DNA from: Prauserella aidingensis
GTDB taxonomy: Bacteria; Actinomycetota; Actinomycetes; Mycobacteriales; Pseudonocardiaceae
DNA length: 64,000 nt
NCBI RefSeq assembly: GCF_024171865.1
Contig: NZ_JAMTCN010000003.1
Span: 200,238 to 264,237 of the forward strand
Direction: 5' to 3'
The translations under genes were made by a program, and so were the position numbers. Below, in pieces: positions 1-64,000 of this stretch. Under the pieces are notes generated by a model, which saw only the letters and a list, made by a program, of their open reading frames with translations, was not told the DNA's origin and made no database searches. Position 1 is the stretch's first letter. Each line of letters opens with the position of its first letter.

Positions 1-102
1 CTGCTGCGCTCTGCTCTCTGCTGCGCTCTGCTCTCTGCTGCGCTCTGCTCTCGGGTGGCCACGGCTCTCGGGTGAACACGGCTCTCGGGTGGAACCGGCT
101 CT
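1..102. repeat. 17-bp tandem repeat, six units of two types
   Basis: Six head-to-tail 17-bp units run from the first base of the window. Units 1-3 (1-17, 18-34, 35-51) are identical CT-rich copies. Units 4-6 (52-68, 69-85, 86-102) are a second type beginning CGGGTG and ending GGCTCT, differing from each other at a few bases. Both types end in CTCT, so the second may be a diverged form of the first. The array probably extends to the left of the window. It lies downstream of the SulP-carbonic anhydrase gene and does not look coding. Confidence 0.9.
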
Positions 103-402
103 CACGTGCACCGGTGCTCGCCGGCGCCCGCACCCACGGTGTCGCCTCGTGCGCCGTGTCGTCTCCGGAACGCGTCGTCCTGGGCACGCTCGGAGCCACC
201 GCCGTGGGCGGCTCCGGTGTCACGGCCGGCCGGGCCATTCGCGGGGGTCTCCGCCGGGGTCGCCGGCAGGAGACCTCACGCGATGGCCGCGGCCTCGGCG
301 GCGGAAGCGATCATCGTCCCCGCCGCCGGTCGGCGTCGGCGCGGGCGGGAACGCCACGTGCCGACTCCGTGGTCGACACTAGCCCGCCCGTGCCGACGGC
401 CG
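103..402. other. intergenic, no gene seen
   Basis: This is the 3' flank of the SulP-carbonic anhydrase gene. The plus-strand reading frames here have arginine-rich, low-complexity translations typical of the antisense of high-GC genes. I see no convincing gene, RNA or strong hairpin. Confidence 0.6.
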
Positions 403-2688
403 TCACCCACCCTGTGCCGCGCCGCGCACGCCCGCGGGTTCGAAGTTGCTCGTCGCCGGATCCAGCAGGTAGACCTGCGCGTTGCCGACGTCGAGGTACA
501 TGCCCGTCAACGTCAGTTCCCCGCGTTCGACGGCGGCCCGCACCAACCGCGACTCCCGCAGGTGGTCGAGCTGCTGGAGCACGTTGTGCAGCGCCAGTGC
601 GTCACCGGAGTGCGCAGGCTCCGCCCCGTCCAGGCGTACCGGCGCGGCCTCGCGGCTGCGCGCCAGCCCCGCCTCGCCGTGCTCGAGCCAGCCCGCGAGG
701 CCCGTCAACCCCTCCGGAGTGCCGTCGAGCAGCGCCCGCATCGCACCGCACGAGGAGTGCCCGCACACCACGACCTCGCTCACGCCGAGCACGCCCACGG
801 CGAACTCGACCGACGACCACACGGCGGCCCCGTCGCCCGAGTGCCGTCCGTGCGGCGGGACGAGGTTGCCGACGTTGCGGACGGTGAACATGTCGCCGGG
901 ACCGCTCGTGGTGATCACGTTCGGGACGATGCGCGCGTCGGCGCACGTGATGAACAGCGTGTGCGGGTGCTGGCCTGCCGCCAGCCTGCTCATCGTGTCG
1001 CGCACGAGCGGTGCCGTGCGGGCCTGGAACTCGGAGGTGCCGCGACGCAGCGGTGCGTGACGCTGGTCCGGGATCCGCACCTCCGGGAGCGGTTCCCCGG
1101 CGGCTCCGTCCCGGGCCATCCACTCCGACCACGGCGCCAGCCACCGCGGAACGGCGGCCCCGGCACGATCCTTGCGGACGATCGGGCTGCCGTCCTTGCC
1201 GCGTGCGAACCACGGGTGGCCGACCTCGTCGACGACGACGCGGCCGCCCGTGCGCTCGTGGGCCTCCTGCCAGGAGTGCAGGCAGTCGAACGCGGCATGG
1301 TCGAGGTAGTCCACGACGAGCTCCAGCGTCACGGTACTGCGCTCGGGAAGTCCGTTGAGGACGGTCGAGAGCCGCGGGACGGACAGGAACGTCAGCGCAC
1401 CCTCGATGACGACCCGGCGGGTGTCGCCCTCCCCCTCGGCATGCACCCCGGACCACATCGTGCGGTGGAGCATGAGCAGCACCGACAGGCCGATGCCGAT
1501 GAGCACGCCCGAGAGCAGATCGACCAGCACCACGCCCGCCACGGTGACGATGTAGAGCGACAGGTCGCCGTGGCGCAGCACCTCGCGGATGTGGGCGGTG
1601 TTGACGAGCTTGGCGCCGACGTGGACCAGCAGGCCCGCGAGCGCGGCGAGCGGGATGCTCTCGATCAGCGTCGCGAGCAGTGCGGTGAACAGCAGCACCC
1701 ACACGCCGTGCAGGACGGCCGACGCGCGCGTCCGTGCGCCGGTGGCGACGTTGGTGGAGCTGCGGACGATCACGCCGGTGATCGGCAGGCCGCCGAGCGT
1801 GCCGGACGTGATGTTGCCGAGGCCCTGGCCGATGAGTTCGCGGTCGAAGTTGCCGCGCTTGCCGGTGTGCATCTTGTCGACGGCGACGGCCGACAGCAGG
1901 GATTCGATACTGGCGATCAGTGCGATCGTCAGCACGGCGACGGCGAACTCGGCCCAGCCGCCGTCGGGAAGTTGCGGTGCGAACCGGATGTCGAGCACGT
2001 TTCCGGGCAGATCCACACGTTCGGCGGACGAACCGGTCACGACGGCGAGGACGGTCACCACCACGATCGCGGCGAGCGGTGCGGGAACCTTGCGGACGGC
2101 CGCGGGGAGTTTGCCCCACACGAGCAGGATGCTCAGGGTCAGCAGGCCCAGGAACGTGGCGGGCCCGTGCAGGTCGAGCAGCTGACCTGGCAGCTGGAGG
2201 ATGTTGTCGACGGCGGAGCTGTTCGAATCGCCGCCCAGGACGACGTGGAGCTGGCCCAGCACGATCGTGATGCCGATACCCGCCAGCATGCCGTGGACGA
2301 TCGCGGGCGAGATGGCCAGCGCAGCCCTGGCGACCCTGCTCAGTCCGAACAGGACCTGCAGCAGACCCGCCGCCACGGTGATGGCACACGTGACCGCCCA
2401 GCCGAACTGGTTGATCGTCTCGGCCATGACCACGGTCAGCCCCGCGGCCGGGCCGCTGACCTGCAACGGCGATCCTCCCACGGACCCCGCCACGATGCCG
2501 CCGACCACGGCGGCGATCAGTCCGGCGACGATGGGCGCGCCGGACGCGAGCGCGATGCCCAGCGACAGCGGCACGGCGACGAGGAACACCACGAGCGAGG
2601 CCGGTACGTCGTACCGCAGCACCGTGCGCCACCACGGCACGGCGTCGGCCTCCTGTTGGTCGCTTTCCTGACCGGTCGTCAGCGTCAT
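403..2688 (-). CDS. SulP-family anion transporter fused to beta-carbonic anhydrase
   Basis: The 761-aa protein joins three parts. An N-terminal SulP membrane transporter (roughly residues 20-410) starts with the VPASLVVFLVAVPLSLG helix. A STAS-like segment follows (about 425-500), then a C-terminal beta-carbonic anhydrase (about 560-750). The zinc ligands are visible as CADAR (Cys582) and HSSC (His644, Cys647). SulP proteins move bicarbonate or sulfate, and fusion to carbonic anhydrase points to bicarbonate. The enzyme half would interconvert CO2 and bicarbonate at the inner face of the membrane. The start at 2688 is chosen because GAGGAGG lies just upstream; the open frame runs 52 codons further back without family similarity. 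No neighbour shares its strand closely, so it is probably monocistronic. Confidence 0.93.
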   Translation of the reverse strand: MTLTTGQESDQQEADAVPWWRTVLRYDVPASLVVFLVAVPLSLGIALASGAPIVAGLIAAVVGGIVAGSVGGSPLQVSGPAAGLTVVMAETINQFGWAVTCAITVAAGLLQVLFGLSRVARAALAISPAIVHGMLAGIGITIVLGQLHVVLGGDSNSSAVDNILQLPGQLLDLHGPATFLGLLTLSILLVWGKLPAAVRKVPAPLAAIVVVTVLAVVTGSSAERVDLPGNVLDIRFAPQLPDGGWAEFAVAVLTIALIASIESLLSAVAVDKMHTGKRGNFDRELIGQGLGNITSGTLGGLPITGVIVRSSTNVATGARTRASAVLHGVWVLLFTALLATLIESIPLAALAGLLVHVGAKLVNTAHIREVLRHGDLSLYIVTVAGVVLVDLLSGVLIGIGLSVLLMLHRTMWSGVHAEGEGDTRRVVIEGALTFLSVPRLSTVLNGLPERSTVTLELVVDYLDHAAFDCLHSWQEAHERTGGRVVVDEVGHPWFARGKDGSPIVRKDRAGAAVPRWLAPWSEWMARDGAAGEPLPEVRIPDQRHAPLRRGTSEFQARTAPLVRDTMSRLAAGQHPHTLFITCADARIVPNVITTSGPGDMFTVRNVGNLVPPHGRHSGDGAAVWSSVEFAVGVLGVSEVVVCGHSSCGAMRALLDGTPEGLTGLAGWLEHGEAGLARSREAAPVRLDGAEPAHSGDALALHNVLQQLDHLRESRLVRAAVERGELTLTGMYLDVGNAQVYLLDPATSNFEPAGVRGAAQGG

Positions 2689-3128
2689 TTGAAACGGCCT
2701 CCTCGAGGTCGGGTGAATTCCCCCGCGCACGTTCCGCGGGGGTAATGGCGCTCGGTCGACGGCGACCACGGACGCGTCGTCGCGGAAGGGCCGGATACTC
2801 GTCCGGCGATCCGCGGCGTCCGCGCGCGTTGCGAGTACCAACACCAGGTACCAGAGGAACGCACCGAATGTCCGCCCCGGAAAGGGATTCTCATGGAGTG
2901 CTCACATCCGCATCACTCCACAGAGGACGGCCGGATATGTAGATCAACATCTATGGGTGGTTCGACACTCACCCGATGAACGGACTTTCCGGACGGCCTG
3001 ATTACCGTTCGGAATCAAAATCCCGGGAACACAATGAACAAAACCGGTTCGAGTGAAATTCGACGCCCAGTGGGGCGAGAAACGTCGTGTTCACCCGGAA
3101 CGCCCGGGCGATTCTCAGTTACTGGGAA
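2689..3128. other. intergenic leader and promoter region of the SulP gene
   Basis: This 440-bp gap is more A/T-rich than its surroundings, above all 2935-3110, as expected for a promoter of the minus-strand transporter gene. It holds an 8-bp-stem hairpin at 2720-2742 in the transporter leader (CCCCCGCG with CGCGGGGG) and a short inverted repeat TAGAT-N4-ATCTA at 2940-2953 that could be an operator. I could not define a confident -10/-35 pair and see no gene. Confidence 0.5.
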
Positions 3129-4283
3129 TCAGGTCCGGGCCGCGAGGCGGCCGTCGAGCAGAGTCTCGAGCCGCCGTGCGAGTACGTCCCAGCGCCAGTG
3201 CTCGCTCACCCACCGGCGGCCCGCCTCGCCCATCGCACGGGCCCGCACCGGATCGGCCAGCAGCGCCGAGAGTGTGTCGACGAGCTGTTCGAGACACCTG
3301 CCGTCGACGACGTGCCCGGTGACCTCGTCCAGAACCGTCTCCGGAGCGCCCCCGGAGTTGCCCGCGACGACCGGCAGCCCCGTCGCCGACGCCTCCAGAT
3401 ACACAATGCCCAGCCCTTCGACGTCGAGGCCCTTGCCGCGCGTCCGGGCGGGCATGGCGAACACGTCGCCCGCCGCGTAGTGCGCAGGCAGTTCCTCGGC
3501 GGGCACCGATCCGGTGAGAACGACGTCGTCAGCCACGCCCAGGTGCTGCGCCAGGGACTCCAGCTGACCGCGGTAGGGCCCGCCACCGACGACGAGTAGC
3601 GCCGCTCCCGGTACCCGCTCCCGGATCACTGGCAGTGCGCGGACGAGCATGTCCTGCCCCTTGCGCGGGACGAGCCGGGACACGCACACCACGGTCGGGC
3701 GATCGCCCAGCCCGTACCGGGTGCGCAGTTCGTCACGGGCCGCGGCGTCGGGCCGGAACGTCTCGGGGTCGACACCCGACGGCAGGTGTTCCAGACCGGC
3801 GAACCGGCCGAAGGCGGAGGCGAACCGCTTGCGCGTGTAGTCGCTGACGTAGGTGATGACGTCGGTGGTGTCACCGATCCGCCGCAGTGCCTGCCGCGCG
3901 GCGGGAAGCATGGACCAGCCGACCTCGTGTCCGTGGGTCGAGGCAACGATGCGGCGCGCACCCGCGGCCCGCAGCGGCGCGCCGAGCAGTGCGAGCGGAG
4001 CGGCGGCGCCGAACCATACGGTGTCGCAGTCGCGCGAGGCCACGAGCTCCTTCGCTCGCCGCAGCACGTCCGGGGTCGGCAGCATCAGCGCCGTGGGATG
4101 GCGGACGACCTCGTAGGGCTGACACGCGTCGAACGCACTCGACGAACCGGACGCACGTTCCCACGCCGGCGCGTACACGACGAAATCGTCGGACGGCAGC
4201 CGCGAGGCGAAGGCCTGCAGATAGGACTGGATACCACCGGGCCGGGGCGGGAAGTCATTGGTCACCAGGAGCGTGCGGCGCAT
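3129..4283 (-). CDS. pimB: GT4 glycosyltransferase, PimB-like mannosyltransferase
   Basis: The 384-aa GT-B glycosyltransferase of family 4 starts with the PimB signature MRRTLLVTNDFPPRPGGIQ. Its E-x7-E donor-site motif is at Glu289-Glu297 (EGLGIVYLE). PimB' transfers the second mannose from GDP-mannose to phosphatidylinositol monomannoside at the cytoplasmic membrane, the route to PIMs and lipomannan. The start at 4283 is chosen because family similarity begins there; the frame extends 71 codons upstream into the neighbouring gene. It follows the NlpC/P60 gene by 49 bp on the same strand, the order recalled for M. tuberculosis Rv2190c-Rv2188c. Specificity for PIM1 is inferred from similarity and context; another GDP-mannose-dependent role cannot be excluded. 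Confidence 0.85.
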   Translation of the reverse strand: MRRTLLVTNDFPPRPGGIQSYLQAFASRLPSDDFVVYAPAWERASGSSSAFDACQPYEVVRHPTALMLPTPDVLRRAKELVASRDCDTVWFGAAAPLALLGAPLRAAGARRIVASTHGHEVGWSMLPAARQALRRIGDTTDVITYVSDYTRKRFASAFGRFAGLEHLPSGVDPETFRPDAAARDELRTRYGLGDRPTVVCVSRLVPRKGQDMLVRALPVIRERVPGAALLVVGGGPYRGQLESLAQHLGVADDVVLTGSVPAEELPAHYAAGDVFAMPARTRGKGLDVEGLGIVYLEASATGLPVVAGNSGGAPETVLDEVTGHVVDGRCLEQLVDTLSALLADPVRARAMGEAGRRWVSEHWRWDVLARRLETLLDGRLAART

Positions 4284-4332
4284 GGTGACAACGCTATCCG
4301 GCCCCGGCCCGGGCGGTCTGCCGGTGTGCGGA

Positions 4333-5406
4333 TCAGGCGACCCGAACGGCTCCGCTGTATTCGTCCTGCAGCGGGCCGACCTTGACCGGCTCGCCCTCCG
4401 TCGGCGCGTGGACCATCTGGCCGTCGCCGATGTAGATACCCACGTGGTAGGCGGGCGATCCGGAGAACACCAGGTCCCCCGGCTCCAACTGGTCACGCGA
4501 CACCGGGGTGCCCGCGCCGGCCTGCTGATCGGCGGCCGTCCGCGGGATCGAGATGCCGGCCGCGTTGTACGCGTAGGACGTCAGACCGGAGCAGTCGAAC
4601 GAGTCCGGACCGGTGGCGCCCCAGCTGTACGGCTTGCCGATCTGCGCCATCGCCGTGTCCACGGCAGTCTGCGCGGCCGGGCCGGGAGCGGTGACCGGGC
4701 CCACGTCCGGACCGGTGTCCTGCAGCGTGGCCTGCTCCGACTCGCTCAGCATCCCGGAGGCCTCCCGGACCTCCGCGATCTTCTCGTCGAGAGCCTCCTT
4801 GCGCGCGGCGATGTCGCCCTCGAGCTTCGCCGCGGTGTTCTTGGCCTTCGCCGCCTGGTTCCGCGCCTGCTGTGCCTTCTGCTCCGCGGCCGCGGCGCTG
4901 TTGACCGCACCACGGAGCTTGGACAGCGCCCTGTTGCGGTCCTCGGCCAGCACGTCCAGTGCCGACGACCTCTCCAGGAAGTCCTGGGCGGAGTCGCCGG
5001 TCAGCAGTGCCGACATCTTGTTCATCTGCGAACCGCTCGCGAACGACGCGCCGGCGAACCGGTCGACGTCCTTGCGGTAACGCTCCACGTTGGTCTCGGC
5101 ACGCTGCTTCGCCTGCTTGGCGTTGTTCAGGCGCTTCTTCGCATCATTGAGCTCCCCCTGCTTCCTCTCGAGGTCGCTCTGCGCCTGCAGGTGCCGCTCG
5201 TTCAGCTTCTCCGCCTTCTCCGAGAGCTCGTAGTACTCCTCGAGCGCCTCGGACTGCGTCTGCTGCTGCGAAACCGGGGGCGTTTGGAGAGCGGGGGTGG
5301 GGGAAGCGGTCGCCGGTGACTGGAAGGTGACAACCGCGACGACGGCGGATGCCGCCAGCGCGCTCGAGATCACGCGCTTCACGGGCTGCGACTGCACGTC
5401 GCTCAT
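4333..5406 (-). CDS. secreted NlpC/P60 peptidoglycan hydrolase with coiled coil
   Basis: The 357-aa exported protein has an N-terminal signal segment (about 1-35, ending near ATA-SP) and a long charged coiled coil (about 50-225) rich in Ala, Glu, Lys and Gln. The C-terminal NlpC/P60 domain (about 245-357) shows the catalytic Cys272 in DCSGL, His321 in HVGIYIG and a third polar residue at His333. Such enzymes cut the D-Glu to meso-DAP bond of peptidoglycan stems. The coiled coil probably holds the enzyme inactive or binds a divisome partner, as in RipA/RipC relatives. It is the upstream partner of pimB and the positional counterpart of Rv2190c. The leader is over 300 bp and carries a repeated GTTCACC element at 5786-5817. 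Confidence 0.9.
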   Translation of the reverse strand: MSDVQSQPVKRVISSALAASAVVAVVTFQSPATASPTPALQTPPVSQQQTQSEALEEYYELSEKAEKLNERHLQAQSDLERKQGELNDAKKRLNNAKQAKQRAETNVERYRKDVDRFAGASFASGSQMNKMSALLTGDSAQDFLERSSALDVLAEDRNRALSKLRGAVNSAAAAEQKAQQARNQAAKAKNTAAKLEGDIAARKEALDEKIAEVREASGMLSESEQATLQDTGPDVGPVTAPGPAAQTAVDTAMAQIGKPYSWGATGPDSFDCSGLTSYAYNAAGISIPRTAADQQAGAGTPVSRDQLEPGDLVFSGSPAYHVGIYIGDGQMVHAPTEGEPVKVGPLQDEYSGAVRVA

Positions 5407-5941
5407 GTCTCCTCTGCGGTCGGGCCGCCTACCGGTCGATCGGCCGGGTGAGGTCGGGGGCCCTCACCACGGCCGGCCCCTCGGGTGACCACGACGTCCG
5501 GATGCGACATCCGGCACTGATGCGTCTCCACGTTCGGGCCCGCCACACTACTGTGCGTGACGTCCGGCGCAGCTCCCCGACAAAAGCTGCTCTCGGCGGC
5601 GATCCCGCGTCGCCGAACATGGGGAACGGCTACCTGACGCGAAATCTCGGCCAGGTTACGAAACCCCACCGGCCACGTCCAGCGACCTCGGCATGTGATT
5701 CGTCGACCGCAGAGCCCGACACGTTCGGACCAGCGGTTCCACAGTTGCTGTGACCGGTCTTACACAGCGCATCCGAAGTGGTCGTGACCGTTCACCTGAT
5801 TGGTTGGACCGTTCACCGCACGACGAAGGGCGTCGCTCGACGACGGCGCCGACCACGTGCGGCGGCGCGGCAGGGACACGGTGGGTGGTGCGGCAGCGCA
5901 ACCACGGGTGGTGCGGTGCCTCGTCCTCGACCCCCGCGTGG
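5407..5941. other. long leader/promoter region upstream of the NlpC/P60 gene
   Basis: No gene is supported in these 535 bp. The region contains a single GTTACGAAACC element near 5655, an imperfect inverted repeat around 5597-5615 (GGCGATCCCGCGTCGCC) and a pair of GACCGTTCACC direct repeats at 5786 and 5807. A c-di-AMP (ydaO) riboswitch is common before such genes in actinobacteria, but I could not match its conserved segments. Confidence 0.45.
5786..5817. promoter_or_regulatory. paired GACCGTTCACC direct repeat, 21-bp spacing
   Basis: The 11-mer GACCGTTCACC occurs at 5786-5796 and again at 5807-5817, exactly 21 bp apart, or two helical turns. The first copy overlaps a GTGA-N4-TCAC inverted repeat. 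GTTCACC repeats resemble the PhoP (PHO box) direct repeats of actinomycetes. Alternatively this could be a site for another OmpR-type regulator acting on the NlpC/P60 gene. Identity of the regulator is inference. Confidence 0.45.
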
Positions 5942-6244
5942 TCAGCCTGCGCGCCTGCCGTCGTCGGTCGGCTCCCCGGTCTCGACCGGTTCCACCGGAA
6001 CGAGGCGCAGGTGCGGAACCATGCCGCCGTCCGCGAGCGCATCGACGGCCCGGCGTTCCGTCCCGTCCCACCGGAGCTCCGGAGGAGGGCCCAGCAGCAC
6101 GCTGACGACGCAGTCGCGGCACGCGTCGCCCCGCACCCGGCACCGGTCGCAGTCGATGATCAGCTCGTCGTCGGCGTCCCCGTGCTCGGATCGCCCGTGC
6201 TCGGGGTGCCCGTGGTGTGGACGTTCGTTCCCCTGTCGTTGCAT
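5942..6244 (-). CDS. small conserved Cys-rich actinobacterial protein
   Basis: The predicted protein is about 100 aa. Residues 1-25 are rich in His, Gly, Glu and Asp. A Cys cluster follows, with CDRC and ACRDC near residues 32-45 and the flanking VRGDAC..CVVSVLLG. I recognise this Cys-x2-Cys-x-VRG pattern from short hypothetical proteins that sit beside NYN-domain and NlpC genes in actinomycetes, but no function is known to me. The four cysteines and the His-rich leader suggest metal binding. The ATG at 6244 is the best start because the Cys core begins soon after it, but no strong Shine-Dalgarno is visible, so the start could be further upstream. It lies 97 bp downstream of the NYN gene. Confidence 0.7.
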   Translation of the reverse strand: MQRQGNERPHHGHPEHGRSEHGDADDELIIDCDRCRVRGDACRDCVVSVLLGPPPELRWDGTERRAVDALADGGMVPHLRLVPVEPVETGEPTDDGRRAG

Positions 6245-6341
6245 GTCGCGCACGGTAGAACCCGCCACCGACAAGAACACGCCGCGAACCGGCGACCGCG
6301 GTGACGCACGTCTCGCGGCGACCGCGCGTCGGCGACCGGCC

Positions 6342-7832
6342 TCACGTGCGGCCGAGCCGCGTGAGCAGCACGTGCGACGGCACCGCGTGGGCACCACTCC
6401 GGCGCACGGCGGTGACGACCTCCTGATCGGACGTCGCCACGATCACCGGCCGTCCGTGCGGTTCGGCGGCCACGAGATCGCGGATGACGTCGTCGGCCAG
6501 CACGCCCGGCTCGGAGAACAGCACCCGCACGCCGCGCGGGTTCGCGGCGGGGACCGACGTCACGCCCGCGCCGTCGAACACCACCGTGACCTCGGCGCCC
6601 ACCCTGGCCTGCAGCGCCCCGAGCTGGCCGACCAGCCGGGAGCGCTGCTCGGCGAGCGGCAGCTCCGAATAGCCGGTCTTGGTGACGTTGTAGCCGTCCA
6701 CCACGAGGTGTACCGCGGGCAGCCGGAGCAGTCTGCCGAGCGCGTCGGCGTCGGAGATCCGTTCGGCCGCCCTCGTGGGTCCCGCGGCGCCCGCGACGGT
6801 GTCGGCGGGCGCCGCTCCCGTGCCCGTCTCGCCGAGGGCGAGTTCCCTGCGGAGGCCGTCGGCGGCACCGCCGAGGGTGTCCAGCAGCAGCCGGAGCCGT
6901 ACCTCGTCGGCGGCGCGGGCCTCCTGGGCGGAGCGGCGGGCCGCCTCGGCGTCGGCGACCGCCCGTTCGGCGCGGGTGCGCTCAGCGGCCGCACGTTCCC
7001 GCTCCCGCGCCAGTTCCTCGGCGAGTCGCTGCGCCTCACCGCCACGGGCACCGGTGGCCTGCTCGGCGTCCCTGCGGGCCTGTTCGGCCGCGTCACGTGC
7101 CTCCCGCAGCTGCTGTCCCTGTTTACGCAGGCGGCTGCGAAGCTTGTCGAGCTGGTCGGTGCGTTCCTCCCTGACGCGCTCGACGTCGGCGCGCGCGGTG
7201 GCGAGCTCGTCGCGGGCCTCGGCCAGCTCCGCCTCGAGTTTGCGCACCCGCGCGAGCGCCGCGTCCCGTTCGGACCGCAGCGAGGCGTCCTCGGCGCGGC
7301 GCGCCACGGCCCGCACCTTCGCCGCGGCGTCACGGCGGCCCAGCAGCAGGGCCGCCGCGGCCGTCGTCGCCGGATCGGCCTCCGCGCCGGCGGCGGCATC
7401 GGCGGTATCGGTGGCGTCGAGTGCCTCGGGCCGATGCGCGCGCGTCCACTCGACGACCGCCGTGCGGAACCGCGGCGACTCGCGCAGCCCGGCCAGCAAC
7501 GCCGGAGCTCCCGAGCCCGCCCGTTTCGCCGGAGCGAACCGCGCGACGGGCCGCACGCGCTTCGGCACGTCCGCCGCGGGGAGCGCGCCCAGCGCCGCCG
7601 CGGCGAGTTCGGCGAGGCGTTCCCGGACCGGATCGGGCAGTGCACTCCAGTCGACGGGCTCGTCCCCTCCGGCATCGCACGCCGTTGCCGCACCGTCGGC
7701 ACCGGACGGCCGAACGTCCTCCCGAACCTGCTCCGCGGCGGGGTCGGGAGCCGCGTCAGCTGTGGAACCGGCCCCCTGCTCGGAGCCGGACCGGTCCCCC
7801 GACGGGCCGGGACGGTGCGACGAGGGTTGCAT
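6342..7832 (-). CDS. NYN-domain (YacP-like) protein with long coiled coil
   Basis: In this 496-aa protein residues 1-60 are low complexity and about 60-190 are alpha-helical with Ala/Arg. About 195-330 forms a very charged coiled coil (Glu, Arg, Ala). The C-terminal NYN domain (about 360-496) carries the acidic ribonuclease motifs VDGYNV, VVFDG, ADDVI and ATSDQEV. NYN/PIN-like domains of the YacP (Rae1) family cleave RNA, and the acidic residues needed for Mg2+ are all present. A TAAGCT box 6 nt before the ATG suggests a leaderless transcript. The next minus-strand gene, the small Cys protein, may be cotranscribed. RNA cleavage is a family inference; the target is unknown. Confidence 0.85.
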   Translation of the reverse strand: MQPSSHRPGPSGDRSGSEQGAGSTADAAPDPAAEQVREDVRPSGADGAATACDAGGDEPVDWSALPDPVRERLAELAAAALGALPAADVPKRVRPVARFAPAKRAGSGAPALLAGLRESPRFRTAVVEWTRAHRPEALDATDTADAAAGAEADPATTAAAALLLGRRDAAAKVRAVARRAEDASLRSERDAALARVRKLEAELAEARDELATARADVERVREERTDQLDKLRSRLRKQGQQLREARDAAEQARRDAEQATGARGGEAQRLAEELARERERAAAERTRAERAVADAEAARRSAQEARAADEVRLRLLLDTLGGAADGLRRELALGETGTGAAPADTVAGAAGPTRAAERISDADALGRLLRLPAVHLVVDGYNVTKTGYSELPLAEQRSRLVGQLGALQARVGAEVTVVFDGAGVTSVPAANPRGVRVLFSEPGVLADDVIRDLVAAEPHGRPVIVATSDQEVVTAVRRSGAHAVPSHVLLTRLGRT

Positions 7833-7838
7833 CCGTCC

Positions 7839-7844
7839 AGCTTA
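7839..7844 (-). promoter_or_regulatory. -10 box, leaderless NYN gene
   Basis: TAAGCT on the minus strand ends 6 nt before the ATG at 7832, the spacing expected if transcription starts at the first codon. Confidence 0.5.
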
Positions 7845-7969
7845 GGTTCCGGACAGCGCGCGTCCGCACACCCGGGCTCCCGTCGCCGCGCGGGGAGTCG
7901 CCGTGCAGGCCCCCGTGGTGCGGCGCCGGTCCCGGCCCGGCCGACACCACCCGGTCCGAGCGACCGGCG

Positions 7970-8788
7970 TCAGCCGAGGTCGAGTTCCGCCACGACCGGG
8001 AGGTGATCGCTCGCCTCCGGTTCGTCGTCGAGCACCCGCGCCGACACGGGGGTCACGTCACCAGACGTGTACACGTAGTCGATGCGCTTTTCCGGCTCCT
8101 CGGAGGGCAACGTGGCCCCGTCACCCTCGCCCACGGCGGGCCAGACGTCGGTCAGCGTGCGGTCGAGCGGCGCGAGCTCGGGCGCACCCGGTTCGGCGTT
8201 GAGATCACCGACGAGCACCGCGCGCCGAGCGTCACCGATGAGGTCGGCGATCTGCCGCCCCTGCTCCACCCGGTCGGCCTGCGACGACGCCGCGAGGTGC
8301 GTGTCGTAGACGTGCACGCGCTCGCCGCGGATGTTCACCTCGGCATGCAGCAGGCCCCGCTGCTCCTGGTCGGGTGAACGGTGCAGGTGGGTGTTCGAGG
8401 AGTCCACGATCGGATACCGCGACAGGATCGCCGTTCCGTACTGCACTCGCGGCTCGCCCTTCGCGGGCGGTGGGTTGTCGATGTTGGCGCCGAACACCAC
8501 GTGGTACCCCAGTCGCTTCGCCAGCAGCCGTGCCTGGTCGGCCCACTCGCTGCGGTCCGAGTAGTGCCGGTCGACCTCCTGCAGGCCCGCCACGTCGGCG
8601 CCGCTGCGCTCGATCACGCGGGCAATGCGGTCCAGGTCGAGCACGCCGTCGGCGCCTTCGGCGTGGTGGATGTTGAACGACAGGACCGTGAGCCCCTGCT
8701 GCTCGGCCGACGCCGGAGTGATCGCGCCTGCCGTCATCCCGACCGTCATCAGTACCGCCGCCAACCACCGCAGTGCCCGCATCCGCAT
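7970..8788 (-). CDS. secreted endonuclease/exonuclease/phosphatase-family protein
   Basis: The 272-aa exported protein has a signal peptide with a hydrophobic core LAAVLMTVGMTAGAI and a likely AxA cleavage site at TPASA. The EEP fold follows with the family motifs SFNIHH, GLQEVDRH, HLAAS, GDLNAEPG, DYVY and SDHLPV, including the metal-binding Glu and the catalytic Asp-Asn and His. EEP proteins hydrolyse phosphodiesters: DNA, sphingomyelin or inositol phosphates. The start at 8788 is preceded by AGGTGGAG; an upstream start at 8815 would put nine charged residues before the signal peptide. Substrate cannot be told from the sequence; a secreted nuclease or phospholipase-like activity is equally possible. 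It stands alone on the minus strand, divergent from the exonuclease fusion at 9050. Confidence 0.88.
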   Translation of the reverse strand: MRMRALRWLAAVLMTVGMTAGAITPASAEQQGLTVLSFNIHHAEGADGVLDLDRIARVIERSGADVAGLQEVDRHYSDRSEWADQARLLAKRLGYHVVFGANIDNPPPAKGEPRVQYGTAILSRYPIVDSSNTHLHRSPDQEQRGLLHAEVNIRGERVHVYDTHLAASSQADRVEQGRQIADLIGDARRAVLVGDLNAEPGAPELAPLDRTLTDVWPAVGEGDGATLPSEEPEKRIDYVYTSGDVTPVSARVLDDEPEASDHLPVVAELDLG

Positions 8789-9035
8789 GTCTCCACCTTG
8801 TCCTCGCGCTCTCACTGTCGACGGTGATCGTGGCCGAACGGAGCGGCCACGCGATGAGGCCGGGGTGAACGCACGCGGAAGATCCCTCCCCGATCACCGC
8901 CCGGCGCCCGGACGCGTCCCCGACTACCCCGCCTCGGCCACCGCGATACCGGCAGGCAGCCACGGATCACTGCGCCGTCGGTCACACGTCCTCGGCAGCG
9001 GGTCCACCGGGCCCGGGATTGTCGGGGCCCGCCCC

Positions 9036-9041
9036 TACAGT
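9036..9041 (+). promoter_or_regulatory. -10 box of the exonuclease/GIY-YIG gene
   Basis: TACAGT ends 8 nt before the ATG at 9050. No Shine-Dalgarno is present, so the transcript is probably leaderless. Confidence 0.5.
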
Positions 9042-9049
9042 CCGCGGCC

Positions 9050-10741
9050 ATGCAGCTGGCTTTCGACGAACTGGGCACCCCGCTGCGCGACGTCACCTTC
9101 GTGATCGTCGACCTGGAAACCGCGGGCGGCGCGCCCGGCCCGGACGGGATCACCGAGATCGGCGCCGTGAAGGTCCGAGGAGGAGAGGTGCTCGGTGAGT
9201 TCGGCACACTCGTGGACCCGCGCACCACGATCCCGCCTCAGATCGTCGAACTCACCGGGATCACCACGGCGATGGTCCAGTCCGCACCCCCGATCGACCA
9301 GGTGCTGCCCGCCTTCCTCGAATTCGCCGCAGGAGCCGTGCTGGTCGCCCACAACGCCGGGTTCGACACGCGGTTCCTGCGCGCCGCCTGCGAGGGCCAC
9401 GGCTACACGTGGCCGAAGCCGGCCGTCGTGTGCACGCTCACGCTCTCGCGGCGGGTGCTGTCGCAGACCGACACTCGGTCGCATCGGCTGTCGGCCCTCG
9501 CCCGGCTCTTCGGGGCCCGCACCACCCCGACGCACCGTGCGCTGGACGACGCCCGCGCCACCGTCGACGTGCTGCACGGTCTGCTGGAGCGCGTCGGCCC
9601 GCTCGGCGTGCAGTCGCTGGAGGAGCTGCTCGACTTCCTGCCGGACGTCACGCCGGCCCAGCGCCGCAAACGCACCCTCGCGGCCGATCTGCCGGAGACA
9701 CCCGGGGTGTACCTGTTCCGCGGGCCGAACGACGAGGTGCTGTACGTCGGCACCGCCCGCAACATCCGCAGACGCGTCCGGCAGTACTTCACCGGTTCCG
9801 AGTCGCGCGGCCGCATGCGCGAGATGGTGGCGCTGGCCGAACGGGTCGACGGCATCGAATGCGCGCATGCTCTCGAGGCGCAGGTGCGGGAACTGCGGCT
9901 GCTCGCCGCGCACCGGCCCGCCTACAACCGGCGTTCGAAGAATCCGCACACCCAGTGGTGGGTCGTGCTCACCGACGAGGCGTTCCCGCGGTTGTCGGTC
10001 GTCCGCTCCGAACGGGACGGTGCGCTCGGGCCGTTCGGCTCACAGGCGCGGGCGAAGACCGCGGCCGACACCCTGGCCGGCGCCACCGGTCTGCGCACCT
10101 GCACGCAACGCATTCCCGCCCGCAACCCGCAGGGGACGCCCTGTGTACTGGCCGAGCTCGGACGATGCGGCGCGCCGTGCGCCGGCAGGCAGAGCGTCGA
10201 CGAGTACGCCCACGCGCCGCGGCAGATCACCGACCTCGTCGCCGGAACCGCCGACGCTCCCCTCCACGCCGCCCGTGTTCACATCGACACGCTCGCCGGA
10301 GACGGCCACTTCGAGCAGGCCGCGCGGCGACGGGACGAGCTCGTCACGCTGCTGCGCGGCGTCGGTCAGGCGCACCGGCTCAGCGCGCTGGCGGCGATCG
10401 AGGAGCTGGTCGCCGCCGCACCGGACGGCACCGGCGGGTGGGAGTTCGCCGTCATCCGGCACGGCAGGCTCGCCTCCGCGGGGGTGGCCCGCCGCGGCAC
10501 GCCGCCCATGCCCGTCGTCGACGCACTCGTCGCCTCGGCCGAGACCGTCCTGCCGTCGCCGGGACCGCTGCGCGGCGCTCCCGCGGAAGAGACGGGCGCG
10601 GTGCTGCGATGGCTCACCACACCCGGCAGGCGCCTGGTCCGCACCTCACGGCCGTGGTCCGAACCCGTCCACGGCGCGGGCGGCTGGGCACCGTGGCTCG
10701 ACAAGGTCGCCACGGCGGCGACACTCGAGAACATCGGCTGA
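9050..10741 (+). CDS. DEDDh exonuclease fused to UvrC-type GIY-YIG endonuclease domain
   Basis: The 563-aa protein fuses two DNA-processing domains. Residues about 10-185 are a DnaQ-like DEDDh 3'-5' exonuclease, with VDLETAGG, TEIG, HNAGFD and the final HRALDDA all intact. Residues about 205-300 are a GIY-YIG nuclease like the N-terminus of UvrC/Cho (PETPGVYLF, VLYVGTARNIRRRV). The rest resembles the UvrC Cys-rich segment (GTPCVLAELGRCGAPCAG) but lacks the RNase H and HhH domains that make UvrC cut 5' to lesions. It is the positional counterpart of Rv2191. A role in repair, nicking then trimming, is plausible but inferred. It has a leaderless-type start and is followed 50 bp later by the Lrp-domain gene. 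Confidence 0.9.
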   Translation: MQLAFDELGTPLRDVTFVIVDLETAGGAPGPDGITEIGAVKVRGGEVLGEFGTLVDPRTTIPPQIVELTGITTAMVQSAPPIDQVLPAFLEFAAGAVLVAHNAGFDTRFLRAACEGHGYTWPKPAVVCTLTLSRRVLSQTDTRSHRLSALARLFGARTTPTHRALDDARATVDVLHGLLERVGPLGVQSLEELLDFLPDVTPAQRRKRTLAADLPETPGVYLFRGPNDEVLYVGTARNIRRRVRQYFTGSESRGRMREMVALAERVDGIECAHALEAQVRELRLLAAHRPAYNRRSKNPHTQWWVVLTDEAFPRLSVVRSERDGALGPFGSQARAKTAADTLAGATGLRTCTQRIPARNPQGTPCVLAELGRCGAPCAGRQSVDEYAHAPRQITDLVAGTADAPLHAARVHIDTLAGDGHFEQAARRRDELVTLLRGVGQAHRLSALAAIEELVAAAPDGTGGWEFAVIRHGRLASAGVARRGTPPMPVVDALVASAETVLPSPGPLRGAPAEETGAVLRWLTTPGRRLVRTSRPWSEPVHGAGGWAPWLDKVATAATLENIG

Positions 10742-10791
10742 CCCGCGACTACGATCGCCCCCATGACAGTCCGTTCCCCCAGGAGGCCAGT

Positions 10792-11076
10792 GTGATCACC
10801 GCGATCGTCCTCATCAGCGCAGCAGCCGACCGGATTCCCGAAACGGCACAGGAGATCGCGGACATCGACGGCGTGTCCCAGGTCTACTCGTGCGCGGGCG
10901 ACGTCGACCTCATCGCCATCGTGCGCGTGGCCTCCCACGAAGACCTGGCCGCACTCATCCCCGCCAAGATCAGCAAGGTCGACGGGGTCGTGAACACCGA
11001 CACCCACATCGCCTTCCGCTCGTACTCGAGCGCGGACACGGGTACGGCGTTCGAACTGGGCATCGAGTCCGCCTGA
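10792..11076 (+). CDS. stand-alone Lrp/AsnC ligand-binding (RAM) domain protein
   Basis: The 94-aa protein consists only of the RAM effector-binding/oligomerisation domain of Lrp/AsnC regulators (AIVLISAAADR, DIDGVSQVYSCAGDVDLIAIVRVASHEDL) and has no helix-turn-helix. Such single-domain proteins form decamer rings that bind amino acids. They may modulate full-length Lrp proteins or act as small-molecule sensors. The start is GTG at 10792 behind a perfect AGGAGG at 10781-10786. It lies downstream of the exonuclease fusion and convergent with qcrB, and the strong hairpin at 11117 separates the two. Similar genes near bc1 or trpD loci are familiar in actinobacteria, but no functional link is established. 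Confidence 0.88.
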   Translation: MITAIVLISAAADRIPETAQEIADIDGVSQVYSCAGDVDLIAIVRVASHEDLAALIPAKISKVDGVVNTDTHIAFRSYSSADTGTAFELGIESA

Positions 11077-11116
11077 CCCGACCTCCGGGCCGCGACGGCC
11101 CGGCCGCGGCCCGCAC

Positions 11117-11161
11117 ACGTAAGGGAGCCCCCGGTCCTGGTGACCGGGGGCTCCCTTACGT
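11117..11161. terminator. bidirectional terminator, 20-bp perfect stem
   Basis: A perfect 20-bp inverted repeat (arms 11117-11136 and 11142-11161) with a 5-nt loop lies between the convergent Lrp-domain and qcrB genes. It is symmetric and can serve both strands. Confidence 0.92.
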
Positions 11162-11169
11162 TTCCGTGA

Positions 11170-12843
11170 CTACTCGCGCGAGGAGCCCGCGGGCGTCTCG
11201 GACTCGTCCGAGTCACCCGACTCCAGCTCGCGGGCGCGCTGCTCCCGTTCGTGCTCGGCGTGCGCGGCCTCGAGCGCGGCGGTCTCGTCCGCCGGGTCCG
11301 GCGACCACCAGCCGCCGGGCACCGGCGAACCGGCCGTACCCAGCTTGTTCATCTTCTTCGGCACCGGGGCGCCCTGGTATTCCAGCGGCACCGCGTGGCC
11401 GTGGTCGTCGACCGGGCCGAGCGGCTGGTGCAGCTCGATGAACTCGCCGTGCGGCAGGCGCTTGATGATGCCGGTCTCCAGACCGTGCTCCAGCACCTCC
11501 CTGTCGGACCGCTGCAGGCCGATACAGATCCGGTACGTGATCCAGTACGCCAGCGGTGGCAGCAACAGGATGCCGATGCGGCCCATCCACGTCGTCGCGT
11601 TGAGCGAGATGTCGAACGCGAACGCGAAGATGTCGTTGAAGCCGGACATCTCCAGCACCATGAAGAACGTCAGCGCCATGACGCCGAGGCTGGTCCGTAC
11701 CGGTGCGTCCCGCGGCCGCTGCAACAGGTTGTGATGCGCGGTGTCCTTCGACAGTTTCCGTTCTATGAACGGATACGCGATGAACACGGTGAACAGGATG
11801 CCCATGCCGATCGCGCCGGCGAAGAACACCGGCGGGACCGTGTAGTTGCCGAGATACAGCTCCCACGCGGGCCAGATTCGGAGGATGCCGTCGGCCCACG
11901 CCATGTACCAGTCGGGCTGCGACCCGGCGGACACCTGTGACGGGTTGTAGGGCCCGATGTGCCAGACCGCGTTGATCTGGAACAGACCCGACATCAGCGC
12001 GATCAGACCCGTGACGACCGCGAAGAAGGCACCGGCCTTGACGGCGAACACCGGGACGATCCGGACGCCGACGACGTTGGTCTCCTTGCGCTTCTTGCCC
12101 GGGAACTGGGTGTGCTTCTGGTACCACACCAGCGCCAGGTGGACGGCGACCAGCGCGAGCATGATGCCCGGGATGAGCAGGATGTGCAGCGTGTACATCC
12201 GCGGCACGATCACCGTGCCCGGGAACTCGCCGCCGAACAGCGCCCAGTGCAGCCAGGTGCCGACCACCGGCACGGACAGCACGATGCCGGACAGCGTCGC
12301 GCGGATACCGGTACCGGAGAGCAGGTCGTCCGGGAGCGAGTAGCCGAAGAAGCCTTCGAACGCGCCCAGGATCAGCAGCAGCGCACCGATGATCCAGTTG
12401 GCCTCACGCGGACGCCGGAACGCACCGGTGAAGAACACGCGGAGCATGTGCACGACCATCGAGGCGACGAAGATCAGCGCCGCCCAGTGGTGCACCTGGC
12501 GCACGAACAGTCCGCCCCGGACCTCGAACGAGATCTCGAGCGTGCTCGCCATGGCGCGGGACATCTCGATGCCCTGCAGGTTCGTGTACGGCCCGTCGTA
12601 GACGACCTCCGCCATCGACGGATCGAAGAACAGCGTCAGGTAGACGCCCGAGAGGATGACGATGATGAAGCTGTAGAGCGCGATCTCCCCGAGCAGGAAC
12701 GACCAGTGCGTCGGGAAGACCTTGTTCATCTGGTGCCGCAGGCCCTTCGACAGCACGTACCGCTGGTCGGCGTTGTTCGCCGCCTCGGAGGCGTGCTGTG
12801 CGAGAGCGCTGGAGCCCTTGGTCGGTGTCGTCAGTGAGCTCAT
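11170..12843 (-). CDS. qcrB: cytochrome bc1 complex cytochrome b subunit QcrB
   Basis: The 557-aa haem b subunit of the menaquinol:cytochrome c reductase has eight or more membrane helices and paired haem-ligand histidines (VRQVHHW and VVHMLRVF in one helix pair, LHILLIPG and [11 protein letters not shown] in the other). The quinol-site motif is PDWY (SQPDWYMAW), the actinobacterial form of PEWY. The C-terminal 100 residues are a hydrophilic extension rich in Glu, Pro and Ala. QcrB oxidises menaquinol and passes electrons to QcrA and across the membrane. The ATG at 12843 overlaps the qcrA stop by 4 bp (ATGA), so the two are translationally coupled; the longer open frame upstream is qcrA in another frame. 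Last gene of ctaE-qcrC-qcrA-qcrB. Confidence 0.97.
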
Positions 12844-13985
12844 GACTTGCGCTCCCAGTAACCGGGTCCGATCGGCTCGATGAAGTCGTGCCGGGCGATC
12901 AGGTAACCGTCGGTGTGCACCGTGATGGGCAGCTGGGCCAGAGCGCGCGTTGCGGGACCGAACACCGGCTTGGCGTACTGCAGCGCATCGAACTGCGACT
13001 GGTGGCACGGGCACAGGATGCGGTTGGTCTGCTGCTCGTACAGCGACGTCGGGCAACCGACGTGGCTACAGATCTTCGTGAAGGCGTAGAAGTCGCCGTA
13101 GTTGAAGTCCTCCTGGCCCTTGCGCTTGACCACGTTGGCGGCGTCGCCCGGACGCAGGCGGATCAGCATGACCGGGTTGTCGGACCGCCGCACGGCGTGC
13201 AGCAGCGCCTCGTGGTCCCCGCGCTCGGACTCGCGGAACGGGAACACCGTTTCCATGCCGCCCGCGTCGATCTCCTCGGGACGCACGAGGGAGACCTCGT
13301 TCGCGTCACCGGTGTGACGGCGCAGGTAGACGACCTCGTCCGGGTGCTGCTTCTGCCAGCCCGTGTGGACCAGCCCGTCCTTGTTGTCCGCGTTGTCGTG
13401 CGGATCCTTGATGAAGGACGCCACCGGCAACGCCACCACGCCCAGGCCCAGCGCGCCGACGCCGAGCCCGGCCGTGCGCTTGATCATCGACCGGCGGCCG
13501 ATGGTCGTGCGGTCCCCGGCATCGGCCAGGTGCGCGACGATGGTCTTGCGATCGACCTCGGCCGACCCCTCGCCCATGTTGTCGCTGCGCTGCTGGATCG
13601 CGACCTCGTTCGGGATGAACTTCTTCGCGTACAGCAGCACGCCGAAGGCGATCGCCAGCACGGAGATGCCGAGCGTGATGCCCAGCACCGGGGTGTACAG
13701 GCTGTACCAGAAGTGCGCGGACTCCTCGGTCCTCGGCTCGTACCGCCACGGCCACCAGATGAGCGCCACGACGAACGCCAGCCCGGCGAGCGCGGCGACG
13801 AGGAACCACAGCGCCACGGCGCGCTCGGCCCGCTTCTCGGCCCTCGTGCCCTTGACCGGCCACGGGTCCGGGTAATCGACGATCTCGACACCGTCCAGCT
13901 GGCCACCCAGCTCGACGAGGTCGTCGCGGCTCATCGCCGCGAGTTCCTCGTCCGAAGGACGGGGTCCTGGCTCGTTGCCACTCAT
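12840..13985 (-). CDS. qcrA: cytochrome bc1 complex Rieske iron-sulfur subunit QcrA
   Basis: The 381-aa membrane-bound Rieske protein is of the long actinobacterial type. It has two N-terminal transmembrane helices (about 60-80 and 100-125), a further hydrophobic segment near 180-200 preceded by an arginine pair, and the C-terminal Rieske fold. The [2Fe-2S] ligands are Cys306, His308, Cys325 and His328, in CSHVGC and CPCHQS, with Cys311 and Cys327 placed for the stabilising disulfide. It carries electrons from menaquinol at QcrB to QcrC. The ATG at 13985 was chosen because it lies 2 bp after the qcrC stop; the frame continues 21 codons into qcrC. The 4-bp overlap with qcrB implies coupled translation. 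Confidence 0.97.
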
Positions 13986-13987
13986 GC

Positions 13988-14815
13988 CTATGCCCTCGAT
14001 CCAATCCACAGGGTGGCGCCGATCAGAGCGCCGATCCCCACGACCCACGCGATGACACCTTCGGAAGCCGGCCCGAGGCCGCCCAGCGAGTTACCACCCG
14101 GCTGGTTGTTGCCGTCGCTGACCGACTTCACGTAGGCGACGATGTCCTTCTTCTCCTCGGGCGTCAGCTGCCGGTCGGAGAACTTCGGCATGTTCTCCGG
14201 TCCGGTCTGCATCGCGGTGTAAATCTCTTTCTCGCTCGCGGGGCCGAGCTCCGGCGCGTACTTACCGGACGACAGCGCGCCGCCCTGACCGGTGAAGTTG
14301 TGGCAGGACGCGCAGTTGAGCCGGAACAGCTCACCGCCACGCGCCGGGTTCTCGCCCTGCAGCTGCTCGCCGTGGCCCTCGGGGCTCTGCGGACCGCCGC
14401 CGTGCGCCTGGATGTAGGCGCCGAGCGCGTCGATCTCGGCGGGCGTGTACTTGGCAGGCTTGCGCGCAGCCTGTGCCTCCTGGCGCACCAGCGGCATCCG
14501 GCCGCTGGAGACCTGGAAGTACACCGACGCCTCGCCGACGCCGATCAGGCTCGGCCCCTTGTCCTGGACGCCCTGCAGGTTCGACCCGTGACACGAGATG
14601 CAGGTGTTGTTGTAGATCTGCTCGCCCTTGCGCAGCTGGGCCGGATCGGACTGCGCCTCTGCGGTCTGCGGCTCCGGCGCGAACACGGCGTACATACCGC
14701 CCGCACCGATCAGCGCCATCGCGAGCGCGGCGAATCCGGCGACCCGCCTGCGGAACTTCGAGCGGCGGCCCGCTCGCCGGTCGCCCGCCGCTGCGGGCTT
14801 CTTGGTGGAGGTCAT
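13988..14815 (-). CDS. qcrC: cytochrome bc1 complex di-haem cytochrome c subunit QcrC
   Basis: This 275-aa di-haem cytochrome cc is characteristic of actinobacteria. It has an Arg-rich N-terminus, a membrane anchor (about 26-47), two cytochrome c domains with haem motifs CISCH (72-76) and CASCH (168-172), and a C-terminal transmembrane helix. It replaces the missing soluble cytochrome c by passing electrons directly to the aa3 oxidase in a bc1-aa3 supercomplex. The start is uncertain: ATG at 14815 is used here, but a TTG four codons upstream (14827) with AAGGG before it is also possible. It lies between ctaE (66 bp upstream) and qcrA (2 bp downstream) in one operon. Confidence 0.96.
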
Positions 14816-14881
14816 CTTCTGCGGCAACCCTTGCTGTCAGTTCGGCCGTACTGGGGAGAACGGATCACAGTGGTCAATGCG

Positions 14882-15511
14882 TCAGGGGACGATGTAGATC
14901 ACCGCGAACAGGCCGATCCACACGATGTCGACGAAGTGCCAGTAGTACGACACGACGATGGCCGAGGTGGCCTGCGCCGGTGTGAACTTGCTCAACTTCG
15001 TCCGGATGAGCAGGTAGACGAACGCGATCAGACCGCCGATGACGTGCAGGCCGTGGAAGCCCGTCGTCATGTAGAAGACGGTGCCGTAGGCGCCGGAGGG
15101 GATCGTCACACCCTCGCTGATCAGCGTCATGTACTCGCCGGCCTGGCCGAGCACGAAGACCGTGCCCATGAGCAGCGTAATCAGGTACCAGCGGCGCAGG
15201 CCGAAGACGTCACCGCGTTCGGCGGCGAACACGCCGAACTGACAGGTGAACGAGGACGCCACCAGGATGATCGTGAACGGCAGTGCATACGCGATGTCGA
15301 GGTGGATCAGCTCTCCGGTGGCTTCGTTCACCGGAGGCCAGTGCCCCGTCTCGTTCTGCGCCTTGACCGTGAAGAACATCGCGAACAGCCCAGCGAAGAA
15401 CATGAGCTCGCTGGACAGCCAAACAATGGTGCCGACGCTGACCATGTTCGGCCGGTTCAGCGAGTGCACTCGCTGGCTGATGTTGGGAGCTGCCGTTGTC
15501 ACGAGTCGCAT
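14882..15511 (-). CDS. ctaE: cytochrome c oxidase subunit III
   Basis: The 209-aa protein has five predicted membrane helices and the subunit III signature in [18 protein letters not shown] and FHGLHVIGG. It stabilises the aa3 oxidase and its proton uptake. The ATG at 15511 has GGGAGGCG about 10 nt upstream. It is the first gene of the minus-strand operon ctaE-qcrC-qcrA-qcrB, so the oxidase and bc1 subunits are made together, matching their assembly as one supercomplex. The 161-bp gap to the divergent receiver-like gene at 15673 must hold both promoters. No catalytic subunit I (ctaD) is in the window. Confidence 0.97.
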
Positions 15512-15672
15512 TATGTCTGTTCGCCTCCCGGCCGTGCAGCCCGGGTCCTACGGAGAGTCGTGGAAACCTCGAGATCGCCTGGTGATCGCCTGGGTCCGCG
15601 GAGGTCCGGACGGTTAACATCGACGCGCGGCGGCAACGAGGCCGCCCGAACGCCCGACATGGAGGACGGCAC

Positions 15673-16083
15673 ATGACCGATCAGTCCCAGCGGATCCTCG
15701 TGTTCAGCCACCGGCCGGAGGTCCGTGACACGATCATGGGCGCCGTGGGGCGCAGGCCGGCGACGGACCTGCCCACGGTGACCTACGTCGAGGCGTCCGG
15801 GGTCGCCGACGTACTGGCCGAGATGGACGCAGGCACCGTCGACCTCGCTATTCTCGACGGCGAGGCCCAGCCCACGGGCGGCATCGGGCTGTGCAGGCAG
15901 CTCAAGCACGAGATCACCGCCTGCCCGCCGATCGCCGTGGCCGTACGGCGCGCCGACGACCGATGGCTCGCGACCTGGTCGCAGGCCGACGGCGTGCTGG
16001 TGCACCCGCTGGACCCCCTCGCCGCCGCCGAAACGATCGCCGAGGTGCTGCGCAGGCAGCGCCTCCCTGCCGTACAGGGTTGA
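15673..16083 (+). CDS. receiver-like (pseudo-receiver) protein
   Basis: The 136-aa single-domain protein has the alternating beta-alpha pattern of response-regulator receivers: ILVFSHRPEVRD, then LAILDGEAQPTGGIGLCRQLK with the Asp in the phosphoacceptor position, then IAVAVRRADD. The acidic pair expected after the first strand is replaced by His-Arg-Pro-Glu, and the conserved Thr/Ser and Lys after strands 4 and 5 are not evident, so normal Mg2+-dependent phosphorylation is doubtful. There is no output domain. It precedes trpD by 8 bp and is probably cotranscribed with it. Function unknown; a protein-protein regulator is a guess. Confidence 0.8.
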   Translation: MTDQSQRILVFSHRPEVRDTIMGAVGRRPATDLPTVTYVEASGVADVLAEMDAGTVDLAILDGEAQPTGGIGLCRQLKHEITACPPIAVAVRRADDRWLATWSQADGVLVHPLDPLAAAETIAEVLRRQRLPAVQG

Positions 16084-16091
16084 TCTCGCAC

Positions 16092-17135
16092 ATGCCTGAC
16101 GCACACACCTGGCCCACGATCCTGGGCAGGCTCATCGACCGCACCGATCTCTCCGAGGAGGAGACGGCGTGGGCGATGGACCAGATCATGTCCGACGCCG
16201 CGACCCCGTCCCAGATCGGCGGGTTCGCCGTCGGACTGCGGGCCAAGGGCGAGACTCCCGGGGAGATCGCCGGTATGGCGTCGGCCATGCTCGCGCACGC
16301 GCGCACCCTCGACATCGACTACACGGCGGTCGACATCGTCGGCACCGGCGGCGACCGCGCAGGCTCGGTGAACATCTCGACGATGTCGTCGCTGGTCGTG
16401 GCCGCGGCGGGCGCCCCGGTGGTCAAGCACGGCAGCCGGGCCGCGTCGTCGAAGTCGGGCGCGGCGGACGTGCTCGAAACCATGGGTGTGGCGATCACCA
16501 TGTCGCCGGAGGACGTGCTGCGGTGCGTCTCCGAGGTCGGCATCGGCTTCTGCTTCGCGCCCGCCTTCCACCCCGCACTCAAGTACGCGGGTGCGACGCG
16601 GCGCGAGCTGGGCGTGCCGACGACGTTCAACATGCTCGGCCCGCTGAGCAACCCCGCGCAGCCGTCGGCGAGCCTCATCGGCTGCGCCTACCGGGACAAG
16701 ACGCGGGTGCTCGCCGAGGTGTACGCCGATCGCGGGCACGACGTGCTGCTCGTTCGGGGTGACGACGGTCTCGACGAGATCACCACGACGACCACGACGA
16801 CCGCGTGGGTCATCACCGGCGGCACCATCAGGGAGACGACGATCGATCCGCGGGCTCTGGGGATCTCTCTCGCCACCGAGGAGGATCTGAAGGGCGGCAC
16901 CCCGGAGATCAACGCGCGGGCCGTCCACGAGCTCGTCAGCGGCAAAACGGGGCCCGTGCGGGACGCGGTGCTGCTGAACGCGGCGGGCGCACTCACGGCC
17001 TACCACGGGTTCTCCGGGGACCTCTCCGCCGACCTGAGCGCCCATCTCGGCCGCGCGGCCGAGGTCCTCGACTCCGGGAAGGCCGCGGACCTGTTGCAGC
17101 GCTGGATCGACTTCTCGGCGACGGTGACGGCCTGA
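16092..17135 (+). CDS. trpD: anthranilate phosphoribosyltransferase
   Basis: The 347-aa protein transfers phosphoribose from PRPP to anthranilate, the second step of tryptophan synthesis. The glycine-rich PRPP loop GTGGD is at 84-88, followed by SVNISTMSS and KHGSRAASSKSGAADVLE, and the anthranilate/Mg2+ region by RGDDGLDEIT. Length and motifs match TrpD. The ATG at 16092 fits; the frame is open upstream only because it overlaps the preceding gene. It is far from other trp genes, as in mycobacteria where trpD lies beside ctaE-qcrCAB. The receiver-like gene 8 bp upstream is its likely operon partner. A 19-bp-stem terminator follows at 17158. Confidence 0.96.
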   Translation: MPDAHTWPTILGRLIDRTDLSEEETAWAMDQIMSDAATPSQIGGFAVGLRAKGETPGEIAGMASAMLAHARTLDIDYTAVDIVGTGGDRAGSVNISTMSSLVVAAAGAPVVKHGSRAASSKSGAADVLETMGVAITMSPEDVLRCVSEVGIGFCFAPAFHPALKYAGATRRELGVPTTFNMLGPLSNPAQPSASLIGCAYRDKTRVLAEVYADRGHDVLLVRGDDGLDEITTTTTTTAWVITGGTIRETTIDPRALGISLATEEDLKGGTPEINARAVHELVSGKTGPVRDAVLLNAAGALTAYHGFSGDLSADLSAHLGRAAEVLDSGKAADLLQRWIDFSATVTA

Positions 17136-17157
17136 CGCCCGCTCCCCGTCCCCCGAA

Positions 17158-17213
17158 CACAGGCGAAGGCCCTGCCACCCGGGAACACCGGAGCGGCAGG
17201 GCCTTCGCCTGTG
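17158..17213. terminator. bidirectional terminator, 19-bp perfect stem
   Basis: Arms 17158-17176 and 17195-17213 are perfect reverse complements (19 bp) around an 18-nt loop. The hairpin lies between the convergent trpD and ctaF genes. Confidence 0.9.
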
Positions 17214-17265
17214 CGACGCTACGGTCGCGGTGACTCTGCGGGGCGGTGACGCCGCGCGCGGCGGC

Positions 17266-17685
17266 TCAGTGGTGGCTCGGGCCCGAGTGGTACTCGAACA
17301 CCAGACCGCCGATCGTGACCAGGAGGCCGATGATGGCGAAGATCAGCAGCCAGATCTGCATGAACGCGAGCGAGACACCGGCCAGGGCCGCGAAGGCGGC
17401 GAGGCCGACCGGCCAGTAGCTGCCGGCGCTGAAGAAGCCCAGTTCGCCCGCGCCGTCGCTGACCTCGGCCTCCTCGTTGTCCTCCGGCCGCGCCGGGATA
17501 CGACGCCCGACGAAGCGGATGTAGCTGCCGACCAGGAGCGTGAGGCCGCCGGTCAGAATCAGCGCGACGGTGCCGATCGGCTCGACCCCGTCCTCGGTCA
17601 TGACGCCCGTCATCACCCCGTAGACGACCGCCACGAAGAACGCGAAGACCATGACGATGTCGAACAGCCTGGCTTCGTTCTTCAT
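17266..17685 (-). CDS. ctaF: cytochrome c oxidase subunit 4, CtaF
   Basis: The 139-aa actinobacterial subunit IV has four predicted transmembrane helices in two hairpins (about 8-28 and 36-56, then 88-108 and 110-130), joined by an acidic loop rich in Glu and Asp. It starts MKNEARLFDIVMVFAFFVAVVYG and ends in a His-His tail. It is a structural subunit of the aa3 oxidase in the bc1-aa3 supercomplex. It follows ctaC by 127 bp on the same strand, and the pair ctaC-ctaF is the conserved arrangement. No catalytic residues are expected. Confidence 0.95.
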   Translation of the reverse strand: MKNEARLFDIVMVFAFFVAVVYGVMTGVMTEDGVEPIGTVALILTGGLTLLVGSYIRFVGRRIPARPEDNEEAEVSDGAGELGFFSAGSYWPVGLAAFAALAGVSLAFMQIWLLIFAIIGLLVTIGGLVFEYHSGPSHH

Positions 17686-17812
17686 GTGCCCTGTGTCCTT
17701 ACTGGTAGCTCAGCGTTCGTGATCAGCGTACTGAGAGTGGATCCGATACTTCGACGCCCGCTCGCCCGCGATGACGCGGAGCGGGTCCGCGCCGCCGCGG
17801 GCGGCGAGCCGG

Positions 17813-18778
17813 TCAGCCCGAGGCCGTCCGCAGCGTGCGGTCGGTGGCGAACGGCGTGGTCGTGGTCGCGGTCGGGCTGCACAGCTCCTCGTCGCAGCCC
17901 TCGCCCTGCAGCGCCTCCAGCGCCTCGGCCGCCGTGTTGGGCTCGCCGGTCCGCGGGTTGATCTGCGCCCGGAGCTCGATGTAGCGGTCGTACAGGTCCG
18001 GCGACAGCGCGCGCACCTCGAAGTTCATCATCGCGTGGTACGTGCCGCACAGCTCGGCGCAGCGGCCCACGAACGCGCCCTCGCGGTCGATCGTGTTCTG
18101 GAAGGTGTTGTCCTGGTTGTTCTTCTCCGGGAACGGCATGACGTCCCGCTTGAAGTTGAACTCGGGCACCCAGAACGAGTGGATGACGTCGGTGGCCCGC
18201 AGGTTGTACTGGATCGTCCGGTCGGTCGGGAGCACCAGCAGCGGGATCTCCGACGAGCTGCCGACGGTGGAGATCGTCTGGCCGTTCTCGGCCTTCTGCT
18301 CGTCCGGGTAACCGAACTCCCAGTTCCACTGGAACGCCGTGACGTCCACCGTCACGTCGGGCTCGTCCTCCTCGGCCAGCACCTGGCTCTCGGTGGTGGC
18401 GGTGAAGAAGAACAGCACGCACACCATGATCACCGGCACGACGACGCAGAACAGCTCGAGCGGCACGTTGTACTGGAACTGCCGCGGGAGCGCCTCCTCG
18501 CCGGGCCTGTCGGCCGCCGACGGCTTCTTCCGGTGGAAGATCATCGACCAGAACATCAGGCCCCAGACGATGACGCCGACGACGAGCGCGGCGATCACGG
18601 ACCAGGTCCAGAAGGTCCGCATGCTGTCGGCCTCGGGGGTGACGCCTTCCGGCCACCCGAACCGCAGGACCTCCTCGCCGGAACATCCCGTCGCCAGGAC
18701 GGCGACAAGCCCGGCGAGCACGGTCACCTTGGCGACCTTGCCCCGGCCTGTGTTCCGGGTGCGTTCTGGAACGCCCAC
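17813..18778 (-). CDS. ctaC: cytochrome c oxidase subunit II (CuA), lipoprotein
   Basis: The 321-aa protein begins with a short basic region and a lipoprotein signal ending VLATGC (Cys32 lipidated). Two transmembrane helices follow (about 57-77 and 105-125), then a cupredoxin domain with the CuA ligands: His in VIHSFW, the CAELCGTYHAMM cluster, and aromatic FQWNWEFGYP for electron entry. It takes electrons from QcrC. The C-terminal 50 residues are an actinobacterial extension with Cys-Asp-Glu-Glu-Leu-Cys and a Thr-rich tail. The start is GTG at 18778. Subunits I and the haem assembly genes are elsewhere. Confidence 0.96.
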   Translation of the reverse strand: MGVPERTRNTGRGKVAKVTVLAGLVAVLATGCSGEEVLRFGWPEGVTPEADSMRTFWTWSVIAALVVGVIVWGLMFWSMIFHRKKPSAADRPGEEALPRQFQYNVPLELFCVVVPVIMVCVLFFFTATTESQVLAEEDEPDVTVDVTAFQWNWEFGYPDEQKAENGQTISTVGSSSEIPLLVLPTDRTIQYNLRATDVIHSFWVPEFNFKRDVMPFPEKNNQDNTFQNTIDREGAFVGRCAELCGTYHAMMNFEVRALSPDLYDRYIELRAQINPRTGEPNTAAEALEALQGEGCDEELCSPTATTTTPFATDRTLRTASG

Positions 18779-19039
18779 TGCGCGATGCCTCCTCGCCCGA
18801 TCACTACGTGACGTAGGGGGACTTTAGCCGAGGTGAACCGGATCGGCGCCCAAGGGGTATCCGTGCCCCCGCCGCCGTAACCGCGGACACACTGCGGGCA
18901 TACTGGCGACTCCAGCGCTGCATCGGTTCACGGCCGGGTCACGGCCGGTGCGCGATCGGCCCCGGCGCCAGCCGCCGGCAGGCCGGGTGACGAGCCGATT
19001 CGGCGAGCCCGCAACGAGCAAAAAGGTGTGTGAAGAGGC

Positions 19040-20968
19040 GTGTGCGGCCTGCTTGGACTGGTGTGTCCCAGTGAGAACGACGCGGCGACGGCACGGCCCG
19101 CCGTGAGCGAGGCGCTGCGCTGCCAGCGGCATCGCGGCCCCGACGAGACCGACACCTGGGCCGACGGCGAGGTCGTGTTCGGTTTCAACCGGCTCGCGAT
19201 CATCGACGTCGACCACTCGCACCAGCCGTTGACCTGGGGCCCGCCGGAGAATCCGACGCGCTACACCATCAACTTCAACGGCGAGATCTACAACTACCTC
19301 GAGCTGCGGGCCGAACTGGCCGAGCAGCACGGTGCGACGTTCGACACAGAAGGCGACACCGAGGCGATCGTCGCCGCGTACCACCACCTCGGCCCGGCGG
19401 CCGTGGGCAGGCTGCGCGGCATGTTCGCCTTCCTGATCTGGGATTCCGAGGCGAAGGTCGTCTGCGGCGCCCGTGACCCGTTCGGCATCAAGCCGCTGTT
19501 CGTCTCGACCGGCCCGAACGGCGTGGCGTTCGCCAGTGAGAAGAAGAGCCTGCTCTCGCTGACCGGCACGCTCGGCCTGGCCGACGAACTCGACCCCGTC
19601 GCGCTGCAGCACTACCTGGTGCTCCAGTACGTACCCGAGCCCGAGTCGCTGCACCGGAACGTGCGGCGTATCGAGTCCGGCACCTCGTTCACCGTCTCGC
19701 CCGGCGGCGAGCTACGCACCGACCGGTACTTCTCCCCCGAGTTCCGCACCAAGCCGGTCTCCGGGCCCGCGCAGACCGCGGCGCTGCACGAGGAGGTCGC
19801 CGAGGTGATGCGCGACTCCGTGGCCAAGCACATGCGCGCCGACGTGACCGTGGGCGCGTTCCTGTCCGGCGGCATCGACTCGACCGCGATCGCGGCGCTG
19901 GCCAAGGAGCACAACCCGAACCTGATCACGTTCACCACCGGGTTCGAGCGCGAGGGCTACTCGGAGGTCGACGTCGCCGCCGAGTCCGCAGCCGCGATCG
20001 GCGTCAAGCACGTCGTCCGCACCGTCTCCGCCCAGGAGATGATGGAGACGCTGCCCCTGATCGTCTGGTACCTCGACGACCCGGTCGCCGACCCGGCGCT
20101 CGTGCCGCTGTGGTTCATCGCCCGCGAGGCCCGCAAGCACGTGAAGGTCGTGCTGTCCGGCGAGGGCTCCGACGAGCTGTTCGGCGGGTACACGATCTAC
20201 CGCGAACCCCTGTCGCTGGCACCGTTCGAGAAGGTGCCCGGTGCGTTGCGGCGGCTCGCCGGGAAGGTGTCGAAGGCCATCCCCGAGGGCACGCGCGGCA
20301 AGGACCTGCTGCGGCGCGGATCACTGCCCCTGGAGGAGCGCTACTACGGCAACGCCCGCCTGTTCCGCGACGACCAGCTGCGCGAGGTCCTGCCCCAGTA
20401 CACCGAGGGCGTGGGACATCAGGACGTCACGCAGCCCTGGTACGACCTGTCCCGCGGCTGGGACCCGGTGTCCCGGATGCAGCACATCGACCTGTTCACC
20501 TGGCTGCGCGGCGACATCCTCGTCAAGGCGGACAAGGTGACGATGGCCAACTCCCTCGAGCTTCGGGTGCCGTTCCTCGACTCCGAGGTGTTCCGCGTCT
20601 CGTCGGGTATCCCGCTCGACCAGAAGATCACCAAGGAGACGACGAAGTTCGCCCTCCGCAGGGCGCTCGACGGCATCGTCCCGTCGCACGTGCTGAACCG
20701 CCGCAAGCTCGGCTTCCCCGTGCCGATCCGCCACTGGTTGCGCAGCGACATGTACGACTGGGCGCGCGGCATCATCGCCGACTCGCAGACCGGTCACCTG
20801 CTGGACAAGGCCGCGGTCCGGGCCCTGCTCGACGAGCACCGCGCGGGCACGCTCGACCACAGTCGCCGGCTCTGGGCACTGCTGGTGTTCATGATCTGGC
20901 ACGGCATCTTCGTGGAGAACGGCGTCAAGGTCGACGTCCCGGAGCCGCAGTACCCGGTGTACCTCTAG
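19040..20968 (+). CDS. asnB: asparagine synthetase-like glutamine amidotransferase, LtsA type
   Basis: The 642-aa class II amidotransferase has catalytic Cys2 (GTG-TGC start, so Cys becomes N-terminal), a glutaminase domain to about 200 and an ATP-dependent synthetase domain with the PP-loop SGGIDST (276-282) and SGEGSDELFGGY. At this locus, beside ctaC, mycobacteria and corynebacteria carry AsnB/LtsA, which amidates meso-diaminopimelate in peptidoglycan and affects lysozyme and antibiotic resistance. That role is more likely than asparagine synthesis, but the sequence alone does not decide. AAGAGG lies just before the GTG at 19040. A hairpin at 20991 terminates the transcript. It is divergent from ctaC. 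Confidence 0.93.
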   Translation: MCGLLGLVCPSENDAATARPAVSEALRCQRHRGPDETDTWADGEVVFGFNRLAIIDVDHSHQPLTWGPPENPTRYTINFNGEIYNYLELRAELAEQHGATFDTEGDTEAIVAAYHHLGPAAVGRLRGMFAFLIWDSEAKVVCGARDPFGIKPLFVSTGPNGVAFASEKKSLLSLTGTLGLADELDPVALQHYLVLQYVPEPESLHRNVRRIESGTSFTVSPGGELRTDRYFSPEFRTKPVSGPAQTAALHEEVAEVMRDSVAKHMRADVTVGAFLSGGIDSTAIAALAKEHNPNLITFTTGFEREGYSEVDVAAESAAAIGVKHVVRTVSAQEMMETLPLIVWYLDDPVADPALVPLWFIAREARKHVKVVLSGEGSDELFGGYTIYREPLSLAPFEKVPGALRRLAGKVSKAIPEGTRGKDLLRRGSLPLEERYYGNARLFRDDQLREVLPQYTEGVGHQDVTQPWYDLSRGWDPVSRMQHIDLFTWLRGDILVKADKVTMANSLELRVPFLDSEVFRVSSGIPLDQKITKETTKFALRRALDGIVPSHVLNRRKLGFPVPIRHWLRSDMYDWARGIIADSQTGHLLDKAAVRALLDEHRAGTLDHSRRLWALLVFMIWHGIFVENGVKVDVPEPQYPVYL

Positions 20969-20990
20969 GACGCACCGCGCCCGACGACCG

Positions 20991-21030
20991 CCGCCGGCGA
21001 TGCCCCGTACCTGCGGGGTGTCGCCGGCGG
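20991..21030 (+). terminator. terminator after asnB, 17-bp stem
   Basis: Arms 20991-21007 and 21014-21030 pair over 17 bp with two G-U wobbles and a 6-nt loop, 22 bp after the asnB stop. No T-run follows, which is normal for high-GC actinobacteria. Confidence 0.8.
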
Positions 21031-21151
21031 TCGCGTGTCGGGCCCCTTCCCCGGCGACCGGGCTTCGCGGGGTGCCGGGCCGGGGTCCGCGTGCCCGGCT
21101 CGTCGGCGGCGGCCGGGTGTGTTCCACAACGCGCTGCCGTGCGTGCGCCGC

Positions 21152-21157
21152 TACAGT
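21152..21157 (+). promoter_or_regulatory. -10 box, leaderless scramblase-like gene
   Basis: TACAGT ends 6 nt before the ATG at 21164 and no Shine-Dalgarno is present. Confidence 0.5.
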
Positions 21158-21163
21158 GCAGCC

Positions 21164-22153
21164 ATGACGCAGCCGGCGCCCGGGTGGTACCCGGACCAGA
21201 CCGATCCGCGGTTCGCGCGCTGGTGGGACGGCTACCGGTGGACGCCGTACACCCAGCCTGTCCCGCAACAGCCCCACCCGGCGCAACCGGCGCCGGTGCA
21301 GCAACAGCCGTACCCGCCCCAGCAACCCTCCCACCAGGCCCAGTATCGGCAGCAGTGCGAGCAGGGCACGCAGCAGCCGCAGCAGTACGGGCACCAGCAG
21401 GCCGCACCACTCCATCCGCCGACGCAGCAGGTGGCTCCGCCGCACGCGCCCGACGGCGCTGCGCAGCCGGCACAGGGCCCTGCCGATCCGCACGGGGCCG
21501 GACAGCACGCCGGCCGGCACAGCACCGGGGCGCAGCTCGGCGCCGGCCCCGTGTACACCGCCCCGGCACTGCACATCGTTCAGGACAAGCGCTACTTCGT
21601 CGGGATGCTCGTCGGCGCGAGCTATGCGGTTACGGACCAGGCGGGCACCCTCCTGGGTGGCGTCGTCCAGGTCGACCCGGGTGCGTCGAAACAGGCCCGC
21701 ACGTACAGCGACGACGGCGGCGGCATCGGCTTGTCCCAGCACTTCGAGCTCTTCGACACCTCCGGCGCGCCGTACTTCCACGTCGCGCGGGCACTGCGGG
21801 CCCAGTCCGCGGCCAAGCCGCGGTTCGACGTCACCCTGCCGGACGGCGCCCCGCTCGGCCACGTCGAATCCGAGAAGCTCGTCGGACGGATCACGATGGG
21901 CCTGTACGCGAGCGGCATGCGTATCGGCCAGTTGAAGCTGGGCGGGATCCGGAACAACGTCCTCAATCTGACCGACGCTGGTGGGCGCCAGGTCGTCGAG
22001 TGCGCGCGCAAGCCGCCGATGTTCAGCCGGGAGGACGCCTACAACCTGACGCGACCCGTCCCGCTTCCCGAACCGCTGGGCACGTTGATCCTGGCCGGCA
22101 TCATCGCGGTGGACAACGCGTTCTTCGCGAGGACGCAGGCGTCGCTGTTCTGA
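21164..22153 (+). CDS. DUF2510 plus phospholipid-scramblase/LURP-like domain protein
   Basis: The 329-aa protein opens with a DUF2510 motif (PGWYPDQTDPRFARWWDGYRWT). A Gln/Pro/His-rich low-complexity stretch follows (about 30-125). The C-terminal beta-rich domain (about 140-329) resembles scramblase/tubby C-terminal (LURP-one) folds: FVGMLVGASYAVTDQAGTLLG, SQHFELFDTSGAPYFHVARA and the final hydrophobic segment near TLILAGIIAVDNAFF. DUF2510 is a short membrane-associated domain common in actinobacteria. Function is unknown; a role at the membrane is suggested by the fold only. The start at 21164 is set by the DUF2510 motif and a -10 box 6 nt upstream. It follows asnB on the same strand but behind its terminator. 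Confidence 0.82.
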   Translation: MTQPAPGWYPDQTDPRFARWWDGYRWTPYTQPVPQQPHPAQPAPVQQQPYPPQQPSHQAQYRQQCEQGTQQPQQYGHQQAAPLHPPTQQVAPPHAPDGAAQPAQGPADPHGAGQHAGRHSTGAQLGAGPVYTAPALHIVQDKRYFVGMLVGASYAVTDQAGTLLGGVVQVDPGASKQARTYSDDGGGIGLSQHFELFDTSGAPYFHVARALRAQSAAKPRFDVTLPDGAPLGHVESEKLVGRITMGLYASGMRIGQLKLGGIRNNVLNLTDAGGRQVVECARKPPMFSREDAYNLTRPVPLPEPLGTLILAGIIAVDNAFFARTQASLF

Positions 22154-22177
22154 CGCATGCTTAACCCTGCCGAGCGA

Positions 22178-22210
22178 CTACCGGGCGGTACGACACCACT
22201 ACCGATTGGT
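22178..22210. promoter_or_regulatory. double operator, TACC-N4-GGTA twice at 21-bp spacing
   Basis: Two palindromes of the form CTACC-N4-GGTA occur, TACCGGGCGGTA at 22178-22189 and TACCGATTGGTA at 22199-22210. Their centres are exactly 21 bp apart, on the same face of the helix. They lie 29 bp upstream of a TAGGTT -10 box (22239). This arrangement is typical of a cooperative dimeric regulator. The regulator is not identified. Confidence 0.6.
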
Positions 22211-22238
22211 AAGCCTGTCGCCCCGCCGCAGCGCTACC

Positions 22239-22244
22239 TAGGTT
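22239..22244 (+). promoter_or_regulatory. -10 box before the small repeat ORF
   Basis: TAGGTT ends 8 nt before the ATG at 22253, the spacing of the other leaderless genes in this window. It lies downstream of the double operator at 22178-22210. Confidence 0.45.
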
Positions 22245-22252
22245 CGGTCGCA

Positions 22253-22561
22253 ATGAACAGCGCCGACCGCGATTCCGCCCTCCGCACGCCGTCCCTCGAC
22301 ACGCCGTCGCCCAACGCTCCGTCGCTCCGCACTCCGTCCCCCAACGCTCCGTCCCTCCGCACTCCGTCACCCCGTACCTTCGCGTCGCGCACGTCCGCGC
22401 CGGGAGCGCCGGAACCGGAGTCCCTCGACGGGCTCATCGCGGACTGCCGCGACATCCCTCGTCCGCACGTGCCCGGACAGCGTCCGCACCCGTCCGCTCG
22501 GCCGTGGAACGTGGACGAGGCATGTCACGCTCAGGTTGCAGGACTGGACGTGTACGGCTGA
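22253..22561 (+). CDS. hypothetical small protein with Ser/Pro/Thr repeats
   Basis: The possible 102-aa protein has an N-terminal half of short repeats with core SLRTPSPNAP. Its C-terminal half is more ordinary (ESLDGLIADCRDIPRPHVPGQRPHPSARPWNVDEACHAQVAGLDVYG region, with two Cys). I do not recognise it. Support comes from a -10-like TAGGTT 8 nt before the ATG and the double operator further upstream. Against it are low complexity and an open frame of similar quality on the opposite strand. It could be a remnant: in M. tuberculosis a carbohydrate kinase gene lies between asnB and the HesB gene, and none is here. No signal peptide or membrane segment is seen. Confidence 0.4.
   Translation: MNSADRDSALRTPSLDTPSPNAPSLRTPSPNAPSLRTPSPRTFASRTSAPGAPEPESLDGLIADCRDIPRPHVPGQRPHPSARPWNVDEACHAQVAGLDVYG
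22311..22370. repeat. 30-bp tandem repeat, two copies
   Basis: Units 22311-22340 and 22341-22370 differ at only two positions. Shorter, more diverged pieces precede them from about 22280. The repeat lies inside the small ORF and encodes ten residues per unit. Confidence 0.8.
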
Positions 22562-22650
22562 CACCAGGCAAGCTCACCGCCAGCCGCGGTCAACGGCGAT
22601 CGCGGCCCCACTCCCCATCCCCGGGCCGGCGGCATCCGACCGGCCCGACG

Positions 22651-22695
22651 ACAGCGAAACGGGCGCCGGTCGATGACCGGCGCCCGTTTCGCTGT
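22651..22695. terminator. terminator, 21-bp perfect stem
   Basis: Arms 22651-22671 and 22675-22695 pair perfectly with a 3-nt loop. On the plus strand TTTT follows 5 nt later. The hairpin lies after the minus-strand erpA-like gene and after the plus-strand small ORF, so it can end both transcripts. Confidence 0.9.
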
Positions 22696-22737
22696 GTCCG
22701 TTTTCGCAGTCGGACGTCCCCGCTCGTGGGGCGCGAC

Positions 22738-23109
22738 TCAGTGGAACGAGTCGCCGCAGGCGCAGGAACCGCCCGCGTTCGGGTTGTCGATGGTGAAGCC
22801 CTGCTTCTCGATCGTGTCGACGAAGTCGATCTGGGCACCCTCGACGTACGGAGCGCTCATCCGGTCGACCGCGACGCGCAAGCCGTTGAAGTCGCGGTAC
22901 AGGTCGCCGTCGAGCTCACGCTCGTCGAAGAAGAGCTGGTAGCGCAGGCCCGCACAGCCACCCGGCTGCACCGCGATGCGCAGGTGCATGTCGTCGCGGC
23001 CCTCCTGGTCGAGCAGCGCCTTGGCCTTGCCGGCGGCGGTCTCGGTCAGGACGACGCCGTGGGTGGCCTCCTCGGCGGCGGTGTTGCCGGTCTGCTCAGC
23101 GGTCGTCAT
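22738..23109 (-). CDS. erpA: HesB/IscA/ErpA-family iron-sulfur carrier protein
   Basis: The 123-aa A-type carrier has the three conserved cysteines: Cys52 in GGCAGLRY and Cys116/Cys118 in the C-terminal SCACGDSF. These proteins hold a [4Fe-4S] or [2Fe-2S] cluster and pass it to apo-targets. Candidate clients in this window are LipA and, indirectly, the respiratory chain. The N-terminal 17 residues are a variable tail. It is the counterpart of Rv2204c and keeps that gene's place next to the DUF3043 gene. It is divergent from 23306 and followed by a strong terminator. ErpA rather than SufA/IscA is inferred from its isolated position. Confidence 0.93.
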   Translation of the reverse strand: MTTAEQTGNTAAEEATHGVVLTETAAGKAKALLDQEGRDDMHLRIAVQPGGCAGLRYQLFFDERELDGDLYRDFNGLRVAVDRMSAPYVEGAQIDFVDTIEKQGFTIDNPNAGGSCACGDSFH

Positions 23110-23293
23110 GGCACTCCCTCAAGTCGCTGTCCCGGGGCTCGATCTCCACGCGGCAGTCACCTCGCGGAGCGGACATTCCCCATGCTCACTCCAGTATTCC
23201 ACCGGAGGCAACAAGGAGGACGGCCGTCTTGTTCCCCGACGGCCATGGTGGCACATCGGCCGACCGCCTGAACATCGGCAGTGAGCACTGCAA

Positions 23294-23299
23294 TACCCT
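23294..23299 (+). promoter_or_regulatory. -10 box, leaderless DUF3043 gene
   Basis: TACCCT ends 6 nt before the GTG at 23306, and no Shine-Dalgarno is present. Confidence 0.5.
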
Positions 23300-23305
23300 G
23301 GCAGC

Positions 23306-23977
23306 GTGAGGTTCCTGCGCCGGGGCAATGCCCAGAAGTCCGAATCCGATTCCGCCGAGACCACGGTCGACGTCGACGGGTCCGGCGAATCTCACGCACC
23401 CAAGGGCTACACCCCCGCCAAGGGCAGGCCGACGCCCAAGCGCGTCGAGGCCGAGGGCAAGCGCCGCGGCCCGGTCGCGCCGCCCCCGACCACGACGCGG
23501 GAGGCGATCCGCCGGAACCGGGAGCTGAAGAAGCAGAATCCGGCGACCAAGGAGGACAAGGAAGCGCGTCGCGCCGCCGCCCGGGAACGCCGGGAGAAGA
23601 TGATGGCGGGCGACGAGCGCTACCTGCTCCCCCGCGACCGCGGGCCGGTGAAGCAGTACGTGCGCGACCTGATCGACTCGCGGCGCAACATCCTGGGCCT
23701 GTTCATGCCGCTGGCCGTACTGGTGTTCCTGTCGCTGCTCGTACCGGTCGTGGCGATCCAGCAGTACGCCACGCTCGTCACGACGATCTTCCTGCTCGGC
23801 ATGCTGGTCGAGGGCTTCATCAACGGCAGGCGCGTGGCGAAGGCCGCGCGGGAGCGGTTCCCGAACGAGACGATCCGCGGGGCCTCGCTCGGCTGGTACG
23901 CGTTCGTGCGGGCGAGCCAGCTGCGGCGGCTGCGGGTGCCGAAACCGCGACTCAAGGCGGGCGACCCGATCCCGTGA
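23306..23977 (+). CDS. DUF3043 integral membrane protein
   Basis: The 223-aa protein has a long, very basic and acidic cytoplasmic N-terminus (about 1-125) with the recognisable KGYTPAKGRPTPKR motif. Two close transmembrane helices follow (about 130-152 and 155-175) and a basic C-terminal tail. This is the layout of DUF3043, a family conserved in actinobacteria with unknown function. The start is GTG at 23306 with a TACCCT box 6 nt upstream. It marks the end of the conserved block before the accessory island: in M. tuberculosis, as I recall, the next gene would be cobT, which here lies 12.4 kb further on. Confidence 0.9.
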   Translation: MRFLRRGNAQKSESDSAETTVDVDGSGESHAPKGYTPAKGRPTPKRVEAEGKRRGPVAPPPTTTREAIRRNRELKKQNPATKEDKEARRAAARERREKMMAGDERYLLPRDRGPVKQYVRDLIDSRRNILGLFMPLAVLVFLSLLVPVVAIQQYATLVTTIFLLGMLVEGFINGRRVAKAARERFPNETIRGASLGWYAFVRASQLRRLRVPKPRLKAGDPIP

Positions 23978-24223
23978 CGACGCGGGCCGGCGACGGCCCG
24001 TGGCACCTGCACCGGGCCGTGTGACGCGCGGTGCCACCTCACCACCTGCGACACGGACCACCGTCGGCACGGTCGCTCGGTATGCCCGGCCTGCCGGCCG
24101 GGTCCGGCCGGAGCGGGCGGCTCTCGTGACTCTGCCGTGTCGGATCGGTCGTGTCGCGCGCAGGTTCGACTCCGGTGGCTCGCCCGCGTGTCGGGGCGTC
24201 GCGTGCCGTGCCCCGATGCGTCC

Positions 24224-24268
24224 GGGAGTCGGGCGCCTGGGAGTCGAGTGACCGGGAGTCGAGTGCCT
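24224..24268. repeat. 15-bp tandem repeat, three units
   Basis: Units 24224-24238, 24239-24253 and 24254-24268 share GGGAGTCG and differ at three or four positions. They lie just past the end of the decayed HNH endonuclease gene. Confidence 0.8.
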
Positions 24269-24281
24269 GGGCGGGGCGCTT

Positions 24282-24964
24282 CGGGGTGAGGACCGGGTGG
24301 CGGCGTGCGGGGTGGGTCGCCCCTTGGGGCGTCGTCACCCGCGTCACCCCGTGGGTCGGGTCGTACCGGACACGCCAGCGGGGATCGTCTTTGAGCTGGT
24401 GGTGCCGTCGGCAGCGTGGTCCGCCGTTGGCAACCGACGTCGACCCGCCACCGCCAGGCGCGGCCCAGGGGTGCTCGTGGTCGTGGTCGCAGTGCCGGGC
24501 CGGCGCCGCGACCGGGCCATGCCATCCACCCGCGTATAGCAGGCGCCGGCCACCTCGGCAGGCAGGTGCGCTTCGAACGAGGACATGACGTGCTCGCCCG
24601 GCATGAGTTCCACCCGGCGCTCCGCCCGTGCTCGTCGTGCGCGTTCGGTCTGCCCGCCCGGATCGACCTTCTCCACCAACCTGCGCACACGTTGGGCCAG
24701 ATTCCCGGCTTGCCACGCCGTTTCCGGCGCCTCCACCAGCCGCTCCGCCAACAACGCATCGACACCCCGGGCCGCGTCATCGTCGAGCGGGTCGACCACC
24801 GTCAGCACCCGCCGCGACCCGTACGACTCGACCTCACCCGCGCGCATCGCGGCCAGCAACTGCGGCATCCGACCTGTCACCGATGCGCCGTCGTCGATGC
24901 GCCGCCGCCGGCCGACGCTCCGCGCCGGGATCGTCGGCTCCGGCGCCACGGTCTCGATCATCAC
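24282..24964 (-). pseudogene. degenerate DUF222/HNH endonuclease
   Basis: Two pieces of a DUF222-HNH protein lie in different minus-strand frames. From 24964 to about 24512 the frame gives MMIETVAPEP, then RAGEVESYGSRRVL, DPLDDDAARGVDALLAERL, RRVELMPGE and PAEVAGACYTRVDGMAR, the DUF222 core. From about 24494 to 24282 another frame gives CDHDHEHPW, GPRCRRHHQLKDDPRW and TTPQGATH, the HNH C-terminus. The roughly 100 or more residues that normally link them are gone, and the first DUF222 helices also seem deleted after a normal-looking start. The HNH half lacks the usual first Cys pair. DUF222-HNH genes occur in many scattered copies in actinobacteria, so this is probably a decayed mobile copy. 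Confidence 0.8.
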
Positions 24965-24998
24965 GCCTCCGGTTCGTTAGCCACGCGAACTACAGGGC

Positions 24999-25004
24999 TA
25001 AGCT
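24999..25004 (+). promoter_or_regulatory. -10 box, leaderless aldo/keto reductase gene
   Basis: TAAGCT ends 6 nt before the ATG at 25011, without a Shine-Dalgarno. Confidence 0.5.
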
Positions 25005-25010
25005 CGTGGC

Positions 25011-26009
25011 ATGGAATTTCGACGTCTCGGCCGCAGCGGCCTCAATGTCAGTGAGATCTCGTACGGCAACTGGCTCACCCACGGTTCCCAGGTGGAGGAG
25101 GACCAGGCGCACGCCTGCATCAAGGCGGCCCTGGACGCCGGCGTGACCACCTTCGATACAGCCGACGTCTACGCGAACACCGCCGCCGAGTCCGTCCTCG
25201 GCCGTGGCCTGCAGGGGCAGCGCCGCGAGAGCCTGGAGATCTTCACCAAGGTCTTCTGGCCGACCGGCCCGAAGGGCCCGAACGACAAGGGCCTGGGCCG
25301 CAAGCACGTCATGGAGTCGGCGCACGCCTCTCTGAAGCGGCTCGGCACCGACTACGTGGACCTGTACCAGGCGCACCGCTTCGACCACACGACGCCGCTC
25401 GAAGAGACGATGCAGGCCTTCGCCGACCTGGTGCGGCAGGGCAAGGTGCTCTATGTCGGCGTCTCGGAGTGGACGGCCGAGCAGATCACCCGCGGCGCCG
25501 AACTGGCCCGCGAGCTGAAGATCCCGTTCGTGTCGAACCAGCCGCAGTACAACATGCTGTGGCGCGTCATCGAGGACCAGGTCGTGCCCGCCTCCGAGCG
25601 CGAGGGCATGAGCCAGATCGTGTGGTCGCCGATCGCGCAGGGCGTGCTCACCGGCAAGTACAAGCCGGGCCGGCCGCTCCCCGCGGGTTCGCGTGCGACG
25701 GACGAGAAGGGCGGCGCGAACACCGTCCAGAAGTTCCTGCGCGACGAGGTGCTCGAGCGGGTCGAGAAGCTCACCCCGCTCGCCCAGCAGGCCGACCTGT
25801 CGCCGGCGCAGCTGGCCGTGGCGTGGGTGCTGCAGAACCGCAACGTCGCGTCGGCCATCATCGGCGCCTCGCGCCCGGAGCAGGTGCACGAGAACGTCAA
25901 GGCCGTCGGTGTGACGCTGGACGACGACCTGATGACGGCCATCGACGACGTGCTCGGCGACGTCGTGGTCACCGACCCGCGCGAGACGAAGAGCCCCGAG
26001 TCGCTCTGA
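25011..26009 (+). CDS. aldo/keto reductase, Kv-beta-like
   Basis: The 332-aa NADPH-dependent (beta/alpha)8 oxidoreductase resembles the voltage-gated potassium channel beta-subunit group (MEFRRLGRSGLNVSEISYG, GASRPEQVHENV). The catalytic tetrad is visible as Asp and Tyr in FDTADVYANT, Lys in FTKVFW and His in YQAHRFDHTTP. Such enzymes reduce aldehydes and ketones, often detoxifying methylglyoxal or sugar aldehydes. It has a leaderless-type start at 25011. It stands alone, between the decayed endonuclease and the minus-strand operon, with a 15-bp tandem repeat downstream. A link to the neighbouring alditol system is possible but not shown. Confidence 0.93.
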   Translation: MEFRRLGRSGLNVSEISYGNWLTHGSQVEEDQAHACIKAALDAGVTTFDTADVYANTAAESVLGRGLQGQRRESLEIFTKVFWPTGPKGPNDKGLGRKHVMESAHASLKRLGTDYVDLYQAHRFDHTTPLEETMQAFADLVRQGKVLYVGVSEWTAEQITRGAELARELKIPFVSNQPQYNMLWRVIEDQVVPASEREGMSQIVWSPIAQGVLTGKYKPGRPLPAGSRATDEKGGANTVQKFLRDEVLERVEKLTPLAQQADLSPAQLAVAWVLQNRNVASAIIGASRPEQVHENVKAVGVTLDDDLMTAIDDVLGDVVVTDPRETKSPESL

Positions 26010-26025
26010 ATCGCCGGGCCCTGCT

Positions 26026-26070
26026 CAGTCGGGGCCGGCTCGGTCGGGGCCGGCTCAGTCGGGACAGGCT
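26026..26070. repeat. 15-bp tandem repeat, three units
   Basis: Units 26026-26040, 26041-26055 and 26056-26070 are near-identical with core AGTCGGGGCCGGCT, plus a partial fourth. They fill the space between the convergent aldo/keto reductase and Zn-ribbon genes. No conventional terminator is seen there. Confidence 0.85.
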
Positions 26071-26429
26071 CAGCGGTCGCGCCCGCCGTCGTCGGAGTGA
26101 CGGCGGCGGGCGTCGGCCGCGGCCGACCACACGAGCCGCACCTCGTCCAGCAGCCGCCACGGCTTGCGTGCGGCCGTGCGCGGCAGCGACCCGGTGAACC
26201 CGACCGGGTGCCTGCGCAGCCTGCGCGCCATGCGGCCGGGTTTGCTGAGCATGCGGTGCCGCAAGTCCTGCAGGTAGCGCCGGCGGACGTCGCGTTCGAT
26301 GGAGGTGCCGCACGTCAGGCACGTGGTGACCACCAGCAGCCGCCCGGCGTAGGCGAGTTCGTGCCGCGTCTCGCGGCCGCACCGGTGGCAGGCGAGCGTG
26401 GCGTGTTCGATCGTTCCCTTCGCGCCCAT
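26070..26429 (-). CDS. small Zn-ribbon-like conserved protein
   Basis: The 119-aa basic protein has two Cys pairs: Cys-His-Arg-Cys near residues 13-16 and Cys-Leu-Thr-Cys near 35-38, in the frame MGAKGTIEHATLACHRCG..VTTCLTCG. This is a zinc-ribbon layout followed by an Arg-rich helical tail. I recognise it only as a conserved actinobacterial hypothetical protein. The chosen ATG at 26429 has GGACGGAAG upstream. A GTG at 26453 overlapping the stop of the IspD-like gene (GTGA) would add eight residues and is a real alternative. It is the last gene of the minus-strand operon, so it is probably coexpressed with the dehydrogenase and cytidylyltransferase genes. Function unknown. Confidence 0.75.
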   Translation of the reverse strand: MGAKGTIEHATLACHRCGRETRHELAYAGRLLVVTTCLTCGTSIERDVRRRYLQDLRHRMLSKPGRMARRLRRHPVGFTGSLPRTAARKPWRLLDEVRLVWSAAADARRRHSDDGGRDR

Positions 26430-26449
26430 CGCTTCCGTCCTCGTCGACG

Positions 26450-27217
26450 TCACGTCCGGTAGTCCGCCGCGGCCAGGACCTGCTCGGCGACCACGAGATC
26501 GTGCGGGTAGGTGATCTTGAAGTTCTGTTGCTCCCCGCGCACCCACCGCACCGGGAGCCCGGAGAACCGCTCCATCACCGAGGCCGTGTCGGTGCCCACG
26601 AAGTCATCACGCGCGGCACGCTCGTAGACCTCGAGCAGCGGCCCCGCGCGGAAGCCCTGCGGCGTCTGGGCCCGCACGATCGACGCCGGTTCCTGTCCGG
26701 TGAGCACCCCCGCACCGTCCACGGCCACCAGGTCGTCGGCGGGCAACGCCGGAATGGCTCCCCCACACTCCCGGGCCTCGTGCAGCACACCCGCGATCAG
26801 CGAGGGACTCACCAACGGCCGCGCGGCGTCGTGGATCAGGACCGTGTCGACCGAACCCTCGTCGATGCGGCTCGACAGCCAGCGCAGCGCGCGCAGCTCC
26901 GACTCCTGTCGTGTCTCTCCGCCGTAGACGAGCTCCACCGGCGCGTCGACCTCGCGGTCCAGCACCCAGTCCACCAGGTCCTTGTCCTGCGGGCGCGTGA
27001 CCAGGAGCAGGACACCGATCTCGGGCACCCGCGCGAACGCGTCGAGCGACCACGACACCAGCCTGCGCCCCGCCAACGGCAGGTACACCTTGTTCATCTC
27101 CGCGCCGACCCGCGTCCCGGCCCCGCTGGCCAGCACGACGCCGGCCGCGGGCGGAACCCGGCGGCTCCGGCCCGCCGCGCCCCGCCGGGTTCTCCGTTCC
27201 GCCACGGCGGAGATCAT
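26450..27217 (-). CDS. IspD/TarI-family cytidylyltransferase
   Basis: The 255-aa nucleotidyltransferase has the IspD-family motifs: nucleotide loop VVLASGAGTRVG (about 27-38), HDAARPLVSP, RAQTPQGFRAG, GTDTASVMERF and NFKITYPHDLVVAE. IspD makes CDP-methylerythritol from CTP and 2-C-methyl-D-erythritol 4-phosphate; TarI uses ribitol 5-phosphate. Here the usual Pro-Lys-Gln after the loop is Met-Asn-Lys-Val-Tyr, so the substrate may differ. Actinobacterial housekeeping ispD normally sits with ispF and carD; neither is here, which suggests a paralogue. It starts 12 bp after the E2 stop in the alditol-type operon, so an alditol phosphate is an attractive but unproven substrate. Confidence 0.8.
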   Translation of the reverse strand: MISAVAERRTRRGAAGRSRRVPPAAGVVLASGAGTRVGAEMNKVYLPLAGRRLVSWSLDAFARVPEIGVLLLVTRPQDKDLVDWVLDREVDAPVELVYGGETRQESELRALRWLSSRIDEGSVDTVLIHDAARPLVSPSLIAGVLHEARECGGAIPALPADDLVAVDGAGVLTGQEPASIVRAQTPQGFRAGPLLEVYERAARDDFVGTDTASVMERFSGLPVRWVRGEQQNFKITYPHDLVVAEQVLAAADYRT

Positions 27218-27229
27218 ACGAGACCGGAC

Positions 27230-28570
27230 TCATCCGAGTTCGCCGCCGAGCAACTCGTCGATCGTGGCCAGCAGCCGCGCGCCTGCGACGCCGTCGGCGA
27301 CCCGGTGGTCGACGCTGAGCCCGAGCGTGCACCGCAGCCGGGTGCCGATCCCGCCCGGCACCGGCACCACCCGCGGCTCGACCGTGCCGACGGCCAGCGC
27401 GGTGGCCTGCGGCGGCGTCAGCAACGCCTGAAATCCGCCGACGCCGCTGCCGCCGAGGTTCGACACGGTGCTCGACGCGGTCGCCGACAGCTCCGACAAC
27501 TCCAACCGGCCCGTCCGGGCCCGCGTGACGACGTCGTCGATGCGCCGGGACAGCGTCGAGAGGTCGCCGGTGTCCGGATCGGGCAGCACCGGCGCGAGCA
27601 GTCCCCGTTCGGTGTCGACGGCGATCGCGAGGGACAGCCTGTCGCAGGGCTGCACCCCGTCGTCGGTCCACGTGGCGTTCAGCTCGGGATGCCTGCGCAA
27701 TGCGGCGGCGAGGACGCGGGTGAACACGACCGTCCAGCTCACGCCGCCGCGCCGGCGCTGCGCCTCGTCGAGGTCGACATCGCGGTACAGCACGAACTGC
27801 GGCACGTCGGCGCTCGCCGTCATCCGCCGGGCGATCGCGGCGCGCCCGTCCCGGCGGCGTGCAGGCGCGTTCGCCGGGGACGCCGCCGGTTCCGGCGACC
27901 GATCACCATCCCGCGGCGGCTCGGCCCGCAGCTCTTCGGCCCGCAGCTCTTCGGCCGGGAGATCGGCCACGCGGATCGTGTCCCACGGGCCGGTCGGGGT
28001 GAGCGCTGCGAGGTCCACTCCCCGTTCCCCTGCCAACCGGCGCGCGGCGGGCACGGCGGCGGGCGGGCGAGGCGGAGCCGCTCCGGCCGCGCCGTTGACA
28101 CCCTGGGCCGCCGGGGTGGCGCCGACCGCCTGCCCGCTGTTCACGGGCGCCGGTGCGGAGTCGGGTACCGGAGCCGATGGGGACTCCGGTGCTGGGGTGT
28201 CCGGTACTGGGGTGTCGGGTGCTGCGGGCTCCGGCGCCACGGTGTCCGGTGCTGGGGTGTCCGGCTCCGCGGAGGCGGAATCCGGCGCGGGGTCGTCGAA
28301 CAGCCCGGCCAGGAGATCGTCGTCCTCGGAGTCGACGTAGGCGATGGGGTCGCCGACGGCGATGACGTCCTCCGGGGCCGCGACGAGTTCGGCGAGTACA
28401 CCGTCGACGGTCGCCTCGACCTCCATGTCGACCTTGTCGGTCGTGACCTCGCAGACGACCTCGCCCTGGCGCACCTGCTCGCCCTCGGCCTTGTGCCACG
28501 TGACGAACACGCCTTCGGTCATGGTCATCGACATCTTCGGCATGACCAGCGGGACCTGCTTGTTCACCAT
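27230..28570 (-). CDS. lipoyl E2 acyltransferase of an acetoin-dehydrogenase-type complex
   Basis: The 446-aa dihydrolipoamide acyltransferase has one lipoyl domain (1-78, lipoylated Lys46 in TTDKVDME). A long Pro/Asp/Ala linker (about 88-160) follows, then a short peripheral-subunit-binding region near 170-200 and a catalytic domain (about 235-446) with [10 protein letters not shown] (His422, Asp426). Pairing with AcoA/AcoB-like E1 genes points to an AcoC/PDH-like role: transfer of an acetyl group from the E1 reaction to CoA. It overlaps the E1 beta gene by 7 bp. No dedicated E3 is in the operon; the Lpd at 45299 could serve. The open frame extends far upstream only by reading through E1 beta in another frame. 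Confidence 0.9.
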
Positions 28571-29607
28571 CGCCGCACCAACTCCCCTGCCTTCGTCACG
28601 ATGTCGTCGACCTGTGGCACCGCGGCCTGTTCGAGCTGGGGTGCGTACGGGATCGGCGCGTCGAGGCCGCACAGCCGGGACACCGGCGCCTGCAGCCGGC
28701 CGAACGCGGGCGATTCGACGATGCGCGCGGCGATCTCGGACATGAATCCGCCGGTCTTCGGCGCCTCCTGCACCAGCAGTGCCCGGCCCGTCGCGGCCAC
28801 GCTGTCCACAATGGTCCGATCGTCGAGTGGTCGGAGCGTGCGCGGGTCGAGCACGCCGGCCGACACGCCGTCGGCGGCGAGCCGCTCGGCGGCCTCGAGT
28901 GCGCGCGACACCATCACGCCGGTGGCGACGATCGTGACGTCGGTTCCGGTACGGCGGACCGCCGTCTCGCCCAGCGGCACCCGCACGGGCTCCTCCGGCA
29001 CCGGCCCGCTCTGCTTGTAGAGCAGCTTGTGCTCCAGCACGATCACCGGGTTCGGATCGTCGATCGCGCTGAGCAGTAGGCCCTTCGCGTCGGCGGCGGT
29101 GCTCGGCATCACCACCTTCAGGCCCGGCACGTGGGCGAACCACGCCTCCAGGCTCTGCGAGTGTTGAGCGGCCGCGCCGGTTCCGGAGCCGCCCGGCGCG
29201 CGCAGCACCATCGGCACGGTCGCCGCGCCGCCGAGCATGAAGTGGATCTTCGCCGCCTGGTTGGCGATCTGATCCATCGCCTGGGCCGTGAAGTCGGAGA
29301 ACTGGATCTCCACGATCGGGCGCATCCCCGCCAGGCCCGCGCCCACGGCGGCGCCGACGATCCCGAGTTCGCTGATCGGGGTGTCACGCACCCGCTCGGT
29401 GCCGAAGCGGTGCACCAGATCGCCGCTGACGCCGAACGCACCGCCGTAGGTGCCGACGTCCTCACCGAACAGAAACACCCGGTCGTCGGCCGCCATGGCC
29501 TGCGCCATCGCCTCGCGCACGGCCTCGGAGTAGGTCAGTGTCCGCGGTTCGACCGCCGCCGAGTCCACGGGGCCGGAGGCGGGTCTCGTGTCGCTGGTGG
29601 TCGTCAT
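28564..29607 (-). CDS. acetoin-dehydrogenase-type E1 beta subunit
   Basis: The 347-aa transketolase-like beta subunit has [17 protein letters not shown] (conserved Glu that activates thiamine diphosphate) near residue 50. It also shows [24 protein letters not shown] and [37 protein letters not shown]. It pairs with the alpha subunit 4 bp upstream (ATGA overlap) to form the alpha2beta2 E1. The first 22 residues are an extra tail. PDH and branched-chain E1 beta proteins are close relatives, so the acetoin-type label comes mainly from its partner. It decarboxylates or cleaves its substrate and loads the acyl group on the E2 lipoyl arm. Confidence 0.9.
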
Positions 29608-30632
29608 GCTCGGGCTCCTCCGGCGATCGGCTCCCCTGCCGGGGCGTAGACGGCGTCGGTCAGCGTCGCGGCGTCGGCGTCCGGTGCGGCGTTCGCCGTG
29701 CGGATCGCCTCCCGCACGCGGTCGCGCGCGAGGGTTCTGCACTCCTCGACGTCCGATGCGGACAGTGCGGGCGCGGTGGCGGCGCCTGCCGTCGCACCGC
29801 CACCGGTGACGGCGGCCTCGAACGCCGCGATCGGATCGCGCTCGCGCCAGCTCTCGATCTCCTCGCGGGTGCGGTAGAGGTTCTTGTCGCTCTTGGAGTG
29901 GCCCTTCCAGCGGTAGGTCAGCGCCTCCACGAACGACGGCCCGCCTCCGGACCTCGCCCGCTGTACGGCGTCGGCGACGGCGTCGTGCACGGCCTGCGGA
30001 TCGTTGCCGTCCACCGTCACACCGGGGATGCCGTAGCCGTGCGCACGCTCGGCGAGGGTGTCGACGTTGAACGCCCTGTCGACCGACATCGACATGCCGT
30101 ACCGGTTGTTCTCGCACACGAACACCACCGGCAGGTCCCAGATCGCGGCCAGGTTGACACCCTCGTGCCAGGCGCCCTCGTTGACGGCGCCGTCGCCGAA
30201 GAAGCTGACGACGACCTCGGAGCCGCCGCGCATCCGCACGGCGAGTCCCGCACCCGCCGCGATGGGCACGCCGCCAGCGACGATGCCGTTGGCGCCGAGG
30301 TTGCCGGTGGCGACGTCGGCGATGTGCATCGACCCGCCGCGGCCCCGGCAGTAGCCGGTCTCCTTGGCCAGCAGTTCGGCCATCATCGCGTCGAGCTTCG
30401 CACCCTTGGCGATGCAGTGGCCGTGACCGCGGTGGGTCGAGGTGATGTAGTCGCCTTCGGACAGTGCCATGCAGGCACCCGTCGGCACGGCCTCCTGGCC
30501 GATCGACAGGTGCATCGTGCCGTGCATGAGGCCGCGCGCGAACATGTCGTCCACCGCCTCCTCGAAGCGGCGGATCGTCCACATGGTGGTGAGCGCGTGC
30601 CTGGCCGACTCCGGATCCGTGGTCAGCGTCAC
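29604..30632 (-). CDS. acetoin-dehydrogenase-type E1 alpha subunit (AcoA-like)
   Basis: The 342-aa thiamine-diphosphate-binding alpha subunit has GDGAVNEG (146-153) and CENN (173-176), which form the ThDP/Mg2+ motif. The stretch [17 protein letters not shown] and [11 protein letters not shown]-type sequence match, by eye, acetoin dehydrogenase AcoA better than PDH or branched-chain E1 alpha. AcoA-type enzymes cleave acyloins of the form CH3-CO-CHOH-R, giving acetyl-CoA via the E2 and an aldehyde. The start is GTG at 30632, overlapping the stop of the SAF oxidoreductase (GTGA), so translation is coupled. It is the second gene of the operon controlled by the TGCAC palindromes at 32010 and 32090. 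Confidence 0.88.
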
Positions 30633-31930
30633 GGGAGGGTCACCTCCTCGCCCGCCAGCAGCCGGTCCTGCAGCCTGCGCAGGGTGGCGATCGTCGTGGT
30701 CTCGTCGACGGCGACGTCCTCGGCCGTCAGCACGGTGCCCTCGGGGACGTCGCGGAGCACGCGGCCGCCCGGGACGAGGCCGAGCGGGAGGTGCCCGTCG
30801 TCGCGCACCGCGGAGGCCCGGTCGGTGATGCCGTACACGGTCTCGCCGCCGATGCCGTCGATCCGTTCGCCCGCGGCGAGGTCACGCTTGGCCACCGCGA
30901 GCACCTCGGCGTTCCAGGCCACAGGGGCGAGACTGGGAGTGCGGTCCACGACGGCCTCGGCGACCGACAGCGGCGCCTCGACGCTCGCCAGGTGATACGG
31001 GCGGTAGAAGGTGTAGTACGGGCCTTTGCCCATGCCCAGGTAGGCCATTTCGGACACGACGGCGGGGTGGTCGCTGCGGCCGATGACGAACACGCCGGGC
31101 GCGACCGGGCCGGTGCAGTAGTCGACCATGCCCTCGCCCGGCAACACGCCGCCGTCGGACTCCGGTCGGAAGGTCTCCGCCAGTGCCTCGACCGTGCAGT
31201 GCAGGCCGGTCATGCCCCGCGAGGGCACGACGAGATCCACACCGTTGGCCAGCGCGGCCATCTCGATCATCGTCTTCGAGCCGTCGACGAAGCTGGCGAG
31301 CATGTGCGGGTTCATGCCCTTCGCCTCGGCCTCCTCGGTCAACGACGCGGGTGTGGCCGACGGGCGGAGCGGGTTGTTCTTGCCCTTGCCCGCGCAGACG
31401 ACGTCGAAGCCGATGTCGCGCACGTAGTCGGCGAGGGCCTTGCACTCGACGGGTTCGTCGCCCCGGCACACCGTGTACACGCGGCCCGTCCGCTCGGCGA
31501 CGGTCTTCAGCAGGTAGCCGATGGTCACGTCGCATTCGACGTTGAGCATCGCGATGTCCTGGCCGGCCAGCAGGCCGTGGAACGCCACCCGGGCGCCGAC
31601 CTCGGGCACTCCGCTGGCGTCGACGAGCACGTCGAGCGGCAGGCCGGTCAGCGTGGTGGCGTCGCCGGTGACGACGGGCGTGCCCGCCTCGATCATCCGC
31701 GACAGCTCCGCGCGGTCGCCGCTCAGTACGGCGTCGCCGCGGCCCGCCTCGGCGAACGCACGGCGTCCGCGGTCCGGGGCGATGTCGGCGATCGCCGCGA
31801 CCTCCATCCCGTCGATCCGGCTCGCCTGCACCACGAAGCCGAGCCCCATCTGCCCCGCGCCGACGAGCCCGACCCGGACCGGCCGGCCCAGTTCCCGCTC
31901 CCGTGCTCGCAGCCGATCGACATACCTCAT
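30629..31930 (-). CDS. NAD(P)-dependent oxidoreductase with C-terminal SAF domain
   Basis: The 433-aa protein has a homoserine-dehydrogenase-like Rossmann domain ([12 protein letters not shown], residues 21-32), a middle catalytic region with CAGKGKNNP and a C-terminal SAF domain (about 340-433). The family is annotated variously as SAF oxidoreductase or FlgA-like. I know it as a sugar-acid or polyol-phosphate dehydrogenase group but cannot name the substrate. The start at 31930 has GGAGGAAAC upstream; 29 further upstream codons are not family-like. It is the first gene of the dehydrogenase operon, so it probably makes the substrate of the following acetoin-type complex. The 5' flank carries two copies of the regulon palindrome. 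Confidence 0.85.
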
Positions 31931-32009
31931 CCGCGTTTCCTCCGGTCCGCTTCGCCTGCGCCTGATGCGGGTGAACGTGGGTGCACACCACCGCATCCAC
32001 ACGCCGTGT

Positions 32010-32025
32010 TTGCACAAATGTGAGA
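32010..32025. promoter_or_regulatory. SorC-type operator, imperfect copy
   Basis: TTGCAC-AAAT-GTGAGA matches the full palindrome at 35067 in the first arm and spacer length and half of the second arm. It lies 80 bp upstream of the SAF oxidoreductase start. Confidence 0.6.
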
Positions 32026-32089
32026 ACTATGTGCACCTTGGTTCTTACTTGGTAGCACGGGAGATCTGCAGCACACAAGCGCCAAGGCT

Positions 32090-32105
32090 CTGCACATACG
32101 TGCAC
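32090..32105. promoter_or_regulatory. SorC-type operator
   Basis: CTGCAC-ATAC-GTGCAC has TGCAC/GTGCA arms with a 4-bp spacer, as at 35067. Its centre is 80 bp from that of the 32010 copy, allowing DNA looping or cooperative binding at the promoter of the dehydrogenase operon. Confidence 0.65.
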
Positions 32106-32237
32106 GCGAGGCGGGCGGGGAAACCACGATCGCGATCGCCCGTCGGCGACGGCGCCGTTCCGGCCGCACCCGCCGGCGGACGACCGGAGGTGCGGACAAG
32201 GGAGCCCGGCCGGAACACCGGTCCCGGAACGCACGAA

Positions 32238-32276
32238 GGCGGCCGCGCCTCCCGTCGTCGGGGAGACGCGGCCGCC
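32238..32276 (-). terminator. terminator after gutM
   Basis: A hairpin of about 15 bp (GGCGGCCGCG plus CTCCC with one mismatch, then GGGAG and CGCGGCCGCC) begins 43 bp after the gutM stop. It separates the PTS operon from the promoter of the dehydrogenase operon. Confidence 0.75.
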
Positions 32277-32319
32277 CGCGTTCTCGTGTTCACCGGCCGC
32301 GCCGGCGGACCGGACCCGG

Positions 32320-32715
32320 TCAGGTGCGCGCCGAGCGCAGTCCACCCGCGTTGAGCCGGCCCGCCATGCCGATCGCCTCGCGCACGGCCTTGGCCAGCGC
32401 CGCCGTGTCGGCCCGCTCCTCGGCACCGTCGATCGGACCCGTCAACTCGGTCCGCTCCGTGAACCGGGCGAAGACCGACGCGCCCTGCATCGCCTGTGCC
32501 CGCGTGATCTCACCGCGCCTGCGGTCGATCACCAGCAGCACGATCGCACCGCGGAGCCGGCCTTTCGCCCGGCCGCTCACCAGCAACATCCCGCTGCGGT
32601 TCTCGTCGTCGGCGAGTGCGTTGACGGCGCTCTGATACGCCAGGTGCTGTCGGTAACTGAGCACGCCCGCCACCACGAACGCGCCGAGTACGAGCACCAC
32701 CGCCTGCCACGTCAC
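32320..32715 (-). CDS. gutM: GutM-family protein of the glucitol PTS operon
   Basis: The 131-aa protein has an N-terminal transmembrane helix (about 3-20) followed by a soluble domain with LAYQSAVNALADDENRSGMLLVSGRAKGRLRGAIVLLVID, the GutM pattern. In E. coli GutM activates the glucitol operon together with the repressor GutR (SrlR). GTG at 32715 overlaps the srlB stop (GTGA), so it is the last coupled gene of srlA-srlE-srlB-gutM. A membrane-anchored sensor or PTS-associated regulator is the likely role. Here the DNA-binding partner would be the SorC-type protein at 35454, since no SrlR homologue is present. Confidence 0.82.
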   Translation of the reverse strand: MTWQAVVLVLGAFVVAGVLSYRQHLAYQSAVNALADDENRSGMLLVSGRAKGRLRGAIVLLVIDRRRGEITRAQAMQGASVFARFTERTELTGPIDGAEERADTAALAKAVREAIGMAGRLNAGGLRSART

Positions 32716-33086
32716 GGCGTCGCTCCCCGGAACCCGACCCGCGCACCCGCGGCCGGGGTCGAGATCGTGCCCTTGGCGTGCACGGCGCCCGGAAGGAGCT
32801 CCGTGCCGTCGTCGGGATTCAGGTACACCACGACGTGCCCGAGCGTGCTCAGGTTCTCGTGCGCCCTGTCCCCCACCGCGACCACGTCGACGTCCTCGTC
32901 GCCGATGCTGAACACGTCGCCGGTGCGAATCTCCCGCTCGGGCCCCTTCGCCGGGCCGTGGACCACGCTGACGCTCTCCAGCGCATCCGGGATGGGGTCG
33001 GCGTACAGGATCACGACGCCACCCTCGACCATCTCCGCGGCCTCGTCGCCGGCACGCAGGACCGTGCTCTCGTAGTAGAAGCTCAT
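32712..33086 (-). CDS. srlB: PTS glucitol/sorbitol-family EIIA component
   Basis: The 124-aa soluble phosphocarrier of the Gut family has His43 in SVVHGPAKG. This matches, by eye, the phosphorylated His43 of E. coli SrlB. The conserved LSTLGHVVVYLN and LPGAVHAKG segments follow. It accepts phosphate from HPr and passes it to the Cys of EIIB. The start at 33086 is set by GAGGAGG and by family similarity; a longer frame adds 19 residues without similarity. It lies 32 bp after srlE and overlaps gutM by 4 bp. The Gut family carries hexitols and other alditols, so the true sugar is open. Confidence 0.9.
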   Translation of the reverse strand: MSFYYESTVLRAGDEAAEMVEGGVVILYADPIPDALESVSVVHGPAKGPEREIRTGDVFSIGDEDVDVVAVGDRAHENLSTLGHVVVYLNPDDGTELLPGAVHAKGTISTPAAGARVGFRGATP

Positions 33087-33118
33087 GTGTTCCTCCTCGA
33101 ACCCGAACTCGCCTGCCG

Positions 33119-34240
33119 TCAGAGGCCGAAGCTTGCCGCCCACGCGATGACGACCGCGAGCGGCGAGGTGATCATGCGGCTGATCAGCACCGCGGGAGTG
33201 CCGACGGCCACGGTTTCCGGTTTCGCCTCGCCGAGCGCCAGTCCGACGGGCACGAAGTCACAGCCCACCTGACCGTTGATGGCGAACAGCGTCGGCAGCG
33301 CGTACTGCACCGGCAGTGCACCGATGGCGATCTGGCTGCCCATGAGCGTCCCGACCACCTGCGCGATCGCCGCGCCCGGACCGAGCACCGGCGACAGGAA
33401 CGGCAGTGCGACGACGAAGCTGATGGCGAGCAGGCCGAACGGATTGCTCGCGATCGGCGAGAGCACCTGGCCCATCCACTCGGCCACGCCCGTGTACATG
33501 ACGATGCCGAGCAGCAGGCTCACGTAGGCCATGAACGGCAGGATGGTCTTCAGCGTCAGGTCGATCGTCTGCCTGCCCGCCGCCAGCATCGTGTTGACGA
33601 AGCTGCCCACGGCCGAGCCGAACCCGACGAACACGTTCGTCACCGTGTGGAACGCCTTGCCCAGCGGGCCACCGACCGGGAGGGTCGCCGCTACCGCCGA
33701 CGCGGACGGCCGTTCGTCCCGGGGCGGCACGCCGCCGCCCGAACCCGCGCCGTCCGGCGTCCCGCCGCCCGACGTCCCGCCCGACGCAGCACCGGCCGCG
33801 GCGGTACCCGCGGCTCCGCCGTCCGCTGTGGACCGTTCGACCTCGTTCATGCCCACCGCGGACACGAACAGTTCCTCGGTGATGAATTTCGCCAGCGGCC
33901 CACCGGGAGCGCCCGGGTAGACGTCGACGGTCGGGATGCCCTTGCGCGGGTAGACGCCGATGCGCGCGGTGCCGCCGCAGTTGATGACGGCGGCCACCAC
34001 CTCGTCGTCGGGCACCGTCGTGTTGAAGCCGTCGACCGCCTCGGCGCCGGTGAGGTCGGCGATCTTCTGCGCCACGGGGTGGATCCCGCCGCCGGTCACC
34101 GAGAGCACCTTCGTGCGCTGCTCGTCGGCACGCAGGGTCAGACCCGGTCCCCAGCCGCCCGCGCCCGCGCGGACGAACACCGTGGCCGTGTCCGTACCGG
34201 TCGTCGCCTCCCGGCCCGCCGTCGTCTCGCGCTCGGTCAT
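33119..34240 (-). CDS. srlE: PTS glucitol/sorbitol-family EIIB-EIIC2 component
   Basis: The 373-aa protein has an N-terminal EIIB domain (about 20-135) with the phosphorylated Cys88 in INCGGTARIGVYPRKG. A flexible Gly/Ala/Ser/Thr linker follows (about 137-185), then a C-terminal membrane half (about 195-373) with four or five helices (ILPFMAYVSLLLGIVMYTG, AISFVVALPFLSPVLGPG, INGQVGCDFVPVGLALGEA). It passes phosphate from SrlB to the incoming sugar and forms the channel with SrlA. The linker is much richer in Gly than I expect for enterobacterial SrlE. It overlaps srlA by 4 bp (ATGA). Confidence 0.92.
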   Translation of the reverse strand: MTERETTAGREATTGTDTATVFVRAGAGGWGPGLTLRADEQRTKVLSVTGGGIHPVAQKIADLTGAEAVDGFNTTVPDDEVVAAVINCGGTARIGVYPRKGIPTVDVYPGAPGGPLAKFITEELFVSAVGMNEVERSTADGGAAGTAAAGAASGGTSGGGTPDGAGSGGGVPPRDERPSASAVAATLPVGGPLGKAFHTVTNVFVGFGSAVGSFVNTMLAAGRQTIDLTLKTILPFMAYVSLLLGIVMYTGVAEWMGQVLSPIASNPFGLLAISFVVALPFLSPVLGPGAAIAQVVGTLMGSQIAIGALPVQYALPTLFAINGQVGCDFVPVGLALGEAKPETVAVGTPAVLISRMITSPLAVVIAWAASFGL

Positions 34241-34887
34241 GCCTTCTCACCCGCCTTCGCCTGCTCGAACTGCCGATCGAAATCGGCGAAGACCTCGCTG
34301 CGGCCGGTCCGCTTGATCATGAACGCCGTGAGCTTCTCGGTGACGATGCCGCGGATGAAGATCACGAGGATGCCCACCAGGAAGTAGCGCAGCGCCAGCG
34401 GCACGGTGGACTCGCCGAGCTGCGTGACGCCGTTCGCGATGCCGAACCAGACGAACAGCTCACCGGCGTTGGCGTACGGGAAGAACGTCGTCACCGGGTG
34501 CACGAACGACACCGCGGAGTCGTAGAACGCGGGCTTGTACCGCTCGGGCAGGAAGCGTCCGAACGAGTAGGCCATCGGATTCGTCAACATCAGCAGCGCG
34601 AGTATCGGCATGACCGAGTAGCGGGTGATCCACCACCGGCCGCACCACTGGACGGCTCGCGTCACGCGCTCCTCGCCGATGAACGTGGTGAGCGCGTACA
34701 TGAACGTGAGCAGCACGATCAGTGTCGGCAGGATGCCGGTCACCAGATCGACGAACTGAGAGCCCGCTTCCTCGAACAGGCCGATGAAATGGGTTCCCAG
34801 CCATTCGAAGACACCCAGCACACCCCCGCTCGTCTCACCCTCCGGCTGAGCCGGCTGCTGCTGCGCCATTACAGCAAGCACTTGCAT
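34237..34887 (-). CDS. srlA: PTS glucitol/sorbitol-family EIIC component
   Basis: The 216-aa membrane protein of the SrlA/GutA family carries LPTLIVLLTFMYALTTFIGEERVTRAVQ and TNPMAYSFGRFLPERYKPAFYDSAVSFVHPVTTFFPYANAGELFVWFGIA. The latter is the conserved substrate-binding segment. It forms the sugar channel with SrlE. The ATG at 34887 is preceded by AAGGAGG with 7-nt spacing; the longer open frame upstream lacks similarity. It is the first gene of the PTS operon and divergent from HPr, sharing a 292-bp promoter region with the TTGCAC-N4-GTGCAA operator. EI (ptsI) is not in the window. Confidence 0.92.
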   Translation of the reverse strand: MQVLAVMAQQQPAQPEGETSGGVLGVFEWLGTHFIGLFEEAGSQFVDLVTGILPTLIVLLTFMYALTTFIGEERVTRAVQWCGRWWITRYSVMPILALLMLTNPMAYSFGRFLPERYKPAFYDSAVSFVHPVTTFFPYANAGELFVWFGIANGVTQLGESTVPLALRYFLVGILVIFIRGIVTEKLTAFMIKRTGRSEVFADFDRQFEQAKAGEKA

Positions 34888-35066
34888 TGCCTGGCCTCCT
34901 TCTCGGCCCCCGCGGATATGCACTGATCGGCATCCGGACCACCCCGTGATCCACCGGTCCGGCGCCTGCAGGATCGGGTCCGACGACGTGTCGTCGTCCC
35001 GATCGCCGCCCCGGACCCTGTTGTCCGGGACTCGCTGGTTGTACGAAACTCCGAGGAAGAGTCTCG

Positions 35067-35082
35067 TTGCACGAATGTGCAA
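35067..35082. promoter_or_regulatory. SorC-type operator, perfect palindrome
   Basis: TTGCAC-GAAT-GTGCAA is a perfect 6+6 palindrome in the divergent srlA/HPr promoter region. It lies 6 bp upstream of a -35-like TTCACG for the HPr-SorC transcript. Related sites at 32010 and 32090 precede the dehydrogenase operon. Confidence 0.75.
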
Positions 35083-35088
35083 ACCTTG

Positions 35089-35117
35089 TTCACGTTTGCC
35101 AGTGATGTGTGTAACAT
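35089..35117 (+). promoter_or_regulatory. promoter of HPr-SorC operon
   Basis: TTCACG (35089-35094) and TAACAT (35112-35117) are separated by 17 bp. The HPr start codon is 62 bp downstream with a good Shine-Dalgarno, so this transcript has a normal leader. Confidence 0.5.
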
Positions 35118-35179
35118 GCCGTCGAACCGTCGACAAGGCCCCGGAGGCGACCGGGGCCGAAGAGCAAAGGAGCGTCTCC

Positions 35180-35446
35180 ATGCCGGAGATCCAGGTCAAG
35201 GTCGGCTCGTCCGTCGGACTGCACGCCAGGCCCGCGAGCCAGTTCGTCAAAGCCGCGACCGCCACCGACAGCGACGTCCGCATCGGCAGGCCGGGCACGG
35301 ACCTGGTGGACGCTCGCAGTATGTTGTCGGTGCTGAGCCTGGCCATCGGGCACGGCGAAGAGGTCGTCCTGCGCACCGACGGCAACGGCGCCGACGATGC
35401 GCTCACCGAACTGTCCCGCATGCTCGAGTCCGATTTGGACGCGTGA
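35180..35446 (+). CDS. ptsH: HPr phosphocarrier protein
   Basis: The 88-aa HPr carries the EI-dependent phosphorylation site His15 in VGLHARPAS. Ser47 in DARSMLSVL is at the position of the HPr-kinase Ser46. It hands phosphate from EI to SrlB. AAAGGAG precedes the ATG at 35180. It lies at the head of an operon with the SorC-type regulator (7-bp gap) and divergent from the PTS genes. It may therefore be a dedicated or inducible HPr, or the only HPr of the genome; the window cannot tell. EI must be encoded elsewhere. Confidence 0.93.
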   Translation: MPEIQVKVGSSVGLHARPASQFVKAATATDSDVRIGRPGTDLVDARSMLSVLSLAIGHGEEVVLRTDGNGADDALTELSRMLESDLDA

Positions 35447-35453
35447 TCCGTCG

Positions 35454-36407
35454 ATGCCACCGCCCCGCGATCAGCAGTCGCTCGTCGCAGCGGCGCGGCT
35501 GTACTACGAGGAAGGTCGCTCGCAACACGAGGTCGCCAAAGCACTGAACATCAGTCGTTCCAGCGTGTCGAGAATGCTCACGGCCGCACGGGAACACGGC
35601 ATCGTGCGCATCGAGATCAATGATCCGACGGGACGCGACCTGGACCTCGAGGCCGAACTCTCCGAACGGTTCGGCCTGCGGGACTGCCGCGTCGCCGAGA
35701 TCCACGGTGGTGACCGGCCACTGCAACGCGTCGGCGATCTCGGGGCGCGCTGGCTGCTCGACACGATCCAACCGGGACAACGGATCGGGGTGTCGTGGGG
35801 CACGGGCCTGCAGGCGCTGGTGCAGTCCATTCCGGACGACGGCGGGCTCGACGTCGAGGTGGTGCCACTGGTGGGCGGACTGTCCGCAGTGGACACCGCC
35901 ATCAGCGGCGAGGAACTGGTCCGCGACCTGGCGGGCCGGCTCGGCGGCCGGTACCAGCGCCTGCACGCCCCCGCGTTGCTGACCTCCAAGGAGGGCAGGG
36001 ACGTGCTACTGGCCGAGCCGAGTGTCCAGGCCACCCTGGAGTCGGCCCGGCGGGTGCAGGTCGCGCTCGCCGGCATCGGCCGGGTGGGCCGCGGGTCGTC
36101 GGCGTCGTTGGTGACGGCGATGAACCTGTCCGCCGAGGAACGTGCGGGCCTCGACGCCGCCGCGCCGGTCGGCGACGTCTGCGCACGGTTCTTCGACGCC
36201 GAGGGCAGGGCGGTCACCGGCCCCGCCGACGACCGCGTGCTCGCCGTGTCACTGGCCGACCTGGCGGCGATCCCCACCGTCGCGGGCGTGGCGGCGGGCC
36301 CGGAGAAGGCCGACGGCGTGCTCGGGGCGCTGCACACCACGGTGCTCGACGTGCTGGTCTGTGACAGCTCACTGGCCAGGGCGCTGCTCGCACGCGCCGC
36401 GCGGTAG
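35454..36407 (+). CDS. SorC/DeoR-type (sugar-binding) transcriptional regulator
   Basis: The 317-aa protein has an N-terminal helix-turn-helix (about 20-52: YYEEGRSQHEVAKALNISRSSVSRMLTAAREHGIVRI) and a C-terminal sugar-binding domain of the SorC family (about 58-317: GVSWGTGLQALV, VPLVGGLSAVD). SorC-family regulators respond to phosphorylated sugars. Here the ligand would be the PTS product or a derived ketose phosphate. It is cotranscribed with HPr and is the obvious candidate to bind the TTGCAC-N4-GTGCAA palindromes at 35067, 32090 and 32010. The start at 35454 is 7 bp after the HPr stop; the upstream open frame reads through HPr. It closes the accessory island. Confidence 0.92.
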   Translation: MPPPRDQQSLVAAARLYYEEGRSQHEVAKALNISRSSVSRMLTAAREHGIVRIEINDPTGRDLDLEAELSERFGLRDCRVAEIHGGDRPLQRVGDLGARWLLDTIQPGQRIGVSWGTGLQALVQSIPDDGGLDVEVVPLVGGLSAVDTAISGEELVRDLAGRLGGRYQRLHAPALLTSKEGRDVLLAEPSVQATLESARRVQVALAGIGRVGRGSSASLVTAMNLSAEERAGLDAAAPVGDVCARFFDAEGRAVTGPADDRVLAVSLADLAAIPTVAGVAAGPEKADGVLGALHTTVLDVLVCDSSLARALLARAAR

Positions 36408-36410
36408 CTT
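36405..36410 (+). promoter_or_regulatory. -10 box, leaderless cobT
   Basis: TAGCTT overlaps the stop codon of the SorC-type gene and ends 6 nt before the GTG of cobT, giving cobT its own transcript. Confidence 0.45.
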
Positions 36411-36416
36411 GAGCGC

Positions 36417-37451
36417 GTGAACATCGAGTTCGGCCCCGTCACCCTGCCCGACGAGAACGCCCGCGCCGGTGCGCTGCAGCGGCACGCGACACTGCTGTCA
36501 CCCCCGCGGTCGCTGGGCAGGATCGAACGACTCGGCGCCTGGCTCGCGGCGTGCCAGGGACGCACGCCGCCCCGGCCACTGCGGCGCATGCGCGTCGTCG
36601 TGTTCGCCGCGGACCACGGCGTCACCGCCGACGGCGTGTCCCTCGGCGGCCCCGCCACGACGCGGGAACTGCTCGACGCACTCGACGGCGGCTCCGCACC
36701 ACTGAACGTCCTCGCCGACGTGGCCGGAGCCGGCATCCGCGTCGTCGACGTGGGCACGGCCGACGGATCCGGCCCGGATCACGTGCGGACCGGGTCCGGT
36801 TCGATCGGCAGGGCCGACGCGCTCACCGAGGAGGAGACCGAGGCCGCGGTGCGCGCCGGGATGCGGGCTGCCGACGCCGAGGTCGACGAGGGCGCAGACG
36901 TCCTCGTGGCGGCCGAGGTCGGCTCGGGCGTCACGACACCCGCTGCCACGCTGGTCGCCGCCCTGACCGACACCGAGCCGGTGGCGGTCGTCGGCCGCGG
37001 TTCGGGCATCGACGACACCGCCTGGATGCGCAAGGCCGTCGCCGTGCGGGATGCGCTGCGACGGTGCAGGCCGGTCACGGGCGAACCGCTGGGGCTGCTC
37101 CGCACCGCGGGCGGTGCCGACCTCGCCGCGATGGCGGGCTTCCTGGCGCAGGCGGCGGTGCGGCGGACGCCGGTGGTGCTGGACGGCCTGCCGTCGACCG
37201 CGGCGGCACTGCTGGCCGAGGAACTCGCACCGGGCGCGCGGTCGTGGTGGCTGGCCGCGCACCGCGCGGCCGAGCCCGCGCAGGTCGTGGCCTTGGAACA
37301 TCTCGATCTGGAACCGGTGCTGGACCTGGAGATCCGCCTCGGCGCGGGAACCGGCGCCGCGACCGTGCTGCCGATGCTCGCCTCCGCGGCACGGCTGCTC
37401 ACCGAGGTCGCCCAGCGCCCCGCGCTGCCCGCCGACTCGGACATCACCTGA
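36417..37451 (+). CDS. cobT: nicotinate-nucleotide-dimethylbenzimidazole phosphoribosyltransferase
   Basis: The 344-aa CobT makes alpha-ribazole phosphate for the lower ligand of cobalamin. Motifs seen are FAADHGVTADGVSLGGPATTRELLDAL, the active-site AEVGSGVTTPAAT (Glu167) and a C-terminal LDLEIRLGAGTGAA segment holding the second conserved Glu. The start is GTG at 36417 with a TAGCTT box 6 nt before it. In M. tuberculosis cobT (Rv2207) directly follows the DUF3043 gene and precedes cobS; here the 12-kb island separates it from DUF3043 and no cobS follows. It is convergent with ilvE. Confidence 0.92.
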   Translation: MNIEFGPVTLPDENARAGALQRHATLLSPPRSLGRIERLGAWLAACQGRTPPRPLRRMRVVVFAADHGVTADGVSLGGPATTRELLDALDGGSAPLNVLADVAGAGIRVVDVGTADGSGPDHVRTGSGSIGRADALTEEETEAAVRAGMRAADAEVDEGADVLVAAEVGSGVTTPAATLVAALTDTEPVAVVGRGSGIDDTAWMRKAVAVRDALRRCRPVTGEPLGLLRTAGGADLAAMAGFLAQAAVRRTPVVLDGLPSTAAALLAEELAPGARSWWLAAHRAAEPAQVVALEHLDLEPVLDLEIRLGAGTGAATVLPMLASAARLLTEVAQRPALPADSDIT

Positions 37452-37533
37452 CCCGGCATCGTCCGAACCGGCGTCACCCGGCGAGCTTCGGCGTCATCCG
37501 AATCGGCGCCGCCCGGGCCGCCGAACGCCGCAC

Positions 37534-37579
37534 CGCTCGGTGCCGCTCCGCACAGCACTCCGCGGACCGGCACCGAGCG
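37534..37579. terminator. terminator between cobT and ilvE
   Basis: A 12-bp perfect stem (CGCTCGGTGCCG with CGGCACCGAGCG, arms 37534-37545 and 37568-37579) surrounds a 22-nt loop between convergent genes. Upstream, 37456-37516 holds two diverged copies of a roughly 26-bp GC-rich direct repeat. Confidence 0.7.
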
Positions 37580-37589
37580 CGGAGGTGGC

Positions 37590-38693
37590 TCAGTCGAACT
37601 TGTGCACCCAGCTGTGGTCGTCGGGACGGGTGCCTTCCTGGATGCCGGTGAGCTGTTCGCGCAGCGCCATGGTCAGCTCACCCGGCTCGCCGGTACCGAT
37701 CGTGAACTCGCCGTCGGCGTGCTTGACGTGTCCGACCGGCGTGATCACCGCGGCCGTGCCGCACGCGAACACCTCGGTGAGTTCGCCGGACCTCGCGGCG
37801 TTCTCCCACTCCTCGGTGGAGATCCGCCGCTCCTCGACGCGGTAGCCGCGGTCGACGGCCAGCTGCAGCAACGACCTGCGGGTCACACCGGGCAGCAACG
37901 ACCCGCTCAGCTCGGGCGTCACCACCGTCGCGTCGGAGCCAGAGCCGAAGACGAAGAACAGGTTCATCCCGCCCATCTCCTCGACCCAGCGGCGCTCGGC
38001 GGCGTCGAGCCACACCACCTGGTCGCAGCCCTGCTCACTGGCCTGCGCCTGCGCGACGAACGAGGCCGCGTAGTTCCCCGCGCACTTGGCCTCGCCGGTG
38101 CCGCCCGGCGCGGCACGCACGTACTCGGTCGAGAGCCACACCGTGACCGGCTTCACGCCGCCGGAGAAGTACGACCCGGCGGGCGAGGCGATGAGCAGGT
38201 ACAGGTACTCGGCGGACGGGCTGTTGACACCCAACCCCTCGCCCGTGGCGATCATGAACGGCCGCAGGTAGAGGGAGTCACCCTGCCGGGTCGGCACCCA
38301 GCGCTTGTCGATGTCGACGAGCTCGGCGATCGAGCCGAGGAACAGCTCGTCGGGCAGCTCCGGCATGGCGAGCCTGCGCGCGGAGTCGCGGAACCGCTGC
38401 GCATTCGCCTCGGGCCGGAACGCGCCGATCGTGCCGTCGGGCTGGCGGTACGCCTTGAGCCCCTCGAAGATCGCCTGCCCGTAGTGCAGGACCTGCGTAG
38501 CCGGGTCGAACGTCAGCGGTGCGTACTCGCGCACCTCGGCGTCGTGCCACCCCTGCTCGGCGTTCCACTTCACCGTGACCATGTGGTCGGTAAACCGGAC
38601 ACCGAACCCCGGGTTCTCCAGTACTTCGGCTACGCGTTCCACGGGGGTCGCGTGCGTACTGGGAATCCGGGTGAACAGGGTTGTCGTCGTCAT
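37590..38693 (-). CDS. ilvE: branched-chain amino acid aminotransferase
   Basis: The 367-aa fold-type IV PLP enzyme transaminates leucine, isoleucine and valine. Motifs seen are [31 protein letters not shown], the PLP lysine in [34 protein letters not shown] and [14 protein letters not shown]. The ATG at 38693 begins [13 protein letters not shown]; 23 further codons are open but precede a promoter-like region shared with the divergent gene at 38755. It occupies the Rv2210c position of the conserved order. Confidence 0.96.
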
Positions 38694-38741
38694 GCTCGGA
38701 GCATATCGCCCCAATGGCCCCACAGGGCCATACCCGGTCGT

Positions 38742-38747
38742 TACGAT
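38742..38747 (+). promoter_or_regulatory. -10 box before the small membrane protein gene
   Basis: TACGAT ends 7 nt before the GTG at 38755, supporting a leaderless transcript starting at that codon. Confidence 0.5.
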
Positions 38748-38754
38748 CGCGGGT

Positions 38755-39129
38755 GTGAGCATGAACCCCCAGCACCCGGGCCGCCAGTACCCCGGCCCAG
38801 GCCCTCAGTTCCAGGGCGGCCAGTACCCGCCGAGTTCGCAGCCTGCCGGCGCCGACGCGCAGCCGTCGCCGTCGGGGGGAGGATTCCTGACCCTCGCCGG
38901 CGCCGCGCTGCTGACGTTCGCGGCCGGTATGGCCGTGCTGATCGGCTATCTGATGATCGGCGGGTTCGGCGCCTTCATCGGCATCGTCGGCGCGATCTTC
39001 GGGATCGTGTGGCTGGCGGGTGTGCACGGCGGCAAGGTGTTCCCGCGGGAGGGCTTCCCGGTGCGGTCGGTGGCCGGTCTGGCCGCTGCCTCCGTGGTCG
39101 CGCTGCTGCTCGCATCCGCGATGAGCTGA
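38755..39129 (+). CDS. small two-helix membrane protein with Pro/Gln-rich N-terminus
   Basis: The 124-aa protein has a cytoplasmic N-terminus (1-40) rich in Pro, Gln and Gly. Two or three hydrophobic helices follow (about 43-62, 65-88 and 106-122) with small residues and a Gly-rich turn. I do not recognise a named family. GTG at 38755 is favoured over the ATG two codons later because a TACGAT box sits 7 nt before it. It is divergent from ilvE with a 61-bp gap. Function unknown. Confidence 0.72.
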
Positions 39130-39194
39130 CCGTCCGGGTTCGCGAGCGGGCGAGTCGCGGGCGGGCGCGTGCCGGCGGGTCGGAGCAGGGTGAG

Positions 39195-40226
39195 TCACAA
39201 CCGGGTGAGCAACCCGCCGAACAGCACGACGGCCGTCACGGCGACCGCCACCCGCCGAGCACCGCGCGGACCGGTGGCGGCGCGGGTGACGAACTCGGTG
39301 AGCGCGAGCATCGCCGCGACCGTCACCGCGGCGGCGGGCGCCAGCAGTGCCGCGGGGATCGCCGCCACCGCGGCGGGCACGACCGTGCTCACCACCCGCG
39401 ACGAATGAGCTCCGTCGCGGACGGCTCCGAACGCCGTGAGCGCCGCGGGCAGGCACGCGAGCGCGACGACCCCGCCCAGCACCGGTACGAGCGGCTCGGC
39501 GTCGGCGGCGACGAAGACGTCCCGCAGCGACGTCGACGACAGGCCGAGCCGGAGCGGACCCAGTTGGTACAGCGCGGCGCCCGCGACGGCCAGTGCCGCG
39601 ACGGCGCCCACCACGACGGTGCGCCGCGACCGGCCGCGCAACACCGGCACGAACAGCGCGGCGGCGGAGAGCACTCCGGCGAGCACGCTCCACGGGCCGC
39701 CGATCGCGGCCGGTTCGGCCACGGGCGACCGCACGGGGCTCACGCCCAGACACACCGCCACGAAGGCGCCGCCCGCCACCAGGAGCAGACCGCCCACCCA
39801 GCGCCGCCAGTAGGTGTCGAGGCCGATCCCCGCCACGTCGGCGACCGCGACTCCGGCCACGAGCAGCACCGCGGCCGCCGGCCGGTGGTCGGGCGCCAGA
39901 TAGGCCGCGAACGTCGACGCGGCCAGCACCACGATCGCCAGCCGCGCCGCGCGGGCCACGCCGTCGACCAGCCGCGGGACGTCGGGACGGCCCGCCGCGG
40001 CGGCGCGGACGGCCCCCTCCCGGGCCTCGCCTGCGTCCTCGGGAGCCGTGTCGCGCTCACGCGTCCCGCCGGCTTCGGCCACCTCTCCGAGCATGCCCGG
40101 ACGGCCCACGCCCGGCTCGGCGACCAGGACGAACACCGCGGCCAGCGCCATGCCGGCAGGAGCCCACCAGCCCGCGCCGGCCACCGCCGCCGCGAGCCCG
40201 CCGAGCACGCCCAGCGCGATCCACAC
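39195..40226 (-). CDS. polytopic membrane protein, function unknown
   Basis: The roughly 343-aa protein has nine or ten hydrophobic helices (WIALGVLGGLAAAVAGAGWW at the start, then clusters near 90-130, 140-180, 190-215, 250-270 and 285-343). A hydrophilic loop rich in Glu, Arg and Ala lies near 50-80. Composition is mostly Ala, Val, Leu and Gly, and no catalytic motif stands out. The start is uncertain: GTG at 40226 is used because GGGTGG precedes it. The longer ATG at 40310 would leave only 9 bp to the divergent aminopeptidase promoter. It is convergent with the small membrane protein gene at 38755. Confidence 0.75.
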   Translation of the reverse strand: MWIALGVLGGLAAAVAGAGWWAPAGMALAAVFVLVAEPGVGRPGMLGEVAEAGGTRERDTAPEDAGEAREGAVRAAAAGRPDVPRLVDGVARAARLAIVVLAASTFAAYLAPDHRPAAAVLLVAGVAVADVAGIGLDTYWRRWVGGLLLVAGGAFVAVCLGVSPVRSPVAEPAAIGGPWSVLAGVLSAAALFVPVLRGRSRRTVVVGAVAALAVAGAALYQLGPLRLGLSSTSLRDVFVAADAEPLVPVLGGVVALACLPAALTAFGAVRDGAHSSRVVSTVVPAAVAAIPAALLAPAAAVTVAAMLALTEFVTRAATGPRGARRVAVAVTAVVLFGGLLTRL

Positions 40227-40243
40227 CGCTGTCCACCCACTTT

Positions 40244-40289
40244 CGTCCGTGCCTACATGCCGCGATCGTCCGTACCTACTTCCCGCGAC
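40244..40289. repeat. 23-bp direct repeat in a divergent promoter region
   Basis: Two adjacent 23-bp units (40244-40266 and 40267-40289) agree at 19 positions, both beginning CGTCCGT. They fill the space between the divergent membrane-protein and aminopeptidase genes and could be a regulator site. A TAGCAT -10-like box for the aminopeptidase follows at 40304. Confidence 0.6.
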
Positions 40290-40346
40290 CGCCGGAAGCG
40301 TCAATAGCATGGCCGACGAGTGAACAACCGAGATGAGGAGTCCGAC

Positions 40347-41840
40347 GTGGCCGTTCCGAAGCTTGCCCTGACCGAGCTGACCGAGGCGTCGCTGGCGAAG
40401 ACCCGCGCGCAGACCGTCGTCGTCGGCACCGTGCAGGCCGCGGGCGGCCTCGAACTGGCGCCCGGCGCCGAGGCGGTCGACGCCGCCTACGGCGGCACGC
40501 TCGCCGAGGTCCTGACCACGCTCGGCGCGACCGGCGCGGCCGAGGAGGTCGTGAAGGTGCCGTCGCTCGGCAGGCTGGCCGCCGACGTGGTGCTGGCGGT
40601 CGGACTCGGACAGCCGGAGGTGACGCCCGAGCAGGTCCGGCGCGCGTCCGGTGCCGCGGGCCGTGCTCTCGCGGGCACGAAGCGCGCACTGACCACGCTG
40701 TCGGCCGTCGATCTGCAGGCCGCGGCGGAGGGTGTCGCGCTCGGGGCGTACACGTTCACCGAGTACAAGTCCGAGAAGGGCGACAAGCCCGTGCAGAACG
40801 TGGACGTCGCGGCGCCTGCGGAGGGCACCGCGAAGCAGCACCGCGCCACGCTGAAGGCCGCGACGGCCACGGCTGAGGCGGTCTGCACCACGCGCGACTT
40901 CATCAACACGCCGCCGAACGACCTGTTCCCGGCCTCGTTCGCCGACCGTGCCCGCGCGCTGGCCGAGGACGCGGGAGTGGCCGTCGAGGTGCTCGACGAG
41001 AAGCAGCTCAAGCGCAAGGGCTTCGGCGGCATCCTCGGTGTCGGCGCCGGCTCGTCGCGCCCGCCGCGGCTGGTGAAGGTGACCTACAGGGGCGCGAAGG
41101 CGCGCAAGAAGATCGCCCTCGTCGGCAAGGGCATCACGTTCGACACGGGCGGCATCTCGCTCAAGCCCGCGGCGAACATGGACAACATGACGTCGGACAT
41201 GTCCGGCGCCGCTGCGGTGCTGTCGTCGGTGCTGCTGGCCGCGAAGCTGAAGTTCCCGCTCGAGGTCACCGCCTACATCCCGCTCGCGGAGAACATGCCG
41301 TCGGGCACGTCGTACCGGCCGGGGGACGTGCTGACCATGTACGGCGGCAAGACCGTCGAGGTACTCAACACCGACGCCGAGGGCAGGCTGGTGCTCGCCG
41401 ACGCGATCGTGCGCGCCGCCGAGGACGACCCGGACTACCTCATCGAGACCTCGACGCTCACCGGCGCACAGGTCGTCGCGCTGGGCAACCGGACGGCGGG
41501 CGTGATGGGCGCGGACGAGTTCCGCGACCGTGTCGCCGAGCTCGGTCAGGCCACCGGCGAGAACGCCTGGCCGATGCCGCTGCCCGACGAGCTGCGGTCC
41601 GAACTGGACTCGAAATTGGCCGACCTCGCGAACGTCACGGGCGCGCGCTGGGGCGGCATGCTCGCCGCGGGCATCTTCCTGCGCGAGTTCGTCGCCGACG
41701 GCCTGCCGTGGGCGCACATCGACATCGCGGGCCCGTCGTACAACACCGGCTCGCCGTGGGGCTACACCGGCAAGGGCGGCACGGGCGTTCCGGTGCGCAC
41801 CATCGCGGCGGTGCTGTCCGACATCGCCGACAACGGCTGA
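40347..41840 (+). CDS. pepB: leucyl aminopeptidase (M17)
   Basis: The 497-aa cytosolic M17 metallo-aminopeptidase has an N-terminal regulatory domain (to about 165). The catalytic domain carries the two-metal motifs [32 protein letters not shown] and [13 protein letters not shown], with SSTLTGA-type [12 protein letters not shown]. It removes N-terminal residues, preferably Leu, and works as a hexamer. GTG at 40347 is preferred because GATGAGGAG lies 6 nt before it; the GTG at 40320 would add nine residues with no Shine-Dalgarno. It is the counterpart of Rv2213. The SMI1/KNR4 gene follows 49 bp downstream. Confidence 0.95.
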
Positions 41841-41889
41841 CGCGTACCGCCCACGGCCACTGGAGAACGAGGATGTCGGGAGACGTCCG

Positions 41890-42903
41890 GTGACGGCGGG
41901 CAGCGGTGACCACCCCGAGGGGTCCGTCCGGACGGTGCTCACGGGAACCGACGACGCCGTCGACGCGACCGTCGCACGCGAGGCCCTGCTCCTCGCGTGC
42001 GCGGGCGCGCTCGGCGATTCGGACCGGCTCGTACGGCACTGGCTGACGGCCACCGGCCGCGGCGTCGACCGGCTGGCCGCCACCGCCGTCACGGCTCGGG
42101 CGTGGGCGATGCTGCTCGCCGCCCGTGACGGACACGCCGACAACCGGCGCGGGCGACCGGACTGGGCCGACGGGCTCGTCCCGCTCGATCCGGACGCCGA
42201 ACAGGCCGAGCACGAGAAGGTCCTCGCCGAGCGGGACTCGCTGCCGCCGCGGGGCAGGCGGCAGCGGGAGGCGGCTGCGGCGGCCGAGCACGCCGCAGCG
42301 TCCGGCGACCTCGACGCCGCCCGCGAGGCACTGCACCGGTGGGCCGAGGTCGCCAGGGAGATCCCGCAACCCGACGCCGCGACGCTCGCGGCGTGCCGGC
42401 ACGTCGCCCCGCTGTTGGTGGACGGCGAACTGGCCGTCGACACCGACTGGGCGTGGAACTACACGGCCGCGCTCGTCGCCGCGCTCGACCGGCGGTACCG
42501 CGCCGAAGGCCTCGACGCGGGCTGGCGGGAGCTGATCGCCGAGATCATGCGGCTGCGCGGCGAACCGGACGCGGTGCCGCCGCCCGCCTCGGTGGCGGCC
42601 GTCGACCACGCGGAGAACCGGCTGGGCCGGACGCTGCCCGAGGAGTTCCGCAGGTTCCTGGGCGTGTGCGACGGCCTGCGGGCCGACGTGGTGTTCCCGC
42701 GGCTGCTCGGGGTGTCCGAGCTCCGCCACGGCGTCGAGACCGGCGCGTCCGGCCCCGGCGTCGTGATCAGCGACCCGCCCGTGCTGACGCTGTGGCCCTC
42801 CGGCGAGGTCACCGAGGACGACGAGTTGTTCGGCCGCAGCGTCCACCCCGGCATCCGGTCGGTACTGGAGGAGCATCTGCGGCTGCTCGAGGCGAGCGCC
42901 TGA
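41890..42903 (+). CDS. SMI1/KNR4 (SUKH)-family protein
   Basis: The 337-aa protein has an Ala/Arg/Asp-rich helical region (about 1-190). The C-terminal SMI1/KNR4 domain (about 225-337) shows VAAVDHAENRLGRTLPEEFRRFLGVCDGLRADV. The SUKH fold often serves as an immunity protein against secreted toxins, but single copies beside housekeeping genes are also frequent. No toxin or secretion gene is nearby, so immunity is not supported here. The start is GTG at 41890 with GGGAG upstream. It lies 49 bp after pepB and is likely cotranscribed with it. A hairpin directly follows the stop. Confidence 0.8.
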   Translation: MTAGSGDHPEGSVRTVLTGTDDAVDATVAREALLLACAGALGDSDRLVRHWLTATGRGVDRLAATAVTARAWAMLLAARDGHADNRRGRPDWADGLVPLDPDAEQAEHEKVLAERDSLPPRGRRQREAAAAAEHAAASGDLDAAREALHRWAEVAREIPQPDAATLAACRHVAPLLVDGELAVDTDWAWNYTAALVAALDRRYRAEGLDAGWRELIAEIMRLRGEPDAVPPPASVAAVDHAENRLGRTLPEEFRRFLGVCDGLRADVVFPRLLGVSELRHGVETGASGPGVVISDPPVLTLWPSGEVTEDDELFGRSVHPGIRSVLEEHLRLLEASA

Positions 42904-42933
42904 CGGTGGTGCCGACGCCCGCCGGCACCACCG
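42904..42933. terminator. terminator between convergent genes, 11-bp stem
   Basis: Arms CGGTGGTGCCG (42904-42914) and CGGCACCACCG (42923-42933) with an 8-nt loop begin immediately after the SMI1/KNR4 stop and lie before the phoD stop. Confidence 0.8.
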
Positions 42934-42943
42934 CGGCGCGTGC

Positions 42944-44503
42944 TCACGCCTCCTGGACGCCGGGCCTGCCGTTCTCGACCACGAACCCGGCCAGTGTGCT
43001 CACCGGTGCGCCACGCCGCGTGACGTACGGCACCACGCGGTAGTCGGCGCGATAGCTGTCGCGGTCGACCGTGCAGCGGACGTATCCACGCCGCTGGTTG
43101 TAGAACTTCATGTGCGGGTTGGCGGCCAGCCACTGCTCACCGCGCCGGTCCATGTCGGCGCCGTCGCCGCCCGAGCTGATCGACGTGCCGAGGAACTCCG
43201 CGCCCACCGTGCGCGAATCCGGGTCGGCGAAGTCCTGCTTCAGGTCGGCGGCCATACTGCAGTGGGCGTCGCCGGTGATCACGACCATGTTGTCGACGCC
43301 TCGTTCGACGACCCCGTCGAACAGGCGCTGCCGGGCGGGTTCGTAGCCGTTCCAGTTGTCCATCGGCAACCGCAGTCCCTCGCCGGGGTCGCGGTCGGCC
43401 CGCGCCATCACGGTCTGCTGGGCGAGGATGTTCCACCGCGCCGTCGACGCACCGAGACCGTCGAGCAGCCAGCGTTCCTGTTCCGCGCCGAGCATGCTGC
43501 GGTCGGGATCCTGCGCCTCCGGCGAGTTCCGGTCGACCTGGTCGCTGCGGTACTGGCGGCCGTCGAGCACGTTGAACTCGGCGAGCGTGCCGAACCGCAG
43601 CCGCCGGTAGATCCGCATGTCCGGACCCGTCGGCACCGACGAGCGGCGCAACGGCAGGTGCTCGTAGTAGGCCTGATAGGCCGCGGCGCGGCGGACGAGG
43701 AAGTCGCGGGGAGCGACGCCCTCGTGCTGGGAGATCTCGTCCGCGTAGTTGTTCTCGACCTCGTGGTCGTCCCAGGTCACGATCCACGGGAAGGCCGCGT
43801 GCGAACGCTGCAGGTCGGCATCGGTCCGGTACTGGGCGTGCCGGATGCGGTAGTCGGCGAGCGAGACGACCTCGCGGGCGGGCGCGTGTGCGCGGCCGAG
43901 GCTCCCGGTCGCGCCGCCCTCGTAGATGTAGTCGCCGAGGTGCACCACCGCGCGCAGATCCTCGTCGGCGAGGTGCCGGTGTGCCGTGTAGTAGCCGGCC
44001 GGATAGTTCTGGCAGGAGACGAACGCGAATGCCAGCCGGTCGAGGTTCGCGCCGGCCTCGGGCGCCGTGCGGGTCCGCCCGACGGGGCTGATCTCGCCAC
44101 CGACCCGGAACCGGTAGAAGTACTCGCGGTCCGGCCTCAGCGTGTCGACCTCGACGTGGACCGAGTGGCCGAGTTCCGGTGTGGCGTTGGACACCCCGTG
44201 GGCGACCCGCCGGGAGAAGCGCTCGTCCTCGGCGACCTCCCATCGCACCGGCACCACGCCGCGGCCCCGCATCCCGCCGGAGCCGTCCTCGGCGAGCGGT
44301 TCGGGTGCCAGCCGGGTCCACAGCACCACGCCGCTGGGCAGCGGATCGCCGGACGCGACCCCGAGCGCGAACGGGTGGCCCGTGAACCGGGAGCGCTGCG
44401 CCGGCGAGGCCCAGCCCGGTCCGGCGGTCAGCCCGCCCGCCGCCAGTGCGGCGCCCGCCGCGCCGCCGAGTTCCAGAAACCTGCGTCGATCGAAGCCGTT
44501 CAT
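42944..44503 (-). CDS. phoD: PhoD-type alkaline phosphatase, Tat-exported
   Basis: The 519-aa protein begins with a twin-arginine signal (DRRRFLELGG, hydrophobic Ala/Gly core, cleavage near GWASPA). A PhoD N-terminal fibronectin-like domain (HPFALGVASGDPLPSGVVLWTRLAP) comes next. The metallophosphatase domain shows FVSCQNYPAGYYTAHRHLADED, HLGDYIYEGG, TWDDHEVENNYADE and TGDAHCSMAADL. It hydrolyses phosphate mono- and diesters outside the cell, using Fe3+ and Ca2+ in known members, and is part of the phosphate-starvation response. The 174-bp gap upstream contains one GTTCACC half-site at 44521, compatible with PhoP control but not proof. Confidence 0.95.
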   Translation of the reverse strand: MNGFDRRRFLELGGAAGAALAAGGLTAGPGWASPAQRSRFTGHPFALGVASGDPLPSGVVLWTRLAPEPLAEDGSGGMRGRGVVPVRWEVAEDERFSRRVAHGVSNATPELGHSVHVEVDTLRPDREYFYRFRVGGEISPVGRTRTAPEAGANLDRLAFAFVSCQNYPAGYYTAHRHLADEDLRAVVHLGDYIYEGGATGSLGRAHAPAREVVSLADYRIRHAQYRTDADLQRSHAAFPWIVTWDDHEVENNYADEISQHEGVAPRDFLVRRAAAYQAYYEHLPLRRSSVPTGPDMRIYRRLRFGTLAEFNVLDGRQYRSDQVDRNSPEAQDPDRSMLGAEQERWLLDGLGASTARWNILAQQTVMARADRDPGEGLRLPMDNWNGYEPARQRLFDGVVERGVDNMVVITGDAHCSMAADLKQDFADPDSRTVGAEFLGTSISSGGDGADMDRRGEQWLAANPHMKFYNQRRGYVRCTVDRDSYRADYRVVPYVTRRGAPVSTLAGFVVENGRPGVQEA

Positions 44504-44677
44504 GAGGTCTCCTCCGTCGTGTTCACCGATCGGAGTGACAAGTCATCAGGCCCGGTCGATCACCGAATGTCCGCTCGCGGTCGCCCGTGTGGAATGCATC
44601 CGACGACCGGCTGAACAGGCGCGCAGGGCACACGCCCGCCCGGCGGCGTCACCCGACAGAGCCGCCCGCCCCGCGTC

Positions 44678-45040
44678 TCACGCGTCGCGTTCGGCCTGCC
44701 GCCTGCGCTTCTCCAGGATTCGCTGCCGCTGCGTGTAGTCGCGCATGCGCTGTGGGTATCCGGTGCGCGCCACCTCGTACACCGGGATGGAGCGCTTGCT
44801 GCCGAAGTCCTGCGCCTTCCCCAGACTGCCGATGCGCCTGCGGGTCCACTCGCCGTCGTGCGCCACCAGCACGACCGTCGTCTCGGTGACGTTCGTCCGG
44901 GGCTCCACGTACGCCTCGACCCCGCGCCGCTCGGACGCCCACGCATCCAGATGGGCCGTGTCCGCGTCGCTCACCCCGCGCAACGTCCCGGGTCGCTGTT
45001 TCCCACCGCGCTTGCTCCGCAGTCGGTCGAACAGCCCCAC
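44678..45040 (-). CDS. conserved actinobacterial hypothetical protein
   Basis: The 120-aa basic protein shows GLFDRLRSKRGGK, WASERRGVEAYVEPRTNVTETTVVLVAHDGEWTRRRIGS and IPVYEVARTGYPQRMRDYTQR, a pattern I recognise from short hypothetical proteins of actinomycetes near lpd/dlaT or lipA. Database names such as oxidoreductase for this family are not supported by any cofactor motif. GTG at 45040 is preferred because GGAGAG lies upstream and the family begins with the residues GLFDRL. It is divergent from lpdA. Function unknown. Confidence 0.8.
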   Translation of the reverse strand: MGLFDRLRSKRGGKQRPGTLRGVSDADTAHLDAWASERRGVEAYVEPRTNVTETTVVLVAHDGEWTRRRIGSLGKAQDFGSKRSIPVYEVARTGYPQRMRDYTQRQRILEKRRRQAERDA

Positions 45041-45163
45041 GTCGATCACCTCTCCACGTTCGCCTCCGACGATCATTGTCCCTTATTTCCGAAGTCGTGG
45101 GACACCCTCACCGACCACACTTCGCACCTCCCGGACACGAAGTGACAGGATGAGGCATGACAA

Positions 45164-45189
45164 GCGCGCGCGTGCGCGCGTGCGTACAC
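45164..45189. other. 26-nt alternating purine-pyrimidine tract (possible Z-DNA)
   Basis: From 45164 to 45189 purine and pyrimidine alternate without a break, mostly GC with a few GT, TA and AC steps. Such tracts can adopt the Z form under negative supercoiling. It lies in the divergent promoter region about 110 bp upstream of the lpdA start. Confidence 0.75.
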
Positions 45190-45298
45190 CACAGACACCC
45201 TCTGGGAGGCCGCGTGAGCACCCGGCGCCGCACAGCGCCGCGTAGTGTTCACAGGGCGACCGGGTGCCGGAGGAGACCTGCGCGAGGGAGTTGGAGAA

Positions 45299-46672
45299 GT
45301 GAGCGACGCTGAAGCCGACCTGGTGATCCTGGGTGGCGGATCGGGCGGTTACGCCGCGGCATTCCGTGCCGCCGAACTGGGCATGTCCGTGACGCTGATC
45401 GAGAAGGACAAGCTGGGCGGCACGTGCTTGCATCGAGGGTGCATCCCGACCAAGGCGCTGCTGCACGCCGCCGAGGTCGCCGATTCGGCCCGCGAAGGCG
45501 AGCAGTTCGGCGTGAAGAGCACGCTCGAGGGCGTCGACATGGCCGGGGTCCACAAGTACAAGGACGGCATCGTCACCCGGCTGTACAAGGGCCTGCAGGG
45601 TCTGGCGAAGCACCATCAGGTGACCTTCGTCGAAGGCTCGGGGACCTACGTCGGCGGCACGACCGTCGAGGTCGACGGCACCCGCTACACCGGTAAGAAC
45701 ATCATCCTGGCCACCGGTTCGTACTCGAAGACACTGCCGGGCCTCGAGCTCGGCGGGCGCATCATCGCCAGCGAGGAGGCCCTCCAGCTCGACCACGTGC
45801 CCAAGAAGGCGGTCGTGCTGGGCGGCGGCGTCATCGGCGTCGAGTTCGCCAGCGTGTGGGCCTCCTTCGGCACCGACGTGACGATCGTCGAGGCGCTGCC
45901 GCGGCTGGTGCCGAACGAGGACGAGTTCGCCTCCAAGCAGCTCGAACGCGCGCTGCGCCGCCGCAAGATCGGCTACAAGACGGGCGTGAAGTTCACCGAG
46001 GCCAAGCAGGACGACAACGGCGTCACGGTGACCCTCGAATCGGGTGAGACGCTCGAGGCCGACGTGCTGCTGGTCGCCGTCGGCCGCGGTCCCAACACCG
46101 CGGGCCACGGCTACGAGGAGGCGGGCATCCAGCTCGACCGCGGTTTCGTCGTCACCGACGAGCGCCTGCGCACGAGCAATCCGAACGTCTACGCCGTCGG
46201 CGACATCGTGCCCGGTCTGCAGCTCGCCCACCGCGGCTTCCAGCAGGGCGTGTTCGTCGCCGAGGAGATCGCGGGCCTGAACCCGTCGCCGATCGACGAG
46301 GCGGGCATCCCGCGCGTGACGTACTCGCACCCGGAGGTCGCCTCCGTCGGGCTGACCGAGGCCGAGGCCAAGGAGAAGTACGGCTCCGACGTCGAGGCGT
46401 TCACCTACGACCTCGGCGGCAACGGCAAGAGCCAGATCCTCAAGACCTCCGGCGCGGTGAAGCTGGTCAAGGCGCCGGACGGGCCGGTCGTGGGCCTGCA
46501 CCTCGTGGGCGACCGCGTCGGCGAACTCATCGGCGAGGCCCAGCTGATCTACAGCTGGGAGGCTTTCCCCGAGGACGTCGCGCCGCTCATCCACGCCCAC
46601 CCGACCCAGTCCGAGGCGCTCGGCGAGGCACATCTCGCCCTCGCGGGCAAGCCGTTGCACGTCCACGGCTGA
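45299..46672 (+). CDS. lpdA: dihydrolipoamide dehydrogenase (E3)
   Basis: The 457-aa FAD enzyme reoxidises dihydrolipoamide of the 2-oxoacid dehydrogenase complexes with NAD+. The FAD loop VILGGGSGGYAAA, redox disulfide GGTCLHRGCIPTK (Cys43, Cys48), NAD loop VVLGGGVIGVEFASVW and the C-terminal catalytic HAHPTQSE (His434, Glu439) are all intact. GTG at 45299 has a GGGAG-GGAGAAG purine run before it; 18 upstream codons are open but not family-like. It is followed by the E2 gene 57 bp later, the classic E3-E2 pair. It may also serve the acetoin-type complex at 27230-30632, which has no E3 of its own. Confidence 0.96.
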   Translation: MSDAEADLVILGGGSGGYAAAFRAAELGMSVTLIEKDKLGGTCLHRGCIPTKALLHAAEVADSAREGEQFGVKSTLEGVDMAGVHKYKDGIVTRLYKGLQGLAKHHQVTFVEGSGTYVGGTTVEVDGTRYTGKNIILATGSYSKTLPGLELGGRIIASEEALQLDHVPKKAVVLGGGVIGVEFASVWASFGTDVTIVEALPRLVPNEDEFASKQLERALRRRKIGYKTGVKFTEAKQDDNGVTVTLESGETLEADVLLVAVGRGPNTAGHGYEEAGIQLDRGFVVTDERLRTSNPNVYAVGDIVPGLQLAHRGFQQGVFVAEEIAGLNPSPIDEAGIPRVTYSHPEVASVGLTEAEAKEKYGSDVEAFTYDLGGNGKSQILKTSGAVKLVKAPDGPVVGLHLVGDRVGELIGEAQLIYSWEAFPEDVAPLIHAHPTQSEALGEAHLALAGKPLHVHG

Positions 46673-46729
46673 CGCCCCGGCTCGCACCCAAGACCAACAT
46701 CGACAACGAACCAAGGGAGTCAGCAAACG

Positions 46730-48565
46730 ATGGCGTACTCCGTCACATTGCCGGAGCTCGGGGAAAGCGTCACGGAGGGCACCGTCACCCGGTGGCTGAA
46801 GCAGGAGGGTGAGTCGGTCGCGGTCGACGAGCCGTTGCTGGAGATCAGCACCGACAAGGTCGACACCGAGGTCCCTTCGCCCGTCGCGGGCACCGTCCAG
46901 AAGATCATCGCCAAGGAGGACGACACCGTCGAGGTCGGCGGTGAGCTCGCGCTGGTCGACGACGGCTCCGGTGGCGGCGAGTCGGCGCCCGCCGAGCAGG
47001 CCGCGCCCGCGGAGTCCGCGCCCGCCGAGTCGGCCGCACCCGCAGAGCCGGCGCCCGCCGAGCCCGCTCCGGAGCCCGCCGCCGCGCCGGCCGCGTCCTC
47101 CGGGGGCTCCGCCTCGGGCAGCCCGGTGACCCTGCCCGAACTCGGTGAGAGCGTCACCGAGGGCACCGTCACCCGGTGGCTCAAGCAGGTCGGCGACTCC
47201 GTCGAGGTCGACGAGCCGTTGCTGGAGATCTCGACCGACAAGGTCGACACCGAGGTCCCGTCCCCGATGGCGGGCACGCTCCTGGAGATCTCCGCGGGCG
47301 AGGACACGACCGTCGAGGTCGGCGGCCAGCTCGCGGTGATCGGCTCGGCCGACGCAGCACCGTCCGCTCCGGCGCCCGCCCCCGCTCCGGAGCCCGAGCC
47401 TGCGCCGGAACCCGAGCCGACCCCGGCGCCGCAGCAGGAGGCTCCCGCCCCGGCCGCCGAGCCCGCCCCGAGCGCTCCCGCGCAGCAGGCACCCGCGCAG
47501 CAGGCACCGGCACAGCCTGCTCAGCCCGCCCCTGCTCAACCCGCCCCGGCGCAGCAGGCACCGGCACAGCAGGCGCCCGCACAGGGCGACGGCGGCGGCA
47601 CGCCGTACGTGACGCCGCTGGTGCGCAAGCTCGCGGCCGAGCACGACATCGACCTGTCGAGCCTGACCGGTTCCGGCGTCGGCGGCCGGATCCGCAAGCA
47701 GGACGTGCTCGCCGCCGTCGACGCGAAGCAGCAGCAGGCCCCTGCGGCCGCTCCGAGCGGTTCGGCCGCACCGGCCGCGTCGTCGGCAGCACCCTCGAAG
47801 CCCGCCGCTCCGGCGCCGGTGTCCGACGCGGAGAAGGCCGCACTGCGCGGCACCGTGCAGAAGGCCAATCGGATCCGCCAGATCACGGCGGAGAAGACCA
47901 AGGAGTCGCTGCAGGTCTCGGCGCAGCTCACGCAGGTGCACGAGGTCGACGTCTCGAAGATCGCCAAGCTGCGCCAGCGCGCGAAGGCGGCGTTCCGCGA
48001 GCGCGAAGGTGTGAACCTGACGTTCCTGCCGTTCTTCGCCAAGGCCACGGTCGAGGCGCTGAAGCAGCACCCGAACGTCAACGCCTCCTACAACGAGGAG
48101 ACGAAGGAGATCACCTACCACGGCTCGATCAACCTCGGCGTCGCCGTGGACACCGAGCGTGGGTTGCTGTCGGTGGTCATCCACGACGCGGGTGAGCTGA
48201 GCCTGTCCGGTCTGGCCCACCGCATCGCGGACCTGGCGGAGCGGGCACGCACCAACAAGGTCACTCCGGACGAGCTGACCGGCGGCACGTTCACCATCAC
48301 GAACATCGGCAGCAACGGCGCCCTGTTCGACACGCCGATCATCGTGCAGCCCCAGTCGGGCATGCTCGGCACCGGCGCGGTCGTCAAGCGCCCGGTGGTC
48401 GTGGCCGACGAGGACGGCAACGACACGATCGCCGTGCGGTCGATGTCGTACCTGCCGCTGACGTACGACCACCAGCTCATCGACGGTGCCGACGCGGGCC
48501 GCTTCCTGACGACGATCAAGCAGCGGCTCGAAGAGGGCAACTTCGAGGACGAGCTGGGGCTCTGA
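46730..48565 (+). CDS. sucB: dihydrolipoyl acyltransferase (E2), two lipoyl domains, DlaT/SucB type
   Basis: The 611-aa E2 has two lipoyl domains (about 1-77 with Lys43, and about 130-205 with a second [14 protein letters not shown] near 172). These are separated by Ala/Pro/Glu linkers and followed by a longer Gln/Ala/Pro linker (about 215-285). The peripheral-subunit-binding domain is at about 290-325 ([23 protein letters not shown]). The acyltransferase domain (about 370-611) carries [12 protein letters not shown] (His581, Asp585). In M. tuberculosis the equivalent Rv2215 (DlaT) is the E2 of pyruvate dehydrogenase and of peroxynitrite reductase, though often named sucB. It is cotranscribed with lpdA. 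Confidence 0.95.
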
Positions 48566-48572
48566 GTCCCGC

Positions 48573-48691
48573 GGCCCCGGCTCCATGCCGGGGCCTGCCG
48601 GTTCGGCGGTCACCCGAACAGTGACCCTCGAACCGGAGCCCGATCCCGTTCGAGGGGTCGGGCCCGGTGCGGTACCGGGCCCGACCCCTCG
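48573..48691 (+). terminator. two tandem terminator hairpins after the E2 gene
   Basis: A 9-bp stem (48573-48581 with 48587-48595) is followed by an 18-bp perfect stem (48651-48668 with 48674-48691, 5-nt loop) ahead of CCGTTTC. The rest of this 288-bp gap shows nothing else apart from the start region of 48854. Confidence 0.85.
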
Positions 48692-48853
48692 ACCCGTTTC
48701 ACGGTCCACATCGGACCACCGGTCCGGTGAACGGGCTCCCCGTGCCGAGGGACCGATCGCAGGAGTCGGCACCCGATACCCCGGCGTCGTCGGCCGCGCC
48801 GGTGTCCGGCAGCGGCGGCGGAATGCGACGAATCACCGATAAGGTGAGGCGTT

Positions 48854-49738
48854 ATGCGAGTTCTGGTCGCGGGTTCGAGTGGGCTGCTGGGTGGCGCCCT
48901 GGTCACGAGGTTGCGCACCGCCGGGCACGACGTCCTGCGGCTGGTACGGCGCGAGCCGCGCGCCGCCGACGAACGAGGGTGGGAGCCGCCCGCGGGGCGG
49001 ATCGACGACGGCGCGTTCGACGGCGTCGACGCCGTGGTGAACCTGTGCGGCGCACCACTGGCCTCGGGAAGGTGGAGCGGCGCCCGCAAACAGCACCTGA
49101 TCGACAGTCGCGTCGAGCCGACCGAGGTGCTCGCCGACGCCGTCGCCCGCCACGGCACGCCGGTGCTGCTCAACGCCTCCGGCATCAACGTCTACGGCGA
49201 CACCGGCGACCGCGAGGTCGACGAATCCGCCGGGCCCGGATCCGGATTCCTCGCCGACCTGTGCCGCGCGTGGGAGTCGGCCGCCGACTCGGCCGCACAC
49301 GCCGGCGCCCGGGTGGTGCACCTGCGGACCTCGCCCGTGCTGTCGGCCCACGGCGGGCTGCTCACTCCCCTGCGGCGGCTGTTCCGGTGCGGACTCGGCG
49401 GGAAACTCGGCGACGGCCGTCAGTACTTCCCCTGGATCGGACTCGACGACCACGTCGCGGCGACGGAACTGCTGCTGCGCGACGGCGACGTCTCCGGTCC
49501 GGTGAACCTGACCGCGCCCGAACCGGTCACGAACGCCGAGTTCACCCGCGCACTCGGTGAAGCCCTGCACCGGCCGACACCGTGGCGGGTGCCCGCCGTC
49601 GCGCTGCGGACCGTGCTGGGCGACGCGGCCGACGAGATGCTCCTGTCCGGTCCGCGCGCCGTGCCCGGCCGGCTGCCCGAGGCCGGGTTCACGTTCGCCC
49701 ACCCCCGCATCGACCAGGCCCTGGCCGCCGTCACCTGA
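48854..49738 (+). CDS. TIGR01777-type SDR epimerase
   Basis: The 294-aa NAD(P)-binding Rossmann protein of the atypical extended SDR group (YfcH/SulA type) shows MRVLVAGSSGLLGGALV (GxxGxxG), VNLCGAPL, LIDSRVEPTEVL, NASGINVYGD and a C-terminal DUF1731-like segment (TPWRVPAVALRTVLGDAADEMLLSGPRAVPGRLPEAGFTF). The exact substrate of this family is unknown. A TAAGGT box ends 8 nt before the ATG and also looks like a weak Shine-Dalgarno. It is the counterpart of Rv2216, and the order E2, epimerase, lipB, lipA is kept apart from inserted genes. Confidence 0.92.
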   Translation: MRVLVAGSSGLLGGALVTRLRTAGHDVLRLVRREPRAADERGWEPPAGRIDDGAFDGVDAVVNLCGAPLASGRWSGARKQHLIDSRVEPTEVLADAVARHGTPVLLNASGINVYGDTGDREVDESAGPGSGFLADLCRAWESAADSAAHAGARVVHLRTSPVLSAHGGLLTPLRRLFRCGLGGKLGDGRQYFPWIGLDDHVAATELLLRDGDVSGPVNLTAPEPVTNAEFTRALGEALHRPTPWRVPAVALRTVLGDAADEMLLSGPRAVPGRLPEAGFTFAHPRIDQALAAVT

Positions 49739-49753
49739 CCGGGCGCCGACTCC

Positions 49754-50428
49754 GTGCCGGGCCAGCCGACCACCACGTCGACCGCCGCGCCGACCGCACG
49801 CCGCCGCCTCGCGGGTGCGGGCGTCGCGCTGCTCGTCGGGTTCGTCACGCTCGGTCTCGTCGCACGGAACGGCACCGATGCCGACACCGCGTTGAGCGAC
49901 CGCCTCCACGGCCTGTGGCGCACACCGGTGGGCGACGTCGCGTGGATCGTCAGCGCCGTGCTCGGTCCGATACTGCCCGCGATTCTCGGGCTCGCCCTCG
50001 TCATGGCCGCGGTGCGCCGTCGACGCACCGATCCGCAGCGTGCCGCGCTGGTGGTGCGGATCCTCGTCGTGCTGGGCGTGTGCCGGCTGGTCAGCGCCGT
50101 CGCGAAACCGTTGTTCGCGCGTGACCGGCCCCGCGAGTTCCCCGACTGGGCGTATCCGAGCGGGCACGTCACGTCCGTCGCGGCGACCGGATTCGCCGCA
50201 TGGCTGCTCGCCGCATGGCTGGCCCCGCATCTGCGTCGCACGGTCGCGGTCGCCGCGGTCCTGGCCACCGTGACGTGCGCGGCGTGCCGTGTCGTGCTGG
50301 ACGTGCACTGGCTGACCGACACCGCGGGCGCGGTCGCCGGGGTCACCGGTGCGGGGCTGGTGGCCGTCGCTGCGCTACGACTGACGCCGGTCCCGCCGCG
50401 ACCGCCGGGAGTAGAGTCGGCTCCGTGA
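49754..50428 (+). CDS. PAP2-family membrane phosphatase
   Basis: The 224-aa protein has five or six transmembrane helices and all three PAP2 motifs: KPLFARDRP (118-126), PSGH (135-138) and RVVLDVH (179-185). Such enzymes dephosphorylate lipid phosphates such as phosphatidate, undecaprenyl diphosphate or related carriers on the outer membrane face. The start is GTG at 49754, 15 bp after the epimerase stop, so it is probably in the same transcript. It overlaps lipB by 4 bp (GTGA). It is an addition compared with the recalled mycobacterial order. Undecaprenyl-diphosphate recycling is one possibility, not shown. Confidence 0.88.
50412..50417 (+). promoter_or_regulatory. -10 box for lipB inside the PAP2 gene end
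   Basis: TAGAGT ends 7 nt before the lipB GTG at 50425, within the last codons of the PAP2 gene, and would give lipB its own leaderless transcript. Confidence 0.5.
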
Positions 50429-51168
50429 CTGCGAACGCGAACCTTTCCTGCCGTACCGCGTCCGAGCCCGTCGACGTGCGGGAGGTCGGCACGATCGACT
50501 ACCTCGAGGCGTGGGAGCTGCAGCGCACCTACGCCGACGCTCGCGCCGACGAGACCGGACCCGACACGATGCTGCTGCTGGAACACCCGTCGGTGTACAC
50601 CGCGGGCAAGCGCACCCAGCCCGAGGACCGGCCGACCGACGGCACACCGGTGATCGACGTCGACCGCGGCGGCCGCATCACCTGGCACGGACCCGGCCAG
50701 CTCGTCGGCTACCCGCTGGTGAAGCTGGCCGACCCGGTGGACGTGGTGCAGTACGTCCGCCGGATCGAGGAGGCGCTCATCCACGTGTGCGAGACGTTCG
50801 GCGTGCACACGGGACGTGTCGACGGCCGCAGCGGGGTGTGGCTGCCCGCCGACGACCGCGGCCCGGAACGCAAGATCGCCGCCATCGGCATCCGGGTGCA
50901 ACGCGGCGTCACGATGCACGGGTTCGAACTCAACTGCAACGCCGATCTGAGCGCGTTCGACCGGATCGTGCCGTGCGGCATCAGCGATGCAGGCACGACG
51001 TCGCTGTCGCAGGAGCTCGGCCGGGAGGTACCGGTCTCCGAGGCGCTCCCGTACGCGCGTGACGCGGTGCTGGCGGCCCTGGACGGCGACCTGCCGGTGA
51101 GCGACGACCGCTGGCTGGCCCGCCAGCAGCCGTCCGCCCCCGGCGTCACCTTCGCCCTCCAGAACTGA
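50425..51168 (+). CDS. lipB: octanoyl-ACP:protein N-octanoyltransferase
   Basis: The 247-aa LipB moves the octanoyl group from acyl carrier protein to lipoyl domains, the first step of endogenous lipoylation. The catalytic Lys150 ([11 protein letters not shown]) and Cys184 ([13 protein letters not shown]) dyad and the [17 protein letters not shown] motif are present. GTG at 50425 overlaps the PAP2 stop; a TAGAGT box 7 nt upstream suggests an additional leaderless transcript. Likely clients in this window are the E2 proteins at 27230 and 46730. LipA, the next enzyme, is 3.5 kb downstream instead of adjacent as in mycobacteria. Confidence 0.96.
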
Positions 51169-51188
51169 CGGTCCGTCGTCGCGGGTGC

Positions 51189-52127
51189 TCAGTCGAGCTG
51201 GCGGGCGACCTCGGAACCGATGAGTTCGAGGTGGTCGAGGTCCGACAGGTCGAGGACCTGCAGGTACAGCCTCGACACGCCCGTCTTCTCGCGCCACGCG
51301 CCGATCGTGTCGACGACCTCGGCGGGCGTGCCCGCGAGGCCGTTCCCCTTCAGCTCCGACACCTCGCGCCCGATGGCGGCCGCGCGCCGGGCGATCTCGG
51401 CGTCGTCCCGGCCGACGGCCACGACGAGGGCGGCGGATCGGCGGATCGGCGTGGTGCGACCCGCCTCCTTCGCGGCCGCGTCGACGCGCTCGAACTGCGC
51501 CGCCGCGGACTCGGCGTCCATGAACGGGGTGTTGAACTCGTCGGCGTACCGGGCCGCGAGCGCGGGGGTGCGCTTCTTGCCACCGCCGCCGAGGATCACC
51601 GGAGGACGCGGCCGCTGCGCCGGCTTCGGCAGGCCGGGCGCGCCGTCGAGCGTGTAGTGGTCGCCGGAGAACGAGAACGTCTCCCCTTCCGGCGTGTCCC
51701 ACAGGCCGGTGATGACGGCGAGCTGCTCGGTGTAGCGGTCGAACAGCGTCTTCGTCTGCGGGAGGTCGATGCCGTAGGCGGTGTGCTCGTCGGCGTACCA
51801 GCCGGAGCCGAAGCCGAAGTCGATACGGCCACCGGACATGCGGTCGGCCTGCGCGACGGAGATCGCCAGCACCGACGGGTGCCGGAAGGTCGCCGCGGTG
51901 ACGAGCGTGCCGAGGCGGATGGTCGACGTCTCGCGGGCCAGGCCCGCGAGCGTGAGCCACGCGTCGGTCGGGCCGGGGAGACCGGACGCGTCACCCATCT
52001 TCAGGTAGTGGTCGGAGCGGAAGAACGCGCCGAAGCCGTTGTCCTCCGTCGCCTTCGCGACCCGGAGGAGGTCCTCGTAGTCGGCGCCTTGCTGGGGTTC
52101 GGTGAAGATCCTGAGTTCCACGGTCAC
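51189..52127 (-). CDS. LLM-class F420-dependent oxidoreductase
   Basis: The 312-aa luciferase-like monooxygenase-fold protein of the actinobacterial F420-dependent group shows MTVELRIFTEPQQGADYEDLLRVAKATEDNGFGAFFRSDHYL, RLGTLVTAATFRHPSVLAISVAQADRMSGGRIDFGFGSGWY and ILGGGGKKRTPALAARYADEFN. F420 is typical for such enzymes in this lineage; FMN cannot be ruled out by sequence. It transfers hydride to an unknown substrate. It is convergent with lipB. Its 5' flank, up to the TetR gene, is filled by a 54-bp repeat, so its promoter must lie in or beyond that repeat. Confidence 0.92.
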   Translation of the reverse strand: MTVELRIFTEPQQGADYEDLLRVAKATEDNGFGAFFRSDHYLKMGDASGLPGPTDAWLTLAGLARETSTIRLGTLVTAATFRHPSVLAISVAQADRMSGGRIDFGFGSGWYADEHTAYGIDLPQTKTLFDRYTEQLAVITGLWDTPEGETFSFSGDHYTLDGAPGLPKPAQRPRPPVILGGGGKKRTPALAARYADEFNTPFMDAESAAAQFERVDAAAKEAGRTTPIRRSAALVVAVGRDDAEIARRAAAIGREVSELKGNGLAGTPAEVVDTIGAWREKTGVSRLYLQVLDLSDLDHLELIGSEVARQLD

Positions 52128-52133
52128 GAGACT

Positions 52134-52256
52134 AGAACGTCACGCGAAGCGTGTCGGGTTGGGCGGTGGTGGGCGACGGGCTGGCCTAGGACGTCACGCG
52201 AAGCGTGGCCGGTTGGGCGGCGGTGGGCGACGGGCGGGCCAGAACGTCACGCGTCG
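52134..52256. repeat. 54-bp tandem repeat, two copies plus a fragment
   Basis: Units start at 52134 and 52188 (54-bp spacing) with a 16-bp third start at 52241 inside the end of the TetR gene. Each full unit begins AGAACGTCACGC or AGGACGTCACGC and contains the palindrome CACGC-GAA-GCGTG. The array lies between two minus-strand genes, directly in front of the LLM oxidoreductase. Confidence 0.85.
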
Positions 52257-52849
52257 GCGGCCTGACTGCGGACCTGGTTCAGCAGCCGCACGACGACGTC
52301 CTCGATCTCCTCGCCGACCGTGCGCTGGTCGGTGGAGTGGGCGATCTCGGTGGCGGCGCTGCACAGCGCGCCGAACAACAACCGGGACGTCACCTCGACA
52401 GGCACGGCCAGCACCTCACCGGCGTCGATGAGGTCCTGTAGTGCCTGCTTGATGAGCCCGAAGCTGTAGCGGTCCTCGGCCTCGCGCCAGCGCGCCCAGC
52501 CCATGACGACCGGCGCTTCCTGCAGCGCGATCCGCTGGTAGGCGGGGTCGAGACAGCTGCCGATGAACTCGCGCAGCCCGGCCAGCGCGCGCTCCCACGG
52601 CGGCTGCGAGCCGGTCAGGATCTTCTCCAGGCGGCCTTTGACCTCGGCCTCGACCTCGTCGAACGCCGCCTCGAACACGGCCTGCTTACCGCTGAAGTGG
52701 TGGTACAGCGCGCCCTTCGTCACGCGCGCCCGCTTTGTGATCTCGTCGAGCGACGTGCCGGCGTACCCGCGTTCGGTGAACAGCCGAACGGAGCTCGTGA
52801 CCAGCGCCGCTCGCGTCGATTCCGAGTAGTCGTCCCGCCTGGACCGCAT
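52247..52849 (-). CDS. TetR-family transcriptional regulator
   Basis: The 200-aa regulator has an N-terminal helix-turn-helix (about 10-55: STRAALVTSSVRLFTERGYAGTSLDEITKRARVTKGALYHHFSGKQAVF) and a C-terminal ligand domain (about 75-195). The ATG at 52849 starts MRSRRDDYSES; a GTG four codons upstream is possible. Two palindromes, CATACC-GGT-GGTATG and a variant, lie 40-85 bp upstream between it and the divergent gene at 53054, so it probably represses itself and that gene. The downstream LLM oxidoreductase on the same strand could also be a target. Ligand unknown. Confidence 0.93.
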   Translation of the reverse strand: MRSRRDDYSESTRAALVTSSVRLFTERGYAGTSLDEITKRARVTKGALYHHFSGKQAVFEAAFDEVEAEVKGRLEKILTGSQPPWERALAGLREFIGSCLDPAYQRIALQEAPVVMGWARWREAEDRYSFGLIKQALQDLIDAGEVLAVPVEVTSRLLFGALCSAATEIAHSTDQRTVGEEIEDVVVRLLNQVRSQAADA

Positions 52850-52888
52850 TGTCACCACGCTCACAACTCTACTCGGGTTTCCCACCGC

Positions 52889-52934
52889 CATACCGGTGGT
52901 ATGTTCGTGCCGTCGGCTCCGTACCGACGGTATG
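52889..52934. promoter_or_regulatory. TetR operator pair
   Basis: CATACCGGTGGTATG (52889-52903) is a perfect palindrome around a 3-bp centre. CGTACCGACGGTATG (52920-52934) is a one-mismatch copy, centres 31 bp apart. Both lie between the divergent TetR gene and the gene at 53054. A further TATGG half-site follows near 52950. Confidence 0.75.
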
Positions 52935-52976
52935 CCGCAAACCCGCAGTATGGCCATTCTTCCCGGTCACGACGAT

Positions 52977-53020
52977 GTGTCCCGACCACAGAGTGTCCTG
53001 ACCACAGAGTGTCCCGACAG
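52977..53020. repeat. 16-bp tandem repeat upstream of 53054
   Basis: Units 52977-52992 and 52993-53008 (core GTGTCC-GACCACAGA) differ at one base, and a 12-bp partial third unit follows. They sit in the leader of the plus-strand gene. Confidence 0.8.
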
Positions 53021-53053
53021 CGACGTCGCGCAACCACGCAGCAGGGGGAACCC

Positions 53054-53593
53054 ATGAGCTGGAACGACTACTACAGACGACGCGACATCCTCGACACCGT
53101 CCTGCGCCACGCCCGGCGCGACCCGGAGGCACCACTGTCGGTCTCGGAGATTCCCGGAGCGGCCGACGAGTTCGGCACCGAGGAGAACCTGCTCCTCGCG
53201 CTCCACTACCGCTGGCATCAGGCCCTGAGCGGACGGCTGCGTGCCGAGGTCGGCGGCCCCGAGGACTCGGCCGACCTGCCGGGTGGGCGTGACACCGACC
53301 ACGTCGAAGCCGTGTCGCGCGCGTGGCGCACGACGCTGTCCGAGCACGCCACGCTCCGCGCGGTCCTGGACGCACACCTCGACGGCCACCCCGCCCTGCG
53401 CCGCGCCCACGAGGCCGAACTGCGCATGATGGCCGTCACCGCGGGGCTCGCCGAGCCCGGCGAACCGGCCGACGAGGTGACGCAGATCGGCAACACCCTC
53501 GTCGGGTTGATGCGCACGCGGGCGTCCGAACCGGGTTCCGCGCCCCGCAACCCGTTCGGCCAGCTGCTCCGCAAGCTCGCACCAACCGGCTGA
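53054..53593 (+). CDS. conserved actinobacterial hypothetical protein, TetR-divergent partner
   Basis: The 179-aa mostly helical protein shows MSWNDYYRRRDILDTVLRHARRDP, GAADEFGTEENLLLALHYRWHQALSGRL, AVSRAWRTTLSEHATLRAVLDAH and HEAELRMMAVTAGLA. I recognise it as a conserved hypothetical protein of Pseudonocardiaceae-type genomes. The helical layout recalls the C-terminal half of TetR proteins, but the DNA-binding helices are not evident. AGGGGGAA precedes the ATG at 53054. It is divergent from the TetR gene and shares its operators, so it is probably repressed by it. A 34-bp perfect palindrome follows the stop. Confidence 0.78.
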   Translation: MSWNDYYRRRDILDTVLRHARRDPEAPLSVSEIPGAADEFGTEENLLLALHYRWHQALSGRLRAEVGGPEDSADLPGGRDTDHVEAVSRAWRTTLSEHATLRAVLDAHLDGHPALRRAHEAELRMMAVTAGLAEPGEPADEVTQIGNTLVGLMRTRASEPGSAPRNPFGQLLRKLAPTG

Positions 53594-53603
53594 GGCCCCT
53601 CAC

Positions 53604-53637
53604 CGTCCTCCCCGGTGCGGCCGCACCGGGGAGGACG
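53604..53637 (+). terminator. 34-bp perfect palindrome, terminator
   Basis: The 17-bp arms (53604-53620 and 53621-53637) meet with no spacer, 10 bp after the stop of the gene at 53054. It is more perfectly symmetric than most terminators and could also extrude as a cruciform. Confidence 0.8.
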
Positions 53638-53670
53638 CGACTCTGTTGGCGACCCGTCACTACGGGTCGG

Positions 53671-53676
53671 TAGGTT
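53671..53676 (+). promoter_or_regulatory. -10 box, leaderless SDR gene
   Basis: TAGGTT ends 7 nt before the ATG at 53684. There is no Shine-Dalgarno. Confidence 0.55.
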
Positions 53677-53683
53677 GTCGGCC

Positions 53684-54637
53684 ATGACGCGGACGGACAG
53701 CTGGAGCGAATCCGACATCCCGAGCCAGAGCGGCAGGACGGTTCTGGTCACCGGCGCGAACTCCGGCCTCGGCCTGCACACCGCACGGGTGCTGGCCGCG
53801 CGGGGCGCCATGGTGCTGCTGGCGTGCCGCTCCCCCGAACGCGGCAAGCAGGCCCTCGACACCATCGCCGCCGGGGCCGCCACCCCGCCGCGGCTCGTCG
53901 AGCTCGACCTCGCCGACCTGACCTCCGTCCGCCGCGCGGCCGCCGAGGTCCGGGACCACACCGGTGACGCGCTCGACGTGCTGGTCAACAACGCGGGCGT
54001 GATGGCGCCGCCGCGCGAGACGACCCGCGACGGGTTCGAGCTCCAGTTCGGCACGAACCACCTGGGACACGCCGCGCTGACCTGGCTCCTGATGCCCGCG
54101 CTGCGCACCCGGCCCGGCGCCCGCATCGTCACGGTGTCCAGCCTCGCCGCACGCACGGGCCGCATCGACACGGTCGACCCGAACTTCGAGCACCGCCGCT
54201 ACAGCCCGGTCGCGGCGTACGGCCAGTCGAAGCTGGCCAACCAGGTGTTCGCGCTCGAACTGGACCGCAGGCTGCGCGCGGTGGGCGACGACGTACTGAG
54301 CGTCGCCGCGCACCCCGGCTACAGCGACACCGGACTGGCACCGGCGATGGCACGGGCCCAGCGCAACGTCGTGCTGCGCGGTGTGATGAACGTCGGAGGA
54401 CGGCTCGGCGGGCTGTTGCTGGCGCAGAACACCGAGCAGGGCACCGCACCGCAGCTCTACGCCGCGACCGCCCCGGACGTCTCCGGCGGTGACTACCTCG
54501 GCCCGCTCGGCCCCGGCCAGCTGCGCGGCAAGCCCGGCACGGTGTGCCCCCTGGCCCCGGCGGCCGACCCTGCCACCGGGTCCGCATTGTGGGACCTCAC
54601 CGCCGAGTTGACGGGTGTCACGCCCGACCCGGCATGA
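53684..54637 (+). CDS. short-chain dehydrogenase/reductase, retinol-dehydrogenase-like
   Basis: The 317-aa classical SDR of the retinol dehydrogenase/WW-oxidoreductase-like subgroup has the NADP-binding [20 protein letters not shown] (about 24-43), the structural NNAGVMAPP (about 101-109), and the catalytic Ser in VTVSSLAA and Tyr-x3-Lys in YGQSKLANQ. These bacterial enzymes are annotated generically; substrate unknown. The ATG at 53684 has a TAGGTT box 7 nt upstream. It lies between an unrelated hypothetical gene and lipA and is not part of the conserved mycobacterial lip block. Confidence 0.92.
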
Positions 54638-54661
54638 CCTTGTCCGCTCCGAAGCGGGGCG

Positions 54662-54667
54662 TAGGGT
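54662..54667 (+). promoter_or_regulatory. -10 box, leaderless lipA
   Basis: TAGGGT ends 7 nt before the lipA GTG at 54675. No Shine-Dalgarno is present. Confidence 0.55.
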
Positions 54668-54674
54668 GGGAACC

Positions 54675-55688
54675 GTGACTGCCTTGCCGGAGGGTCGGAA
54701 GCTGCTGCGTCTCGAGGTGCGCAACAGCCAGACCCCGATCGAGAGAAAGCCGTCGTGGATCAAGACGCGAGCCCGGATGGGCCCCGAGTTCACCGAACTC
54801 AAGGGTCTCGTCCGCCGCGAAGGTCTGAACACCGTGTGCGAAGAGGCGGGCTGTCCCAACATCTACGAATGCTGGGAAGACCGCGAAGCCACCTTCCTCA
54901 TCGGTGGTGACCAGTGCACGCGCCGGTGCGACTTCTGCCAGATCGACACCGGTAAGCCCGCCGAGCTCGACACCGACGAGCCGCGCCGGGTCGCCGAGAG
55001 CGTGCAGGCGATGGGCCTGCGCTACTCGACCGTCACGGGCGTCGCCCGTGACGACCTCGAGGACGGCGGCGCGTGGCTGTACGCCGAGACGGTCCGCGAG
55101 ATCCACCGGCTCAACCCGGGCACCGGCGTCGAGGTGCTGATCCCGGACTTCAACGCGAACCCGGACCAGCTGGCCGAGGTGTTCAGCTCGGAGCCGCAGG
55201 TGCTCGCCCACAACACCGAGACGGTGCCGCGGATCTTCAAGCGCATCCGTCCCGGATTCCGCTACGAGCGCTCGCTGCAGGTCCTCACCGAGGCCCGCAA
55301 GGCCGGGCTGGTGACCAAGTCGAACCTGATCCTCGGCATGGGCGAGACGCCGGACGAGGTGGCGCCCGCGATGCAGGACCTGTTCGACGCGGGCTGCGAG
55401 ATCCTCACGATCACCCAGTACCTGCGCCCCTCGCCGCGGCACCACCCGGTGGACCGTTGGGTCAAGCCCGAGGAGTTCGTCGAGCACACCAAGGCCGCCG
55501 AGGAGATCGGGTTCCCCGGTGTCATGGCGGGTCCGCTCGTCCGCTCGTCCTACCGCGCGGGCAAGCTCTACGCCAAGACCAAGGCGCACCGCGGGGAGGA
55601 GCTGCCCGAGAACCTGCAGCACCTGGCCGCCGAAGCGCCCGCCGCCCAGGAGGCCAGCAGCGTGCTGGCGCGTGAGTCCTCGTCCTGA
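54675..55688 (+). CDS. lipA: lipoyl synthase
   Basis: The 337-aa radical-SAM enzyme inserts two sulfurs into octanoyl-lysine of lipoyl domains. Both [4Fe-4S] clusters are visible. The auxiliary one has Cys55, Cys60 and Cys66 ([12 protein letters not shown]) and the SAM cluster has Cys81, Cys85 and Cys88 (CTRRCDFC). The conserved Ser near the C-terminus (RSSYRAG) completes the auxiliary site. The start is GTG at 54675, 7 nt after a TAGGGT box. It works after LipB (50425), and its cluster is a plausible client of the ErpA-like protein. A hairpin terminator follows at 55712. Confidence 0.97.
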
Positions 55689-55711
55689 GAAGGACGTTCG
55701 GGTGATCCCTG

Positions 55712-55759
55712 ACGCCGCGTGTGCGCGCCGACCGATAGTGTCGCGTGCACACGCGGCGT
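55712..55759 (+). terminator. terminator after lipA, 13-bp stem
   Basis: Arms 55712-55724 and 55747-55759 pair over 13 bp around a 22-nt loop and are followed by TCTGTTT. Confidence 0.75.
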
Positions 55760-55807
55760 TCTGTTTCGCAGGCCGCGTCTGGTGGGGATGACGAACAGGG
55801 GTTGACC

Positions 55808-56563
55808 GTGGTCACCGACTTACTGAACTGGCTGCAGAGCCTGCCGCAACCGGCGCTGGTGGGGGCCACCGGTCTGCTCGTACTGCTCGAATGCACGATC
55901 GGCCTGGGGTTCCTCGCGCCCGGGGAGTCGGGGCTGCTGATCGCGGCCACGACCGCCACCACGGTGCCGCGATTCCTCGTGCTGTGGATCGTCGTGACGG
56001 TCTGCGCGGGCATCGGCGACTCGATCGGCTACACCATCGGCAGGCGGTTCGGTCCGAAGCTGCGCGAGACGAAGCTGATCCAGAAGTACGGCGTCGACGC
56101 CTGGGACAAGGCCACCGGCATCCTCCAGCGCCGCGGCGCGTGGGCGGTCTTCTTCGCCCGCTTCTTCCCCGTGGTGCGCACGCTGACGCCCGCCGCGTCC
56201 GGCACGTCGGGGCTGCCGTTCCACAAGTTCCTGCCCGCCGCGGTCGCCGGTGCCACGTGCTGGTCCGCACTGCACATCGCGCTCGGCGCGGCGCTCGGTG
56301 AAGCGGCCAAGCAGGTCGAGGACGCCATGAGCACCGGCGGCATGATCGTGGTGGCCGTGTTCGCGGCGATCGCCGTGTTCGCGTTGCTGCGGTTCAAGCG
56401 CAAGAAGGCGATGGCGGCCATGCCGTCGGCGACCGACGGCGACGACCCTGCCGGCACCGCGACGACCGGCGCGGTCGACGGCCGGACGTCCTCCGCCGGT
56501 GACGCGCCCGCTCCCGCAGCCGGTCCGGACTCGGACGACCGGCCGTCGACGTCTCCGGGCTGA
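55808..56563 (+). CDS. DedA-family membrane protein
   Basis: The 251-aa protein has the DedA/VTT pattern: LVGATGLLVLLECTIGLGFLAPGESGLLIAATTA, the conserved GDSIGYTIGRRFG, FFARFFPVVRTLTPAASGTSGLPFHKFL and a final pair of helices, then a Pro/Asp/Ala-rich cytoplasmic tail (about 195-251). DedA proteins flip undecaprenyl phosphate or phospholipids and support the proton motive force. The Glu and two Arg essential in that family are present. GTG at 55808 has CAGGGG 6 nt before it; the frame is open 21 codons further. It lies downstream of the lipA terminator. Confidence 0.9.
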   Translation: MVTDLLNWLQSLPQPALVGATGLLVLLECTIGLGFLAPGESGLLIAATTATTVPRFLVLWIVVTVCAGIGDSIGYTIGRRFGPKLRETKLIQKYGVDAWDKATGILQRRGAWAVFFARFFPVVRTLTPAASGTSGLPFHKFLPAAVAGATCWSALHIALGAALGEAAKQVEDAMSTGGMIVVAVFAAIAVFALLRFKRKKAMAAMPSATDGDDPAGTATTGAVDGRTSSAGDAPAPAAGPDSDDRPSTSPG

Positions 56564-56606
56564 CCGACGCGGCCCTGTCGACGTGACCGCGGCGGCCGGG
56601 CGCATC

Positions 56607-57362
56607 ATGGAACACATGGACGCCGACCTCCGGCGCGCTCGCGACCTGGCGACGGGGGCGAGCCGCATCACCGCGCTGACCGGCGCAGGCATCTCCACCG
56701 ACTCCGGTATCCCCGACTTCCGCGGCCCGAACGGCCTGTGGACGCGGGATCCGGAGGCGGAGAAGCTGTCGAACCTGCACGACTACGTGGCCAGCGCCGA
56801 CGTCCGCAGGAGAGCCTGGCAGGCGCGGCTCGACCACCCTGCCTGGCAGGCGAGTCCGAACCCGGCGCACGAGGCGTTCGTCACCCTGCAGCGACGCGGC
56901 ACGCTCACCGCGATCGTCACGCAGAACATCGACGAGTTGCATCAACGGGCCGGGGCCGACCCGGACACGGTCGTCGAGCTGCACGGCACGATGTTCCACA
57001 CCGAGTGCCTCGACTGCGGAGACCGGCGCGACATGGCGGAGGCGCTCGACCGCGTCCGGGCGGGCTCCGAGGACCCGCCGTGCACCGTGTGCGGCGGAAT
57101 CCTCAAGTCCGCGACCATCTCGTTCGGGCAGGCGCTCGACGCCGCCGTGCTGGACCGCGCGCGGGTCGCCGCGATCTCGTGCGACGTGCTGGTGGCCGCG
57201 GGAACGTCGCTGACCGTGCACCCGGCGGCCGGGCTGGTCGACGTCGCCGCGGGTACCGGCGCGTCGATCGTCATCTGCAACGCCTCCCCCACGCCGTACG
57301 ACAACGTCGCCGACGTGGTGCTGCGCGAACCGCTCGCCGAGGTGCTGCCCCGGCTCACGTGA
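56607..57362 (+). CDS. sirtuin (Sir2) NAD-dependent protein deacylase
   Basis: The roughly 251-aa sirtuin has TALTGAGISTDSGIPDFRGPNGLW, VTQNIDELHQRAG with the following catalytic His in LHGTMF, a zinc site of two Cys pairs (ECLDC and PCTVC), GTSLTVHPAAGL and ICNASPTP. It removes acyl groups from lysines using NAD+. The start is uncertain: ATG at 56607 and ATG at 56616 are both possible and neither has a clear Shine-Dalgarno. The stop overlaps tail-to-tail with the MFS gene: the 8-bp palindrome TCACGTGA at 57355-57362 supplies both stop codons. Confidence 0.93.
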   Translation: MEHMDADLRRARDLATGASRITALTGAGISTDSGIPDFRGPNGLWTRDPEAEKLSNLHDYVASADVRRRAWQARLDHPAWQASPNPAHEAFVTLQRRGTLTAIVTQNIDELHQRAGADPDTVVELHGTMFHTECLDCGDRRDMAEALDRVRAGSEDPPCTVCGGILKSATISFGQALDAAVLDRARVAAISCDVLVAAGTSLTVHPAAGLVDVAAGTGASIVICNASPTPYDNVADVVLREPLAEVLPRLT

Positions 57363-58824
57363 GCGGGCCGTCGCGGCTCGCGGGCGACTGCCCGGCGGTG
57401 AGCCTGCGCTGCGGATGCCGCCGCGCGTCGGCCACCGCGACGGTCATCGCCACGAGCGTGAACCCGACGGCGCACACCATCGCCATCGCCAGGCCGGTGC
57501 GATATCCGGCACCATCGGTCACTCCCGCGTGGTACACGGCGCCCAGCACGGCTACGCCCAGGGCCGTGCCCAGCCGCTGTCCCGTCTGCAGCGCGGCTCC
57601 GGCGACACCCGCCATGTGCGTCGGTACGCGATCGAGGGTCAGCGTCGTGTTCGGTGAGATGACCATGCCGCCGCCGATCCCGCCCAGCAGCAGCGGCACC
57701 GCAACGGCGTAGCCGACGGCTCCGTCGGGAAGGAGCGGCACGAGCACGGCGACGAGCCCGACGCCGACCGCCACCAGGCCGAGCCCGGTGAGCGTCACCT
57801 TCCGGCCCCACCGGGCCACCGCACGGCCCGCGAGCGGCGACGAGACGGCCGAGCCGAGGGCGAACGGGGTGACCAGCAGCCCCGACTCGAGCGGGGAGAA
57901 GCCGAGTCCTTGCTGGAAGAACATGGCGAACACCAGCCACATGCCGCCGAACCCGCAGAAGTAGGCAGCACCGATCGTGGCGCCGAGCGCGTATCCGGGT
58001 GTGCTCGTGTACAGCCGTGGGTGCAGGACGGGCATGCGACCGCGTCGCACCACCGCGCGCTCCCACCGCACGAACAGCCACGCGAACACGCCCGCCAGCG
58101 GGAACATCCACCACAGCGTCGTCAGCCCGCCGTGCTCCGACTGCACCAGGGGCAGCAGCACGCCGAGGACCGCCAGGCCGAGCAGCACGATGCCGGGGAC
58201 GTCCAGCTGCGAGACCACACCGGTCCGGAGCGATTCCCGCTTCGGCACCCACCGCGCCGCCAGCACCAGTGCGACCAGGCCGATCGGCAGGTTGACGTAG
58301 AACACCCACCGCCACCCGTCGTCACCGAACGCCGCGATGATCAACCCGCCCAGCACCGGTCCGACGGCCGTGGACACCCCGACCGTCGCGCCGAACAGGC
58401 CGAACGCCCGGCCCCGCTCGGCACCGTGGAACAGTTCCTGGATCAGTCCCGTGTTCTGCGGCGCCAGCATGCCTGCGGCCACGCCCTGTGCCAGGCGCGC
58501 CGCGATCAGCATGCCCTCGCTCCCTGCGGCACCCGCGATGCCGCTGGTGACGACGAACGCGGACAGCGCCACGAGGAACATCCGCCGCCTGCCGAGCGCG
58601 TCGCCCAACCGTCCGCCCGTGACGAGCACCAGGCCGAACGTGAGCGCGTAGCCGGACACCACCCACTGCGTGCCCGCGACGCCGGCGTCGAGAGCGTCCT
58701 GGATGGACGGCAGTGCGACGTTGACGATGCTGACGTCGAGCAGCGACATGAACCCCGCGGTCAGCATGACGGCGAGGGCCCGCCAGCGTCGTGGATCCGG
58801 CGTGGCCACGGCGGTTTCGCTCAC
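57355..58824 (-). CDS. MFS drug exporter, DHA2 (EmrB/QacA) type
   Basis: The 489-aa permease has 14 predicted helices. Family motifs include MSLLDVSIVNVALPSIQDAL (motif D1, with the membrane Asp), WVVSGYALTFGLVLVTGGRLGDALGRRRMF (motif A) and GPVLGGLI (motif C of antiporters). It probably exports drugs or metabolites in exchange for protons. The start is GTG at 58824 with a TACCGT box 6 nt before it. There is no neighbouring regulator. Its stop codon shares a palindrome with the sirtuin gene. Confidence 0.93.
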   Translation of the reverse strand: MSETAVATPDPRRWRALAVMLTAGFMSLLDVSIVNVALPSIQDALDAGVAGTQWVVSGYALTFGLVLVTGGRLGDALGRRRMFLVALSAFVVTSGIAGAAGSEGMLIAARLAQGVAAGMLAPQNTGLIQELFHGAERGRAFGLFGATVGVSTAVGPVLGGLIIAAFGDDGWRWVFYVNLPIGLVALVLAARWVPKRESLRTGVVSQLDVPGIVLLGLAVLGVLLPLVQSEHGGLTTLWWMFPLAGVFAWLFVRWERAVVRRGRMPVLHPRLYTSTPGYALGATIGAAYFCGFGGMWLVFAMFFQQGLGFSPLESGLLVTPFALGSAVSSPLAGRAVARWGRKVTLTGLGLVAVGVGLVAVLVPLLPDGAVGYAVAVPLLLGGIGGGMVISPNTTLTLDRVPTHMAGVAGAALQTGQRLGTALGVAVLGAVYHAGVTDGAGYRTGLAMAMVCAVGFTLVAMTVAVADARRHPQRRLTAGQSPASRDGPLT

Positions 58825-58830
58825 CTCGCC

Positions 58831-58836
58831 ACGGTA
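58831..58836 (-). promoter_or_regulatory. -10 box, leaderless MFS gene
   Basis: TACCGT on the minus strand ends 6 nt before the GTG at 58824. Confidence 0.45.
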
Positions 58837-58904
58837 GGGCGCCGCAGCGAGGTGAGCGCGGCGACGACCCTCGGCGGAGCCCCACGTCCGCACCGGCGGA
58901 ACGG

Positions 58905-61900
58905 TCAGCCGGCCATGATTCCCGGGATGCCCTTGAGCTCGCCCATCAGCATCGAGCTGACCTTCACCGGATAGTCGTACAACGCGAACAGGGTCTCGCG
59001 TTTGCCGACGAGCTTCAGCCGCACCGGCGTCTCCCCCGGATGGGCCTTGAGCGTCTGCTTGAGTTCGACCACCACGCTCTGGTCGAGCTTCTCCGCCGAC
59101 GCGACGAGCATCAGCGGCGGCTCCTCGTCGCCCGCGGCGATGTCGGACAGGTCCAGCGGCACGAGACCGCCGCCGAACACCGACATCTTGTCCTCACGCC
59201 AGTTGACGCGGCCCTTGACGACGACGGCGTTGTCCTCCACCAGGTCGGCGGCGAAGATCGCGTACGACTTCGGGAAGAACAGCACCTCGAGCGAGGCGTC
59301 CATGTCCTCGACCGTGCAGATCGCCCACGGTTCGCCCTTCTTGTTGACGCGCCGCTCGACCGACGTCAGCAGGCCCGCGATCTCGATCTCGCCCTCCTTC
59401 GGCGGGTCGGCGAGGATCGCGGCGATGGGCTTCTTCGCGTGTTTGCGCAGGATCCGCTCGGCGCCGTCCAGCGGGTGACCGGACACGTACAGGCCGAGCA
59501 TCTCCCGTTCGTAGGCGAGCTTCTGCTTCCGCGGGTACTCCTCGTCGTCGAACGTGAGGTGCGCCAGCGGCGACGACGAGGCGGCGGCGTCGGCACCCTC
59601 GTCGGCGGAGCCCGCGCCGAACAGGTCGAACTGCCCCATCGCCTCCTGACGCTTGAGCGGCACGACCGCTTCGACCGCGTCCTCGTGCACCTGCACCATC
59701 GACAGCCGCGTGTTGCCGAGCGAGTCGAACCCGCCCGCCTTGATCAACGACTCGATGACGCGCTTGTTGCACGCGACGAGCTCGGACTTGTCGAGGAAGT
59801 CCGTGAACGAGGAGTACTTGCCCTTCTCCTCGCGCGTCTTGATGATCGACTCGACGACGTTGCCGCCGACGTTGCGTACCGCGCCCATGCCGAAGCGGAT
59901 GTCGTCGCCGACGGCCGTGAACCGCGGGCCCGACTCGTTGACGTCCGGCGGCAACACCTTGATGCCGAGCCTGCGGCATTCCGACAGGTACACCGCGGAC
60001 TTGTCCTTGTTGTCGCCCACCGACGTCAGCAGCGCCGCCATGTACTCGGCCGGGTAGTTCGCCTTCAGGTAGGCGGTCCAGTACGACACCAGGCCGTACC
60101 CGGCGGCGTGCGACTTGTTGAACGCGTACCCGGCGAACGGGAGGATCGTGTCCCACAGGGCCTGGATGGCCGCGTCGGAGAACCCGTTCTCCTGCATCCC
60201 GGCGTGGAAGCCCTCGAACTCCTTCTCGAGGACCTCCTTCTTCTTCTTGCCCATCGCCCGGCGCAGCACGTCCGCTCGGCCCATGGAGTAACCGGCGACC
60301 TTCTGCGCGATCTGCATGATCTGCTCCTGATAGACGATCAGGCCGTAGGTCGAGGCCAGGATCTCCTTCAGGGGCTCTTCGAGCTCGGGGTGGATCGGGA
60401 TGATCTCCTGCCGGCCGTTCTTGCGGTCGGCGTAGTCGTTGTGGGCGTTCACACCCATCGGACCCGGCCGGTACAGCGCGAGCACGGCGACGATGTCGTC
60501 GAAGCCCGTGGGCTGCATCCGGCGCAGCAGATCGCGCATGGCGCCGCCGTCGAGCTGGAACACGCCGAGCGTGTCACCGCGGCCCAGCAGCTTGTACGAC
60601 TCGGGGTCGTCCATGCCCAGCCGGTCGAGGTCGATCTCCTCGCCGCGGTTGATCTTGATGTTGTCGATGGCGTCGCCGATGACCGTGAGGTTGCGCAGCC
60701 CCAGGAAGTCCATCTTCAACAGGCCGATGGCCTCACAGGACGGGTAGTCCCACCCCGTGATGACCGCACCGTCGTCGCGCTGCCACAGCGGGATCGTGTC
60801 GATCAGCGGCTCGCTGGACATGATGACCGCGCACGCGTGCACACCGGCGTTGCGGATCAGACCTTCGAGCCCCCGGGCGGTCTCGAAGATCGTCGAGACC
60901 TCCTGGTCGCTCTCGATGAGCGAGCGCACCTCGGCGGCCTCGCCGTACCGCTCGTGCTCGGGGTCGACGATGCCGGCCAGCGGGATGTCCTTGGCCATGA
61001 TCGGCGGCGGCAGGGCCTTCGAGATGCGGTCGGCGATCGAGAAGCCCGGCTGGCCGTAGTGGACACGGGCGGCGTCCTTGATCGCGGCCTTCGTCTTGAT
61101 CGTGCCGAACGTGATGACCTGGGCGACCTTGTCGGCGCCGTACTTCTCGGTCGCGTAGCGGACCATCTCGCCGCGCCTGCGGTCGTCGAAGTCGATGTCG
61201 ATGTCGGGCATCGACTCACGCTCGGGGTTGAGGAACCGCTCGAACAGCAGGTTCTGCGGCAGCGGGTCCAGGTTGGTGATACCGAGCGCGTAGGCCACCA
61301 ACGCGCCCGCCGCGGACCCACGGCCGGGGCCGACGCGGATGCCGACGCTGCGCGCGTAGTTGCAGAGGTCGGCGACGACGAGGAAGTAGGCGGGGAAGCC
61401 CTTCTGCCCGATGACGCCGAGTTCCATCTCGGCGCGTTCGACGTAGCCGTCCGGGATGCCCTCGGGGAAGCGCCACTCGAGGCCGCGCATGACCTCGTGG
61501 TGCAGCCAGCTCGACTCGTCGTGACTCTCCGGCACCGTGAACCGCGGCATCCGGTCCTTGTGCGAGTAGACGTCCTCATAGGACTCCACACGCTCGGCGA
61601 TCATCAACGTCGCGTCGGCGGCACCGGGCACCTCGGAGTCCCAGTACTCGCGCATCTCCTCGGCCGACTTGAGGAAGTAGCCGTCGCCGTTGAACTGGAA
61701 CCGGTTGGGGTCGGACAGCGTCTTGCCGGACTGCACGCACAGCAACGCCGAGTGGGCGTCGGCCTGGTCCTTGGTGACGTAGTGCGAGTCGTTGGTCGCC
61801 AGCGGCTGGATGCCGAGTTCCTTGCCGATCTTCAGCAGGCCCTCGCGCACCGAGCGTTCGATGGCGAGGCCGTGGTCCATCAGCTCGAGGAAGAAGTTGT

Positions 61901-62471
61901 CCTTGCCGAAGATGTCGCGGTAGTCGGCCGCGGCTTCGAGGGCTTTCTCCGGCTGGCCCAGGCGCAGGCGGGTCTGCACCTCGCCGGACGGGCACCCGGT
62001 GGTGGCGATGATGCCCTCGGCGTTCTCGGCGATCAGCTCGCGGTCCATGCGGGGTTTGCGGTAGTAGCCCTGCATGCTCGCCAGCGACGACAGCTTGAAC
62101 AGGTTCCGCAGTCCGGTGGCGTTCCGGGCGAGCATCGTCATGTGGGTGTAGGCACCACCGCCGGAGACGTCGCCGCCCTCGCCGGAGTCGTCGGCGCCGC
62201 GCTGACTGCTCTGCCCCCAGAAGACCGGCTTCTTGTGGAACCGGCTCTCCGGCGCGACGTAGGCCTCGATGCCGATGATCGGCTTGATGCCCGCCTGCTT
62301 CGCCTGTTGGTAGAACTCGTCGGCGCCGTACATGTTGCCGTGGTCGGTCATCCCCACGGCAGGCATCTGGAGGCGCGAGGCCTCCTGGAACAGCGGAGCC
62401 ATCTTCGCCGCACCATCGAGCATGGAGTACTCGGTGTGCACGTGCAGGTGGACGAAGGAATCCGTGGACAC
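58905..62471 (-). CDS. dnaE: replicative DNA polymerase III alpha subunit
   Basis: The 1188-aa C-family polymerase has an N-terminal PHP domain ([26 protein letters not shown]) with metal ligands intact. In mycobacterial DnaE1 this domain supplies the proofreading exonuclease. The palm follows with [19 protein letters not shown] and the catalytic aspartates in [14 protein letters not shown], then fingers ([28 protein letters not shown]), a helix-hairpin-helix region and an OB domain near 985-1065 ([22 protein letters not shown]). Length and motifs fit the essential DnaE1, not the mutagenic DnaE2. The start is GTG at 62471 with GGGGAGG 8 nt before it; the frame is open 68 codons further without similarity. 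Confidence 0.97.
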
Positions 62472-62767
62472 CGGTGAAACCTCCCCTTCGACCGCGCGCG
62501 TGCGCGGGCCCGCGAAACTCGGTGAAGTGCCCACCCTAATGGGCCGACGCCGGGCTGCTGCGACGACATCCCGGAGGGGTGCGCGAGTGCGATCACACAC
62601 CACCGATCGCGGCCACCGACGTGCACCGGCGGGCCGGTCACGGTACGCGCCGAAGCGGCCGCCGAACGCACTCACTCACCCCACGAGGTCAGGGCGATGT
62701 GCGCGAAATGCCCTGTTCTTCCCGTACCACCGTCACACGCGCGCGGCCGTGATGGTTCACTGCAGAC

Positions 62768-63610
62768 ATGACACGTGACGAGGCGCTCGAGCTGAGGTGC
62801 GCAACAGGCTCCGACGTCGGCCGGCGGCGGAGCGGGAACGAGGACTCGGCCCTGGCGACCGCGCACCTGGTCGCCGTGGCCGACGGCATGGGCGGGCACG
62901 CGGCCGGCGAGGTCGCCAGTGCGATCGCGGTCGACGCCGTCGCCGAACTCGACGCCCGGCTCGCCGAGAATCCCGACCTGGCCCCGCTCGAGGAGCTCGC
63001 CGCCGTGTTCACGCAGGCCTCGACCGTGCTCGACGAGCGCGTCGGCGCCGACCCCGAACTCTCCGGCATGGGCACCACGCTCACCGTCATGCTGTGGCAG
63101 GGTCGCGGCTTCGCGCTCGGGCACATCGGCGACTCGCGCGCCTACCGGCTGCGCGGACCGGAGATGACCCAGCTCAGCCGCGACCACACGCTCGTCCAGT
63201 CCCTCGTCGACGAGGGCAAGCTCGACGAGGAGACCGCCGCCGTCCACCCCGGCCGGTCGGTGCTGATCAAGGCGCTGCTCGCGGGCCAGGTGGCCGAACC
63301 GGACCTGGAGATGCACGAGGCCGAGCCCGGCGACCGGTACCTGTTGTGCTCGGACGGGCTCACCGACGTCGTGTCGATCCAGGAGATCGGCGCGGTCCTC
63401 GGGTCGACCGACGAGCCGTCCGACACCGTCGCGACGCTCATCGAACTGGCCAATGAGGCGGGCGGTCCGGACAACATCACGTGCGTCGTCATCCACGTAC
63501 TCGACTCGGCGGACGCCGGCGACGGGAACGGCGTCGCGGAGGCGGCGGCCGACGACAGCGGGGCGACCTCGGCCGGTGACAGCGAGTCGGCAGGAGCCGA
63601 CCGGTCCTGA
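62768..63610 (+). CDS. PP2C-type serine/threonine phosphatase
   Basis: The 280-aa PPM phosphatase has the metal-binding motifs RRSGNEDS, VADGMGGHAAGE, GHIGDSRAYRLR, LLCSDGLTDVV and GGPDNITCVV. It has no membrane helix, unlike PstP of the pknA/pknB cluster, and ends in an acidic Ala/Asp/Gly/Ser tail (about 245-280). It removes phosphate from Ser or Thr, or acts in an RsbU/SpoIIE-like manner on an anti-sigma antagonist. No kinase gene is nearby. It is divergent from dnaE. Confidence 0.93.
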   Translation: MTRDEALELRCATGSDVGRRRSGNEDSALATAHLVAVADGMGGHAAGEVASAIAVDAVAELDARLAENPDLAPLEELAAVFTQASTVLDERVGADPELSGMGTTLTVMLWQGRGFALGHIGDSRAYRLRGPEMTQLSRDHTLVQSLVDEGKLDEETAAVHPGRSVLIKALLAGQVAEPDLEMHEAEPGDRYLLCSDGLTDVVSIQEIGAVLGSTDEPSDTVATLIELANEAGGPDNITCVVIHVLDSADAGDGNGVAEAAADDSGATSAGDSESAGADRS

Positions 63611-63626
63611 GGCGCCGCCGGCACAC

Positions 63627-64000
63627 TCACGGTGACGCGGGCGCGCCGCTCCCCGAATCCGGTGTGCCCGTTCCGCCGATGTCGGCGGCCGGGGCGCTCC
63701 ACGTGTCGCACGCGGCGACCGAGCCGCCGTTGAATCCGGTGGAGGCCCACTGCTTCTGCAGGCGAGCGCCACCGTGGCTGTCGACTCCGCTCCAGTCGGC
63801 GAAGTCCTGCACGGCGGCCTCGGCTCCGCGGTTCGCGCGCGTGGCGTCGAGGAACAGTCCGGCGAAGCAGGTGGCCTGCAGTTCGAACCGCCTGCCCACC
63901 TCGCTCTCGACCGCCGCGTCCGCGTCGGACATCGCGTTGCCCGCCTCGGCGAACACGCCGGTGAGCGCCTGGATGTGGTGGCCGTACTCGTGCGCGAGCG
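63627..64000 (-). CDS. neutral zinc metallopeptidase, partial (5' end beyond window)
   Basis: The C-terminal part of a YpfJ-type zinc peptidase enters from the right edge of the window. Reading from 63999 it gives LAHEYGHHIQALTGVFAEAGNAMSD-like sequence with the zinc motif His-Glu-Tyr-Gly-His, then ELQATCFAGLF and a C-terminal tail rich in Gly, Ser, Thr and Pro. The family is usually a membrane-anchored or secreted protein of about 300 aa with unknown substrate, and about 125 residues are visible here. Its start and any signal peptide are outside the window. It is convergent with the PP2C gene, 16 bp between the stops. Confidence 0.88.
   Translation of the reverse strand, partial: LAHEYGHHIQALTGVFAEAGNAMSDADAAVESEVGRRFELQATCFAGLFLDATRANRGAEAAVQDFADWSGVDSHGGARLQKQWASTGFNGGSVAACDTWSAPAADIGGTGTPDSGSGAPASP

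Follow-up and report, generated by a model that had tools for sequence, protein, structure and literature searches.

Why should a phosphotransferase system (PTS) of the sorbitol type share a locus with a SAF-domain oxidoreductase, a complex resembling acetoin dehydrogenase and a protein of the IspD family? We address this question for a window of 64,000 nucleotides from the genome of Prauserella aidingensis, the whole stretch of DNA that was analysed. Working from observed gene identities, family placement, active-site residues, conserved linkage, module replacement and palindrome conservation, we infer the substrate, direction, cofactor and regulation of two operons that probably form a catabolic pathway for 2-C-methyl-D-erythritol (ME). 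In this pathway a Gut-family PTS with its own HPr would take up ME and phosphorylate it to MEP, and a type II reductoisomerase, running against its known direction, would convert MEP and NAD(P)+ to DXP. An E1/E2 complex, together with an E3 presumably encoded elsewhere, would then turn DXP, CoA and NAD+ into acetyl-CoA, glyceraldehyde 3-phosphate and NADH, an acyloin cleavage modelled on the reaction of acetoin dehydrogenase with acetoin, while the cluster IspD would convert MEP to CDP-ME, such that the same MEP pool also feeds isoprenoid synthesis. Because DXR favours MEP formation, the reverse flux would need a pull from the cleavage step. ME is made by plants and many microbes, and we know of no other pathway that degrades it; if correct, the proposal would describe the first, with the initial steps of isoprenoid biosynthesis running in reverse. 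None of the literature matches listed, in the portions available, reports ME catabolism or a DXR-II in a catabolic operon.

Two operons and their candidate operators

Every gene named in a sequence-only reading of this locus was found again at its coordinates; Pfam and NCBIfam scans scored the families EII-GUT, GutM, HPr, Sugar-bind (SorC), E1_dh, Transketolase pyr and C, 2-oxoacid_dh/lipoyl/E3-binding and IspD. The first operon reads, 5' to 3' on the minus strand, srlA (34237..34887), encoding a Gut-family EIIC as the proposed ME importer (EII-GUT, E 4.5e-74; above the cut-off of the SrlA equivalog), srlE (33119..34240) for EIIB/C (NF049924, 392 bits, slightly below the cut-off of 400), srlB (32712..33086) for EIIA (gutA, E 5.8e-17, below cut-off) and a gutM-like gene (32320..32715; PF06923, E 3e-14, above cut-off); GUT-type EIIC, EIIB and EIIA are all present, with srlA above its curated NCBIfam cut-off and srlE and srlB below theirs. 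After a gap of 389 bases the second operon follows on the same strand with the SAF oxidoreductase (30629..31930), E1 alpha (29604..30632), E1 beta (28564..29607), a lipoyl E2 acyltransferase (27230..28570), the IspD-family protein (26450..27217) and a Zn-ribbon protein with two CxxC motifs (26070..26453). Stop and start codons overlap at four of its five junctions, given the likeliest starts chosen, and the GTG start of the Zn-ribbon gene overlaps the ispD stop. The plus strand carries genes for HPr (35180..35446; PF00381, E 4.8e-23; LHARP) and a SorC-type sugar-binding regulator (35454..36407; PF04198, E 1.8e-59).

The SorC regulator would act on both operons through a common palindrome. A candidate operator, TTGCAC-N4-GTGCAA, lies as an exact palindrome between srlA and HPr (35067..35082), and two further candidates with two mismatches each lie upstream of the SAF oxidoreductase gene (32010..32025 and 32090..32105). 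The site occurred in 35 of 58 promoter regions as against 2.1 expected from single-base shuffles, for a palindrome first spotted by eye in the window and tested afterwards on the window and 28 loci hand-picked from the 80 described below, some of them nearly identical. Among the repeats that a search of the promoter regions listed, there was no such palindrome.

The Gut PTS genes owe their name to sorbitol, and one alternative is plain use of this sugar alcohol, the neighbouring 2-oxoacid dehydrogenase being unrelated. This we regard as scarcely credible, as Pfam and NCBIfam scans found no sorbitol-6-phosphate dehydrogenase (srlD) family among the cluster genes, and a DRL-type enzyme, as the oxidoreductase proves to be, accompanies the Gut PTS in Actinomycetota, Pseudomonadota and Bacillota. 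Uptake of ME by the sorbitol PTS in Salmonella is given in the title of Testa 2004, as it appears in reference lists, but the accessible text of PMC3994034, citing the same work, names an ATP-dependent kinase for ME phosphorylation there, which counts against phosphorylation of ME by a PTS.

The SAF-domain oxidoreductase

Judged by its sequence, the SAF oxidoreductase belongs to the type II DXP reductoisomerases (DXR-II, or DRL) and is no simple polyol dehydrogenase, and the conversion of MEP to DXP is its proposed reaction. It comprises the Pfam DRL_cat domain (PF21135, E 4.2e-63) with a SAF domain; its best matches among solved structures are the Brucella DXR-II entries 3upy and 3upl (3upy, E 1.2e-97), and it shares 41.1% identity with 3upy across 418 columns. 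Of 97 aligned rows, 94, that of the window included, keep all four residues K191, K193, T229 and R320, whose positions were taken from PMC3847144 and of which T229 and R320 are among the sites that separate DXR-II from DLO1 and DLO2; the set fails in the three DLO-type rows (L098, L104 and L105). In the DRL tree, which includes one verified reference, the window and 3upy fall within a 42-row group that is free of DLO rows, at a support of only 80/85; L104 and L105 split off at 100/100, and L098 has no settled place. The earlier proposal that a Gut-type PTS supplies an oxidoreductase yielding a 1-deoxyketose phosphate is supported, but its ordinary dehydrogenase, acting on a 1-deoxyalditol, gives way to a reductoisomerase. 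Oxidation of a 1-deoxyalditol at C2 to a 1-deoxyketose phosphate would likewise supply the E1 with an acyloin; it appears very improbable for an enzyme that bears the DXR-II residue signature and whose best structural match rearranges a carbon skeleton.

Since a DXR-II, as assigned here, interconverts DXP and the branched MEP, the imported polyol should be ME or a close branched relative. The same chemistry might operate on 2-C-methyl-threitol, apiitol or another branched polyol, as neither the PTS nor the kinase sequences point to one substrate and position 250 of the window enzyme is Thr where DXR-II usually has His. This His is replaced in 56 of 67 Actinomycetota rows, the window counted (His in 11 of 67 versus 28 of 30 other rows), in a position where it occurs in all but four known DXR-II members and is hence usual, not strictly defining. 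We hold such a substrate to be decidedly unlikely: according to the available text of PMC3847144, complementation showed MEP formation for eleven DXR-II proteins, the IspD of the operon points to MEP, and the E1 would require an acyloin of the methyl-ketone kind, a demand that ME satisfies and apiitol does not.

Strand beta-2 ends in an acidic residue, as expected for NAD, in 94 of 96 readable rows. The idea that this residue marks NAD use and with it the catabolic direction was rejected, because it is also found in two DLO-type rows and in DRLs without a nearby PTS or E1, and is therefore no marker of direction.

Conserved linkage and the E1/E2 complex

A scan with the window DRL protein yielded 129 confirmed relatives, and the best 80 loci, which are no random sample of the family because they were selected as the most similar to the DRL of the window, were kept. 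Among these best 80 of 129, srlA and srlE occur at 57, E1 alpha and beta at 60 and both pairs at 56, whereas a Zn-ribbon-like gene occurs at 29. Co-occurrence of both pairs at 56 of 80 DRL loci indicates that the arrangement is not chance, and the cluster is one conserved unit. All 56 are among the 66 Actinomycetota loci of this set; its 14 other loci include none with a Gut PTS and only 4 with E1 alpha and beta, which speaks against the catabolic reading. The same four genes also accompany DRL in Acetobacteraceae (L099) and Hyphomicrobiales (L100), and rhizobia, very small ocean bacteria and Listeria carry versions of the cluster or parts of it. The linkage anticipated from the window thus recurs across phyla. 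On rhizobial plasmids (L094, L095, L096), an ABC transporter and a sugar kinase (PfkB in Agrobacterium) take the place of the PTS beside DRL and E1a/E1b/E2/lpdA, and on a Priestia plasmid (L093) an MFS transporter and FGGY kinase do so beside DRL, with E1a/E1b/E2/lpdA a few genes off. Clusters of Listeria (L102), Enterococcus (L103) and Ligilactobacillus (L097) have the Gut PTS and DRL without E1, and likewise count against the catabolic reading.

The motifs of the E1/E2 complex are intact, with GDG...NN as the TPP motif of E1 alpha (PF00676, E 1.4e-83) and the lipoyl DKV and HxxxDG motifs in E2 (PF00198, PF00364, PF02817); E1 beta scores 368 bits with NF006667, above the cut-off of 321. Cleavage of the acyloin by this complex, as had been proposed from the window, is supported as a reading. 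The description as an acetoin-type dehydrogenase holds for the two-subunit TPP E1 and lipoyl E2, but not for the affiliation of E1 beta: 24 of 27 chosen DRL-linked rows, the window's clade, from two phyla, form one group with one outsider (support 98/96), apart from E1s annotated as acetoin or branched-chain enzymes and from the two other E1 betas of the window genome. As E1 beta lies outside the annotated Aco clade, the window E1 is not filed as an acetoin dehydrogenase, and acetoin use was set aside.

Precedents come from the available portions of PMC3424233: in E. coli, mutant forms of the PDH E1 lead to DXP, the purified PDH reportedly produces 1-deoxyxylulose, and a title cited from 1986 concerns 1-deoxyketose formation by pyruvate and acetoin dehydrogenases. 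According to the same text, wild-type PDH gives too little DXP to rescue a dxs mutant, which counts against ME catabolism as the best explanation. The mutant E1s would also suit a backup route of isoprenoid synthesis, with E1 substituting for DXS, DRL for DXR, IspD next and the PTS genes mere neighbours. For this route speak 9 of 23 tested genomes that have DRL and IspG, no HMG-CoA reductase and no DXS above cut-off; at the DRL locus, eight of these nine have E1 and the Gut PTS, and the ninth (L070) has E1 without PTS. We consider it quite improbable, in view of an E2-family gene near DRL in 48 loci that would be superfluous for DXS chemistry, the interchange of PTS, ABC transporter with kinase and MFS transporter with kinase beside DRL, and the isoprenoid genes of two hosts. 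The window genome has its own DXS and DXR-I, and DRL is therefore not needed there for isoprenoids; in Sediminivirga (G012), HMG-CoA reductase is present and our searches found no DXS above cut-off, no DXR-I and no IspG, while its locus (L034) holds the Gut PTS, DRL, E1a, E1b, E2 and SorC, with no IspD match.

IspD, isoprenoid supply and known systems

The IspD gene, earlier taken as a pointer to DXP and MEP, retains that meaning. Its product meets the Pfam cut-off (PF01128, E 6.9e-50), narrowly misses the curated TIGR00453 cut-off (178.6 versus 181.3 bits) and keeps seven of eight checked MEP/CTP columns, the equivalent of T140 in E. coli numbering being Leu. A role in CDP-glucitol formation, as in Campylobacter (available text of PMC10918830), was rejected, since it leaves DRL and E1 unexplained and IspD is the family that matches best. 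The IspDs of the clusters and the decayed chromosomal copies that accompany them have lost active-site residues in a complementary manner, which suggests a two-gene IspD. The chromosomal IspD of the window genome is decayed; the cluster copy is thus possibly essential, perhaps as the sole functional IspD there. In that case the operon could never be fully off without ME and would need an internal promoter or basal expression, a point against the catabolic reading.

These signs of a working cluster IspD, its presence in 35 of the 80 loci (best 80 of 129) plus the window, and the rescue of a Salmonella dxr mutant by external ME (available text of PMC3994034) would also accord with a cluster that is mainly for salvage, channelling ME from the environment by way of MEP and IspD to isoprenoids while E1/E2 take the overflow. 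We judge salvage as the main purpose quite unlikely, as E1 alpha and beta are kept in 56 of 66 Actinomycetota loci, the Sediminivirga cluster and genome lack detected IspD and IspG, respectively, and the window genome possesses DXS and DXR-I.

Some relatives from the ocean, without DXS and DXR-I, may depend on environmental ME. In the Actinomarina family, DXS above cut-off and DXR-I were each found in 0 of 29 genomes, DRL in 25 and IspG in 26; HMG-CoA reductase was found in none of the three genomes tested (G030, G032, G046), and the DXS-like matches of about 640 and 670 residues that G030 contains proved to be transketolase and a fused PDH E1. The Gut PTS and E1 are both present at the three loci of the first scan (L064, L066, L085) and in three of ten further DRL regions (L131-L133). 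ME dependence of the whole family fails on the other seven (L125-L130, L134), which do not have them at the locus.

The catabolic reading would account for a long-standing puzzle, the scatter of functional DXR-II across bacteria with no need of it, among them mevalonate users and species without an isoprenoid pathway (according to the accessible part of PMC3847144). It would also give a testable answer for some of the Dxs-less bacteria surveyed in 2023, where, according to the available text of PMC10663253, no mechanism had been proposed for 172 of 181 species. A bolder joint proposal, possible although we lean against it, is that DXR-II was catabolic at its root, serving ME degradation, that the biosynthetic Brucella enzyme was recruited secondarily, its cofactor site having changed, and that some streamlined ocean and freshwater actinobacteria with Gut PTS-DRL-IspD-E1 and without DXS and DXR-I depend on environmental ME as a vitamin-like isoprenoid source.

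Compared with known systems, the cluster shares IIA, IIB, IIC and GutM with the srl/gut sorbitol operon, but has DRL in place of sorbitol-6-phosphate dehydrogenase, as well as a SorC regulator and its own HPr. The Brucella abortus DXR-II (3upy, 3upl) has the domains, the K191/K193/T229/R320 set and 41% identity in common with the window DRL, which differs in its acidic beta-2 end instead of a SARR stretch, in Thr at 250 and in its proposed backward operation within a catabolic operon whose host already has DXR-I. With AcoABC the window shares a two-subunit TPP E1 and lipoyl E2, and the cleavage of an acyloin to acetyl-CoA and an aldehyde provides the model reaction; the window E1 beta stands apart from annotated Aco E1s, and its proposed substrate is DXP. 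The MTA-isoprenoid shunt (PMC10663253, section 3.1) is likewise a source of DXP other than DXS, with different substrate and enzymes. Finally, the MEP pathway has MEP, DXP and the IspD family in common with the cluster, in which the first two conversions would be reversed, for carbon and energy.

The cluster and its predicted chemistry

The window is part of contig C4 in a genome of 5.65 Mb, and the gene content and arrangement described in the sequence-only reading were borne out in full. On the minus strand, srlA, srlE, srlB and gutM (34887 down to 32320) are separated by 389 bases from DRL, E1 alpha, E1 beta, E2, IspD and Zn-ribbon genes (31930 down to 26070), and HPr and a SorC regulator occupy 35180-36407 on the plus strand. 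Genes similar to that of the Zn-ribbon protein (26070-26453) occur at 29 of 80 loci (the best 80 of 129 relatives). An exact palindrome, TTGCAC-N4-GTGCAA, lies between srlA and HPr (35067-35082), with weaker copies before DRL (32010-32025 and 32090-32105). When the upstream regions of srlA and DRL were scanned in 29 sequences (the window and 28 of the 80 loci), allowing at most 2 mismatches and a gap of 3 to 5, a site was found in 35 of 58 regions against 2.1 expected from single-base shuffles; we infer that the SorC regulator binds this putative operator.

Pfam places the DRL product, originally read as a SAF oxidoreductase, in DRL_cat (E 4e-63), with a further match to SAF. Among solved structures it is closest to the two Brucella DXR-II entries (E about 1e-97), with 41.1% identity to 3upy across 418 columns, and of the loci listed, Prauserella isguenensis has the most similar DRL (97%). 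DXR-II is described as a second type of DXP reductoisomerase in which Lys191, Lys193 and Thr229 hold fosmidomycin (an inhibitor) and, it is presumed, the substrate too, Arg320 lies at the dimer interface, and Thr229 is absolutely conserved among DXR-II and substituted in the related DLO families (PMC3847144). All four residues are kept in 94 of 97 aligned rows, the window included, and the signature is broken in three plasmid rows (L098, L104, L105) that are DLO-type judged by residues; His at position 250 (Brucella numbering) occurs in 11 of 67 Actinomycetota rows versus 28 of 30 others. By its sequence the protein looks like a DXR-II type enzyme, for which the expected substrate would be branched 2-C-methyl-D-erythritol phosphate (MEP); the DRL_cat match and residue signature thus point away from the straight 1-deoxyalditol phosphate originally proposed.

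In the corresponding pathway, the PTS would import 2-C-methyl-D-erythritol (ME) as MEP, DXR-II would run backwards to yield DXP, and E1/E2 would cleave DXP in a reversal of 1-deoxyketose bond formation, handing the acetyl unit to lipoyl-E2, with the predicted net reaction ME + PEP + CoA + two NAD(P)+ -> acetyl-CoA + glyceraldehyde 3-phosphate + pyruvate + two NAD(P)H. Methylerythritol is said, in the title of a 2004 work by Testa cited in PMC3994034 and PMC12323621, to enter Salmonella through the sorbitol PTS. An ATP-dependent kinase is described as phosphorylating ME (PMC3994034). DXP is reported to arise in E. coli via mutant PDH E1s and purified PDH is said to make 1-deoxyxylulose in PMC3424233, which cites a 1986 title on how pyruvate and acetoin dehydrogenases form 1-deoxyketoses, and a passage of which states that wild-type PDH did not rescue a dxs mutant because it gave too little DXP. 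The three predicted steps are chemically sensible, with some precedent for each, and a conserved catabolic module for ME is the most likely prediction; no report of such a module is among the papers listed by our literature search.

Recurrence of the linkage and exchange of uptake modules

Searching genome contigs with the DRL protein in a single scan yielded 129 confirmed relatives; at the best 80 of these, neighbouring genes were called by tblastn with the window's proteins. The suggested association of DRL with srlAE and E1 recurs: within these 80 loci, srlA and srlE were found at 57, E1 alpha and beta at 60, both sets at 56, SorC at 62 and IspD at 48. For the 66 Actinomycetota loci among them the first three of these counts are 57, 56 and 56; both PTS and E1 are absent from the stretch in seven (L045, L048, L049, L059, L072, L073, L074), and on three short contigs (L036, L038, L051) srlE is present and E1 beta was not found by tblastn. 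Among the 14 other loci, Gut PTS was found at none and E1 alpha and beta at four. The 48 IspD matches comprise 35 of cluster type, nine housekeeping IspDFs, which are adjoining genes in Microbacteriaceae, and four from Nitriliruptorales. One Actinomarina cluster carries a 90-aa lipoyl domain alone where a full E2 is expected (L064, 13207-13479). DRL clusters of Chloroflexota and Planctomycetota (L075-L079, L081, L083, L084, L086, L087) perhaps represent a related branched-sugar pathway; by Pfam, L079 encodes SorC, SIS-domain, Zn alcohol dehydrogenase and FucI_C-type proteins, an FGGY kinase and an rbs-type ABC transporter, and the others have a like gene set by similarity, not complete in each.

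A tree of E1 beta was built from 44 hand-chosen rows, 27 of them counted as DRL-linked (the E1s of L075 and L082, some kilobases off DRL, were scored as unlinked). Twenty-four of the 27, from Actinomycetota and Alphaproteobacteria, fall in a single group (support 98/96) whose sole outsider is a long-branched Streptomyces plasmid E1; the remaining linked rows come from Aerophobetes (L069, L070) and Priestia (L093). A separate group unites the annotated acetoin dehydrogenases with the second E1s found at L019 and L020, and the other E1 betas of the window's genome (contigs C3 and C37) are placed elsewhere.

Plasmid records matching DRL numbered 111, and E1 adjoins or lies near DRL in seven of the 14 inspected (L093-L096, L099-L101). 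Agrobacterium L094 and Sinorhizobium L095 and L096 combine DRL with an ABC sugar transporter, a sugar kinase (PfkB family in L094), E1a, E1b, E2 and lpdA; Priestia L093 pairs DRL with MFS and FGGY kinase genes, E1-E2-lpdA lying three genes off; and Pseudoroseomonas L099 and Terrarubrum L100 carry DRL and E1 with Gut PTS and its own EI. Three polyol import and phosphorylation routes thus converge on one DRL-E1 core. Aminobacter L101 has DRL with E1a, E1b and E2, neither kinase nor PTS being seen at the locus; Listeria L102, Enterococcus L103 and Ligilactobacillus L097 have DRL and Gut PTS without E1 at the locus, and L107 has DRL and an ABC transporter without Gut PTS or E1. The rhizobial operon closes with lipA, encoding lipoyl synthase (L094 15288-16262; L096 15193-16161), which is consistent with a lipoyl-dependent E2. 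In the Ligilactobacillus salivarius plasmid (L097, 9001-16575), DRL, Gut PTS, GutM and a regulator are followed by fructose-6-phosphate aldolase and transketolase, a possible alternative way of cleaving DXP. A Clostridioides difficile plasmid stretch (L106) holds SorC, MFS, E1a, E1b, E2, lpdA and PTS genes with no DRL match; its E1 beta shares 56% identity with that of the window.

Isoprenoid background and the IspD pair

The window's genome contains both DXS and DXR-I (TIGR00243 above cut-off), and its DRL probably serves something other than isoprenoid synthesis. DXR-I is present in 18 of 45 DRL genomes. The draft Sediminivirga genome G012 has HMG-CoA reductase and yielded neither DXR-I nor IspG and no DXS above cut-off, so that its DRL, if the draft is complete, cannot serve MEP-pathway isoprenoid synthesis; Sediminivirga locus L034 carries Gut PTS, gutM, DRL, E1a, E1b, E2 and SorC, with no IspD match by tblastn.

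Nine of 23 genomes (G013, G015, G017, G020, G022, G024, G030, G032, G035) have IspG, no HMG-CoA reductase, and DXS below cut-off or absent. Eight of these carry the Gut PTS-DRL-E1 cluster, and in G035 DRL and E1 occur with an FGGY-type kinase. DXR-I was found in G013 alone and not in the other eight; G013 (L040, Micrococcales bacterium 31B) has DXR-I and IspG, no DXS over cut-off, and a Gut PTS-DRL-E1-E2 cluster. DXS is kept in all four genomes with DRL and IspD and no PTS nearby (G016, G018, G019, G026). A passage of PMC10663253 counts 181 species missing Dxs alone, with no mechanism proposed for 172. Across 29 Actinomarina family genomes of completeness at least 75, most of the DXS-less and Actinomarina genomes examined being incomplete assemblies, DXS over cut-off and DXR-I were each found in 0, DRL in 25 and IspG in 26, a pattern that would fit reliance on imported ME. 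At seven of ten further loci of this family, IspD accompanies DRL with Gut PTS and E1 not found nearby, and another route is therefore needed there. The gene order is PtsI-IspD-DRL in L125-L130 and L134, except for IspD-DRL in L129, and DXS and DXR-I were not found in the genomes bearing them; a UPF0047-family gene follows DRL in L127 and L129, the two loci checked.

At the usual CarD-IspD-IspF site of the window's genome, IspD (L091, 1483-2187) is decayed: it scores 90 bits against TIGR00453 (cut-off 181.3), with positions 93-219 alone matched, and differs from its P. isguenensis counterpart by 9 gap columns and a dN/dS of 0.64, versus 0.05 for CarD, 0.02 for IspF and 0.10 for cluster IspD (Nei-Gojobori, one genome pair). 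Decayed companions also include L138 17983-18708 and second IspD-like proteins beside the cluster IspD at 14 actinobacterial, apparently aquatic, loci (L043-L046, L048-L053, L057-L059, L073), which adjoin CarD in L044 and L046 and score 48-51 bits against Pfam IspD in the four tested. The cluster IspD (window 26450-27217) and these companions show complementary residue losses: equivalents of K27, K213 and T140 are kept in 36, 35 and 0 of 36 cluster-type IspDs and in 0, 0 and 16 of 16 companions, and all three in 9 of 9 housekeeping IspDFs. The Nonomuraea cluster IspD (L025) is an exception, without R20 and K213 equivalents. In E. coli IspD the side chains of T140, D106 and R109 are contributed by the partner subunit; together with the complementary losses, this means that a two-gene IspD may be in use in these bacteria, and a heterodimer with its catalytic half encoded in the ME cluster seems moderately likely. 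If so, the cluster IspD would be essential, at odds with a purely inducible operon.

Cofactor site and descent of DXR-II

An Asp or Glu at the end of strand beta-2 is typical of NAD use. Such an acid is found in 94 of 96 readable rows, whereas Brucella DXR-II has a SARR stretch at this position; as the acid is shared by two DLO-type rows and by DRLs away from PTS and E1, it is no proof of reaction direction. In a DRL tree of 53 rows, Brucella DXR-II clusters (100/99) with five DRLs of rhizobial type, of which four are linked to E1; sister to this group (100/99) are L099 and L100, linked to Gut PTS and E1. This placement suggests that the biosynthetic DXR-II was derived from a catabolic enzyme.
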